Assembly: GCA_000697055.1 (NCBI GenBank)
Contig: JNDT01002251.1
Coordinates: forward strand, 1 to 64,000
Source of the DNA: Saksenaea vasiformis B4078
Taxonomy: Eukaryota > Mucoromycota > Mucoromycetes > Mucorales > Saksenaeaceae
DNA: 64,000 nucleotides
Reading direction: 5' to 3'
A program made the translations under genes and the position numbers. The notes under the pieces are model-generated. The model had not been told where the DNA came from and searched no databases. It worked only from the letters and a program-made list of their open reading frames with translations. Positions 1 to 64,000 of the stretch are shown one piece after another. The stretch's first letter is position 1; each line of letters opens with the position of its first letter.

Positions 1-1402
1 TTGTTTTTTTTTTTTTTTTTTTTTTTTTAGTCTTCGCCCCACTTGTACTGTCGCCGACGCCGCTCCACGCAATGTGTCCTCTCCGACTGCCATGATACCC
101 ACAACCGGAGCAACCGGCCATTACTATACGTTACGAAATTGATGATACATATGCAAAACCAGCAAACAACAATAACTAATTACGTAAGTGCTAGTTTCCT
201 TAAGAAAGCAAAATTGCTTAGCGACTATCTTCAGACTGCAACACCACACACACACACACACACACAAAACCTTTTTTTTTTCTTTATTCTTCTTCTTGTC
301 TATTTTTTTTTTCTTTTTCAAGAGAGTTCTGTTGTTATTGTTGTTTTTTTTCTTTTTCATTTTTGTAAATCACCACTCTTTTTTCTTTTTGTTAGCGTCA
401 TCGGCGTATTTAGCCGAAGACAGCGTGGCTTTTTCACAAGGTACAATGTCATTTTTGGTAAAGCTTCCGATCCACGTAACGCAGAAATTGGCTCGCGCAC
501 AAACATGGCCCTAGGGTAGTTCAACCGAAGAGCTGGTTGAATCGCCGTTCAAACGAAGATTTTTTTGTTCATTGTCGTCGTCTTGAAAGATTTCATTATT
601 TCATTGAAAAAAAAAAAGCATACACTTCCTTATTTGGCATGGAAAAAAAAAAGAAAATAAGAAAACGCGATGTTTGTGCTTTTTGAAATGTGACGTACAA
701 AGGATCGAATCTGTTCCAGTAGTAGTAGTAGTAGTAGTAAGTAAAGTAACAGAAAGCTTTGCTTGCTGTCGTACTGCGCAGAGGAAAGCCGCTACTTCTC
801 AAAGGGGATTGCAGCTCCCAGGATCGCAGATAATAAAAACCTTTTTTTTTTTTCATGCAGTGCAAAAAGTAGCATGACTGAGGAATTCACAAAGCAATGG
901 CTAATAAATGAGATCTTTTATACTTATTATCAGGTACGTGGAGTGTGCATGCACACACTCGTAGTGGAAGTTTGCTATTCTTGGATGAGGATGGATGTTC
1001 ACGACGTGTTTTGCTGCGCAGGCTTTTGTTCTGCAGATGTGGCGCCACTACGGGTCTCCTTGTCCATGGTTTTGGTAGTGGGGGCTCATTGCATAACAAC
1101 AAAACCGTTTCTCATTGGGAAAAGGTAAGATTGCTTATTTTTGATGTTTTTTTCTTATTCTCTCTCGTTATTTATATGCAATAGTCATCCATTTCCATGT
1201 CGTTTCGTCAGGCGCCGATAATACATTTGATGTAACGCTCGTGTATCCATGAAAGCCTTACTTTTACGACGGTCCGAAGGCGGTGTTGCAGCCGACGGTG
1301 ATACAAGGCATTAGATCTGTTGATGTCATATTTCTTCCTTTGTTGTTTTTTTTTTCTTTTCTGCAGACTTGGTTGACCAGAGGGGAAGACATTGTTGCCA
1401 TC
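1..1402. other. Gene-poor, low-complexity 5' region
   Basis: No gene can be supported here. The stretch opens with a poly-T run and holds a (CA)n tract near 244-266, an (AGT)n tract near 717-738 and many short A and T runs. The open frames in it are short, overlap on both strands and are dominated by F/L/V or K/N, as expected of low-complexity DNA. The last 100-200 bases are probably promoter and 5' untranslated region of the bestrophin-like gene. A further upstream exon ending in the reading frame just before the chosen ATG (acceptor near 1366) cannot be excluded. Confidence 0.5.
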
Positions 1403-2930
1403 ATGCCCATTCACATTTTCAACCATGAAATACAGCCCGACCATCCGCCAGGTTACCACAGGTCCCGCTGGCTCCGAAAATTGAGGTCCTACCCCGATCA
1501 CCTCAGGTAAAAAATGAGCATAGACACAATGCGCACCGTTGTTTTACTGACCGAATGGCCTTACCAATGTTAGATGGAAAGGTTCCGTAAGTAGTGGAAG
1601 TGAGACTTGGTTTCGTTGTTTGACACCTTTCTCTTTTCCAAGGTATGGCCTACCATTTTACCTTTGATTATAGTGATAGCGAGTTATACCTATGGTATTG
1701 CATACCTGTACCTTGAAAAGGGTTATAAAAATATTGCATTGAGCAATTCTGTCGGTAAGTTTCTTTTTTACCTTACCATGAAATGAAAATGTTTCATTTT
1801 CCCGGTTGATTAAGAGATTAAATTTTTTTTTTGGTCAGTTCCTGCATTGTCTGTGGTCCTTGGTCTGCTGCTTGCGTTCCGAGCTAACACGTCTTATGCG
1901 CGGTACTATGAGGGTCGACAGTTATGGCAAGACTTGGCTAGCAATGTGCGCAATCTTTCCCGTCTTATCTGGTGCAGTATCCCTGAGCGTACTCAGAATG
2001 ATCATTTGGAAAAGATGCGATGTATGAAGTTGTTGTTGGCGTTTGCAGTTGCAACCAAGCATCATCTTCGTAAGGAATATGGGTGTGATTACTTTGATCT
2101 GGACTATCTCCTGCCTCCCAACTGGGTCCCTGCAGCGGCAGATGATCTGGAGCAGTATGGTACGCCGAATAAGAACACGTCTGCTGCTGCTGGTGCTGTG
2201 AACACACCGTCATCCGATCGTCAGCAAGGGCCACTTGAATCTGCACCCGGTGATGATCCGAATGATCTGGCCAACAAAAGAGACCGTTATGCATCGATTC
2301 GTCGTAAATTTGTTTGTGATGAGGATCTTCCGGATGAAGGCAATGCCGATATGTCACTTCCCCTAGAAATTCTTTTCCGCATGAGTCTTTATACCCAGCA
2401 AGCCCAAGATGTTGGCAAAATTGATTCGACCTTCTCGGGTGTCATCATTTCCCATCTCAATTCCTTAAATGACTGTTTGGCAGGTTTGGAACGCATTGTC
2501 AGCACACCTATCCCGGCTGTATACCATATTCATCTGTAAGCAAAAAAAGTCGGATTATGCAGAAAAGGATAAGTTGCATTAACCACTGAAAAAGGAAACA
2601 ATCCCTTGCGCTGTATTTGCTTGCTATCCCGTTCACTTTGGTAGCCGAATTGAAATGGTGGGTTGTACCGATCATTGTGCTAGCATCTTTTACGTTGCAT
2701 GGCATTGACGCTATTGGTGCCCAGATAGGTAATGTAGAGAAACGGGGGGGACAAAAAACAACAACAAGAAAACTCATAGTTATGATTTTCTGCCATTAGA
2801 AAATCCTTTTGGTTATAACGATAACGATTTGCCATTGAACCAATTTTGTGATTCCTTACGCAAGGAGATCGAATTTATTGTTTATTTCTTACCGTGTGAA
2901 ACCGAGAATGCGCTCATGACAGGCAACTAA
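1403..2930 (+). CDS. Bestrophin/UPF0187-family anion channel
   Basis: Exons 1403-1506, 1574-1586, 1643-1754, 1839-2535, 2595-2728 and 2800-2930 keep phase throughout and give about 396 residues. Bestrophin-like (RFP-TM, UPF0187) proteins form chloride or other anion channels in membranes. What shows this: an N-terminal hydrophobic helix (residues about 41-60, reading TILPLIIVIASYTYG), then the hallmark segment VVLGLLLAFRANTSYARYYE followed by GRQLW, and a C-terminal membrane pair around FTLVAELKWWVVPIIVLASF. The acidic end NPFGYNDNDLPLNQFC is also typical of the family. Residues about 150-200 form a Ser/Ala/Asp-rich loop. The second exon is only 13 nt; without it the frame breaks and the conserved RWKGSVWP stretch is lost. 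The start is the first ATG of the first recognisable exon. Family assignment is firm; ion selectivity is not visible. Confidence 0.87.
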
Positions 2931-3551
2931 AGAAAAAGGAACACATCGGGAACATCATATCCTGGGTACGTCACATGGCAACACAGGTGTTTTATTTTGC
3001 TGCGTGGCAAATAAAAAAAAAATGTGTTCTTTATTTTTTTTATATCCTTTTTATTTTCCAAACAAATTGCAGAAAAAGAGAGATATATATAATATATGTA
3101 TATATATGTGGGTGTGGGTGTGTTTTTCTTTTCCCCTATGTCCAATGTGCACAGACAGGATGAAAGAAATACGGGAAGAAGTCTGAGGTGAACTCTCTTT
3201 TTTTCTCCGATCCTATAGAGAGAGAGATGAGAGGGAGAGAGAGAAAGATAGAGAGACGGAGGGAGATATAGATGTGGTGTAGGCGCGGGAAGTTCCTGAG
3301 TGCGGAGGTCTCAGAACACGTCAGAGTGAATGTTTATTGGTGCATTTCAACCCGACAAAAAGGTTTGTCTATGTATCACAAAAGAATGGAATCAGTCCCG
3401 ATTACCATTTTAAAACACTCCTTTTCTTTTTCGTCATTGGAAGGTTGCCCTGGAATCACATTACCGAAAAACCCTAATTCTTCTCCTCTGTAAAAAAAAA
3501 AAAAAAAAAAAAAAAGTCAGCTTGCCACCCGGGTCCGGATGTACACCGATA

Positions 3552-3583
<32 letters not shown>

Positions 3584-3736
3584 ATTGACCCCGCCGCATC
3601 ATCTTTTTTTTTTTTTGGTCTTTTTCTTTTCCGTTTCTTTTTTTTCTTTTTCTTACCTTCCTTTTCTTTTTTTTTTCTTCTTCTTTCCTTTTTTCTTTTT
3701 CCTTTTATATATACATCTTTCTTTTTTCTTTTTTGT
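2931..3736. other. Intergenic low-complexity spacer
   Basis: No gene is seen. The stretch contains a purine-rich GA/GAGAG block (about 3218-3270), an A25 run (3492-3516), a (GT)n tract (about 3551-3583) and a long pyrimidine-rich run (3603-3735) that ends at the ATG of the zinc-cluster gene. The T/C-rich run is probably the promoter and leader of that gene. Confidence 0.5.
3492..3516 (+). repeat. A25 homopolymer
   Basis: This is an uninterrupted run of 25 adenines between the bestrophin-like and zinc-cluster genes. It could be an old retroposition tail or simple-sequence drift; no target-site duplication was identified. Confidence 0.8.
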
Positions 3737-5051
3737 ATGCCACCTAATCCTCCAACGAATCGCAAATTATCCAGTCCCAACCCGAACCGAAACCTGCTTG
3801 TGGAACGTTGCTCATCGCTTCGGGCCTGTGAGCCGTGTAAGCGAAGAAAACGAATTTGCAACGGTCAACGACCATGTACACACTGTGTCGATGCGAGTAT
3901 GGACTGTGTTTATAGTGTTGTTTCGGACCATCCCCGAAGCGTGTTTACTACAACCAACGCACGACGATTGAGTAGTGGCTCGGCCTGCGAAACTTGTCGT
4001 CGCCGAAAAACGAAATGTGACGGGGGCAGCCCTTGTAGCTTCTGTGCATCCAATGGCATTGAATGCGTAAACAATTCCGAACGAAGAAAGCGTTCTATAG
4101 CCGCTGCTGCTCAAGTTGCTCCGGCTGACCATGAGGCCATGGACAGAATTGAAGATCGTCTGAGGCGCATCGAAAAACTCATGACAGCATTTACCCCTAG
4201 TCCACTCTCACAAAGCACCTCTTTCACAGAGGAGACCGACAAAGGAGGCCAGGTGTCTGGAACAGCGGCCTTTAGGAAACTCTCCTCACCACACCCGCCA
4301 CCACCACCACAAATCATCAGACCTCATCGTCATTCCGTCCAAGGTATCAGTGTGGCAAAAGAACAAGCGGAATTACGAGCTGCTTTTGCCGCCGTAAGAA
4401 AAGGTATAAAATAAAATCTCTTTTCTTTTTTTTTTTTATTTATTGATTGATTTACTTGTTGTGTAGATAAAGAAGGTCGATATGTAACTCCACCCAACAG
4501 CAATGGTAGTAATAGTAACAGCAACCATAACAACAACAACAACAACAGCAATAACAGCAATAACAACAACAACAAACTCTCTTTTTTCCCGCCTTCCTCT
4601 TCTCCTCCTCCTCCACCTCCTCCATTATCACCTACACGACCAGGTTTGATCCTGCGACAAAATTCATCGCAACATACAGCAGGACCTTTGACATCTTCCA
4701 TGCTCAATCTTTCATTGTCTCCTTCTTCTTCTACTTCGTCCACATCTACGATGCTTCCACATATGCAGTCTTCTGTATCGTCGGAAACAGGTTTACCGAC
4801 ATCCTCACCAAAGAACAATGAATCGAATGACTGGAAAACATCGACCACCATTCCGAGTTTGATGGGTAAAATATCCTTGCGCTGAGTCTTGATTTTTCTA
4901 TCTTTATACTAACTCAGTTTCAGATCAATTATCGAAACGAACCTTTGCTACTACAGCCTTGGACTGTACGGTGCATTATCCTATTTATCCCATCACGTCA
5001 TCCTCTCGCCACATGCCCACCGGTGCAGCTGCGGAAGCAGCACTTCAATAA
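3737..5051 (+). CDS. Transcription factor with two tandem Zn2Cys6 clusters
   Basis: Exons 3737-4403, 4467-4865 and 4924-5051 are in phase and give about 397 residues. Two complete binuclear zinc clusters are visible, each with the exact C-x2-C-x6-C-x5-C-x2-C-x6-C spacing: cysteines 31, 34, 41, 47, 50, 57 and cysteines 84, 87, 94, 100, 103, 110. A short coiled-coil-like helix follows (DRIEDRLRRIEKLM, about residues 137-150). The rest is low complexity: poly-Pro near 190, an Asn/Ser run at the start of exon 2, then Pro- and Ser-rich DNA-coded stretches. No fungal-specific factor middle domain is seen. Such proteins bind DNA in the nucleus, normally with one cluster per chain and as dimers. Two clusters in one chain could let a monomer contact two half-sites, which is inference. 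The start is the first ATG after the pyrimidine tract. Confidence 0.85.
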
Positions 5052-6098
5052 TGACAATGAAAAAAAAAAAATAACGAAAAAAAAAGAAATTATTTATTTA
5101 TTTTTGCTACCTTTCAAACTATTGTGTGCGTGTTGTATATATATGTCTGTCAATAACAGATATATATCTATCTATCTATAAAACTGCGTCCGCGCTACCT
5201 TTTTTTTTTTGCTCTTTTTTTTTTTTGAATGTCACACACTCTGTTTTTTCGTCCACCATGCAGCTTGTTGAACTAAGCTAGCTAAGCTTTTGACTCTCCG
5301 CTAAGTTTTTCAGTTTTAGTTTGGACGGTAAACGGCGTTCACTCGGAATCTTTAGTGTTTCAGCCCTTTTTTGATTATAAAACCCGGAAAACTGTATGAT
5401 ACTGCATAACCTACACCCCACCCCACTAGTTCCCTCCTCCCCTTAAACACTCTATCTCTACTATGAAACGAAAAGGAGAGAAAGAGAGTCAATCTGTGGA
5501 GCGGCTTGACATCCCGAACAATTTTTGTGTACATTTTCGGATCTACAATAATAACATTCGGACTGCAACCCGTTGCGATAGCTTTGTAAGCATTGCTACA
5601 ATGACCTGCATAAGCTTTTCATTCCCTTAAAGAAAAAAAAGAAAGAGGAAATGCTCAATCTTAAAACTAAGTACCATTTCCCTCGTACACCGAAAATGAA
5701 TCGGATTCGGTAGGTGTACACGAGTAACCACTCCCCTTTGCCGCGGTCCGTAAAAAAAAATAAAAATAAAAAAAATGGTAAAACACTAAACTAAATAGAT
5801 AACAAACAAGACTCGAGATAAACGCGCACTTCCTTAATTTTTTTTTAAAAAAAAAAAGAGAGAGAAGGTGCATGTCCTTCAAGGCATCCGGTAACTTGAC
5901 GTTCCTTACAAAAATGACATGGCGTCTTAATGTGATCGTTACACCGATTGGATGAATATTCATCCTGTAAAGGGTCATCTTCTTTGAACAGGACAAGGAA
6001 GAAAAAAAAACAATACCAGTCATGAAAAAAAAGAAAAAATAAACACGTCCCTCTCTCACTTTATCTATCTCTTTTTATACTTTCTTTCTCTCGTTATC
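5052..6098. other. Intergenic region between zinc-cluster gene and RAD51
   Basis: No gene is supported. The DNA has poly-A and poly-T runs, a short (TATC)n block near 5160-5180 and T-rich sequence just before the RAD51 start. Open frames here are short and of biased composition. Confidence 0.45.
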
Positions 6099-7543
6099 AT
6101 GGCCATACGTTCATTATCTCAGAAATCAGTTGAACCCGTGCCTGGTTTAGAGTTAGAGAGTGATAACGTGAATGAAGAGGATGCCGAAGCAAGTGTTATC
6201 TTGATAAACAAACTAGAAGTATGGTGGTGGGATGGGAGAGGAGAGAAGCTTCCCCACAGATAATAAAGGGATTGTCTTATCTTCTTCTCAGGAACACGGT
6301 GTTTCAACTTCCGACATCAAAAAGCTCAGAGAAGCTGGCTTTTTCACGGTCGAATCCATTGCTTATTCGCCCAAGAAGGTTCTGTTAAATATCAAAGGAT
6401 TATCAGAAGCCAAGGTTGAAAAGATCCTGAAAGAAGGTAACAAAGATCCACAAGCTATATATATATATATAAATATAAAGCTGCGCAACTTGTCCATATT
6501 GGATTCACCACAGCGATGGAAATCCATCAACGTCGAAACCAATTGATTCATATTACAACCGGTTCAAAAGAACTAGATCAAGTCCTTGGTGGTATAGGTC
6601 CCAGATGTTTTGCGATGTTTCCACTTATATTCACAAGGTGGTATCGAAACGGGGTCCATCACCGAACTGTTCGGCGAGTTTCGTACAGGAAAAACCCAGC
6701 TGTGTCATATGTTGGCAGTGACATGTCAGTTGTCCGTTGCTTCTGGCGGCGCTGAAGGTCGATGTCTTTACATTGACACTGAAGGCACCTTTCGTCCTAA
6801 TCGAATCTTGTCTGCCGCAGCCAGGTTCCCCTCGCAAAGATAATCTATAAAAAAAGGAAGCTGATTTGATCATCCTACATAGATTTGGCATGGACAGTGA
6901 AGATACGCTCAATAATATTGCTTGTGCAAGAGCTTACAATTCTGACCATCAACATGCCTTACTTTTACAAGCATCAGCCATGATGACAGAAACAAGGTAC
7001 ATCGGGGGATACTAACAATAATCGTTCATTTTTTCTTTTTCTCCAAGATTTTCTTTGTTAGTCGTTGACAGCGCCATTGCATTGTACCGTACCGACTATT
7101 CGGGTCGTGCTGAGTTGGCTGCCCGCCAAATGCACCTTGCTCAGTTTATGAGGCACTTGCAACGATTGGCAGACGAGGTATATATATAGTAGGATATCTG
7201 TCCATCCCTTGACGACAGCTTTGTAACACGTCGTTACAGTTTGGTGTCGCTGTTGTTATTACCAATCATATTGTAGCGCAACCAGATGGAGCTGCAGCCA
7301 TGTTTCATGCCGACCCAAAGAAGCCTACGGGAGGCAACATCATGGCTCATGCGTCGTGTACAAGGTAAAAAAAAAAAAAATGACAGTGGAATGCATGATC
7401 GACAAGGAAACATTCGTAGACTGTATCTACGTAAAGGAAGAGGTGAAAACAGAATTTGCAAAATCTATGATTCCCCTTCACTTCCGGAAAACGAAGCCAT
7501 GTTTGCCATTCGCGAAGATGGTATCGGTGACGTACAAGAATAA
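6099..7543 (+). CDS. RAD51: RAD51 recombinase
   Basis: Eight exons keep phase: 6099-6218, 6292-6436, 6481-6591, 6638-6824, 6883-6996, 7048-7177, 7240-7364 and 7420-7543, giving about 351 residues, close to the usual 340. RAD51 forms filaments on single-stranded DNA and catalyses strand exchange in homologous recombination in the nucleus. The N-terminal helix-hairpin-helix domain ([20 protein letters not shown]) is present, then Walker A GEFRTGKT (residues 138-145), the ATPase segment [12 protein letters not shown], Walker [13 protein letters not shown] and the C-terminal [31 protein letters not shown] and the C-terminal GDVQE resemble RAD51, not DMC1. The donor after exon 4 reads GTTCCC, which is weak but required by the conserved frame. 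RAD51 converges on VTI1 with a gap of about 165 bp. Confidence 0.95.
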
Positions 7544-7708
7544 GTTCAATAAATAAAACAGCATACGCTGCACAAACTTTTATGCGCAAAGTAAAAAAGA
7601 TAGCGTATGTGTGTGCAACATTTTGTGTTTTTTTTTTAAAGAAAAGAGAAAAGATGGTTGTTCCTAGTATGAAGCATACAAGAGTCAGATAAGGAGGGGG
7701 GGATAATC

Positions 7709-8678
7709 TTAGAATAATTTGCTGTAGATGACCAAAACGATTAGCGCAATAAGGATCAAGATAATGGCGGCAGTGATCATCTTATTTGTCGCCATGCTTG
7801 AGGTAGATGGTCAGTGCCAGCCATGTGGTACCATACGTAAAAGATAGACACTTACCGACGAGCCATGCCCTTCAATGTCCTTGATGCCTTGTCAATATAG
7901 GAATCCGCCTCGGATAACTAACATCCCAAAAAGAAATGAGTATCATTTTTGCTGAGATGGTTTTCAAACGTACGGTATCTCTTGCACGTGTGATGGTTTC
8001 CCGTTGACCCTTCAATGTACTCAGGATGTTAATGCCGATGCCTTCTGTTTCCAAGGCCAGACGATGACTATCTTCCAAACGCCGACTGGATTCTCCGAGA
8101 CGTTCCGTACCCGTCAACAGACGTTGACGTTGGTCCATCGTCGATGCATCAAGATCACTGTGAAGATCATCCATACCGCCAAGTAACTCTTCACGATCAG
8201 ATGACCTTGGTACTACCGATGTAGCTCGTCGCTAAAACATCGTCTTTATGTTTGCACAGTGCTTCAACTCACTCTTTCTTTCTTTCTTACCAAGTCCCGC
8301 TTTAGCGTTCCGCATTCAGATTTGTGCAACCTCAGCTTGGCCTGTAGACGTGTGCGTGATGGCGTGGGGATGTTGACTATCTCGATCTCCATTTGTCCTA
8401 TCTGTCCAGAAACGTCAATAGAAAAGCAAAACGAACCCTTCTTTTTACCATTTCATCCGCTTCGTCCAGTTCTCGTTCAATAGCCCGAATGGTTGCCTTT
8501 CGTTCCTCTGCCAAGCTTTTTCAGTCATTCAACCCATGGAACTACCACTGGTTTTCAACTAACCTCCGGTCTGGTGGGGAAGTGTTTGCTCAATCTTTGA
8601 CTTGATGACATTGTGAAGTGTCTGGAATTCCTGCTCATAGCTTTGAAAGAGCTCTGAACCTCCCGCGGACGATGCCAT
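7709..8678 (-). CDS. VTI1: Vesicle SNARE Vti1
   Basis: Read on the minus strand, the exons are 8678-8564, 8507-8449, 8401-8291, 8231-7974, 7917-7856 and 7796-7709. All are in phase and give about 230 residues against about 217 in yeast. Vti1 is a Qb-SNARE acting in transport between Golgi, endosome and vacuole. The N-terminal three-helix region begins SSAGGSELFQSYEQEFQTLH. The SNARE helix reads ETEGIGINILSTLKGQRETI and continues ARDTLSEADSYIDKASRTL, with the zero-layer Gln in GQRE. It is followed by RRMATNKMITAAI and a single C-terminal membrane anchor ending IVLVIYSKLF. The tail anchor and the order of parts match the family closely. The gene starts only about 57 bp from the end of a transposase relic on the same strand, so its promoter region may have been altered by that insertion. 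Confidence 0.95.
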
Positions 8679-8734
8679 GACGCTTTCTTTTTGTTGTGAA
8701 TGAATGGGAGCAAAAAGACTGAACAGCGCCAAGG

Positions 8735-9960
8735 TCATATGTCACAAATTCGGTCATTGAAATCGAAATGTGGCCATTTTTCTTTATTTATCTTTGTGTT
8801 GACAAAATTGGTATTGGGAAACACTTCTTCTTTGCTCCAAGCATACTCCATAGCACCAAAATGCTTCTTTATCTCCAGGAACTTTTCAGGCGAGCACCCT
8901 TCACAGCTTTGGAACTCTTGCAGGAAGTTTTGCATTCTCTGTTCCAAGACGGTCTTCTGTGACGCGAAGTCCAACGTGCCATCTTCCGTGTTTTGAACTG
9001 GAACAGTTGATGTCACATGTGAGTAAGTAGACACTATTAACAGTATTCCGCATTAGAAGCTGTATGCAAGTCGTTTTCTACAATACCTTGAAGGACGTTT
9101 AGGTTGGAATTGGCACGCTGGAGGAGATACATATGGTTGCATGCTACTTGGCGCCAGACGAAGTCTCTGCAGGTGCATGCTGTCATGTTCGAATTTTCGA
9201 CAGAAATATCATATGCTACGCCCTCCTGTGTGAATGATCTGACAGTATGACCCGAGACCATATCGTCAACTACAGCACTAGGTATCTGGACAGCTGCAAT
9301 CTCTCGTCGTCTCTCTCTTTCTGCGGGCCCCATTCTTCCGACATTTGCGCTTACGCGTGCTGTGGTCATCTTGAAGTCAAACTCCACATCATGCGTCAAG
9401 ATATAGATCAAGCGATCTACTCTTCTGTTACGTTTTCTTCCAAGGTATGTCGTCTTGAGTTGATTGTGCCAGCTTTCCACATAGTTGTTGGTTTCCATGT
9501 TGGTAAAGACTTGCGGTTGGAAAGCTGCGCACCAGTTCTTCATCTTGTTGTTAGCTAGCCATTGCTCGTCAAAATATTGCAGGAAAGATGTGTGTTGCTT
9601 ATTATCTGCAATAAACTTTGTCTCCTTTTCCTCGGCACGCGAAGGATCCCTTTCCCACATTAGCGACTTCAAGGGAGTAATAATTTGTGGGTGCGCTTTT
9701 TTATTTTCCGGTTACAGCGCCAACCTTCGCTCATTTGCGGATATGTTTCATCCATGCACGAGCCACATAAAACAAATAAAATGAGGGTGATGGTGTTTGG
9801 GAAGGCGATAGAGATGACTGTGTACTTGGCGATGCTGCAATCAATCATCATCTTGTGAACGATTCAAGGTCGTAGTGATCCCTCAGGAACGTCAGCCGTT
9901 GCATCAAGGATTGTGTCTGTCGTATTCCGACATCCTTTTCAGTCATTGTCAGAGACATTA
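8735..9960 (-). pseudogene. Degraded Mutator-like (MULE) transposase with SWIM zinc finger
   Basis: On the minus strand a 211-codon frame (9672-9037) carries the C-terminal part of a MULE transposase, including WERDPSRAEEKETKFI, NNYVESWHNQLKTTYLGRKR and the SWIM motif TACTCRDFVWRQVACNHMY. A 44-nt intron (donor after TAC T, acceptor TTCCAG) joins it to a last exon ending NDRICDI at 8735. Upstream, MMIDCSIAKYTVISIAFPNT is the family's transposase-core segment, but the frame then shifts and meets stops (about 9670-9780). Further upstream traces such as FLRDHYDLES are interrupted. No N-terminal DNA-binding domain and no terminal inverted repeats were found. It is a truncated, frameshifted copy, adjacent to and pointing away from the Fanzor gene. 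Confidence 0.75.
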
Positions 9961-10613
9961 CCATCCAATAATTGGTAACTGCCGTAAATGATTCTGATTT
10001 CTACCGCGGGATTAGTTTGAGCACAGACTGTGTTGCTTGCTCGTTTCTTTATCTTTCAATCCTACTGATCCTTCATCCATAAATGAACTTCTGTTTTTTC
10101 TTGCACTCTTTTTTTCGTGAATATTCTTCAAAATACGGAGGACTGATGCATGTTTTGAGTGATTAGGTACTTCCTAAGTAGTTGCGCAGCAAAGCTATCT
10201 TATTTTGAATCCTAAATAAAGTGAGCGACATAAGAGTGCGTCAAAAGCAGCACCTGCAAAAAGTCTAGACACTCGCAGTGAAAGAAAAGGAGGGATACAC
10301 TGTTGTTTGTGTGTGGTCTGAACATTATCTCGTGCGTTTTCAAAGCAAGTAACTCTCAGGGAGCTCGCATCCAATGTTCTTGCTGCCATTTGAATGAACT
10401 ATGTCCGTGCTGGTTACGTTCACCTCCTTGATCCCGCGTATGCTGCCTCTTCATGCGACAGTAAAACAAAGAACAAGTTGCGCACATGTGGCTAGTTTAT
10501 CTGCGAAACAGGATCATGACCTGATATTGAGCATTGTTAGAAGAACAAAGAAACGTCATGATTAATTTTGAATGACAACAATGAAAACACATAATGACCA
10601 CATTCCAAAACAG
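9961..10613. other. Spacer between MULE relic and Fanzor gene
   Basis: No coding region is supported. The stretch probably holds more decayed transposon DNA and the promoter of the Fanzor gene. I looked for inverted repeats matching the DNA near 8690-8760 and did not find a convincing pair by eye. Confidence 0.35.
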
Positions 10614-10704
10614 CTTTTTACTTCTCTACCCTTCTATCCACTTTTTACTTCTCTACCCTTCTATCCATTTTTTACTTCTCCACCCCTCTATCCTCTTTTT
10701 ACTT
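10614..10704 (+). repeat. 27-bp minisatellite, about 3.4 copies, before the Fanzor start
   Basis: Three direct copies of a 27-nt pyrimidine-rich unit (core ACTTCTCTACCCTTCTATCC) start at 10614, 10641 and 10668, with a partial fourth at 10695. The array ends seven bases before the chosen Fanzor ATG, so it lies in the presumed leader or core promoter. The first two copies are identical; the third has a few substitutions. Confidence 0.85.
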
Positions 10705-10710
10705 ATTTTT

Positions 10711-13700
10711 ATGGAACCTATCGTCGAAGAAGAAGAAGAAGGAGTGGGCCCACCCGTACAACGGCAGAGGCAACGCTACAGGCACTCGATTTTGCCACGG
10801 GATCGAGGACGCTTCCAACGGGCTACAAGAAAAATAAAAGTATCGAATTTTCTCAGGCCACAGTTTGGCCATCTAAGGGTGAGTCAAACTACGACACATC
10901 TATTGCTTACTCATATATTTCGTGTAGCAACGTTTCCGGCGTATCGCCGAGCAGTATCACGTCCTTCGACGTGACGCTTTGAACCTGGCAAACCTACACG
11001 TCCGTCGCTGGGCGGAAGAGGGACACGACCACGGAAACTTCACATTTCCACCAATTGCTACTCGAGAATTTTGGAGAGCGGCATTCAGGTTTGTTCAGTA
11101 CAGGCCCTTACACATCAACACCACCCAAACCGTAAGTGTGTACATGCAGGGAAGTGGTCAAGTATCCATGCCTTTATTTTGTAGCCATCATGGGAACGAA
11201 GCCTTTGGACCACGGCGATTGATCACTTTGAGCCGTTGCGGAAGGACGAACATGGTGGATGTAAGTTAGCATTGATCGATTGAAAATGCATGGCACCAAT
11301 CTCGGCATAATAGATCTGTACGCTATCGAAAAGATCGAGGGATTTTTCATCGAGATGCCTGATCCATTTGCAATCAACGCAATACAAAGTATGAGATAGT
11401 CTTCTAATGATTATAGATCTAACATGCCCATAGATGTTCGCAGGCACATCGTGAATAATGTCTCGACATATTTGCGATATGTATGGTTGGCCTATTTTCG
11501 CGCTTTGAAAGAGCGCCATCAAGGCTTCTTGCCTGGGGGAGGACCCGCGGCTCATAGTACGAAACAAGTTCGAATAAATCTCACTAACAATGGTTCTTCT
11601 AGCTCGATTCGCCGTTACTCGTATCACAAATCATGAACCACTAGAGGACCATCACTGGCAAGATATGCCTTTCAGAGGCGAACTGCTGACTTTTTTTGAG
11701 TAAATACCTTGTGATTAATTTCATTGTTAATCATATCGACTGTCACAGGACCCAATACAATCTGTACCAGACTCACCTCGGTGATATCCTGATTGACGAG
11801 GTCGATCCAGAGGATGAAGGAACCCATCCACTTTTTCCAAGGATTGTGAAATACATGTACGAGCTGTATCCGTACACAGTTCAATATGATGGTAGCCGTT
11901 GGTCACTTCTGCCTATCGCAACACATCAAGTCGGTTACTTTCCGATTACGGGAAGGGGTCTATGGAAAATCCTACGTGATGCCTTCCTTGCGAACGATGC
12001 TGTTCCTCCACTGTTTATGGTAAGTGAGCGTATCCTGCTTTTAAGTCGTCATGTACATTAAATACTCTGATTCTAGCATGAGAATCCAAGACAGAGACAA
12101 CTACGGTATTGCAGTCTCAAAGAATTTGACGCTCTTTGTCGAGATCCCGTCTGGCGAGAAAATTTTTGGGAACAACTATTTAACATCGACAAGTGTCAGA
12201 AAAATCGCTGGCGGTGGAATAACGAACGTAGGTCGCTGTGCTTCCGAACTGCTGCTAATTAATTTATAATCTAGCTGTCGTTAATGCTGAACGTACTGCT
12301 CTTGAATTTGCTTACTATTTTGAAACGGATGGTGTAGGCGCATCTGTGGTATTCGAGTGTCGCAAACACGGTGGGAGGAAAATGGCATGCTTCTTCCTGT
12401 CCTCATACTTTGTTAAGAACGTTTTCCCTCCCCCCAAAGGGATTTTCGGCTTCTACCCCGGAATATGGACCTTGGCTCATGGACGAAGGGTATTTATCAT
12501 CTTAACAAGGAACCGACAGGTCTGGCACAGGAGCGTCTCGCAGGATCAAGGATCGTGGGACTTGACGCGGGCATACGATCGTTGTTCAGCGCGGTGGACA
12601 CCAACGAGCCACTTGTAACTCGAGAGCTGCGCAATGCTCACACAGCCACAATTAGCAACAATGAATACCAGTAAGTCCACTTTGCCATATGATGATCGAT
12701 GATCGTTAATAGGTATTTTAAGACTCCGATCCATGTTCTCGTGGGCCAAGCAAACGGAATTAAAATCACGTCGGGATGCATCCATGCAACAATATTACGA
12801 CGAAATTGCGGAGAACCCGCCTACAGTCGCTACCACGGTGGAGTTCAGAAGATATATACAAACACTCAGTCGTATACATCGACCGTAAGTGGAGCATTTA
12901 TCTGAGAATATTCAACGATACTAAAGTGGTCACTAGCATGTACGACTTTAACTGTGCTTATCGCCATCGTGAAAATCGGATGCTCTTGTACTCTGCACGA
13001 CGTAGTACGTTAAATGTACTGGCTGACAGGGTATCTACGGGTTCGCCCCGAGACGTAAGTGACAACATCTCTAATTATAGATCTAATGTCTATGTTTCGG
13101 ATAGGATTTGATCCAACCGCATTATAAATCTACAAGATCAAAAAGGAAGCGCCGGCGGGCAGCGGTTAAGAGAAAATATTCAACAGCAGCAGCAGCCGAC
13201 CATCGTCGCATATGGTGATGCGGATTTGAAGCCTACAATGAGGGGTCTCGGTCCGTTACCAGTGAAGGTATATGTTACATACTTTCCATTCAGATAATGC
13301 TAACTTAAAAACACATGCTAGCAATTCCGGAAAATACTCGCGCAGAAGTGTCTTGTTATACTAATAGACGAATATAACACTTCAAAAGTGTGCTCCAGCT
13401 GTGATAATGACACGCAGCAGTTTGTGACGCCCACTTCACGGTGTCAGCACAAGTAAGTCACTGGTTTTTGCAAGCTCATACCAATTAACATTGTGTATCC
13501 TTAGAACGAAAATGCTCCGTCGTCCGGGCGACGATCGTCGCAAAAGATACTGTTTGAACGAAGAAAATGTTATATTGCAAAGGACTTCGCAATGCCCTGA
13601 GTTGCAACCATTACGTGAGGATCAGATCATACTGAAAGCAAGTTTCATTAACAGCATTCATGATAGCTTTGAACGATTTCCGCTGCCAGGTCCATCCGAT

Positions 13701-14028
13701 TAAGTTGTGCAACCAACATCAGTTGGGAGGCGCTGGCATGGAACATGGAGAACAAAGGCCACTGGTATGTAATTCCTGTGTGAAAGTACGAAGCTAAGGT
13801 TTTCTTTAGTTTTGGAATCGCGACGTCAATGCGGGTAGAAACATGCGGCGGATTCTGGTAGCATACATGGAAGGTGACATGCAACTGCAGACAAGGCCCG
13901 CTGCATTAGGTCGTCCACAACAGCAACAGCAACAGCAACAACAACAAGAACAAGAACAAGAACAAGAACAAGAACAAGAACAAGAACAAGAACAAGAACC
14001 TGCACCCCTCGGTGGTGCTAGGCCGTAA
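10711..14028 (+). CDS. Fanzor (eukaryotic TnpB-like) RNA-guided DNA endonuclease, intact frame
   Basis: Seventeen short exons keep phase: 10711-10878, 10928-11131, 11185-11260, 11314-11388, 11434-11556, 11603-11699, 11749-12019, 12077-12227, 12275-12356, 12440-12670, 12723-12884, 12937-13054, 13163-13267, 13322-13452, 13505-13614, 13655-13764, 13810-14028. They give about 810 residues. The C-terminal half has the TnpB/Fanzor RuvC core: RuvC-I RIVGLDAGIRSLFSA (Asp about 458), RuvC-II LIDEYNTSKVCSSC (Glu about 638) with the zinc-finger cysteines, and RuvC-III FWNRDVNAGRNM (Asp about 743). PTIVAYGDADLKPTMRGLGP and FAYYFETDGVGASVVFE are further family segments. Known Fanzors cut DNA at sites set by an RNA made from the element's 3' side. 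RuvC-I has DAG where DPG is usual. The C-terminus ends in a Gln/Glu-Gln repeat. Exons 13, 15 and 16 have alternative junctions; the family call does not depend on them. Confidence 0.85.
13914..14000 (+). repeat. CAG/CAA then GAACAA repeat inside the Fanzor 3' end
   Basis: A run of CAG/CAA codons (about ten Gln) is followed by about eight copies of a GAACAA hexamer coding Glu-Gln. It lies after the segment TRPAALGR, where related proteins usually end, so it is an added tail. All units are multiples of three, so copy-number change would not shift the frame. Confidence 0.9.
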
Positions 14029-14080
14029 GGAACGGCCAACTAGCCTCTCGTTAGGCACTGGGAGAGCTTCGTAAGTACCA
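14021..14080 (+). ncRNA. Candidate guide-RNA scaffold at the Fanzor 3' end
   Basis: A perfect 6-bp hairpin (GGCCGT, loop AAGGA, ACGGCC; 14021-14037) spans the stop codon. About ten bases later a CTCTC/GAGAG pair could form a second stem (about 14046-14070). In characterised Fanzor and TnpB loci the guide (omega) RNA comes from the 3' end of the gene and adjacent DNA. Assignment here rests on position and simple pairing only; the RNA's extent and guide are unknown. Confidence 0.25.
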
Positions 14081-15537
14081 TTTCAAATGTTTGTGACGAC
14101 GTTCTTATTTTTTTTGTGACTTAAGGGCCCTTCAAGGTCATACGCTTTCGGATAAATATTTATCCGTTTCACGCCCATCAGAGGCACGTAAGCCACATGG
14201 AAGAAAGCGCTCCACCTTCTCTGCTATCAGTGTGGGTGTATTGGCCTGGAATAAATCATCCATCTTGAATTCTATGTATCCAACGGTGCTTTAATAAAAA
14301 GAAAGGAAAAGCTGGTACGGGTCTAAATATTTGCGTTTCCCAGGCTATCATGGTCACTCTGCTCTCTGGATTTATCCATCGCACTGGCGCCTTCTCATAT
14401 GTTTTTGGGAGTAGATTTGCGCGGACTCGACCTGGGAAACCCGCGTCTGATTGGAAACATTATGTCCATTAAAAAATAATATTTGCGCTGTGGTGGCCCT
14501 TTCATGACGCAAGAATTCAAGGATACTATGCTTGAATGACACTGTCTTAGATAGATAGCGTGCGAAAGCTCCAGTAAGCAGTAAGACATGTGAGGAACTT
14601 AGATCTAAAATGTAAATATCTAGCACGCCCTGACAAATCAAAACCCATTCCTGTAAAGTACAAGATGCTTGCTTATCTGGAGCTGATAAACAGTTCTTGG
14701 ATAGATAATCATCCATTTACCGCAGTTACCTGCGGGCAGCAAATTATGGTGGACGCGCTGTTCCATAATAATTTGATCAGGCGGCAGCGCACTACGCGAG
14801 GGAAAAAAGAAACGCAAGTATGGTGTCCTTTCCCAGCACATCCTTAAAGCAAGAAAGACAAGAGTACGAGAGTTGACTCAACGTAGATCTTTTCTCCTAT
14901 CTGTTTCAAAATAAAGTTATCACCACTTTTCGTCAACGGTTGATGGCGAAATGCGGCCTAACAAGAGGCATGAAATTCCCCGATCAATCGAACCTTTTTG
15001 AAAAAGGAACTGTTCGCGGAGTCAGACTAGTTAATCAAGGAAGGCGGGCCTTTACTTTGGGATTAAAGGGATGTTTTTAATTAATTCTAGCATCTATGCT
15101 TGATGTAACTAAGGTGGAAAGCAGTGATATGAACAAGATAAAACGCTGTATGTCGAATGCATGTAGTTACTGCCCACCTAGGGAAACATTCTATGTAAAA
15201 TTCCTCAACGCCAATGTATCGCGACCCATAGGCGCTCCCATGTCACTGCTCATGTTTTTTTTTGACACATAAAAACGCAGTGCTTTTTACACTCACCTCC
15301 AACAACTTCGTTTTCTTTCTATGATCGAAAAGTTTCATCTGTTATCAAGACAAACCAGGTTCGCATCTCATATGGATCCATCCAGATTCCGGTGGATAAT
15401 TCTTTCTCCGCGTGAATTTTGTAGTGCTTGAGTATTCCACGTGAGCAAATGAGGTAGCAAGGGGAAAAGGAAAAAAAAAGGGTAATACCATTCCTCACCG
15501 TTCCATGGCTTTAGAGAGCCATTATTAGTATACGTCC
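14029..15537. other. Intergenic DNA downstream of the Fanzor gene
   Basis: No protein gene is supported in these 1.5 kb. A canonical donor (14071) and acceptor (about 14126) exist just after the Fanzor stop. A shifted frame reading GRKERPTSLSLGTGRAS precedes that donor, so a spliced 3' untranslated region or an alternative C-terminus is possible. The right end of the mobile element should lie here, but no terminal repeat was recognised. Confidence 0.4.
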
Positions 15538-18500
15538 ATGACGGTAAAGGAAGAAACTGATAAATCAGATGTTGAAGCTATCCAGGTGAATGAGACAACA
15601 TGATGGGAAGAACCCATGGACTACCAGTCTGAGGAACTTTCTTTCTTTTCGAACTTTACCACTTAGCAGCCTCTCTTTTTCTCTCTCTCTCTTTTATTTT
15701 ATTAGATATGGAGTGCAAAAGCTCTCCAAGAAGAGTTTGCATCCATGGTGGAAGTCTACCGGGACAAAGAAACAGAGCATAATTGGGAAGCAAGAGAGCG
15801 TTCCATAGCGCGCCTTCGAGGCATTTTGCGAGGCAATGCAGCCGAAAAGTACCATGATGTGTTAATGGCCGGCATCAAGCAGATGGTGGACGGTATTTTG
15901 AAAGCGGTAAAGAAAAAAGCGATAGAGGTCAAGATGTATGTTTCGTTTATTTATTTATTCCCGCTTAGGTCGAAAGTTTGAGAACTACACTGGCACTGAA
16001 CGCACTGTCTTTGATTGCGGATATTGGTATTTACGTAGGCAAATCACTCGATGCCTACATGTTTGACCACTTCCTAAACTGTCTCATTAAATGCGCCAGT
16101 ACAACCAAGAAGATCGTCGCCGGCGCGTCCAAAGATGCAACTATCCTCTTTATTCGCCATACGCCATACCACCACAAAATCATGAACATTCTTTGGCAGA
16201 CAATGAATGAGAAGAATAACCAGGCACGACTGCATACAATTATTTATACCAAAACCGTACTCCAGACACATGCACCTCGAGATCATACCCGCGCCGTTAT
16301 GGATCGATCCAACAGCACAGATACCTTGGACAAAATCCTCAACAAAGGATTAACAGATGCAACACCGGCCGTACGAGAAGCTTGTCGTGATGTGTTCCAC
16401 ATCTTTTCAGAACACTGGAAGGATCGAAGCGAAGCGTAAGTGCTGGTCACGTTTCAACCGTGCTAATACAGAGACGGGGCGTTTTTTTTCCGTTGAGGAT
16501 AGGCTGTTGCGATCGCTACCACCAGCGAACAGAAAACCTTTGGAAAAATGGAAAGCATCTGTACAGAAATCACGGCACGATCGCAATATGTATAGTCCCA
16601 CCAATTCGAGTAGTTCTTTACGTACGTCAAGCTCACTTGGATCCCACAGAAATATTTCCGAAATGCACGATGCCATGTCACCGTCTACCTCCAGCGCATC
16701 CAACGGGTCAACGGGTTCGGCAGAGCACCATCATCAACATCATCATCATCATCATCCTCCTCACCACCCGCCTGCGCACGAGGTCTCCAGGAGCATGACT
16801 CGTTCCGTTTCACCACGCGCCGTTTCACCATCAACACGCAGCACCTCGCCCCATCTCTCACGCTACCATCGTTCGCCAGCCTCCGTTCCATCGAACCTCC
16901 ACAACTCCCGCCTACCACCACCGTCTTCTCCGCCGCTCCCGTCGACGAGGAGAACCCGTGTGCCGACCATTGCCAAAAAGAAATCGGTCATGGGTCTTAG
17001 CGCCAAACGCAAACCAAATCTGCTTTCCATGCTAAACAGCGACGATCTCAGTATACGATGGGAAGGAATTCATATGCTTGCGCGCAAACTCACACCCGTT
17101 CCATACTTGCCGCTGGTGGATGTTTCACGGATCCATCTTGACACCGGCAACGGCGACATGGACGGCGAGGCATTAGCCAACCTGATCTGGGGCATGTTCC
17201 AGGAGGATAACGTACGATTGTACGAAGCATTTTCAACATGGGAAGCGTCCATCGGCATTCTGCTGAAATTGATACCTTTTGAACAGTACATACCCCGACT
17301 GATCCTTGATGCATCAGCCGATGAGCATACGCTCAAGACAGAAGAAGGTGCCGCTAAATGCGGACACGCTAACTTGGCACTGAAAAGAGTAAAGCTCTTT
17401 CTGTCCCGACACGATGCTGAAATCGCTGACCGACTCTTGACGAGTCTGATCGATTTTGGCGGTTTCGGCGACGCAGCTAGCAACAACAAACGACCGACCC
17501 TACTGAACAAAAAGGATCCCCTCCGTTTACCTGCTAATCGGCGCAAGCTGACCAGGCAGTTTTTAGAGTGGATGGACGAACTTGTGATGCCTACAATCGG
17601 TTTAGGAGCGACAAAAGAAGAGGAAGAAGAAGAAGACGATGAAGAAGAGAGACACAATGACTGGCTGGGCGGAGCAACAGAAAACATAGCCTCCCGATGG
17701 TTTGAAGCGGATGCACATGTCAGATTATACCTGATACGGTTATTGCCGTTAGTGAGCACTTCCTTACCAGGAAGCGTGTGGCATGATGCCCTTATCTCGC
17801 TGGTCGGCCATCTCAGACTTGTTAACCAAAAACTTTTTGAAGCAATTATAGGGACATTTGATGAACACACGGTCAATAAGATGTGTCGTGTCCTTAAAAT
17901 ACATATCCGTCCCGTTACAGACTACGTCTGTCAGGCAGCACCGGTGGATCTATTACAGGAAGAAGAAGAAGGAGAAGAAGAAGTAAAGGAGCAAGTAGAA
18001 GTAGACCAGGCAGAGCCCATCGCAGAGCTGGAAGATCCTCAAGACGAACTTCAAGAGCTCCTTCAAAACACGGAACCTGAATACGATGTCCCTACTACCA
18101 CTATTACTACTACTACTACTACTACTTATACCAACGGCCGTGTTGCAGAAGATGCTGCGCAAAACAGCAATGAAACGATGCAGGACACGGAGGCAACCAA
18201 TAACAACAACGAGCCAACGAACGAAGTGAAAGAAGTTACTCTCCACAGCGACATAATACCACAGACGCATGTGAGCAGCGAAATGACGAGAGATGTTATT
18301 GTGCCTGCGCTGGTCGATGTGCAGTCTCACGAGGAAGTTTTTAAAGAGGAGAAAGTGGAGGAAGAGCGGAAGGAAGCCGAAACACACGAGGAACAGAAGA
18401 GAGTACCGGATCTATATGAAATCGAAACAGAAGAGGAACAACCGAAAGTAGCAGGAGTCTACGAAGCAGAGTTGGCCATCGATGATTCGATCAAGTCGTT

Positions 18501-19882
18501 CAGTCATCAAATGGACGGACATGATCTCACAATTACAGTTGCTCCACCGGTAAGGATTACCACAAAGCAAGTGAATACTCACCTAGGATTTAGTTTAATG
18601 TATCGGAAGAGGTTCCATCGTCTGCCCAAGAGGAAGATCTTGTGGAAAGTGAAAAGATGCTAGACGATGAAATATCGGACATGGCTATCGAGAATGGTGC
18701 AGTGAGCACACGCCGTTTATCGAACGCATCTGACCATCTTCAAGTGGACCCAACACCTTCCAAAGTGGTGCCATTGATTACTACTGTTCCTTATTTTGCG
18801 TCTAAAGTAACGAACGAAGGCCTGGCCGTGTTTAAAGAGAACAAACGAAGTCAATCCAACGCGGTTGGCCGAGTCGGTGGCAAAGATCGAACGGTTGCAT
18901 TGTATAGTTTGGTGGACAAGATGAATGTTATGGCAGCCGATAGCAATACATTCCGTAAGATGACGCGCCTTTGTAAAGAAGCCCCTGTTTTGAAACGATG
19001 GGATCAGGGCGGATCCGAGGACCCTGGAAGTGAACTTTGGGCGGGTGGCAACAACGATGGCGGCAACTTTGTCGAGGTTGTTCAGGGAACGTTGCTCTAC
19101 CTGGATCCCTCTAATACGACACATACAGCAGCCGCTCTTGATCTTGTTCAGCAGCTCTCAAATACGCAGGCGGGACTTTTCCGGTTTTATGAGCGCAAGG
19201 TGGATGATAAAGGGATGAGCCTGGAGGCTCTGTTGACGGAGCGTTTGTTAGAATTGCGAAGTCACGAAGATCCTGCAGTGAGTTTTATTATTGAGCAATG
19301 CAGGCAAAAGATATTCACAACTTTTTTTTTCTTTGTTTTTTAAAAAAAAGATCTGTACGGCAGCAGAAGATGCTTTAGATGCAGTGCTTGGCGCATTGGA
19401 TTCACAGACAGTCTTTGAGATACTACTATCTTATCTGATCTATCGACTGATTCTGTCACCTACACATACCAACTCTTCAGATGCATGGAGTGGATCGAGA
19501 TACCATCCCATCGGTTCAGCGTTTACGTATCTAGGCAAATGGGTCAAAGAAGTCAACGATACCAACTTCATTAATGACTGGCTCACACGTGGTGGAGTGG
19601 ACGTGTTCCGCAAGGTAAACGGGTCTTTTTTTTTCTTCTGAAAACAAAAGAAATGAAGAATTAAAATTTTGAAAATAGGGCATGAATGATCCAGTCATCA
19701 ATATTCGAAAATCATGTGTAGATGCGATTGTTGCGTTCCAAGAACTATTAGGTGATGGGATGTATCGGTTACTGGATGATCTAAGAGTAGATCAAATTAA
19801 CTTGGTACGCCATTATGCCGCCAAATCGTTGAAAAAGAAGGCGAGTCTACGGAATCTTAGCGCCTCTGGCCAACTTAGATAA
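15538..19882 (+). CDS. CLASP-family microtubule-associated protein (TOG arrays)
   Basis: Seven exons keep phase (15538-15585, 15706-15906, 15969-16435, 16503-18549, 18594-19277, 19351-19614, 19679-19882), giving about 1304 residues. CLASP proteins (Stu1/Peg1/Cls1) bind tubulin through TOG domains and stabilise spindle and interphase microtubules. Residues about 17-240 form a CLASP_N-type HEAT array with LRTTLALNALSLIADIGIYV and RSNSTDTLDKILNKGLTDAT. A Ser/Pro/Arg-rich linker with a His-rich block (about residues 310-330) and repeated SP sites follows; such basic linkers usually bind the microtubule lattice. More helical repeats lie at about residues 400-590. An acidic Glu-rich stretch precedes the last HEAT region, which includes KWVKEVNDTNFINDWLTRGG and the C-terminal DPVINIRKSCVDAIVAFQEL. 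The start is an ATG opening a 16-codon exon. Confidence 0.9.
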
Positions 19883-20265
19883 GGGTATATTTTTTTCCAG
19901 TTTGTTAAATAGGTAATCAAAAAAGAAAAAACTTTCTACTTTTTCATTGAATGGGTTGTGTGTGAGAAAAAAAAAAAAGAAAAGATCTTCAGGTTTGACC
20001 CTGCATCAGATGAAATTTAATCACGCTGCATACGTCGTGTTTCTAACGAAGCAAATCTGACCTTTTTCTACTATATTACCCCTTTCTACGATGGGGCGGA
20101 CATCATTAAAACAAAAAGAACAATGGTGTTATCCTGGGTCTGTGCTAGACGTTTCTTTTTCTCTTTTCTTTTAGCCGCTTCCCGATTGGTTTGTTTCTTT
20201 TCCTTTCATTCCTTCCTCACCTGTCCGCTCTTTTTTTTTTTTTTTTTTGGTTTCTCTTCTTCACT
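19883..20265. other. Intergenic region before the TEAD-type gene
   Basis: No gene is seen. The 383 bases contain A and T runs, including a T18 run near 20231-20248, and should hold the CLASP 3' end and the promoter of the next gene. Confidence 0.45.
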
Positions 20266-21244
20266 ATGCTTGCCTGTGCTCAGGATCTATTTTGCAAACC
20301 CGAAGCGCCTTCTTCTTCTACTCAATCACGACGCAATAATAACAACAATGGAAATACTACTGGTTTCTTTCAAAAACAACTTGTAGCTGACAGACGATCA
20401 CGGCACTATCATAAAAAAGACAACGGACTTCAAAAAGATAAAGAAGAGGTAAAGCAGAAGAAAAAGAAGATATAAAATAAAAAAAATAGAGAAATAAAAG
20501 ATTCATTCTTCTTTGTATCAGCAAGTCTGGCCACCCGACGTTGAAGCTGCTTTTATTGAAGGTAAAAAAAAAGACATCTTCTTCTAAAAAAAATAACCTT
20601 TTGTAGCCTTGGAAACCATTCCTAAGTTAGGCCGACGTAAAATTCTTGTCAATGGAAAACCATGCGGTAATAACAATAACAATAATAAGAATAGAAATGA
20701 TGATAATAAACCATGGAAACTAATTGCTTTTTTTTTTTACTATGGAAACCAAGGTCGAAACGAACTCATTTCTGATTTTATCTATCGCAAGACATCCAAG
20801 ATGCGTACTCGGAAACAAGTATCATCTCATATCCAAGTGTTAAAGAACACACGCAAAGGCGACCCTCATTGTAATGTAAATGATAAATTATCATGCTGGT
20901 TACTAACAAACTTATCTATTAAGTTATGCGGCTACTTACAGATACTATCCAAAATGTTAGTACGGGCGTTACTACAACACAGTTATCATCCGAATCTCTC
21001 TCGGACGAGTCCTCTACACACTCTTCATCTTCACCATCTCATGTGATGTACAGTCAACACCACGCCATGATAGATATCCCTCTCTTTGGTCTAGTCGACC
21101 CATTAACATTTTTAAATAACGAGATGCTCGATGTGGTATGTAAACAACAGCCGAAACAACAACAACAACACCATCAGCAACACTATCAACACCAAAAACA
21201 ACAGTATCAGCAACAACAGCACCAGCAACAACAGCAACAACAGC

Positions 21245-21278
<34 letters not shown>

Positions 21279-22183
21279 CCAGCAACACCAGCAACAGTCG
21301 TCGTCGTCGTCACCTTCTCGATCCTCATTAGTCTCGTCGTCTCCGTCAGCAGCCATTCTCTGGCCTAATTATTTTTGTTTATACCTGGAATATACACTTC
21401 CATGTGATCCTTTGGTTTGTTTTTTTTTTCTTTCTTTTAATCTTTTGTTGATAGCTCATTCTTTGTTATAGACCACGCATTCGCATAATTTGGCACTGTT
21501 ATCACAATGTCAGCTGGATCAACTAGCCACCACAACTGGACCTATTAGTCCAGAAAAATGCCCTCCTTTAGCCGGGCTAATGCAGACATCCAACATTGTC
21601 TTGTCAGCAAAGGTAAATGCGATATAAAAAAATAATAATAATACAAATTAGTTCTAAAAAATATGAGACTAGGTCAAACTGGATCTCAATCTGAACTTAT
21701 CTGATTTTATGTTCAGCAACACGTCGTTTTTCGAGACCCGTGACCGCCGCACGATTGAATGTACTACCAGCATTTATTCATTTGGCAATATTGTACTGGA
21801 GTCGAAAGAAATCCAGCAAGCGCTGTGGTTAAACGAGGGAAAATACATGTATTCGTTCGTTTACGTCAATCAATTTTTCGACGCATTTATGAAAGGCATC
21901 CGATCGCTTCAGTCATGGGAAGAAATAGATGTGGCTATCCAGCATTTATGCATTGTCCAAGTAGGTGCCAGTACACATATTATTATTATTATTACTTTGG
22001 CCTATTGGCATTGATAACTTGTTCTAGGTGTTTGAGGATGTAGAAGCAAAGTATACCCAGTCCAAAAGTTCATTGCTAAGTATGACTTATGAATTTGAAC
22101 GTGGAAATGGTACGATGGATATCACTGTGATGGGAGAGCCGTGCGATACGATAAAACCATCCTTGGCAGACGACGTGGCATAA
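20266..22183 (+). CDS. TEA/ATTS (TEAD-type) transcription factor with C-terminal YBD-like domain
   Basis: Eight exons keep phase (20266-20448, 20522-20561, 20607-20666, 20754-20870, 20924-21414, 21472-21612, 21673-21960, 22028-22183), giving about 491 residues. The TEA DNA-binding domain starts near residue 62: [20 protein letters not shown], then [19 protein letters not shown], then [21 protein letters not shown] long Gln/His-rich tract follows (about residues 205-255). The last four exons encode a beta-rich domain with [16 protein letters not shown], then [19 protein letters not shown] and [17 protein letters not shown]. Its order of elements resembles the co-activator (YAP/Vgll) binding domain of animal TEAD proteins. 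Ascomycete relatives (AbaA, Tec1) control development; the role here is inferred to be regulatory. Target genes and any co-activator are unknown. Confidence 0.9.
21154..21300 (+). repeat. CAA/CAG trinucleotide tract in the TEAD-type gene
   Basis: An almost unbroken run of CAA, CAG and CAC/TAT triplets codes for Gln with some His and Tyr between the DNA-binding and C-terminal domains. It is in frame and is probably length-variable between strains. Confidence 0.9.
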
Positions 22184-22463
22184 GCAAACTATGGCAATCC
22201 CTCCTCCCCCCTTAAAAGACATGCTTGTATGAAAGATGAAGAAGAGTGACAAAAAAATGTTCCCCTCCATTCTTTAAACTCGATTAGTTTATGCCCCCGA
22301 ACAAATAAAATGGATCCATTCATTCTCAAGAAATAAAAAAGAAAAAAAGAAAAAAAAAGGAATCGGAAAACTAAATAAATAAGCAGACGGTACAGAAAGA
22401 AAGAGAAGTTGTACAGAGTAATAGCTATTTACAATAAGAAAAAGCCTACAGAGACATTTTTTT

Positions 22464-24818
22464 TTACTGGGCTTTGACCATTAGATCGTGGAAACAGGTA
22501 TCGCAAACACGAGACCATTTTCCTTGTGCTGAGGAATGAGGAAAAAGAGGAAGTCGATTCGAACTATGGCGTTGACAGACGACTTTCCCGCATCTAGTCA
22601 AATAAAAATTGGTTAAGACTTTCCAAAATTATATAGAGAGAGCGAGAGAGAGAGAGCGAGAAAGACTAACCTTCGACAATGATGTCTCCGTTGGAAAAAT
22701 GAGAATCGTGTACTACATGCTCTGCCACGTTTTGAACCTTGATTAAATTGACATTGTTTAGCCATCTGATCCGGCACCCATTTGTATTTAGGAAGGTATG
22801 TGAACCGTTTTTTGCGGTCTTCGGGGGTGATGTGCAAAATGTACTGATGACGCTGAAAACGTGCGTGTGTGATCGTGGGCGATATGGAAAAAGACTATTA
22901 GAAAACGAGAAGGGTTGTTAGAGTCAATGGGTAGCCTTGATAGAGTAAGTTAGTCTCTTTATTATACCTCGTAGGTTTCGTCCTCTTCCATTTCCATCGT
23001 CGTTGTTCCTGAACCGGCAATCATCATTTCGATGCCATTCAGCTGACCTTCAAAGGTATGGATCACATGGCCTGTCCCGACACCACCACCCACAAACATG
23101 CCAACATCCCATCGCATTTTGTGAAGTAAATCATCCTTTTCTTCCAAATGCAGGATATCAGCGACGGCTTGACGGAAATTCCATCGACCTTCCTGTTCCG
23201 ATGGTTCTTCTTCCGTTTCTTGTTCCGATTGGTTCTTTTGTTGGTCCATCTTCATTTCCAAGTCACTCATCAGCTCCTCCAGGGAATCGATCATTAGCAA
23301 TTGTTGCCTAGCGACATCTTCGCACTCCCGGATGCGCTCCTCGTAGGCACGTTCGCGTGCCTGAAATTGTTCATGAACCGTTTCATTGATGACAAGCAGT
23401 TCACGTACGCGCCGTTCTGTATCCAAGATATCCGTTGATAGCGACTCGAGTTCTTCTGATTGGGTGATGCAGCCCGACATCAGTTCGAGGAACTGGAGGC
23501 GCCACTCAGCGGATGATGAATCGAGGTCGCACGAAGAAACGATCGACGCCGTTTCCGACAGCTCATCAAGCCGTGAATGAATTAAGGTATTGGTTGTAAG
23601 GAATAGGGCGGTAAGATTCGGGCTCGTTGGCATGTCGAGCGGAGGTTCATTGTCTTGGTCGTCGTGCTCGTCATCCTCCTGCTCGTTGTCCCGGTCGGTG
23701 TTCCAATGTAGAGGATGATGGTCCGTCTCTGTTGACGGGTCCCCGATCGAGCCCTGTGAATGGACACGTTGACGTCTTTGTTGGTGGTGGTGGCGATGGT
23801 GGAGATCATATGGCGGTGGCGGAGGGCTAAATCGGCTGATGGTCGTCGTCGTCGTCGTCGTGGTGCTGCTGCTGGCGGAGGAACTCCGGCGCATATGGAG
23901 CTCCGGTGCAGTGCGATGACGTTCCAGCTTTCGCTCCGTCAGTTCATCACGAAATAGTTCCTGGACATGAAACTCCTGCATCGCCCGCGTGATACCCGTG
24001 ATCTTGGCTCGCAAGAGTTCGAATGCATCGATGTGTGGGTCCCAATGTACAGCTCTGCTACTACTATTATTATTATTATTATTATTATTACTGCTGTTGT
24101 AAGTGTTCTCGGATGTAGTGACAATAGTTGCTGTTGCTGCCGCCGGTTCTGTCGTTCCTGTGTCACGACGCAACAATGAAGTACGATGGCGGCTCGCATA
24201 GGTAGATGATTTTGTTAAGCGCGGAACAATCGAGGAACATGGTTTGTACCGACCCGTCACCTCGCCAATACTCTCGCGCCGCTTGCGAGAGCGGATCGCT
24301 TGCAAAAGGCGACTATTGTTGTGGTCGGTGGATAAGAAAGAAAAGGGTGTGGTAGTCATGTTGTTGGTATGTTGGATGGAAGTATCGGGAAGATGAGAGA
24401 CAAGCGACGAAGACGAGTCGCATTCTTCAAGACGTGGCCTCGTGATAGATCGCATGAGAGGTCCGGCAACCGTATCCATTGGTTCATTCACAGACGTCCA
24501 GATACCATCGTCATTTTGCGTGGCGCCTTGGATTTTCGCAGTACCACAATCGTCGGACACATAGATGGCGGGTGATGGCGCTGCACCTGTCGAACCATGC
24601 AAACGTCGACTTCGTCGTTGCTGTGGTTGTGGTTGTTGTCGTGCTTGGCTTGTCAGTTCAGGATGCTTTTGAAATGGGAGAAAACAAAAAGGATGGAACA
24701 GTTAAAAAACCAATCCTTTTTTATCAAGAGAGATTTGCTCTTCGCGTACCGCCAATGGGTCTTTGGGAATGTCAGGAGGAGTTATGAAATGGGGTTTATC
24801 AAACATGAATAAATGCAT
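22464..24818 (-). CDS. FYVE zinc-finger protein with coiled coil
   Basis: Minus-strand exons 24818-24750, 24665-22968, 22852-22671 and 22593-22464 are in phase and give about 692 residues; an in-frame ATG at 24806 is an alternative start. The N-terminal half is low complexity (Ser, Thr, Asn, Arg, His). A helical, probably coiled-coil region at about residues 380-500 contains RVRELLVINETVHEQFQARE and LEELMSDLEMKMDQQKNQSE. The C-terminus is an FYVE finger: KYKWVPDQMAKQC, FSFFQRRHHCRRCGKVVC, then WSRVCDTCFHDL. FYVE domains bind phosphatidylinositol 3-phosphate on endosomes, so endosomal trafficking is the likely role. The first cysteine pair is separated by 11 residues (C-x11-C) instead of the usual two, because of a nine-residue insertion. 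No specific orthologue was recognised. The gene converges with the TEAD-type gene. Confidence 0.82.
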
Positions 24819-27800
24819 AATCGAGGTTTGATGATCTTAAATTACTTCACGCCCTCGATGCATCCATAACCTGGGTCTTCTTTGTTGCGCAACACGTTAA
24901 TGCCCACGGGGCTTATTTCGCAAACTCTCTCTCTCTTGGACACCCCAATGCACGTGATGTCCTTCGATCCCGCAGTTTTTCTTCGTTTCTACTTTTCACC
25001 TGCGCTCTCTTCACTGTCGCTTAAGACATGTCGTAATTTCTCAGCAAATCTTATAAATCTCGCCTAATATCAAGACTTAGCCTCAGGAAACTTGCTCGCA
25101 GACAAGGTTTTTGGCTACAACAGGACCTAGCAGCGGAGATTTGAGACTCTGATTTCGGTGTTCCTGTAAAGAATCCCTTCAGGAACAACTAGATATAGGT
25201 TCGTTCTTATTATCAACAATCACGACGATGTATGAAAGAATAAATGAATCTAGTAGACTCTTTTCTTTTAATGATTCGTTCACTTCTAAAAGATCCTTGC
25301 ACAGCCTCAGCGTGAAGTTGCTGGTTGTGCCAAAGATAAGGTTTCCTATCTACCTGACGTAAGAAAAGATTGACACCTACTTTTTTCTTTTTATTCTTTA
25401 TCCTTCTTTCTTCTTTTCTTAAAGTCGAGAAGTACTCTGGCTTCACACACGTGAGATTACGGTCTTCTAGATCTTGCCATTATCAATTAGCCTGCGTGCT
25501 TTCTATCCTCACCGGTAGTGGCTGTAATCCTATAGCAAAAAAAAATAAAGCTTTTTCTCACACTTTGCACATTAAGGTTCGCCACACGTCGCATCTCACC
25601 AACACTTCTTCCATGAGTTCACGAAAAACTACATGCATCAATAGGAATGGTTCCCACCCGGTCGCGTCCATTGAAATACGAAGTGAATGGAGTGCGATGG
25701 AATATCCTAATTGCTAATTGCTATACCGTTCACGCTATTTAAGTTTTCCTTAGTTTGAGCTTGACTCAGCATGAGGCAATATCTCAAAAGAGAACAAAAG
25801 TAACCAATCACAATTTGACGTGGTTCAACAATCACGCTTATTTTTATCACAAATCGGCACTGGAAGTTCCTTTTTTTATTCTCTCTCGCTGTGGAAGAAC
25901 TTTTGCAGGGCTCTCTGCTAAGAGAGAGAAAGTACACATTTCAAGAAAAAAAAAAAAACAAGGAAGAAGGACGGAAAACATGTGTGACAAGGAGCGCAAA
26001 GCTGTCGAAATACGCTTATACCGCAGTACAAAATTTCTACGGGTAAACAGTTAACCTAAACAACAAATGAAAATAAGGGTATCCCTTTCAAAGCGCAGCA
26101 GGAAACCGCCAGGCATCAGGGTGGGACGTTTTCAATTTACCAATTCCACATCTACGGCGTTGATGAAAGCAGATGGCAGGAGTTTGATCCCTTACTTCCC
26201 CCTATTGAACAGGTGGTTGTGGTACAGAGAGTACTTTTGATTGCTGAAGCACAAAGTTCATTATTTTTAACCTATTTTGTTCTATACGGTACGTCCTCGG
26301 AACGTTGCTGCCGTGGGAGAATAGGTTGATGTTGCGTATCGTCCCTCCCTCACAGATTGACCCAGAAGCTGAGAATGGTAACGCACGTCAATAAAGTAAA
26401 GTAGATAGTACTTGTGTAAAGTTCTCTTCATACAATATGACAAATCGCCAACGCTCTCATTACTGACAAGATGACTGGTCAGTGCTTTTGTAACATGCAT
26501 CTCACGCTAAGCTAGACCATTTTTTATGCTAACAGGGCGGAAATTGTAAACCTTAATTTTCAGACGATAACTGACAGCCGAAGTTTGCGATTCGTTTGCG
26601 TCAATCCGTGCATCAACGCATAAAGATTGTGCAAGTAATTATAATGCACCATTGTCCGAATGTAAACGAAATTGGCACTTTAATATGGTGTAAATATCTT
26701 GTAACGTTTGTAGAGCTTCCAGAGTGGCATGCAATTACGGGCGGCAGTGCCTGAGAGGGTCGTGAAGACAATAGCCGAGCGATAGAGTAGCAAGTATCCA
26801 ACTCTGGTCCATTAGAGCCCAACCGCTGAACTTGAAAGAACTCCAAAACTGAACGTCAGGTAATCGAATTAACAGCACATACGAACTTTTGCTTTTTCCT
26901 CTAGCTAAACACTTATATCTTTCGCGTTCTGTATGCGACAGATAGAACAATCAATTGATGTATCGATAGCAGATCTATAAAACCGCCGTTGACATCCGAT
27001 ACGATTCTATATGATAAAGGAACAAGAATACTTACATCTGTATATCATACGGGGTGTATCATTACGAAAGTTAGTTGCTCCGCGTTGCGTTGACTACTGG
27101 ACATATCTAGAAAACTTTCAATAATATAATGTTGGAATGGCGGAAGCTGGAAAATTGGAGGGATGATTGGGACAAGCTAAGCAAAACTTCGTCACCATGT
27201 ATAAATGTCACCTCATTCAACTTATATCTCACCACTCTTAGCCATACCTATGATGAGGATGTCGCATTCATGAATTATAGTTATATATTCCTGTTCTTTA
27301 GGTTTCACTTATTCAATTACTGTATTCCTATAAACGCGCGAAACTGAGGCATCACCATTTTTCAGGGAACGTTGAACGACGTTAGATGGGTTAGCAGACC
27401 GACTGATTCAGGCACAAAAACAGCTTAGTTGCCATACAACGATTTACTGAATCTATTCTTGTGATAGTCAAAACCACTGTTTGCATACAAAAACGCAAAG
27501 AAAGAGGTAAAGAAAATCAGTCAAAGGGCACCAGCGTAGAAGTGTGGCATTTGCCAACGTGGATATCAAGCCGATGGTGGCATGTCCACCATTCAGGTCA
27601 TTGCCGGCATTGTTCCAACTAATGTATCTCATGTGATCAGATGTCTAGACGATATTTGGGCCATCACTATTGCTCGCTGTGAGCGAGTAGCCTACTAGCA
27701 AAATGTGTTCATTATGCGACCAAGGAGACAAAATTCTACTGTGACAAAAACGTGGCTCACAACAAACACAAGTACATAGTGCGAAAGTTTATCGGCTACG

Positions 27801-28484
27801 TGTTAGATAAGCCTACAGAACTCAAAAGCTTCGACTAAAATGACAACAAGGCTTGTGTGCCTTATCGCACCGGTATGTCCCACAAGAGAAAGATGGGTAA
27901 CAAAGCACTATATACAGTAAGCATTGGTTAGCAAGCCAAAAGACGGCCATCGGAGTATTGTTTATCCAATCAGACGGCGCCACCAGCATGTGGTGGAATA
28001 TCATATCAAGGGAAAGCCTCTTGTGAGCATAGCACAATTACTACTGTCGTGGGTATAATAACAATCTTCTTAGATGGGAAGCCGTGACGACTTGAACCAA
28101 GGACTTAATAGGCGACGTATCTTGATAGCATATATGCCTACACCTTCGAATCGTGCTTAGAGACTTCAAAGCATGCGAGAGAACAAAGTCTCAGAGTCAG
28201 TAACGAACGGATATATTCAACCTGGCCGATACGCCCCTTGGTCTAGCTGATTCCCATTGTCACTCTGATGGGCGCATACGACCACTCACAGAAAGAGTGC
28301 GCTTGCCTTTTCTGGTGTTTACCTGTCACGAATCTCCCTTTCAACTCATCCCTGCGCCCGCGCTGTGGTCATGCACCCTTTTTTTTTTTCTTCTTCTTCT
28401 TCTCTCTCTTATACTCTCCCATTCCAGCTCATTGACCATAAACACCTCTTTTTTTCTTTTCTTTCAACGACAATATCACTATTC
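24819..28484. other. Gene-poor region, 3.7 kb
   Basis: No gene can be supported. Composition is more balanced than in the low-complexity spacers, and short frames on both strands are interrupted often, which suggests old transposon DNA. Near 27560-27840 two short stretches on the plus strand look mildly protein-like but end in stops and match no family I recognise. The last 150 bases are T/C-rich and precede the WDR68 start. Confidence 0.4.
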
Positions 28485-30035
28485 ATGACCAAGACAGGTG
28501 CACTGAATATGATGCAACATAGTGCTTCTGCCGAGACAAACGGGCACCCGCAGAAAAAAATCTATCGATATGATGCGCCTTGGCCACTCTATGCCATGGA
28601 TTGGTGTAATGTGGCGACGGAGAAAGAAGGCTTTCGATTAGCGCTCGGAAGCTTTATTGAAGACCACTCCAATAAAGTGGGTACACATACTCTCTCTTTC
28701 TTTTTAGTGTTTTGACCTTGACCCATTTTAGTTCCAAATTGTTACACGGAATGACCTTGCTTCGTTGGATGATTTTGACAGGTCACGAAGGGATTACTAC
28801 GCACAACATGATTTTGTGCCTTTGGCCGAAGTCGATTCGTATTATCCCATCACAAAAGTACTATGGGAACCCTGGAAGGTAACGAAAACAGGAACCTTTT
28901 TTTTTGGAAGATTTACAAGTCTCCCTATTTAGGGAAACACATCGCGGGGATCGGATCTCTTGGTGACCTCCTCCGATATCCTGCGGCTGTGGGAGTTGGT
29001 TGATAATTCCGGGTTTGGCCAGTATGGGAATACAATCGGCTCACGACGGGGTTACCAAGACAATCATCAAAAGACACTTGTCAAGCGCGCCAAGTTTGTC
29101 AACGTAATTATGACCGAGACGCTCATGGCGTAACGAACTTACCATTTAGATGACCCAAAGTGACTTCAATGCTCCCATCACGTCATTTGACTGGAACGAG
29201 GTGGATCCTTCCTTAATCGTCACATCCAGTATCGACACAACCTGTACGGTGTGGAACGTCGAAACATGCCAGGCAAAATCGCAGTTAATTGCGCACGACC
29301 GTGATGTCTATGATGTGACGTTCCAACACGGATCTCAAGACGTCTTCGCTAGCGTTGGTGCGGACGGCAGTGTACGACTATTTGACTTGAGGTAACAAAC
29401 AAAAAAAAAGGGGGGGAATGAATGGCTTTGTATTCAAGTCATAAGGGCAGATCATTGCAACACTCGACGATTTTGTATGAAGCACCGCCTTCGCCTAGTA
29501 GTCCCGGCTATGGTAGCTTTGCATCTGTTATCGGTGATGGCTCTCCACCCTTGCTGCGAATACAATTCAACCGTATCAACCCTGATCTTCTCGCCACATT
29601 TCAAATGGATTCTAATTCAGTACAGATACTGGACGTACGTTATCCTAGTGCCCCTGTGGCCGAGCTGACGCGGAGACATGAAGGAAGCGTCAATTGTTTT
29701 GGTTGGGCACCACGTCATGCAAATCATATTTGCACAGGAGGTAAAGATAAAACAGGACATTGGATAGAACAGAGAATTATAGAGTTTTTTTTTCTTTCCT
29801 TTTTCCGCGTGTCTCCATAGGTGATGATTCGCAAGTCCTAGTATGGAATACGGCACAAAATGGGTCTGCTACTGCACATGAATCACGGCAACAGCAGCAA
29901 CAACCACGTATCATTCAAGACCCTATTCTTGCTTATCTGGCCGAATCTGAAATTCATTCGTTGAGTTGGAGTCAATCATTGCCAATGTGGATTGCTGTTG
30001 GGTTTGGACGAACAATTCAGGCTTTGCTAGTGTAA
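28485..30035 (+). CDS. WD40 protein, DCAF7/WDR68 (AN11) family
   Basis: Six exons (28485-28676, 28732-28878, 28933-29103, 29150-29391, 29451-29740, 29821-30035) keep phase and give about 418 residues against about 340-350 in animals and plants. The family forms a seven-bladed propeller that serves as a scaffold, for example for DYRK kinases and, in animals, CUL4-DDB1 ligases. Diagnostic stretches are [109 protein letters not shown] and [20 protein letters not shown]. The extra length comes mainly from an insert after exon 4 (Pro/Ser/Gly) and a Gln/His stretch in exon 6. The start codon opens a short, poorly conserved N-terminus and is less certain than the rest. Confidence 0.92.
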
Positions 30036-30923
30036 TGCCCTTAAAAGAAGAACATCATGCAGCATCCTGTACGGAGGTGCTGCTTGCGTATTTGTGATTT
30101 TTTTTAAACAAAAAGGAAAAAAATAGCGGCTAATGTTTCAAAGGATCAATCAATGAGGGTCTTTTTGATGGAGATGCGTTAGAAAATGGAACTTAGACAG
30201 ATAGGAGGCATATAGTAAGACCAAGGGGAAAAGTTGCAGCATTACAGGTGGACCAGCAAAGAATATCACTGGAAAGGGTCTTGATGCTAAGACCTGCATG
30301 ATCGAGACTAATGAAAGGGATTAAGGGGAATGATGGTAATGAAAAAAAAAAAAAGAAGGAGAGGTCATTTTCTATCGCTATTCATAGTCTTCTATCTAAC
30401 AATCAATTTATCTTGACCAAACGGGTCGCGTATATAAAAAAAAAACGTTGTTGATAGGAATCACACCATAATCGAGGTGGCTAAACCACTATTCCTCGTG
30501 ATTTCAAGACTGAGCCACGACCCGTAATTTTTTAAGGCTAGTCTAATGATCGGTCAAACGGACTTGAAGAAAAAAATAGATCATCGACACAAGCAGCTTA
30601 TTCAGCACCTATTGCCTGAGGATAGGCTAGTTGCAATGCAAAAGTAAAACAGCCTCCTAGAGTTTGTTGAACAATTTTTAAGCTACGCTAAATAAGTTCT
30701 GCGTCCATGAAGGCGAGGTTTTCATAGAGAGAGAAATTGAACAAGCGTTCACTAGTAAGGATTTGGCGACAACGTCTGCTTACTAGGTGGTGAACAAGCG
30801 GCTACACCACAGCTAGAACGGTTCGGGACAAAGGTCATGCAGGCTAAACGATAGATAAAAGGAAATGATTGGTCCTGTACATGTGATGAAGAATCGACAT
30901 CCTTACCGTGGATGTCTTTTTAA

Positions 30924-30929
<6 letters not shown>

Positions 30930-30960
<31 letters not shown>
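30930..30960 (+). repeat. (GA)n microsatellite
   Basis: About fifteen uninterrupted GA dinucleotides lie in intergenic DNA; no function is visible. Confidence 0.9.
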
Positions 30961-30964
<4 letters not shown>

Positions 30965-31028
30965 AATAAGAAATGATCCATGCGTCCCTTTCAATATGGG
31001 TTATTTTGGATGAAACCTGTCCTTAACT

Positions 31029-31265
31029 TGAGGCATTTTTACTGCTTCCGACGAGGTACTGAGAGACCATCATTGAAGCATCTTAGCACAAAGCGATGTC
31101 CTTATTTCCATGGGACATCTTCGTTATCTCGAGACGATTTTAGTGCTTCCGACAGCACGGCGAGAAATCATCACTGAAGCACTTTAATGCATGACTCTAG
31201 TCACCCAGGCGCGAACTGTTCCTTGGATTAAGGTAAAGACAATTTCCTTGCGGAAAGGCACATGA
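31029..31265 (+). repeat. Dispersed repeat, copy A, with internal duplication
   Basis: Two direct units about 100 bp apart (about 31030-31088 and 31130-31190) share GA(G/C)..TTTTA.TGCTTCCGAC, then GA.A.CATCA.TGAAGCA. The block continues into a segment with CCTTGGATTA and a second copy of the whole is found at about 56430-56605. It is a candidate non-autonomous element; no terminal repeats or coding capacity were recognised. Confidence 0.5.
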
Positions 31266-32369
31266 CCATCCAGCGCAAAATTTGTATTAATAGCTTTTGT
31301 TACACTGGAATGAACTGAGAATGAATTGTGATGAGTGGTGGCTCACTTTGGACGCGTCAGCAAAATTGATTTCTTTATCTTTTTTAATGAGATGCATCTA
31401 CTCGCTTTGTTTTATAGGCTAATGCTAAATTAGTTAAACCAGAACATCAATGACGAAACTGTCAACAGGTTGCCTGTCACTGTCAAAGAAGATAGCTACT
31501 TTTCTCCTTTCTCTTTCCATGAGTAGACGCAGAAATTGGGAAAAGTGGAGCTTGTGTGCATGGGCCCAGGTTTTAGTGGGAAGACCCGCGAATTGGGACC
31601 ACAGCCAAGATCTTAACGAGAGGAGAGAGAAAGAGAGGCAAGCAGTGGGATGTTCCATCGCACAAACCTTAACTTTGTAAGACACGTGTCTCCTATTTTC
31701 CTCTCCTTTCTTTGTTAGCGACTATCTCCATATTCTTTGTTTTAGTGGCTAGCTTTTTCTCCTGTTTTAGTTCTAATCCACAGACGCTTCTAAAAAGGTA
31801 TGGACTTTTCTACTTCAACTTTTAACCGTAGTGAGCGTGAGATCTGTTTCCATTCCTAGCCCACACTGCAAACTTAAACATGCTGGCTTTGTTTGTGTTG
31901 CTGTTCCACTCGCACAGGCACAGTCCAATAACGAAAGATTCGCAAATACCTGTGGACATTTCACATGGTATCTATTATCGCAAGAAAGGGAAATAGAATG
32001 TTACTTTGTAAGGAAACTCTATTTGTTCTCTTAGCAAGACACTTGATATGAGGAGTTCACATTCTCTCCTCCACAACTACTGTTGCACAAGTTGTGGAGG
32101 AAGAAAACAAGTGAGGCATGGTCAGCGGAGCGGTTGTCGATTTTCTCTTTAAATGGAAGTATACTAATCCGACGGAACGGTCTGATCTATTGTTCCGAAC
32201 AAATGAACCCAAGGAATCATATGTATTGCAATTGCCTTCTTTTTTTTCCAGAGTGAATCAGATCTTTTATTAAGCGATGTAACAACGCTGGAACAGATGA
32301 ATAAAAAGTAATCGTACAAATAAAAAGAAACGAGGGATCATGAATCACAAATGATTATCTCTAGAGGAT

Positions 32370-33229
32370 CTAAAGTCCCTTGAGTAACAGCTTAGCACTG
32401 GCATCAGCATCGATGGTAGCGCAAGCCTTAATAGCAACGTCCAAACAGGCCTTGACGGCAACGTCGACATCAACGTTAGCAGTGATGGTGATGTGGGCAA
32501 TGATGGGGATGTTGACGGAGACGTCCTTAATGCTGGCCTTGATAGCAGCTTTGATATCAGCCTTCAACTTAGCCTCGAGCTTGGGGAGTTCAACCTTGAT
32601 CTTGGCCTTGACCTCGGCTTCAATGTCGATCAAGATCTTCAAGAGTTGCTCCTTGGTCAGGGTCTTGCCGAGGCAGAGCTTCTTCAACTTAAGTTCAATG
32701 GCAGCGTAGACATTAGCCTGGAGTTCGGCATCAAGCTTAGCCTCAATGTTGACTAGAAACAATCCATTAGAGAAACGACACTAAGATCAAATGTAAAGAG
32801 CTTACCCTTCAAGTTCTTAATGGTAGCAGTCTGGATAGCCTGGATCTTAGCGTCACCGATGCTGACGATGCCACCAAGGAGCTTAGCCTTAATATCGAGG
32901 GAAGCCTTAACTTTTTCGCAGAGCTAATGATAGCTATTTAGAACACATTGAAACGAATGGATCAATTTTCTTACCTCAGCAGAGAAAGAAGCAACGACCT
33001 TAGCATGAACTTGAGCCTTGAGGGAAACCATGATCTTAGTGAGGAACTTGTTGTCGACCTTGACAGGGTAGTTGGTGCGCTTCACCAAGTCGGCGAGGGG
33101 CTCGACAGGAAGGTTGGCATCAGCGTCGACGGCAGCAACGCCAGTGTCAATGCCAGTGGGCAAAGCAGAGGTAGTGAACGCAAATAGCGCGAGCACAAAG
33201 AAGAAAGCCGAGGCAAAACTGAACTTCAT
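32370..33229 (-). CDS. Predicted secreted Lys/Ala-rich helical protein of unknown function
   Basis: Minus-strand exons 33229-32975, 32923-32806 and 32752-32370 are in phase and give about 251 residues. A clear signal peptide opens the protein (MKFSFASAFFFVLALFAF, then an Ala-Leu-Pro boundary). A short Asp/Ala propeptide-like segment ends in a dibasic Lys-Arg at about residue 51. The rest is a long run of amphipathic helices rich in Lys, Ala, Ile and Val, for example VSLKAQVHAKVVASFSAE, LKADIKAAIKASIKDVSV and a C-terminal ITANVDVDVAVKACLDVA. Only a few cysteines are present. Strong codon bias toward GCC, AAG and ATC and the stop-free frame suggest high expression. I do not recognise the family, and no enzyme motif is seen. 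A cell-wall, surface or secreted role is an inference from the signal peptide. Confidence 0.8.
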
Positions 33230-35844
33230 TGTTGTTCTTGTTGGTTGCGAGAAGGAAAGGGTATGAAGATCAGAGAGGAGAAGGTATGAGAGGAGGATGA
33301 TGAAAAAAAACGAAAGGCAATTTCTTCGGTTGCTTATATACCTTTGCGAAAAGGTTAGCCGATCTAAAGTCTAAAAAAAATTTTTGTTCCTTGAAGGCAC
33401 AGCGTGACAGGAATCAGCTCTTCATGTATTAGGAGTAGAACCAAAAGAGAAATATGGCACGCTGTTGGTAAAACCATAAGATGCAATGGTGCCAAATGGT
33501 ACAAGCCGAATTGGCATGGGCACCAAACATGGGATGGCCCCAAAACTCAAGGTCTATGTTTTAGCCGCGTTTTGCTTGTCAGTTTGAGTGCTCGCGTAAC
33601 ACAAAATGCTTTGATCTCGGAGTGAATCAGCGCTTGACGAGAATGGTATGGGTACACAACATCACCAAATACGTCCAATCACCTCGCTCCCAATATCCAC
33701 GTCTGTGCGAAAACGATTGTGCAACCGCAGAAGTTAATGTATGAAAATTTTCATATGCTGGTTTCTGATTAATAAAATGTCTCTGTGGAGATTCGTTGGC
33801 TCTGCCGAATGGTAAATTGGCTAGACCACAAGGACTGTCTCCAGTTTCACTTCCGACTCTGCATCGGAGATGAACTTATTGTCATGGACATTCAGGGGAA
33901 ATGAAAAACAGAGGTGGGGAAGACACGAATTCTCTTTGTCTGTGCTACAGCAGCAAGACACACTGCGCTGTTTAATGGACCCAGATCAGTGCCCCCTTCT
34001 ATTACTAACACCCCCAATGCTTCGCTCTTTTAACAAATGGGTTTCAACGTTATAGAGAAGCATGGTCTTTGTTTCCTTTTCTTGATTCAAAAGTGGAATT
34101 GTTGCCTCTCTGGATCGGGCACTTCTCTACCAGCATGACAAAATGAATTTGACAATTGCAATGCACGAAGTTGTGAGTTTAGTGTTTTTTCGTGTTTCTT
34201 TTTTTGTTGCATAGTGAAAACGAAGGGATGAACCACTTGTACCAAATGACATGCAGAGCAATGTGGTAAAAATAGCTCAAAGTTAGAAGGCAGAAACAAG
34301 GTTTTTTTTTCGGCACCATTGTGCCGGGAAGTGCCTGGTCCTGGATGGGTGTACGATAATGCTGAGATTGTTTCTTTTTCGCCACATATCGAATTCGATC
34401 GCATTGCCGACTAAACGTTATCCCCAGCAGGAACCTTGGACGCGGGCACACGATCTCCGGCCAGTAGCCTAGTTATTGACAGTACTTCACAGACAAGGGT
34501 CATGTTTTGTGATTCCGCTACTGCCTGATAGTGCTTATTAAGATGCATGCTTAGGTAGAAGCAGTAGAAGAATATCAGTCTCAAATTAATGAAATTAACT
34601 ATTTTTTTTTCCTATCCTACATCCGCTTCCGATAGAATCACTAAACCATACCAAGCACTCCTATAAAACAAACGAAGCTTTTTGGATCCTGCATCCAACC
34701 ACGATACAATGTACCCCTGTCATTTGCGCGCGCGCGTGTGTGTATATGCGTGCTCTGATAACACGCTCTGATAACATGGACCCTTCGTATGCAGTAATGT
34801 GTACATTTTTTTTGCCAACTTTCTTGACGACCTAACTAGTATTATTGATGATTACATCCAGCCACTCGCAGTAATGATATTTTTAGGTCAAAACATGCCA
34901 TGCAACTTTCCTGTCATGCAAACACTGACGCTTGGGAATACAGACTATCATTTCTTTCCCCGCATATGTGCGGATGTACGATTTTTAATTTTAATCGAAG
35001 AAAAAGTCTATGATAGGCTAACCGCCGCGAAAAAGAAAAAAAGCCGACAGGGCGAGATAGGCTCTAAAAAGACAAAAAGACATGACCATTTAATTCGTGT
35101 CACACTTGCGGGAGATCCTCTAGAACAACCCCAATCCAATGGATCGTTTACGTGGCGCTCTTTAAATATTAATATTTCTGCCCCCTTGAACCATTCGATT
35201 TGGCGCAAGCAGTGTATCAGAAAAGATCGCACGACATAACTATGTCAAACAATTGCTCCTTGTTGTAGAAAGGATGGGAAAATAATATCCTGAAATATCT
35301 ATGGTTTACGATGTACTTTAAACTTTAGATGTCTAAACGATAAAAGGAAAATAAGAGATCGGAAATCTTTCGAACCTAAACATAACCTTACTATAATCGC
35401 CATTATAAATCTCTTTCGAGTAACATTAGTTGAGGTGCATCCAGGTAACTCCGTGATCTGATACTGAAAACGTACTTGACCCCTTGGATGCCATTCATAG
35501 CACAGTGTTTACAGTTCCATCAACAGATAATAAGGGGTTTGCGTGGCAATTAGGTAAGTATAACTTTACGCCATGCGCCCTCTTATCGCATGGTGAGATA
35601 GGTAACATTGTGGACAAATCACAAAGAAGAGAAAAGGGGTCGCATATGAGAAAGCTATTCATGCAACATATACCAAATACAACAGAGTTGTCCGGGAAGA
35701 TATGTGTTCTCACGCGTAAAGTGATCTGTGTATTGTGTATACTTTTATGCAACAGCCACTAGCGATACTGTACGATAATAAACATAGAAACTTCACCATT
35801 TTTTTTTAAAAAAAAACTGGCTGGTGTCTCGGAGAAAGAGTCCT
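33230..35844. other. Gene-poor region, 2.6 kb
   Basis: No gene is supported. A TATA-like stretch (about 33336-33343) lies about 105-115 bp upstream of the secreted-protein start on the minus strand. A (CG/GT)n patch lies near 34724-34745. A 146-codon frame at 34799-35239 has no recognisable domain, poor codon coherence and no splice context, and is not called. Confidence 0.4.
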
Positions 35845-37848
35845 CTAGTTGTCCTGTACTTGGATCGTCACCTTCAGTACTTCACCATCTGGTCCTATGA
35901 GTATACACCGGGACAGTTCTCCGCATTCGCTGTCGCTATTTCGCATGGCCATTTTTCGGCGCTCAATACTGACCATACTGCTCCCTAAGGGTTCCCTTCC
36001 ACAGGGGACCAATCGCCACCCGGAGCCAAGGTGGAATACACCAACTTGCCGTCCGTGTCTCATTTGAAAAACTTTAAGTACACCTCGTCGTGCAGCGTAA
36101 ATGACCAAAAACAGAAGCACGCGGCCCTGATCCATAACTTCAACCCAACCGCATACCGCGTCGCGGACACCTTTCCACATGCGTACCATCTCCCCCTCTA
36201 ATACATCCCAAAGGATGACCCGGCCTAGCATATCGCTAGTCGCCGCCAAAGTATGTCGTTGTGCGCTTGTAGCAGGCGGACAAACGGAAATTTGGGTTAT
36301 ACGCCTGTAAGAGTCACTTGATGTGAACACTGCAGGAATCGGTGTCGCCGGTTCAATTTGGCTCGGTGGTGTTGGCATATCTGGCACGTAAGGCGCAGGC
36401 GATGTTGGTCGCGAAGAGGCTGTATTTGATCCAGTCCACCAGGATTTAGCAAATGAAAATACAGGTGTGGCAACGCGAGACATAACGTAACTAGCCATCG
36501 ACACAGCCGACATCAGCGGACGACTTGTCTCCGTTGTGGCGTAATAAGACAGCATCGGGTTGGTGCCTACCGCAATGTAGCGCGCTGTGGCAGCTGTAGG
36601 AAAGGCGTGTGTGGATAGCGTCGCATGATGATATAAAAGTGTCGACTGACCATGCACCGGGGAAGGACCTAGAACCTAGGAATGAGGACACTGTATGAAA
36701 TCCGTTTACAATACCTAAGCTGATAACGTCTCGAACGCTATCCTGCTGTTGTAGCTCCCATTTCTTGTATGAAAATGCAGTTTGCATGCGCGATGCATCT
36801 ATCCCGTGTGGGTGTTACCAAAAAAGAATTACCTTCCTTGTCTTTATTTCCGTACCTATTGCGCTTTCCCGTTGTCCATCACATACTCGTAGCACCATCC
36901 ATAGACTTTGTCCATCTATGCTAATCACCTTGTTCCCTTCAAACAGGATTGTAATTTCTTCGTCTTCGTTCGACGGAAGATGCGGCGCCATTTTGAATAC
37001 TGGTGGTGGCGCTCTCAACTTGATAGCAAGGATAGGTGCTCGTTCCAGCAGTTGGGCTGTGAGCAATGCGCCCGACTAATAATACATTTAAGCTACAAGC
37101 GCTCTGACATAGTTTACTTACTTCTGAAAAGACTCTCAACCATCCGGAACTGTACCCAACCATAACAAATATCTGGCTGCATGATCACATCAACTTGTGC
37201 TTACCATCCCAAAACCAAGCGCCTTACTTTTTACAAACCGATGGTACAAAAAACGGCAAACATAGTATTGCAGTGATGGTCTCACTAGAAATAAGTCAGT
37301 TGATGTTGTTCGTTCCGTACACTTACTCGTCCGTCTCGCACCCTGAGCCTTGACCGACTGCAATGTATTCACCTTCTTCTTCTTTAAGCTCAACCATGAA
37401 GAACTTCGTCTTGTACGCCAATACAATGTGTCTTCCACCTGCTGAGGCTGAAACAAGGTAGGACTCTTTCAACGGTGGAAGCGTCTGCGAAGACGCTGTC
37501 GTTTTGTCGCTGTATACAGCGTTTGGCTTCGGCGTCTAGCAAACAAGAAAGAGAAGACGGTGGTCAATTCCAGGGTGGGCATACACTGCAAGATGTTACA
37601 TCATCAACACTCCATCCCCACTCTTTATCCCAGGAATCACCTTTCTTAAAGTTAGAATAATTCAGCTCAAAGACAAACAAAACGCGATCGATCTACTTGC
37701 CTTGGTCGTCCTTACTGTCCAATCTCGACCCGAGATTATTCGTTTCGTCGTCGATGGAAGTCGATACTTGAGGGATTCTCCCCATCAATATAGATAGCAC
37801 TGGCGTTGGTACATTGTAATGCGATTCCAGTGTACATTTCAACTTCAT
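35845..37848 (-). CDS. Rab3-GAP regulatory subunit, N-terminal domain (RAB3GAP2-like)
   Basis: Minus-strand exons 37848-37716, 37640-37600, 37535-37327, 37284-37228, 37176-37122, 37075-36856, 36798-36715 and 36668-35845 keep phase and give about 540 residues. RAB3GAP2 is the non-catalytic subunit of a Rab GTPase-activating and exchange complex (Rab3, Rab18) in membrane traffic. The order of conserved segments follows the animal protein: ETITAILCLPFFV, IFVMVGYSSGWLRVFSE, LLTAQLLERAPILAIKLRA, SYKKWELQQQDSVRDVIS, ARYIAVGTNPMLSYYATTE, LAATSDMLGRVILWDVLEG, VRMWKGVRDAVCGWVEVM and FLVIYAARRGVLKVFQMRHG. The protein stops right after the N-terminal beta-propeller region, so the large C-terminal domain of animal RAB3GAP2 is absent. 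The first two exons are less certain than the others. Confidence 0.87.
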
Positions 37849-40800
37849 AGTTTCTTTGATGGTGAACAGCAATGCACGACTGACTTTAAAAATGACTTGT
37901 ACAAACCCCTTTTGATCTTATGCCTAGAAGAAAGCATCCTTATCTGAATGCTCTAGACACACGCTCACGATATATTATTTTTAAAAACAATGCATCTCTT
38001 CTTTATACAATCATACAAATTATCCCACTGAGAAGCTCTAGACAGGCTCTCCCACAGAGCCTCACTCTTTTAGAAGTATCCTTCTGTCTGTTTAGCAAGA
38101 AACTGATCCTTGAATCTCATTGCATACATCATGATTATGCATTTGTTTTTTCCCTACAACCGTCAGCTATAGTACGGGCGGTGGAGGCTCCGATCGGGAT
38201 GTACATCCATTTCATCAGTTAGCGGACATACCTTGATTTCATTTCTCTTACTCCGACCCAAACAATGTTTTGTGCGACGCATCTACTTGTCTCTTTGATT
38301 GACAGACAGGCGTGTCAGGCCACAAAAACGTCAACTGTGCGAGATTCGCTGGGTGCCGAACTCGTTTCATTCCAATTTAGGATATCTGTGTAAGCTTCAT
38401 GAACATCTACGGTTAACGAAAAAAAAAAAAGAGAGGGAACCGGATAGCCATACAAACATTTAGACAGGATAGCACCCATCCCAACCTGACTATGGCTATC
38501 TTTGTCAACTGGCTTTGGAGCAAACAACCGTCTACGGTAAAGTCCCGAGTCTCTACAACGTGTAAATCTGCTGTTTTGTGAGCTTACCTCTTCTCGGTTA
38601 GACGTAGTGCTGGTGAATGACTTCCATGACGCGTACAGATTCGGACAAATAAGACATGCAACGTGCTCATTAACTCAAGTAGACAAGGTTTCTTCAGTCC
38701 AGTAATCAGAATTCCGAAACGAGAAGTAATGATGGGTCAACCCATGACCTGTCTGCTGATTTCCAATTCAAACCTAAGTCTTCTCTAATTATCTAGGAAC
38801 CTAGTTTCTAATTGCTTCGTGACAAACGCACGATTAAAAACATTGGTCTTCTGAAGAATGACAGTAATCTTGTGAGCAATAACAAGTATGACAGACAGCT
38901 TTCATATTCTGCAAAGCTCTTATATCAGTTGATCCGGTTATGAGTCACCTAGAACTATCTGTATCCAAAGCAGCCGGAGACACTCAGATTCGGCACGTTT
39001 GGCAGTCAATCGCCCCAACGCGCAATTTTTTTTCCCGCGACACCATGCTCTAGCTCGTCATACCGTGACTAACGTAAACAAGACAGCTACCATCTGTATT
39101 TACTGTCATTCCGATGGTCCTTGCTTTCTGTGACATTGGTTGTTCTCCCGGAAGAGCGAGCTATAAATATCAAATTTGTGCTCACGTGTACAAATGAGCG
39201 TCTACTAAATGTCAGCAAATATGAAAAAGAAAAGCAGTTCAAATGCATGCGGTACCAGTGTAGCGTAATAGCGGCTTTATTTTAACCCATCAGAAGATGA
39301 ATGCAGTCGTTTGCTAGAACTGTACTAAATCAGAGTACCATCTCTCACTCCAACACTTCCATTTTTTGAATAGTTTCGAAAATAGCAAGTGCTGAAATGG
39401 ATAAGGATAAATTATAACGAATAACTTATGTAGATATCGTTTCTAGCCGCACGATAAATGAACAGCGTTGCAACTACAATCATTCAGCATGTTTGGCTTT
39501 TCTTTACAAGGTGCTGATATTTGACCGTGTTTACATGGGATGCAAGACTGGTCGTCGTCAGGATCAACCTATAGGCACCGCTCTACCTGATAATAAGACA
39601 TTCTCAATTAGTTTGTTGGTTTGTAAAATGTACTCCCTTTTACGCACAAACAAACCCAAGGAAAATGTGTTATCCATATAGTATGACCTTCTTTACGTCG
39701 TAAACAATAGCTGCCTGGCGCGGGATCGCTTTAAGTCCTTTGAAACCTGTCTACTGAGAGGGTTATTGTTTTATATGATCATACGAGTTGCAACCTCCAG
39801 TCCCTACCGCCTCAGACACGGGTTTAGCCACTGACGATGGATAGCGGCACCCTTCAAGGGGTTGCGTATATAGATTGAAAGTATTTATCGCTATGAATAT
39901 GCACTTCGCTCAAGGAATCTGCAAGATCAGAGAAATAAGCTACCGTAAAGTATAATGATAGGAAAAGGAAAAAGAAGGAAGTGCTAACGATGCATGTTTA
40001 ATCTTTTCTTAGCACAGACTTGGACTTTGCTCGAAGCAAAATCTATTTCTAGTAACGCTAAGCGCCTTTCGCCAATAAACAGTAGGTAGTTGCAATCTCT
40101 CAGTAAATAATCATTTATGCATTAGACATGTGGACAATGCCAAGCAATATCTCACTGCGCATTTCCATCTACATTGTTACATCAGCGCGTAAGTTAACGT
40201 TGATACTGCAAAAAGAAAAGGAAAACGGTTCGGTGCTTCATCTTTTAAAATTGTGTAAGTATAGATAGGATGAGTAGAAGCACTTGTTAAACGAACCACA
40301 TTTTTAATACTGAGCTATAAAGTTCACCATTCGCTAATAATAATGAAGTCCGCTACCAGCAATAAGCGTAGAATGTTATATGAAAATGGATTGAACCGTG
40401 AACATTCTGTATGTGTTGTTCTCGAGGCTGTCAGACACAATATCTTCGATTTTGTTCAGAGATCGTGTGTACAACTGAACACATACGCACATATGAACAG
40501 CAGCTGCCACACCAGATAGATAAGGCACCAGAACAAATTATCGGCATATTTGAACGAAGCATGGTGACTTATTTTTTTTTTTTTTTCGTGCGGTAGAGTT
40601 TACGGAAGGAAATGGTGCGGAATCGCGGGATGAGTGGCGGAAGATTCTAAATGCAAATAAAACAAAAACAAAGAAGTTTAAAATGGACATATTGTTTTGA
40701 GTCTCTCGGTGGATATTAGTTTCAAATTTTTTCGTTAATTAATCAACTCCTGCACTGTAGTACGTATCAGAAGTGTCAAAAGATAGAAAAATTGTCACGG

Positions 40801-41135
40801 AAGAAGTACTAGATTTATCGGTGAAATGTACCTGAAATGCGTATCTATGACAAAACAAGAAGGTCCTTCTTTTCATTGAACGGTGCCATGCATAAGGACT
40901 ACCCTGTGAGTAGAACGTGCTACTGCTTAACAATAAAAAAAATCGCCCGCGGAAGATTTTGTCTTTTGAACCAGTACTGAGACCGTTACCAAGCCATTCT
41001 TATCTCATCGAAGTGAGTTTCATCCATAATTTGGTTCGCTCTTTTGAAACCAGCATGATTTACATAAACAAAAAAAATGATTTGTTTGTTTCTTTTATTT
41101 CTTCTTTCTCAGCTCTCTTTTAAAACGGGATCGTC
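37849..41135. other. Gene-poor region, 3.3 kb
   Basis: No gene, RNA or mobile element was recognised. Frames are short and stop often on both strands. A T14 run lies near 40573-40586. The final bases are a T/C-rich leader for the FHA-RING gene. Confidence 0.4.
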
Positions 41136-42095
41136 ATGATCAATTATGATTATCACATTTTGCCACAGCAACAATCACAAATGCCCTCTTCAAACCGACG
41201 TTTTGCTAGATTCTCTCGTGTTACCTCCTGTCTATTCCAAAGACGATCGAGCCGATTACGATGGTCATGGTGGAGTACAGACGAACAGGCTACCAGATCG
41301 AATTCACATCACAAAGTGCCCGTCCATGTGCGAGTCGTTCCCCATATTGAAGACGTTGATCGCAGTGTATTCTTTGACGTTCTTGAGCGGGACTTGATGC
41401 CTGGCACGGTCATCCAGCTAGGTCGCTTTTCAAATCCTTCAGCGCCAAACTACATGTCATTCAGCAGCAAAGTCGTGTCCCGAGCACACTGCAAATTCTG
41501 GGTAGAGAACAATGGCAAGGTAAATGCTCATCTCACAAAGAAGATAAATCTCAATTACATAAAAAACCATACATATTAGCTTTACGTACAAGACGTAGGA
41601 TCATCATCAGGCACTTATATAAATAGAGGTGGTCCATTAAGTGCGCCTCATGAGACGAGTACGCCAAGGGAAATTAAAGACGGTGATGTTTTACGGCTTG
41701 GAGCGGACTTTGCCGGAGGACTTGAGGAGATCTTTCGAGCGGTTCGACTTCGTTTTGAGATCAACAGACCTCAGCGACAATCGGTATATAACCAAAATGC
41801 CTTTGACAAGCTTCGGAGCTTCACGCGCCTCGAGGCACCAGCTATAGAAACGGCTACTGAAAAGAGGCAATCCATACAACCATCGCAAAATTGTCATCAC
41901 AACAGCATGACTGAAGCCGACGACTGCTGCATTTGCTTAAATTCACTAGCTCCCTTCCAGTCTCTATTTGTTGCATCATGCTCGCACATTTTCCATTATA
42001 GATGCATACAACCGCTACTCCGGTCGCATCCGGGCTTCCAGTGTCCCGTCTGTCGCATCTACTCTGATCTAAATGCAAAAGTAGATTCTGAATAG
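41136..42095 (+). CDS. FHA-RING E3 ubiquitin ligase, Dma1/Dma2 family
   Basis: Two exons (41136-41519 and 41580-42095) join in phase to give 299 residues. Dma proteins are E3 ligases that use a phosphothreonine-binding FHA domain and a RING finger in mitotic and septation checkpoints; CHFR and RNF8 are animal counterparts. The FHA domain spans about residues 60-190, with GTVIQLGRFSNPSAPN, the hallmark SSKVVSRAHCKFW and LYVQDVGSSSGTYINR. The RING-H2 finger is at about residues 258-292: DDCCICLNSLAPFQ, SCSHIFHYRCIQPLL and FQCPVCR. All zinc ligands are present. The start is the first ATG in the frame; the N-terminal 50 residues are basic and Ser-rich with no domain. Confidence 0.93.
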
Positions 42096-44742
42096 TAATA
42101 TTTCTGTTGAGCATATATGTACAAATGCGTAATTTATCGGAAATAAACATGATCCCTCTGATCGGATGGGGGAAATATCAAAGCGACAAATAGACTTATG
42201 TGATGACATCCAATTGTGGTCCACACAGAAGAGTATCCGTCCTTTTTTTTTCTCATCGTTTGCTTTCATGGAAGGAGTTACTCTATACTTTATCTATGGC
42301 GCTGTCCTTCCCTGAATGAATTTCTTTTTTCTTCTTTCTGCAGCAACCTTGATCTCACAGACGATCTCAAATTTCATTTTGTCCTTTTTAGGCATGATCC
42401 GGGATCTTCTTTAAGGGATAAAACAATTTCCCACATGATTGAGACATTTCCTGGTAATCGTTTACTTGGTATTGGAAGAGGTACGTTATTACACTGTTCA
42501 ACCAGCAAAAATCCGGATGGAATAAAAGAAAGTACTGCAATTTATTTTGCTTCTGTCCTTGTTTATGACTGATATCAAATTAGCGTGATGCTGATTGTTG
42601 TGAGTTGATAAAGCTATACGGTAAGTTAACATCTTAGACGCCGTTCTACGCCATCCAGAACATTCTTGGTGTTAATGAAGGATCAAATTCGTTCCGATTG
42701 CCACCTTAGGACAGACAAATTGTACAAAGCTAATCCATTCGAACTAGGGACTGATCTAGCAGACTAAACATCATAATATGGAGACAGGGTCGAATTGGAT
42801 GAGTTAGGAGGGCAGAGGCGCAAGGTCAATCATCGCACTTTGCCTATCGATAGATTGACTATCAATCAGCTAATACATTACCGTTAGTATTAAGACGTTG
42901 TTTATCCCTGAGGTGAAGTACGAGTATTTTTTCTTCTCCATAGGCTTAGAGCATCATCTGAAAAGCACCTAATTAATGTCTGCTAGGACAACAGGTGTTG
43001 AAACCCTGTCTTATCATGTAATGGTCCAATGGACAATAGGGAATATTTTCTTACACCACATCATGACAATAACCACTTGCCAATTCTGATGCCCTTCTAC
43101 AATCTTGAATTGTTTTGACCAGGCGACTTAAGCCAATCACGCGGAGAGAGACAGCCACCTCCTCTATTTATCCTTTTCTTAGCGCGGTCAATTCTCAAGA
43201 CTTTGATACTAACTGCAAAAACACCGGTATCTCCCTCGCGGTAGATTTCGAAACTTTTTTCTAACCACATGAAATGACCATCAGAAACTTGTTCAGAGAT
43301 CCATTACAAAGACATCTCAATGCCGCTTAACATATTATGTCATTGGTCACAATGCTGCTCGCGCGCAGCACCACGTTTGCGAGCTGTTACTGCTTCTGGG
43401 TATGTACCAGCCTCGTGTCCGTCTTCAATGTGGCACTACTTGTTCAACCACTATTATATTCCCATGTGTATCGCAACGAAGTCAAGGAAAAAAAAATTAG
43501 TGTACTTCAGTACGCTATGATGACTAACAGACGTGTCTGGTTGCACGAATAAGCTCAGCTTCGAATACGAAGACGTACAAATCTCAGTTTATCGGAGCTC
43601 TGATAAGCCCAAATACGCTTGATTGTGCAAAGTCAACATACGATCGCGCGTTAAATATGGCATTCGTGGTACTTTTCCCTGCAAGTCTCTTTGGGGCTCT
43701 GTTCTACCCCAGTATCCGCATCAGATGTCAGAAAATGCCAGTCTAGCGCATAACTGGCTGACGTCTAGAGTTCAGAAGTACTCATATTTCTGCCGAAATA
43801 GGGATGCATTTATCGAATGGCATGGTGGGTGGTTAAATCGGCTTTAGTTTGGGTTGAACGACGTAGATTAAAGAAGCATACGATGTTGAGCTCAAAGTGC
43901 GTGATCACTAAATACAGCTTCTAGAGCACGGACTAATTAACTTTGCGGCTGTGTGCTCGCGATTGAACACTGCCAAGGAAGGTAAGATAGTCATGCAGTG
44001 TTGGTCATGCTACCAACATCAACGTTTAATTCACATGCACCTGAATATGTATTGACGTAAAAGAGAAATATGCTCAAAGGGAGTCATTCGGCTTGAGAAG
44101 TAGGCATATAGAGAGTCCCGAGTCAAGCAGCTATTCGTCACTTAGAGTGATCAATCCGTGCCAGGACTTGAGACCTCGCGCAGCGGAAAAATGTGCTGAT
44201 TTTGGTAGTAAATTACCTTGCTAAACTCATACCGCCAAGGTTACGGGAAAATTACGCTGATCACGTAGGATTGGAGCGTTGCATAACTTACTCTTTTCCC
44301 ACCACGCTCAATAATGGGACTGTATGAAACTGCAGCGAGCGGACATCTGACTTGAACGAGAGAAGCTTCCCGGGTGAAAAATGTTATATCCCTTAGCTCA
44401 TTGAATGATACTTAATCGTTAGTGTTCTTCGCAATCTAGTATTCCGTTCAGGCCACTGTCTGACGGGACGAGCGGTTCTGTGCTTTAACCTCTCCGATCA
44501 ATCGACTTAAAGATAATTATTGCAAGACACGACTTTTATCTCTTTGGACTGTAAATCCTCTTCTAAGACAGAACGGAAATACATGTACCACAATAGATGA
44601 TTCTACTGCTATGAGCTTGAAATCGAAATAATACCTCGTTCTATTCGATAAAATGCATTGAACATCCAATGGTCGCAATCAGTAGAAGGTAAATGGCATA
44701 CTAGCAATGAATGATAAGCTTAGGTCTTGGCGAAAGCATTTT
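42096..44742. other. Gene-poor region downstream of the FHA-RING gene
   Basis: No gene is supported. A 118-codon frame at 42216-42572 shows no family motif. The remainder is probably decayed repeat DNA, judging by frequent stops and lack of low-complexity bias. Confidence 0.4.
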
Positions 44743-45172
44743 TCACAGTTGTCTCTCAGACACTTGTTCTGCCGGGTATCGCCGGGAGTTAATCATCGTA
44801 TAGTTGAGCTTCTCTTTGATATGCTTGGCGGTAGCGCTTACGGATATTCCTTGCAACTGAGGGTCTTCTGATTCTAGTTTCTCCTTCAACTCACTGAGGG
44901 TCACACGATTGTCATTGTCATTACGAAGAAATACGGAATGCTTCTCTAGAATTCTTCTGTTTTTGGTTCCTCCACGTGGGCAATTTTCAAGACGACCTTC
45001 GTCCTGAAAGCGCCTGACGATGTCTCGCGCCGTTTGTGTTGCAATATTTAATTGTCTGGCTGCTTTCGGAATGGACACATCACGATTCAACACTAATTCA
45101 ATCTAACTGTTCCCTATCGCTGAGACTGATCTTGGCATAGCTCTTCTTCTTCTCGGGTTTTTGAGATGGCAT
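44743..45172 (-). pseudogene. Tc1/mariner-like transposase fragment (DNA-binding N-terminus)
   Basis: The minus strand encodes an ATG start (45172) with KKKSYAKISLSDREQL, then a one-base frame shift near 45104. The frame continues as NRDVSIPKAARQLNIATQTA and DIVRRFQDEGRLENCPRGGT, the paired helix-turn-helix of Tc1-like transposases, followed by RVTLSELKEKLESEDPQLQG and KLNYTMINSRRYPAEQVSER. It stops at 44743, before the DDE catalytic domain, of which no trace was found downstream. It is a truncated relic; terminal inverted repeats were not identified. Confidence 0.7.
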
Positions 45173-46445
45173 GTCAATCAGGTTGTGGAAAAAAGAACCC
45201 CCAAAAATTGGCTATGTATAATCGGCTGTGCCTCTACCCATCCTCTTCGGGACTAGGAATAGTGATAATGAACATACACGTTATCTGGTCGGAGTTGCGT
45301 CTCCCCTCGTAGTCGCAAGCTATCCCTTGTTTGATCTCGTTTGCCTGGGCAACTTTTCTTTGCGACGTGAAAGACCAAGCCTATAATAGAAAGCACTACA
45401 GCACCTTTTAGTGACAGAAACATTGTCATCATTGCTGGAATAGAAACCACTGTCCACGGCTAGAGCGATTGGGCTTCAGGAATTTGAGGTGTGTACAGCA
45501 TAAAGATGATTTGGTGTCTCGGGCTTTATAAGGGAGGGAGGATAGATGACCGATGTTTTCCTACGACCACAGAAGTTACTCTTTTCTCGCGACTTTCTTT
45601 TAAACAGAATAAGCAACAATAAATTGCCTATGATGTCAAGTCCAAAGATGTCTCGCGTAGCCTTTGATATAATGATATACCATCTCTGAGACAATCTACG
45701 ACACCAGCAGAAACTCTCTGGAATCCACAGAAATAAATTTGTCCTATTGGTCAGGACGACGCTGTTTTCAAGCGGCGCATGTGAACTTTTGTGGCTTTGA
45801 TGGCTGAACTGAGTTTCAACAAATTCTTCCTGTCACACTTCCACAGTCTCGAATCGGAGAAAGAAAAAATTTTCAACAGCTATAAATGTTGGGCAATTCC
45901 GTGTTGAACCAATTTTCTTTACACTATGTTCGTTCATTGCGGATGTTATAGAGGTCGGAGTAGTGGAGTCTGTCATGGACGAAGCTACGGGGAACTCTTG
46001 CCAAGATAGCGTCCGTTGTCATTGCGATCAGGACGAACAAGTTAGAATGGTTGTTGCTTCAGAGTGCTTGCACTTTGGATCAACATTCGTGCTATATTTC
46101 AGAACTGAAGGTAGCTGCTATGCGGCAATGACCCCTGGTGAACCATACACGCACACTTCATCAATATAAAAAGGAAATGAAAAGAAACTTATTTTTGTAG
46201 TAGACTGTAAGGAGTCACGTTCTCCGAGACTACCTCCTAACGTTTGGTTGCAACCTGCGACACTTTTACATCGTTATCGTACGAGAAACCGATATATACT
46301 AGGAAATTACATATGACGCCATTGATATTTTCCCTTTCTTTTTTCTACATCTGTTACTTCATTATGCACTCTAAACATTGGCAGCGTATGAATTTTTGAA
46401 AAGACTCGCAGACACAATAAATTTCTTTTACATGGTATGCCAATA
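45173..46445. other. Spacer between Tc1 relic and SEY1
   Basis: No gene is supported in these 1.3 kb. Frames are short, and no repeat was recognised. Confidence 0.4.
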
Positions 46446-49400
46446 TCAATGCTTGTCTAACGCTTCATTCTCTCTCTTTTCTGGATACATTGGTTGTGCA
46501 AAGTTTTGTGATGCCGCGTCGCGTGCTATCCTTGTAGCTTCTCCGGCGACTACCGTCAAGATACGTTCAAGTGGACCCCAGAGGTTCAGAGCATAGATAA
46601 CGTAACCAAACGAGATGCACATGACAAAGAGCACCAAGTATATAGGACTCTTGATAATCGCCATGAACTCATTCCAGCCAAGAGCAATCAGAAGACAAAT
46701 GAGCCACATAGGAACCTTCGCAGTGGTGGATACTACTGAACGTTTGGCTTCCAAATAGAATGCATCGGATTCACGCTTGAAACGGTTGGTAATATCGATC
46801 TGTTTGGCTTCGCTCAAGATAGTCAACGATTGGTTAAAATCGAAGTCCTTTAAGATATGTTCAGTACGCATACATGTAACCACTCGTGTTTCTTTACCTC
46901 TGTTGACTCAATTTCAAAGTCTTGATGTTCTTTCAAATCGATTTTTGAGAACAATGGGATCAACGTCAATGCCTGGATTGTTCTCGTCAATACCATTTTT
47001 AGCTGCACGCGTTGTGTGTTAGCTTACATCATCTCTAGCGCTCTTGAAGTAGTTGTCAATATCGTCCTCTGGTTTCCAAACCCGTGGCAAACCGTGCTCA
47101 TCGTATCGGAATTTTTCTTCAAACCTGTACCCGTTTAGCATACATGAGCTTCTCTACTTTGTCTGTCCGACCCACCTTGAGCGCAGCTTTAACAATAGCA
47201 TATTGTCTGCTAGTTCTTCGTCCACCTTCTTACGCAACACGAGCCACGCCTGCCGTTTTAATCCAGCAAATGATTCTTCGAGTTCTTCGTCTGACGAGTT
47301 GAAACCTAGACCACGTTATTCAGTATTTCCTGCGACTGTGTCGTTCTTTAAATCTTACTTTTAGCCTTTGCAGTCAACACAGATTGGCCGCTCTTCACAG
47401 TGGTGTTATATGCATCAATAACTTTCTTCCAAGTATCTGGTGTCGGGCTATTTAATGCGAGCGAAACGGGTTCCGATAAATCATTCTCCACTTGTTTCTG
47501 TTTATAAAGACGTATTAACGTAACGAAAATGCCGGCCGTATCATTTATATATACCGTTAATGCCTTGCTCATCTTTTTGAATTCATCGGCACGCGCCTTG
47601 GAAGACATCTCGGAGAACTCTTCTTCGAGAAGGCTGTGTTCATGGTTGAAAGACCAATCGGTATCGGGTAAAACAATAGCTACGACATGTCTAATCTCAA
47701 TTATTGCACTTTGACCGCGAGAAATTACCTTTTGCGCCCTCCAAAAAGTAAGTATTGGCTGTCTTCAGACAAGTCTCTACCACTTCGGCAAAATTGTAGG
47801 ACGGCTTCTTCAGTTCTGTCTGAACAAGCATTCCATCTTTCAATATCTCTGTTAATCGATCGATAATATCTACCTTCAAGCCTTCACTGAACATGGTGAT
47901 AGCTTTTTTATGCAGGTTTTTGAGTTGGCCAACAAAGAATACATTCAGCTGTGTATTCAACTTCTCAAGCATATCGCTCCGTTTCTTCTGATACACGGTC
48001 TGATGATATCGTGACGCATTTTTATCAAAAGACTGCACAGCTTCCGTGCGGATTTCAGCCATCTGTTTACCAAGATCAGGCAAAGTTTGACCTTTCTCCA
48101 GAATTGGTGATTTGAATGGCGCAACTCTCTGAGTGAACACTTCAAAAGCTGCCTGTAAGATGGCAGAGCAATGAGTACAGTAAGCAATGCGAAGCAGAAA
48201 AACCTACATTCGAAATTTCATCACATCTGTACTGAGCCAGAAGTTCTTGCTGTGTGGGCAGATCAAGATCCTTGTTGGTCAGGATCTTATCCCAAATGCC
48301 TGAAGCATAAACGTGATAACCATCAGCTGGGATACGCTTGTGATACTGAGGGCGGAATACATAGTTCTCGTCGTTGGGATTACTGAATCTTTAAAACTTG
48401 TTAGCTTATTCCGATGATCAGTAAGCATATTTACCTGTTACGAAGCGTGGCTACTTCCTCGACAAACTTGTCAGGGAGAAGGATTTTGTGTGGTAATCCC
48501 GCATACATGAAATCGAAATAATCGTGAATTTTGCAATCTTCAAGACCTTCGGGCTATTTAGACAGTCGATAACAAAATCTATGAGTGGGGAAGCATAAGC
48601 AGTCAATGGATTACCTTGGAAAGTCCTGCCCAAATCTTCTCTAAATCTGCTTGAAGTGTCTTTGCCAAATTTCCCAAAGGAGTTGCACCAACGTGATCAC
48701 GGATAACAAAGAACAGAAGGGTCTTTTCCTTTCTATATGGCCGAAAGAGTAATGTTATTCAAGCTGTACGCACTACCTTCCATGTTCAGTGTTACCCTTT
48801 TTGGTTCTGGAAGAGCTGAAGATTGACTTCGAAAACTGTCTTGAGTAATCCCATGTTTGCACCCTGGTAGAGACCGACTTGATGTTCCCAAAGATTTAAA
48901 ATAATAACTTCGCTTGTTGCCATTGAAAACAGCGCAGACTTTCGCTCAAAATCTTGATCCTCGCCACGTTCACGACCATCAGTACCCTCGACATCCATGA
49001 CAAGTACATGCATTCCTCGACCACGAGAAATCCATATGCCTTTTGTCGTCTGACTACGCTGGTTTTCATCCATGACATCAAACGAGGTTCCGAACAACTG
49101 GTTCAAGAGTGTGCCTAAGTAGGGGCGTCAAATCTTTGTTTAGCTCCCTATCTCTCTTCCCTTTTCTTGTTATGCTTCATGCATAGACAGTCCACTTACT
49201 TTTGCCAGTACTTTGTGATCCGAATACAGCGACGACATTGTACTTGAATCCAGCTTCAGCCAAACCCCAGTGGCCCATATACTTGGGCAGCTGTTCGCTG
49301 TAACAGGATGATAAGCGTTGTCATACATAGGTGACCCCTAAGCTATCCGCACGCCCACACTCATACATACGTGAACTTCTGATGTTCGTCCACAATCTGG

Positions 49401-49519
49401 AGACGGGGAATGGCATCAGTATCTTCGTCCCAACTCCTTATAGTCGAACCATTGGCCGTAACGATCGCATCTTGTGCTCCAGAATTACTTTCTACCGTAC
49501 TGTGATTGGCACTTTCCAT
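46446..49519 (-). CDS. SEY1: SEY1/RHD3 family dynamin-like ER fusion GTPase
   Basis: Twelve minus-strand exons keep phase: 49519-49371, 49297-49200, 49114-48796, 48732-48615, 48553-48435, 48388-48208, 48152-47729, 47679-47359, 47305-47177 or 47176, 47124-47028, 46972-46898 and 46847-46446. They give about 810 residues, within the usual 770-870. Sey1 fuses endoplasmic reticulum tubules. The GTPase domain has G1 [18 protein letters not shown], the switch-region [20 protein letters not shown] and the G4 segment FFVIRDH. A long helical middle domain follows (for example [20 protein letters not shown]). The C-terminus has [20 protein letters not shown], then two close membrane helices ([20 protein letters not shown] and [20 protein letters not shown]), then an amphipathic tail. 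The ATG precedes a short acidic N-terminus. All functional motifs are intact. Confidence 0.94.
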
Positions 49520-52291
49520 GGCCTGTCAGTGGTATAGGAAAAAAAAAACCTGTTAGTCACAAGTTCTGAATTACATCCCCAAGTCTTTCAGCTTTACTCC
49601 GAGAGAGTAATTCCAAAAGAAAATACCGACTACCGAGAAAGCAATACTTACACAAATAAAAGTTCAGTTGGAAGAAAGAGGTGACAGAGAAAAATCCGTT
49701 GCGGTACAAGAAAAAGGGGTCCGACGTGGAATACCCAACCCAAGAAGCGATTGTGTGTGACATCATACCAGTTTACGGCATCACATGAAAAGCGAGCGCC
49801 CAACAGACATAGCAACTTGAGTTGTGTTACTTGAAGGCTTTGTTTTTATCACGCACAAGCTCTTGTTTGGTTAACATGATGTCTCTTATCTAAGCCTGCC
49901 TAACGATCTTGAGAGGGAATGCGGCTGTTTTTGCTTTGAAGCTCAGCTACGGCTTTATTCCGCACGACAACTTCCAAGATGTACAGCACAAATAGACGTG
50001 TGTATATGTTTTCGGGTCTCTTCGCTTTTTTGAATTTGTATGCTTACAGGATTGGCACGGTTTCTGGTCGCACAGGCCACGGGATTGAGGAGCAACAATC
50101 CTTGGCTTGCAACAAGAATTTCGCCAACGACTCCACTTCACAACCTGTCGCGGATTGTTCCTAGTACAACATTGGTTGGCTGTGTTCTGTTCTCGGAGAT
50201 GACTTTTTTCTCAGTCACCGCGACCGAATTTACGGTTTGGCCGGGAGTGACACCATTCAAAGACACAGGCGCCGAGACACTAATCTACTAAGTATAACGC
50301 TCTCCCTTATATTCGCCGAGACAGTGAAAACTCGCGAATAAACTAACACTACACGATTTGAAAAGCGGGTAGCAACTCCGCGTTTTTCTTTACATGGACG
50401 CATGATCACCTATACGGATTAACAAATCATGAATTGTAGTGATTTGGATTGTTCGTCGTATGGCTGGGCGGTAGTGACAACACGTAATGATTCTGAGTTG
50501 CAGCTGGATCTAAGAAATCGGCAAAAGCATCCGTTTGTTTATATTTATTCCTTGCCGATCGCTTTCCGTTTCGTGCATACCTGAGCAGCCCTTCAAGTCC
50601 TCGAACTATGAGTCAGAGAAATGAACGCATTTTACAATTTTCCCAACGATTAAGACAAAGATGGCGCGCAGTTCAATGATATAATGTGTGCGGTTTAGAT
50701 CCTGATGTTCCTAACACTAAATAGTGTAGAGCGAGGGTACAGGTTACCAGGTACTTTATCTCTATGCTAGTAGGAGCAATATTGCATAGCCTATCATCAT
50801 TCCTTTGACTAATAGCGCTACTTCCTGCGAGCAGTTTATTTCATACCGTTGTTCGACAACGCCAGACAGACTTGTTATGGAAGCATCTGCATCTGGATTT
50901 AGATCTTACTCCATTTTTACCTTTTAGGTTAAGCTGGAGACGGCCACGGCTTTCCAAAAACAACAACTTCTTTACCTGTGATTTTGACAGCTAACCGAGA
51001 AGAATTTGTAGATTCGCAAGTGTGCGATCCGTCACGATAAAACGCGCTATAGTTTGAACCATTGCATGATTTACTCGATAGATAAAAGGTCGATTAGGTA
51101 AATGCAACGATTGTAAGTATGTGTCGAAAAATAAAGGTTGGCGCATCCGGAGCACTGTCTCTGGAGTAGTGAAAGCTTGCAGCTTCGTATCTGCAGGCCT
51201 TTGTAGTTATGACAATCATCCTGTTTACCCAGTTTTTGGGATTAGTTAATCGTGAAATTACCACATTGTTTGATATCTTCACTTCTTCCATAAACCTTTA
51301 CGAAGCCACAGTTACACTTCCACTTTTTTTCATTTTCTTTAAGAAAGAGAGATATAGCTCGGCTCGTGAACGGAAGCGTCATTAAGCAATCCTCATCCGT
51401 TGTCTAGCAAAGCAGCAGTCCATCTTTGAGGACAGAGTGACCGAGTGCATATTTGAGATACACCAAGTTATAGAGTCCTCTTTGAATAAGGAGAAAAAAT
51501 AAATAAATTTTTCACCTCTTTAAATATCTGTGACGTTGTCGGATATCCAAACGCTGCGGAGGGCAAAAGAGCAACCTCCGATACACTACCCAAACGACTG
51601 TTTAATGTTCAAGAACTGCAAATAGTGTAACTGGCTATATTTACTATAACGAGATGTAAAATGATCTTGAAACTTGTCGCTAAGATGTTGTGCAACGTAT
51701 TGTATTATTTTGATGAAGGATCTTCATCGCTCGCTTGATAAATTTGCACAAGATATAATTAATCAAGCAGTGACTATGGCACCACTCTTCAAGACTGTCA
51801 CCGTTCCAAGTTAACGCAAGAGACCTCTCATGGCAGGAACATTCATTTGTACCATTCGAAAATGCGATTATGGGAGGTTCATCTTGGTGCCAACCTACAC
51901 ACGGCAAGACGTGATATGAACGACATCATCGGTCAAGCTACTGTAATCCCGTGCTTTCAGACGTGTAGTCTTGGCAAATTTATCTATGGCCTCGTTTAAC
52001 GTATACGTTGCTGCAACTCCGTCGAAAAATACGACTTGATATAGCAAAATAAGATTCACTGCTTCTGTGTTCAACGGATTATTGAAATTTCTACATAATG
52101 CAAGGTGGATAAACGTAGCAACTTCTACCATGCTGTCGATGTGCAAGCACGATAGTCGAAACCGGGGGCTGTGATTTGTTAGCATGCTTGGCAACCGGTC
52201 GACTGCACACAAAAGTCGGAACGCTAAAAACTGACCCGGTGATTCCAATCTTCTTGTGGAGCACTCCGTACACCAGCTTCCGAGTCAGGAG
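49520..52291. other. Gene-poor region between SEY1 and AKR1
   Basis: The two flanking genes diverge, so both promoters lie here. No gene is supported. On the minus strand two partly overlapping frames (52248-51895 and 51907-51680) look mildly coding but lie in different frames, have no clear ATG at the 5' end and match no family. Confidence 0.4.
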
Positions 52292-54798
52292 ATGTCAATC
52301 GACGATCAGCAAAAGGAAGATAAGCAGCGATTGCTATCCGAACAAGACGAGGTCGCGCGTCCTTCCGTAGTGCAACCGCAACCAGTTAAATCGACAGCTA
52401 CCGTTTCCAACGATCAAGCAACGGCGGAATTCAAAGCCGAGGATACAAATGGTATGCTTGAGCATTTGAAGGGATTCGATTTACATCTGACTCTTTCATG
52501 TTACAGCTTTAACAATATTCCAGGCAGCACTTCGCGGTTCTTTTCAGTCCATCCGTTATTTACTTGATAATAAAAAAGCTACCCCAAACGATGTAGATGA
52601 ACAAGGCGCGACGCCGTTGCACTATGCTGCCAGTGGCAATCACGATGTATGCGTCAAATATCTGATAGATCGCGGAGCCCAAGTTGATCAACCTGCTGGT
52701 GATCTGAGGGCGACTCCACTTCATTGGGCTGCCAGGTATTACATGTGCACAGCATAGCAGATGTGCTAACGCCGAACAAAGGGAAGGATGCTTGGCGACA
52801 GTGCATCGTTTGATCAAGGAGGGAGCGGACCCTATGTTAAAAGATGGACAAGGCTATAATGCTCTTCATCTAGCAGTACACTCATCCCAGGCAATGCTAG
52901 TCTTGTACCTGTTGTGTCTCGGTATGGATATTGATGCTGCAGATGGTGTAGGAGGGCACACACCTCTGATGTGGGCTGCGTACCAGGGTCAGGCACTTAC
53001 CGTCGATCTACTTCTTCGGTTTGGAGCAAATGTGATGGCTACAGATCAATCTTTGCTTACACCTCTCCACTGGGCCGTCGTCAAAGGCAACAAAATGTGT
53101 ATCCGGAAAATGCTTGAATATGGAGCAGACCCAGCGGTGCGCAATAATGTGGGAAAGTCTGTGATGGACTATGTACATGAAAGAAAGCTGGAGCAAATTT
53201 GGAATCGTGCAGTGTTGGAGTTCGATGTGTTTGCAGAAGGAAAACAAGATCAAGAACCCAGAGTCGGAAAATACCCAGGTTCGCAGGGAAAGCCAATGTC
53301 AAAGGTAAGAAAATAATACTATTAGCCGAAAAGGCGCAATCATCTTCATTCATTTACCTGGAACATAGCGGACAGTCAACTGTATTATCTATTTTTTGCC
53401 ATTTATTACTTTGGCTCTCGCCTTTAAAACTTTGTCTTGGTTTCCGTGGTATGCAGGATTACCGTTGGCGTTACTGGTGTTTATGGCAATGCACGTTGGA
53501 ATCGTCAAATATTTGGTCACTGTACCAAGTCATGATGGTCTTTGGAGGACGCCTTACTTTTCCAGCATTTTTCAAGCTTCTGCATTCTGGGTATTGATAA
53601 CTTGGGCAATTATTATCGTGCCTGGTAAGACTATTCATTAACAGAGGTCTTGTATGTGTACTCACCTCAATCAGCTACTGCACACATGCTTTTTGCGAAT
53701 TTGATCATGATGATCAGCTTTTTCGTAGCCATGTATTCATTCTATAGCGCTGTTATGGCTGACCCAGGCTTTGTTGATCGTAATCACTCCAAAGAACAAC
53801 AGCGGGCAGCTATATTAGAGCTTGCAGAAGAACATATGCTTGATATTCGACATTTTTGTGTCACCTGTTTGGTAAGCTTATCGTTGATTAGAATGAAACT
53901 GAATGCCACCGATCCTAGATCAAAAAACCTCTGCGTTCTAAACATTGCAAAATTTGCAATCGATGTGTCGCCAGATTTGATCAGTAATTAAGCGTTTAAC
54001 TGATGACATTCGGACTGACAATGCGATAGTCACTGTCCATGGATTTTCAATTGCATCGGCGTGCGCAATCATCGCCCGTTTATGGTCTTCTTGTTCAATA
54101 TGGTGATCGCTATCGTATGCTTTGTCATGCTCACGATAGAATGTAAGGCATCGGTGGATGATATGGGCAGCTGTTTAACGAAGAGAATAGATTTCGCCTC
54201 TACTGCACCTGTTTATCCCATTGATCCAGATAGCGCATGCTTGCTAGGCTCTACCATCTGCGGATTCTTTCAGTATGACACATGGACGTTGTGTCTTGCA
54301 TTGTGGACTTGCTTACAACTGTCATGGTCTGTATTCCTGTTATTAGTGCAAGCATACCAGATCGCCGTTGCAACCACGACGAACGAAAGCGCCAACTCTC
54401 ATCGCTATTCCTATATGAACCGGGAGGGCGGTATAATGGCAAATCTTGCTGCCGGGCCTGCTGGTGGCACTGCTGGAAGCAATGGACCTGATATTGGTGT
54501 GAGCCATGCTCACGTTCCAGCACATGGACACGCACACAGCCATGCACACGGCCATGCAGGTGGATTCTGTCCATGTCTTCAACTGGTCGCTGGAGCTCGA
54601 GCATTGCATAAGACACGATCGAGACACAACCGCGGCACAGGCGGCAATCCCTTTGATCGTGGATGTCTGCATAACTGTATCGAGTTTTGGACCGACACCG
54701 ACGATAAACGATCTGGAAATGTGAATTGGTATGAACTGTACGATATCCGGCAACTGAATGGATCTTCGCCAAGACCCACGCTACCCATGGAGGTCTGA
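52292..54798 (+). CDS. AKR1: Ankyrin-repeat DHHC palmitoyltransferase AKR1
   Basis: Seven exons keep phase (52292-52451, 52507-52735, 52782-53304, 53369-53624, 53675-53871, 53919-53983, 54030-54798), giving about 732 residues. Akr1 transfers palmitate to cysteines of target proteins at Golgi and endosomal membranes. An acidic N-terminus is followed by ankyrin repeats (about residues 55-270), for example DVDEQGATPLHYAASGNHDV and DGVGGHTPLMWAAYQGQALT. Membrane helices follow (about 305-400), for example LPFITLALAFKTLSWFPWY. The cysteine-rich domain reads HFCVTCLIKKPLRSKHCKIC, then [20 protein letters not shown], with an intact DHHC at about 476-479, split by an intron. Two more membrane segments and a His-rich stretch (residues about 630-650) precede the C-terminus. 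The first in-frame ATG was chosen. Confidence 0.95.
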
Positions 54799-55240
54799 AC
54801 TCTACGCTGAAGAAAACAGAAATTATAAATACTCATTATGGAGTATTTTTGCTGTATACAACTAGCCACTTTATTCCTAGCAAAATAAATCGCATGTTAA
54901 TAGCAATTTGCGTAAAACGTGAAAAAGTTGTTGCAAGTAGTGTAAAGTCATGATCATTTCATCTATGAGGTTATTCTGGTACGAGCGAATCTCACATGTA
55001 CATGTGGCATCAGAGTAGAACGTGGTCCTTTCCATTAGTTGAACATCCAAACATTGTAATATATTATCATCCATAGGAGTATCACAAACCCTCTATCTAG
55101 TTGAAAACAGCTTGAAATCATTTACAATCAGAAACATGAACTAGATGAATATGTGTCTTTTTCGTACCGGTTGCTTTAATAAGGCGACAATAGGTACGTA
55201 TCATTTGAAACCAGTGTATTCCAGGTACTTTCTTTTTCCT
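54799..55240. other. Convergent 3' spacer between AKR1 and ATG101
   Basis: No gene is seen in these 442 bases, which should hold both 3' untranslated regions. AATAAA-like hexamers occur near 54885 (plus) and within the minus-strand side. Confidence 0.45.
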
Positions 55241-56269
55241 CTACGATGAGTGTGGGCTCATCTGTGTACTTGTGTTTGATTCGATCCCTGTTGGATGACT
55301 CGTGGATCTTGTAGAGACACTAGGGTTTTGTCGTTGACTTTCGTTTGTAGGAGCATCTGTCACTACCAGCCGTTTGATCATTGCACCCCATGACTCGGAT
55401 TGTAACGGTATTGCAATCTTTTGAATAGATCAGCTCAGTTCTGCACAAACGCGTTTCCTATCTCTTACTTGATATGGGAAGGGGTTTCCTTCAGTTGTTG
55501 TGATCGACGGAATGTGCTCCTTGTGATCGTTCGCCATTTTAAGGATATCCAATAGACGCTGTGATAGTTGTCTCTCAACTGACCGCTGAGCTTTTTGCCG
55601 TTCTATTCCACTGTTTACTAACTTTCGATATTACATTTCTGATGTCAAAACCTTGATCACTTGGGGAGTTCAGCAGGCCAATTGTGATTGCCCACTGTTC
55701 CCAACACACAAGTTCTTCCGATCTAGAAAGTTGAAACCAGTTTTTTTTCAATCTCTTCTCGTAAAATAGAACCGCCAGCTGGTGTCTTCTTGAGTCTATT
55801 GCATAGCATACGATTGTGCACAACTAACCTTGCCCTGCTTCACATGCGTGGTAGTCTGCAAGAATTCGGTGATTCGTTCCTCAATCAAATTCTCAACATC
55901 TCGACTGTCGGTAATAGACTATTAACAACGCGTCAGAATACTAGTATATACTACAGACTGTAATTCGTGATTACCACAGTGGTGTCGAGCACACGGAGTT
56001 CACGCGGAGCAACATTGACAAGCAATCGATGGAAAAAGATGGAATGCAGCAAGGCTGACACGATAGGAATAAGAACGATTATTTTAAAGATGGAAATCTT
56101 CGTTTTACCTCGAAGGACGTCCTTGATAGATTCCCTTGGTACGGAGACCTGCGAAAAAACAAGGCCAGGTCAGAACGATAATCTGGATGACATCAGTTCT
56201 GCATTCAACGAGTAAGTTACGTTAACTGGTTACCATTTCAATGTTGAATTCCTGCGCATGAACTGGCAT
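55241..56269 (-). CDS. ATG101: Autophagy-related protein 101 (HORMA domain)
   Basis: Seven or eight minus-strand exons join in phase to about 216 residues, near the 218 of human ATG101. ATG101 pairs with ATG13 through its HORMA domain and helps start autophagosome formation in the ATG1/ULK1 complex. The start reads MPVHAQEFNIEM, then VSVPRESIKDVLR. Conserved stretches are ALLHSIFFHRLLVNVAPREL, DVENLIEERITEFLQ, LAVLFYEKRLKKNWFQLS, VCWEQWAITIGLLN, then DHKEHIPSITTTEGNPFPYQ and IAIPLQSESWGAMIKRLVVT. The WF-like finger region (EELVCWEQW) is present. The last 35 residues are Ser/Thr-rich and unconserved. Organisms with ATG101 generally lack the budding-yeast Atg29/Atg31 arrangement, which fits an early-diverging fungus (established pattern). 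Confidence 0.88.
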
Positions 56270-56429
56270 CGCACTACTGTGGATTAATATGAAAAGAAGG
56301 AAGTAAGAAATCTACGGTGTCGCAGCTGACGGTAAAAGTGATATGCAGCCAGCTGATTTTGATTTTTGATTTTTTGCATGCTGTCGGAGTTTCGTAACGC
56401 GCGCTCAGCATCTCAATGCAAAAACATGC

Positions 56430-56605
56430 TGTTGCTTCCATGGAACATCTTCCTTGAGACATTTTTACTGCTTAGGAAAGGATACTGAAGAATCATTACT
56501 GATACAGTGAATACTCCAATGCAAGGCTCAGGTCATCGAGGCTCGGACCACTCCTTGGATTAACGGAAAACGAATCACTTCTCAGCGCAAAGGCGCGTCA
56601 CCTTA
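56430..56605 (+). repeat. Dispersed repeat, copy B
   Basis: This segment resembles the block at 31100-31265: both have CCATGG.ACATCTTC.TT, then GAGAC.TTTTA.TGCTT, AATCAT.ACTGA, AATGCA and CCTTGGATTAA, in the same order and spacing. Identity is partial, so both copies are old. It lies in the short gap between ATG101 and the duplicated-domain gene. Confidence 0.5.
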
Positions 56606-56654
56606 GCACTAAATGCACCGAGTTGACACAAACATTTATTCCAACTCCTGTTTA

Positions 56655-57497
56655 TTACAATTGAGCACCATTAATTCGATGACGAATCATACTTAATGGG
56701 TCTATCCCATCCTTTTTGGTGTGCAGCTTATATACCTGTACCCTACTTTGTCCTGCTTGAATAGTATGATGCAGCACTTCGTTATCATCAAAGTCGGAAT
56801 TGGAATCGGAATCGGAATCGTGGCTAACGCTTGCTCGCCCATCATTCTTTACCTCTTTCTTTCTGTAGTCTCCATTATGGACCTCCTTAGCGACGTCAGT
56901 AGTGTCTGTGCTATCGTCTTGTTGAATTTTATATTGCTCTTCCCAATCCATTTCATACAGTGTGTACTTCAGTTTATCGAGGATCTCCTTTTCATCGTTT
57001 TGCGTCCAGGAGTAGATAACCAATTCAAACAGATGTATAGTCGGGCACCCTAGGATATGTAGCGCGATTGAATAGCCGTCAGTTCTAATTGCATCATGCC
57101 ACACTCTGCCATCGAAAAATTTCTCCAGACTTGACTCGGATCGCAATGGAATAACGGTCTTGTGTGGCACAGCCTTGGTGTCACATTTATTGTCACGGAT
57201 CATGCCGAGCGCGTCACAGTGGATATCGTACAGTAAAACCTTGCTACCACGTACAGAAACAACAGGAAAATCGTCTAGTTCGTCGGGCCAGTCCACTTCA
57301 TAGAGGATCCCTCGAATTTTCTCCAGTAATTCGACTTCGTCTTGTTTAGATACCAAACAGACGATCAGTTCGAAAAGCGGAACTCTTTTCCAAGCTTCGG
57401 AAAGCAGAATAATCGACATTTCCACATAGTTCGATAACTCCACTTGGCCTTTTAAAAGTGCTTCGATAGTAAAGTGAGGTCTACCTCGGAAACGCAT
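56655..57497 (-). CDS. Unrecognised protein with an internal tandem duplication
   Basis: A single uninterrupted minus-strand frame from ATG (57497) encodes 280 residues. I do not recognise a family. Two halves align: VPLFELIVCLVSKQDEVELL with IHLFELVIYSWTQNDEKEIL, then KIRGILYEVDWPDE with KLKYTLYEMDWEEQ, then VRGSKVLLYDIHCDALGMIR with QSRVQVYKLHTKKDGIDPL and SMIRH. So each unit has a beta-strand, a helix and a strand pattern with an LYEVDW/LYEMDW signature, and the second unit contains an acidic Asp/Ser linker (DSDSDSNSDFDD). No signal peptide or membrane segment is seen, so a soluble protein is likely. It is intronless in a locus where most genes have introns. It could be a lineage-specific gene or derive from a mobile element. 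Confidence 0.6.
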   Translation of the reverse strand: MRFRGRPHFTIEALLKGQVELSNYVEMSIILLSEAWKRVPLFELIVCLVSKQDEVELLEKIRGILYEVDWPDELDDFPVVSVRGSKVLLYDIHCDALGMIRDNKCDTKAVPHKTVIPLRSESSLEKFFDGRVWHDAIRTDGYSIALHILGCPTIHLFELVIYSWTQNDEKEILDKLKYTLYEMDWEEQYKIQQDDSTDTTDVAKEVHNGDYRKKEVKNDGRASVSHDSDSDSNSDFDDNEVLHHTIQAGQSRVQVYKLHTKKDGIDPLSMIRHRINGAQL

Positions 57498-58975
57498 TGT
57501 GATATGGTAAAGAAGAGAACAGGAAAAGTCTACTCCGATGTCTATTTTTAATTGTTCTCAGGTTGACTGCAACTCGGGTAGACGCCATCTTTTTTATTTC
57601 AGAACGTTTACTGAGTCTGAAAGGGTCAGTAAACTGATCAGAATATCCTTAGAATTACTAAGAGTGGGTGGTAACATTTCCCCCAAGACTTCAAGATAGT
57701 GGTCTATGTGCGAGGTTAATTAGATACAATTAAGCTTCGTGTCTATTTGTATTCTTCGTTGCATGTGGTGCCACTATGTACCACATGGCGCAAATCATGG
57801 TACATACGTATAAGGGGCGTTTTGTTGAGACACACAAGAAAGAATTAAAGGCAGTAAGTTCGTAAACCGACATCCAGTGGGTTTCCAGAAATTTTGTAGA
57901 TACGGAATTGTTTTTCGGTTCGAAAGATGACGAATAAATATGCAGCGTGTGAGCAGCAGCCAGTGTTCTAAGGAATGCGGGTGATTGAAAAATATCTGCC
58001 GTATGATAGTACAAACATTTCTAAAGAGGATGCACTCATTTTATTTGAAAAAGGTTCTTTTGAAAGAGACGACATGTGATGCGTGAGCACACAGAATTCA
58101 CCCAACTTTCGGACGTTCCGAGAAAGACGACCGTCCTCTTGAAGAAACTGGATGTGTAATAGTGCTTTGCCTATGGCGGGTATTATGACTGGCATCTTGC
58201 CGGTGAGACAGGCAATCCACCTGCAGGAGTGTGTCGTCTGTGTTGCTCGAAGTATCCGCGAGCGTAATTTCGCGATCTTTTCTTTCTATTTTTTTTTTTA
58301 CTCTTTTCCCTGACAAGCGACGACAATTCTGCTGTCTTCTCTTTTTATTTTATCTTTTCTTTTATTTCTTTTCTTACCAAATCTCTTTTATTCCTTCTGA
58401 TCCAACCCGCTGATCACTCGAAGAATACCGTTTTTTTATCTCTATTTGATACCCACATTTGACAGATCCAACACGAGATCATAGGTAATCATACAAACGA
58501 TTTAACTAACGAATCAGATTCTTTTATCAAACAGGAATTCTTCCAACCTTGTCTTTATCGACAACCTCTTTCTTTTTCTTTTCTTTCATTTATCTTCATT
58601 GATAAATAATCCAAGTCTTGGTGTCCGACTCAAATCTACACCTGGTGCTCACTAACATCGAACTAAATTCCACGAAACTGAACTCTTATCTGAACCGAAC
58701 TTTTATTCATTCTTATTTTCTTATCACCGCTTCTGTCATATCGCTGAAGTCTACCTAAGAACTTAACTACTCGAAATTTCCAGCGTAACACCGGTCCTAA
58801 CCAGCGTCTTTTTGGTAAGCATCCACTATTCCAGATACACAGATGATTCATTTTATTCTACAGCCTTCAAAGACCTGAGCAGGAACTCTTTTGAGTTTAC
58901 AGCGAAGGCTACCGACCAAACCTTAGACAATCAGGCGCAAAAAACTGGTTAGGACCATCTCAAAATCACTGCTGG

Positions 58976-59045
58976 AGTGGTACGGTGGTTAGAGACCCGT
59001 CATCCTAGCCTCTTTGTTAGGCCCGGGTTTCGTTGATTCCTCTGT
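58976..59045 (+). other. tRNA-like / SINE-head-like segment
   Basis: The segment contains an A-box-like TGGTACGGTGGTTAGAG, a 5-bp stem (CCTAG with TTAGG, one wobble) around an 8-nt loop, and a B-box-like GGGTTTCGTTGATTCC that carries extra bases relative to GGTTCGATTCC. Acceptor and T stems do not close, so it is not a functional tRNA. A tRNA-derived retroposon head or a decayed tRNA gene are both possible. Confidence 0.3.
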
Positions 59046-59289
59046 TGATTATCCGGAGGGCCGCACTGATACTTTCTGCGAAATTCCCGGAAAGTGGTGC
59101 TGTCACGTAAATACATCCAATGATTGGTTTGATTTTATTGACGTCGTTTGTCGGGTGCGACGATGGGGTACGTGTAGCGAAACCCGGCTCAAGAAGTTTA
59201 ACAAAAAGCGTTGGGGTTTAAAACTACTGGATTTTTACAAGTTTTACCGTTTTACTGTCTTTCTGATTTACTTTTTTTTTACTGGTTTG

Positions 59290-59325
<36 letters not shown>

Positions 59326-59383
59326 TTACTTTTCTTCTTGCTTTACCTCTCTTTCTGGTTTACTTTTCTCCTTCCTCTTCCTC

Positions 59384-60120
59384 ATGAACTTACCATTTGT
59401 TTTTGACGAAGAGTGGAAGAAAACAGCAGATCATGGATACGATATCATAGTCAGTAACGCACTACGTCAAAGAGCTGAACAGGCCCATAGAGTTCTTCAA
59501 AACAAACCATTGGCGAATGAAAAAGTTGAACAAAATGAAATACAGATACGGGCTCACGGAGAACAATGAGGGTTGTGGTCTTACCCATGATGTCGTCAGA
59601 GTACTGTCTCTCAAGATTACAACGGACAAAGAGCCTCTATTCCTCAACCAGCCGGGCTTGCTACTCCTGGCCACCTGCGAACAACTTGGACCCACAGTGT
59701 ACCTGTTTCATCACGCAAAAAGTCTCATAAATACGGATCTGGAGTCAGAATCATCGCTTTGCTACATAACGTTTCATCAATCACAGGTGACTATCCACAG
59801 ATGTATAAAGAACCAAAACACTCGAGGTGCCCGACGACGAGTACGCCAACAATACCGCCATAGCAGTGGACGAGACCAATGACCCTGACTGGTGCATTGG
59901 GCACTTATAGGGCGTATGATCCTCTTCCACTCGAGGCAAGGGCTTCCCTTCAGTATTGTATTAAGTATACTGACCTTTGGTATTTCTATGTAGATGTTCC
60001 AGGGAATTACTAGGATCGCTCCAACGGGACGCTTGTCTTTTTGAAATTCTCCCACCTAAAGCCTTCCAAGTTCCGGCATCCACTGTCCCCAGCACTCCAG
60101 CAATACGAGCAACATTTATA
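59384..60120 (+). pseudogene. Broken coding-like region of unknown origin
   Basis: An ATG-initiated frame (59384-59569) reads NLPFVFDEEWKKTADHGYD and RQRAEQAHRVLQNKPLANEK, then stops. A second frame takes over (about 59550-59790: GCGLTHDVVRVLSLKITTDK, FLNQPGLLLLATCEQLGPTV). Later pieces in other frames read DDEYANNTAIAVDETNDPDW and YDPLPLEARASLQYCIKYTD, interrupted by stops. The pieces look like real protein, but I cannot join them with normal introns. They may be a decayed gene or transposon protein. No family was recognised. Confidence 0.35.
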
Positions 60121-60556
60121 ATCCATTAACTCTCAGAAAGGAACGAGACGTTTAAGCGGCAATATTGCTTGGATGAAGGTGATGTAATATCGCACGCCAA
60201 GTACTACTATCACAGACAGGCGTCAGCTAGGTGCAGTGTTGTTATCATACAAACATGCTTCAACAATATTGGCGTACAAGTAAGATGATTAGTCGTTAAG
60301 AATTTAGGCACAAAGCGAACTTCGCTTTAACGCTGTCAAATTCATATTCTTTTTGTGGGTTGCTGTATTGATTGCACGAAATAATACTAATAACTTATAT
60401 TATTATGTGGCGAAAAACAAAGCACTGCTATGAAAGACATGTTTCTGACACCGGAGTCGGACTGCCCTGAACAGTTACGGAATATTAGAAAATCGGATTT
60501 CTTATAATGGGTAACCTTCCTCTATGTCGTAATTTTTTTCACTCAAATGTCTACTT

Positions 60557-60877
60557 AGGCCTCAAATCCTCATTATTAATCATGGACACACCGGCGGTTA
60601 TATCTGTCGAGTAAGGAGAACAAAACGCCTCGCATATCCCGAGTCTATGGATATGTTCCCATGCCAAGCTCTCGAAATATTCGATCTTGCATGGGAATCG
60701 AAGAGGGTCGTGAACGAGACGATCAACCGGTTAAAAATCACGACTGTTGGGACGAGGTCTCTATTTGAAGACACCTCACCAACCATATCTCCTTGTCTTT
60801 CATTCCTTTCCTCATCTGTTACCGAAGATTCCCTGCCCACTTCTTCCTCCGTCCTAGGGAAGCGCAGACACGAATAA
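60557..60877 (+). CDS. Possible terminal exon or small gene, unknown
   Basis: An open frame follows an acceptor-like TCTACTTAG (ending near 60559) and runs about 107 codons to a stop. It includes ILIINHGHTGGYICRVRRTK, FDLAWESKRVVNETINRLK and a Ser-rich tail ending SSSVLGKRRHE. The Lys/Arg end looks like a nuclear-localisation-type tail. An in-frame ATG at 60647 would give a 76-residue protein. No upstream exon could be joined confidently, and no family was recognised. Confidence 0.25.
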   Translation, partial: RPQILIINHGHTGGYICRVRRTKRLAYPESMDMFPCQALEIFDLAWESKRVVNETINRLKITTVGTRSLFEDTSPTISPCLSFLSSSVTEDSLPTSSSVLGKRRHE

Positions 60878-61309
60878 AATTCGTCTTACTCTTAATATGA
60901 TATAGTCGATCTGGGTCATATGCCCTTGCGGGCACATTCGTAAAAATCGTGTAGCTCATTCATTCTTAAAAGAGATGACGCTAAATTTTGACCAGTCGAT
61001 AGCAAAAGGGTTACCTGTAAGCAATTACTGCTGTTGTCACAGGGAGATGAAATCAATGTTTAAAGGTCGTCGGTCGAATTTGAGTGAGCGAACTTGTCGC
61101 AAACCACGTTAATTATTATCCTGATGGCATTAATACCGCATTTGGATAGCGTGCCATAGAAGTGGCAGCCGGGAACGCTATAGGCATCCCGTGCGTATGG
61201 TCATATCCTTTTGCTGGCCTCTGTTTGATCCACTGCTATTTAAGGCTCCGCATCCAAAATCAGAAAATTTAATGGTGGTCAACTCTGGATACGCTATCGT
61301 CGCAAAAAT

Positions 61310-62350
61310 ATGACATTGGGGCTCTTGAGTATAGCCCTTGCTAAGAGACAATTGTTATTCTCTGCACGTACAAGACCAGCTTGGAAACCCATTCAGAAAC
61401 CAGTATTTGGATACCTTCGAAAAACTATGAGCACCTCTTCCGAACCAACCTTCACTGCTGCATGCTGCATTATTGGCGACGAAATCCTTAACGGCAAAAC
61501 AAGGGATTCCAACGCTTATTTTCTCGGTAATTCCATGGCCATATTGGCACATCTTAGCTTGCAATTAGAATCTAAATGATTCAGCTAGCCAAATACCTTT
61601 TCGAGCTCGGAATAGACTTGAAGCGAGTAGAGACGATTGCAGACGATTATGAAGCTATTCAAGAAACGATCCGGCGTCTGTCGCGCCAACACGACATTGT
61701 ATTTACCAGTGGTGGCATAGGTAGTGCGAAAAGAAAAGGAAATAATCAATATCTTACCATATGAAGGTCCAACACACGATGATATCACGTACGATGCCCT
61801 TGCCAAGGCATACGGACTTCCGCTTAAGCTGGATGAAGAAACTTGCCGATTGATGGAGACCGCAATCAAGGTGCCTGGATGGAAGCTGACCGAGGAACGT
61901 AAGCGTATGGCTCTGTTCCCATACCCTTCCGAAATCTTGCGTACCCCCGTGTCCAATCTCTGGGTACCTGTCGTCGTTGTCAATGATAATATTCATGTGT
62001 TACCGGGAATTCCTCGATTATTTGAACAACTATTGGATTCTCTGCGACCACACTTTCAACAGCTTGTTGCAGCGAAACATGGTCATAACGGAAAATACCA
62101 TCGAGTGCAAATTGCCACTACGCTACAGGAAGGCAAGATTGCGCCCTGTTTATCGCAAGTTCAAGACAAAGTGAAGACGAAAAATATCAAAATTGGAAGT
62201 TACCCTAAATGGGGCGCGGATGCGCAGGGTGTACGAGTGGTAGTCAGTATTGTTGGCAAAGATGAGGAAGCTGTGCGGGAGACCGCTCTAGAGATCGCGA
62301 AAGGAATCGATGGATGGGAATATAGAGCCGAACAAACCTCGCGGTTATAA
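61310..62350 (+). CDS. Molybdopterin-binding (MoCF_biosynth) domain protein, FLAD1 N-domain type
   Basis: Three exons (61310-61526, 61589-61720, 61767-62350) keep phase and give about 310 residues. The domain begins AACCIIGDEILNGKTRDSNA and continues YFLAKYLFELGIDLKRVETI, DIVFTSGGIGPTHDDITYDA, then VLPGIPRLFEQLLDSLRPH and KIGSYPKWGADAQGVRVVVS. This order matches the N-terminal domain of human FLAD1 and stand-alone fungal relatives; the GGIGPTHDD loop is the ligand-binding signature. In FLAD1-type proteins the domain is linked to FAD or nucleotide hydrolysis, and molybdopterin binding is by family name only. The first 39 residues are Arg/Leu-rich without acids (MTLGLLSIALAKRQLLFSA), like a mitochondrial presequence. 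ATG 61427 would give a version without it. The exon 2 acceptor used is the second AG (CAGCTAG), needed for phase. Confidence 0.88.
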
Positions 62351-62403
62351 CCATACTATTTGTTGGAATCTCTGTTCCTTCTTTTTTCTCTTTTACATAA
62401 TAA

Positions 62404-63560
62404 CTAGGTTAAGGAACTCCTGCCGGTAACAGACGGGCGTTGAAATGATGGTGGCCGGCTATTGTTATGTCTAGCCATATATAAAAATACAATACGCATA
62501 TTTGCAGCGGCCATTTCATCGCGATTCCACCAAACCATTCGACATGTTTTTTTTACAAATGAGAACAGCGTGGATTTCGCCAGCTTGATCATAAGCATCT
62601 GGCTTTTCTTCTGCATTTTTCAAATGCCGTTGATTGCAGCTTGGACAAATTTGGGAGGACAGGTACTCGTCCACCATCATGATATACGTACCTATGAGGA
62701 AGCGTAGTAAACGTCAAGTCGGAAAAATGGTTGTTGAGTACCCTTTTTCCTTGAAGCACCCAGTTTGAATGCCTTTACAATCGACTTTGTTGGGGCAGGT
62801 ACCTTCCCAGTCATTAAAACTGAGAACGCTGCATTTCCATAGGCAATGATTATCGGCTTCTCTTTATCTTCTTTCCGGTCACTCGGGTCAAAGAATCGGA
62901 ATCTCTCGCGAGATCCATGTTTCTGAACAGACTTCGGAATGTTGTCATTGTATTTTGCACTTCCGCCTAAGAACCGTTTAACAACTTCACTCATTCCCTT
63001 CTGTTTGTTTATATACGTCTTCCATTTGAGTTTTGCAAATCTATATCGATGGAAATTAACTTGGCATTCTTACATATAAAGTTTACCTCATATCGTGGTC
63101 GTAAAACTCCACGACGACTTCATAATGCAGTAAGCGATAAGTAATTGAAGAAATCATGTTCTCAAGTTTCGCTGTCCTAATTGATGGGACCTTACCGATG
63201 ATTTCCTACATCGCAGGCTCTGAACTGAGGAAATGTTTGCGGCATCTATTGGCATGGTTGAATCCACAAAGGTGGTAGTACTCCCGTGAACTTATGGAGC
63301 GTACTCGATGGCTATCTGTCGCAATTCCGTCTGCGGCCACGAAAAGGTCTGTAACGCCGGGGTCAAACCCCCAGACAACCGCGTTTTCCACCACACCACA
63401 GAGATCTGCCGGTGTTGTCGGCTTGCGCTCGGCATCGTACGGTGGTTTGTATTTTTGAATATGAATTCAACATCGACACCGTTAGTGCGGATCTCATCCC
63501 TATTGTACAAAAGCGAATGAGATTCGTTGGATGACGATAAAGTATGTCACCGCAATTCAT
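62404..63560 (-). pseudogene. Decayed second Fanzor (TnpB-like) gene, C-terminal two-thirds
   Basis: On the minus strand the Fanzor core is readable in order: IRTNGVDVEFIF, RuvC-I VVWGFDPGVTDLFVAADG, SREYYHLCGFNHANRCRKHF, VPSIRTAKLENMISSITYRL, the spliced KLKWKTYINKQKGMSEVVKR, KPIIIAYGNAAFSVLMTGK, RuvC-II MVDEYLSSQICPSC and RuvC-III MVWWNRDEMAAANM. Two introns still splice in phase (near 63095-63050 and 62740-62690). Three lesions break it: a one-base loss in an A run (T-run at 63452-63456 on the plus strand), an in-frame TAG (63206-63208) and a one-base gain in an A8 run (62547-62554). The N-terminal part is unclear and may run beyond the window. It ends 54 bp from the convergent molybdopterin-domain gene. 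It differs from the intact copy in sequence, so it is a separate lineage, not a recent duplicate. Confidence 0.75.
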
Positions 63561-63975
63561 ACTAGAACTCGACGTTTTCTCCCGATAGGCTCTCTAATGT
63601 AGGGAAACCAATTTTTACCAGAGATAACTACTGCAAGAGATCCGGTTATAAAATCATTGCTAGAGGAAGTCATCCCAAGACGAATCGTTGTAAGAAACAA
63701 AGCTGCAGACCTTCGCTTTGCTCAGGTCACAGTCCTTTTAGGTTTAACTATCTTAAAAAACAGAATTTATGTTACAAAAGGAATTACATTAAAAGAGTAC
63801 TGACATAAACGTGTTAGATATTTAGTATAGATATAAATTTTTCTTTTGCAAGTTGCGGGTAGAAGCTATGAACGAATTTGCAAAAAGGAAGCAGTGTATA
63901 TCGAAGCACCGCCTTATTCATCCAATTAGCATTGAAAGTTTGAAGTCAAAGATTTGTTACATAATAATGCAGTAG
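63561..63975. other. Unassigned DNA before the window end
   Basis: No gene is recognised. Remnants of the N-terminal part of the decayed Fanzor on the minus strand may lie here, but stops in all frames prevent a call. Confidence 0.35.
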
Positions 63976-64000
63976 CGTGATTGTCTAGTTGGTAGGACAG
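63976..64000 (+). tRNA. Possible partial tRNA gene cut by the window edge
   Basis: The last 25 bases read GCGTGATTGTCTAGTTGG followed by TAGGACA, which looks like an acceptor 5' strand, a D-arm and an A-box-like TCTAGTTGG. Only the 5' third is present, so the anticodon cannot be read and a tRNA-derived repeat is equally possible. Confidence 0.4.

Follow-up and report, generated by a model that had tools for sequence, protein, structure and literature searches.

A Fanzor-like gene of 17 exons in the genome of Saksenaea vasiformis raises the question of whether it is an intact nuclease gene retained by its host or the cargo of a transposon and, if the latter, how one 3' end can serve both a DNA element and a guide RNA. 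We addressed this question using the 64,000-nt stretch of DNA that carries the gene, hereafter called the window, and a genome search covering 38.7 Mb in 666 contigs.

Genomic setting and limits of the element

The gene occupies positions 10711–14028 of the forward strand and lies between a VTI1-like gene (V-SNARE_C, 5.2e-12) and a CLASP gene (CLASP_N, 5.5e-35), the two neighbours named in an earlier note on this DNA. The nearest named relatives of the CLASP protein are found in Apophysomyces (53 and 61%), followed by Zychaea, Circinella and Fennellomyces, all of which we take to be Mucorales. The genome contains at least 137 matches to PF07282 and at least 121 matches to a typed piece of the window protein. 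As for viral contigs, they gave no match to the search pattern and no relative of the element.

The repeated unit exceeds the limits 10711–14028 given in the earlier note and extends from 8740 to 14133 on the forward strand. Comparison by blastn with 20 fetched regions identified 12 loci of the same subfamily, L039–L050. Wherever the contig permits, similarity spans 8738 or 8748 to 14133, except that L041, L044 and L047 have another left end, L049 starts at 11307 and L043 carries an insertion. Both ends are common to the near copies L039, L042 and L043, and L042 aligns with the window in one piece over 8738–14133, with 91.9% identity. The left terminus of the window element is about 11 nt shorter than that of most other copies. 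The window copy has both flanks on one contig, with the exact 9-nt repeat AAGGTCATA at 8731–8739 on the left and at 14134–14142 on the right, where it would also form the start of the guide; the reading of an element without target-site duplication was rejected. The terminal inverted repeats have only a short core in common, TATGTCAC/GTGACTTA. As a separate observation, a 27-bp tandem repeat of 3.4 copies is present within the element at 10614–10704, directly 5' of the Fanzor start codon, and in the right flanks of L041 and L044 the left-end word GATTTACT occurs approximately 10 nt beyond the right end.

Target-site duplications were also sought among 24 left and 34 right flanks, in which 14 pairs had a common word of at least 8 nt. 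In 12 of them, window included, this word lay directly at the left end (10 in the window's subfamily, A, and 2 in a second one, B); in the other two it did not. Shuffled flanks yielded 4.1 pairs per round sharing at least 8 nt anywhere in the flanks. For 11 of the 12 matched insertions the two halves are on different contigs, and thus the assembly breaks in these repeats; the inner sequence of the window copy could be a mosaic. No empty insertion site was found at up to 3 mismatches.

The reverse strand at 9037–9711 encodes a fragment of a MULE transposase, corresponding to its C-terminal, SWIM-like part; aligned along 127 aa with an ORF of L099 that is 473 aa long, it shows 68% identity. The SWIM match of the fragment remains below the cut-off (14.6 bits), and the L099 ORF matches PF10551 above it (8.9e-8). 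This open MULE transposase frame is located at 1006–2427 of L099, near the Fanzor copy L027. In L053, L055, L057 and L058 the left 590–675 bp are also 91–95% identical, whereas the Fanzor pieces of the same loci reach only 67–75%.

The ends of the element, the 9-bp duplications and the homology to Fanzor1 can be read from the sequence itself, and so can the structured, conserved 3' motif and, in subfamilies B and C, its pairing with the terminal 8 nt. We consider it probable that 8740–14133 is a copy of a MULE-type transposon with Fanzor1 as cargo, a guide-RNA scaffold whose guide would come from the flank, and an intron between the pieces of that scaffold. The short terminal repeats and the fragmentary transposase of the window weigh against this explanation. 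Within it, the intron step is graded on its own, at little better than an even chance.

State of the reading frame

The 17-exon model of the earlier note can be drawn with GT-AG joins throughout, with introns of 45–57 nt, and exons 1–12 are in phase and open. With the acceptor used by the family, exon 13 (13105–13267, forward strand) is out of phase in the window copy. Its phase differs there from that of all eight other copies aligned, the net length difference from six full copies is 1 or 2 nt, and a stop is met within the exon. If acceptor 13162 is used instead, 58 nt are lost and 818 codons can be read without a stop; a few acceptors downstream of it match the phase as well. The open frame of about 810 residues described previously implies an acceptor choice of this kind; it exists with acceptor 13162 but not with that of the family, under which the description as intact is not supported. 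In each of the seven full copies, window included, at least one frameshift or stop is present under the family splice pattern, the window copy being the least damaged by our reading. Of note, the C-terminus of the protein has a Q/E repeat (13917–13999), and exon 17 is 37–63 nt shorter in the six other full copies.

Between the window and these six copies, dN/dS over exons 1–12 is 0.18–0.45, so that purifying selection acted on the source elements. Taken with the frame damage, this indicates that spreading lineages experienced selection for function and that individual copies decay. The window copy itself is probably not functional. The proposal of recent activity or selection thus fits the lineage, as judged by dN/dS, but not this copy.

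An intact gene, possibly retained by selection, had been the reading of the earlier note. A single, domesticated gene of this kind would account for the open frame obtained with acceptor 13162 and for the dN/dS values, but hardly for the phase of the window copy under the family splice pattern, for the 12 loci of the same subfamily or for the exact target duplication. Moreover, the RuvC-I motif reads DAG in the window and DPG in L040, L043 and L044; among the remaining six full copies these three are in frame at this place, and L039, L041 and L042 are not. We rejected a single domesticated gene on the grounds of its multiple copies, the target duplication and the frame broken under the family pattern, and regard it as most improbable.

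A divergent Fanzor1 protein

The window protein alone retrieved no Fanzor in a PDB search, and its score against PF07282 is below the cut-off (22.5 versus 26.3 bits), although its homologues P0002–P0005 carry this domain. A six-row profile made of the window protein and five homologues matched the solved Fanzor1 structures of Parasitella (9cf0, 1.6e-19) and Spizellomyces (SpuFz1; 8gkh, 2.2e-18), in agreement with the family originally proposed. The three RuvC acidic residues, previously placed at about D458, E638 and D743, were found as D470, E650 and D751 in the 818-residue reading and form invariant columns of the six-row alignment, in which the P0001 row is doubtful near the third residue, where that protein ends. 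E650 occupies the position of the glutamate in DEYxTS. As for the zinc-finger region, only its first pair matches expectation, as CSSC (CxxC); the second pair is CxxH, and the C4 site is thus partial. Among named relatives, P0001 from Fennellomyces comes closest, with 39% identity across 67% of the searched region. By these profile and alignment data the window protein is a divergent Fanzor1. Fanzors are RNA-guided DNA endonucleases, and the lineage of this protein is predicted to share that activity.

A structured motif at the 3' end

The end of the gene overlaps a structured 3' motif that is better conserved than the protein. When up to 3 mismatches were allowed, a search of the genome found 40 occurrences, of which 29 are exact, compared with none for the reversed control. 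A scan of the window with Rfam gave no match. The scaffold model has one weak match elsewhere in the window (30601–30657, reverse strand; 13 bits, E 0.098), which is probably due to chance.

From the fetched loci, 40 right ends were parsed by a script whose pattern missed L056 and L096. After removal of L055 (contig end), L094 (deletion), L070, L073 and L075 (end lost) and L097 (relic), 34 were analysed, 19 of subfamily A and 15 of subfamily B; close copies are alike by descent, and hence these counts are not independent. The layout is the same in both subfamilies: scaffold, GT...AG segment, 8 nt (7 in L052 and L053) and unrelated flank. In the window, the putative 5' piece of the scaffold (14014–14070, forward strand) overlaps the stop codon and comprises stem-loop 1 and the 5' arm of a terminal helix, the 3' arm of which, in the fold of the A form, would be the last 8 nt of the element (14126–14133, forward strand). 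For stem-loop 1, 91.7% of cells are paired across A and B, compared with 51.4% in the best slid control, and one pair differs between the subfamilies, being C-G in A but A-U in B.

The terminal helix between the last 8 nt and the scaffold has 98.2% of cells paired in subfamily B (14 distinct rows). Its outermost pair is C-G in 10 rows, A-U in 1, G-U in 1 and a gap in 2. One pair is changed on both sides, a number reached by 145 of 500 shuffles, and the number of cells changed on both sides is reached by 10 of 500. A looser pattern revealed a third subfamily, C; 15 copies were fetched, leaving 9 further places, and 13 were counted after omission of L106 and L113, whose degraded arm could not be placed. 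For L114, L115 and L118, alignment and inspection by eye were used to position the arms. The last 8 nt of subfamily C, CGAAACCC, are the exact reverse complement of GGGTTTCG in its scaffold, and 90.4% of cells are paired, compared with 59.6% in the best slid control. Both sides are changed in three of the eight pairs (reached by 10 of 500 shuffles), a value that sliding by +1 column also gives, and the covariation score is reached by 1 of 500 shuffles. The helix of subfamily A is weaker and includes a mismatch, and counting was restricted to B and C, in which the pairing pattern makes the terminal helix well supported. By analogy with other Fanzor and TnpB elements, we infer that the 3' motif is a guide-RNA scaffold and that host DNA beyond the right end serves as the guide.

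The C-type 3' ends L100–L106 and L111–L118 have, on comparison by eye, no Fanzor within approximately 5 kb on the same strand among the matches listed. These may be elements that carry only a guide RNA, or else the Fanzor belonging to them is too diverged.

A candidate intron in the guide RNA

Between the two pieces of the scaffold, the window has a 55-nt segment, GTAAGT...TTAAG (14071–14125, forward strand), with the inverted-repeat core GTGACTTA inside it and its GT...AG kept in copies. The donor GT is present in 18/19 A and 14/15 B copies, the acceptor AG in 18/19 and 15/15, and both together in 17/19 A, 14/15 B and 7/13 C copies. In subfamily C, GT is lost in four copies and displaced in L101, and AG is lost in two; the signals are CAG|GTAAGA for the donor and TGTAG for the acceptor. 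The usual length of the segment is 54 nt in A, 57 nt in B and about 67 nt in C, the introns of the gene being 45–57 nt long. In two A copies with deletions within the segment (31 and 38 nt), AG still precedes the same 8 nt. The core of the terminal repeat lies inside the segment in A and B and would therefore be removed by splicing.

Joining GT to AG creates a stem of 12–13 pairs in five of seven B copies, a length that only 5 of 825–863 junctions reach, this one included; L092 and L071 are the B copies whose junction this test does not single out. Among 17 shifts of the same length, the B junction also comes first in six of the seven copies. By folding energy among all junctions tested it ranks from 1 to 115 of 425, and first only in L091. 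The junction of subfamily A is not distinctive, as 335–404 of 596–603 junctions are equally good and its rank among same-length shifts is 3–6 of 13. The spliced B scaffold folds with a z-score of −2.99 (3 of 200 shuffles), the spliced A scaffold with −1.68 when three flank bases are included, and the spliced C scaffold gives no signal (−0.90). Among genomic sequences, intron-less copies of B gave no match and those of A one match at 3 mismatches, equal to the reversed control.

It is possible, though less probable than splicing, that the same transposon and guide RNA operate unspliced, with the terminal repeat staying in the terminal stem of the scaffold, as has been reported of other Fanzor1 right-end RNAs. 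Folding indicates that the terminal helix can form in the unspliced RNA too, and some relics that lack AG or GT keep the pairing arms (L097, L117 and L118 have no AG before the end). In addition, terminal repeats and duplications are predicted within Fanzor1 scaffolds in the part of Yoon et al. 2023 (PMC10711439) covered here. What an unspliced RNA leaves unaccounted for is a set of splice signals: an AG that abuts the last 8 nt and, between the arms, a donor of GTAAG type. These recur in three subfamilies with different arms, namely A, B and, where better preserved, C, at lengths of about 54–67 nt. Furthermore, the unspliced scaffolds of A (−0.50) and B (−0.59) fold no better than shuffles.

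The segment might instead be an ordinary 3'-UTR intron; its removal from the mRNA would then compete with the guide RNA and not build it. As far as the sources covered go, IStrons provide a precedent for an intron and an insertion sequence in one element. This reading sits poorly with subfamily B, in which the spliced product has a better-defined fold and a continuous stem, and we deem it improbable. On balance, we lean slightly towards reading the segment that separates the scaffold from the last 8 nt as an intron of the guide RNA.

Insertion-site preference

CAA is found at the right boundary of 17/19 insertion sites in subfamily A and 0/15 in subfamily B (Fisher, 1.5e-7), and in 9 of the 10 A duplications the left side shows AA immediately preceded by CC. 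The left end is common to A and several B elements, and this preference therefore goes with the Fanzor and the right end. One possible reason is that it represents the target-adjacent motif of the A Fanzor; another is a different transposase acting in trans.

A possible mechanism and its relation to known systems

It is tempting to speculate that these elements form a Fanzor transposon family with a two-exon guide RNA, in which a spliceosomal intron holds the terminal repeat, only the spliced transcript works, and A elements insert after CC and before AA, a possible target motif. We put this full proposal forward tentatively, its chances being nearly balanced. The transposase would require the terminal repeat close to the DNA end, and splicing would take the repeat core out of the RNA in A and B, thereby closing the terminal helix directly ahead of the guide. 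The guide would be the host flank past the right end. Cleavage of the empty site by the nuclease, on the sister chromatid or homologue, would be followed by repair that copies the element into the gap. In this manner, host splicing might separate the DNA-level from the RNA-level demands on one 3' end.

Fanzor1, its carriage by MULEs, the 9-bp duplications and such elements from Mucorales are already known. MuDr-type Fanzor1 elements, ROr-4, PBl-3 and MCi-4, have been described in Rhizopus, Phycomyces and Mucor (Bao and Jurka 2013, PMC3627910), and in the parts of that paper covered they resemble the window element in their Fanzor1 cargo, Mucorales hosts, 9-bp duplications and MuDR-like ends. 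In contrast to the window element and its transposase remains, they are said to encode no MuDR transposase. The word 'intron' is absent from the main text of PMC3627910, the parts of which covered here make no mention of a guide RNA.

Like the element described here, the Fanzor1 of Spodoptera frugiperda ascovirus has a right-end guide RNA in which a double-stranded stem includes the terminal scaffold bases, according to the portion of Yoon et al. 2023 (PMC10711439) available to us; there, however, the terminal repeats and the duplication are predicted in the scaffold, whereas here the repeat core is in the proposed intron. In the sections of PMC11423790 covered, the guide RNAs of the PpFz1 and SpuFz1 complexes, of 75 and 90 nt, have the same order as here, namely stem-loop 1, one stem-loop 2 and the guide. 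Unlike theirs, the second stem here would come from two genomic pieces, and the modelled spliced B scaffold is 76 nt long without guide.

Bacterial IStrons, so far as the material covered describes them, resemble the proposed element in joining an intron with an insertion sequence, but their intron is a self-splicing group I intron and the signals here are of spliceosome type. In IStrons, splicing conflicts with the TnpB guide RNA.

No report of a spliced or intron-split Fanzor guide RNA was found in the literature searched, in which subscription titles were thinly covered. In the main text of three Fanzor papers 'intron' is absent, and 'splic-' occurs zero, one and two times, the places shown being a reference title and a sentence on cyclophilins, neither of which concerns guide RNA.

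Fanzor guides arise at the ends of transposons, the same places at which the transposase must bind. For Fanzor1 elements in the literature, these binding sites are described as part of the RNA scaffold; splicing them out, if true, would be a different solution. The nuclease would thereby be coupled to eukaryotic RNA processing, and searches for guide RNAs in genomic DNA would miss or mis-draw such scaffolds.

Other families in the genome

At eight other PF07282 places, L001–L008, the scaffold model (24 sources) gave no match, and none was seen by eye. L002 and L004 encode TnpB relatives with a C-terminal DRDLNGARNI-type motif, distinct from the window family. As for L003, L006 and L007, they harbour another Fanzor family, with GTAAGT and TACTAAT shortly past the stop at about 1776–1850, and a similar 3' intron is possible there.
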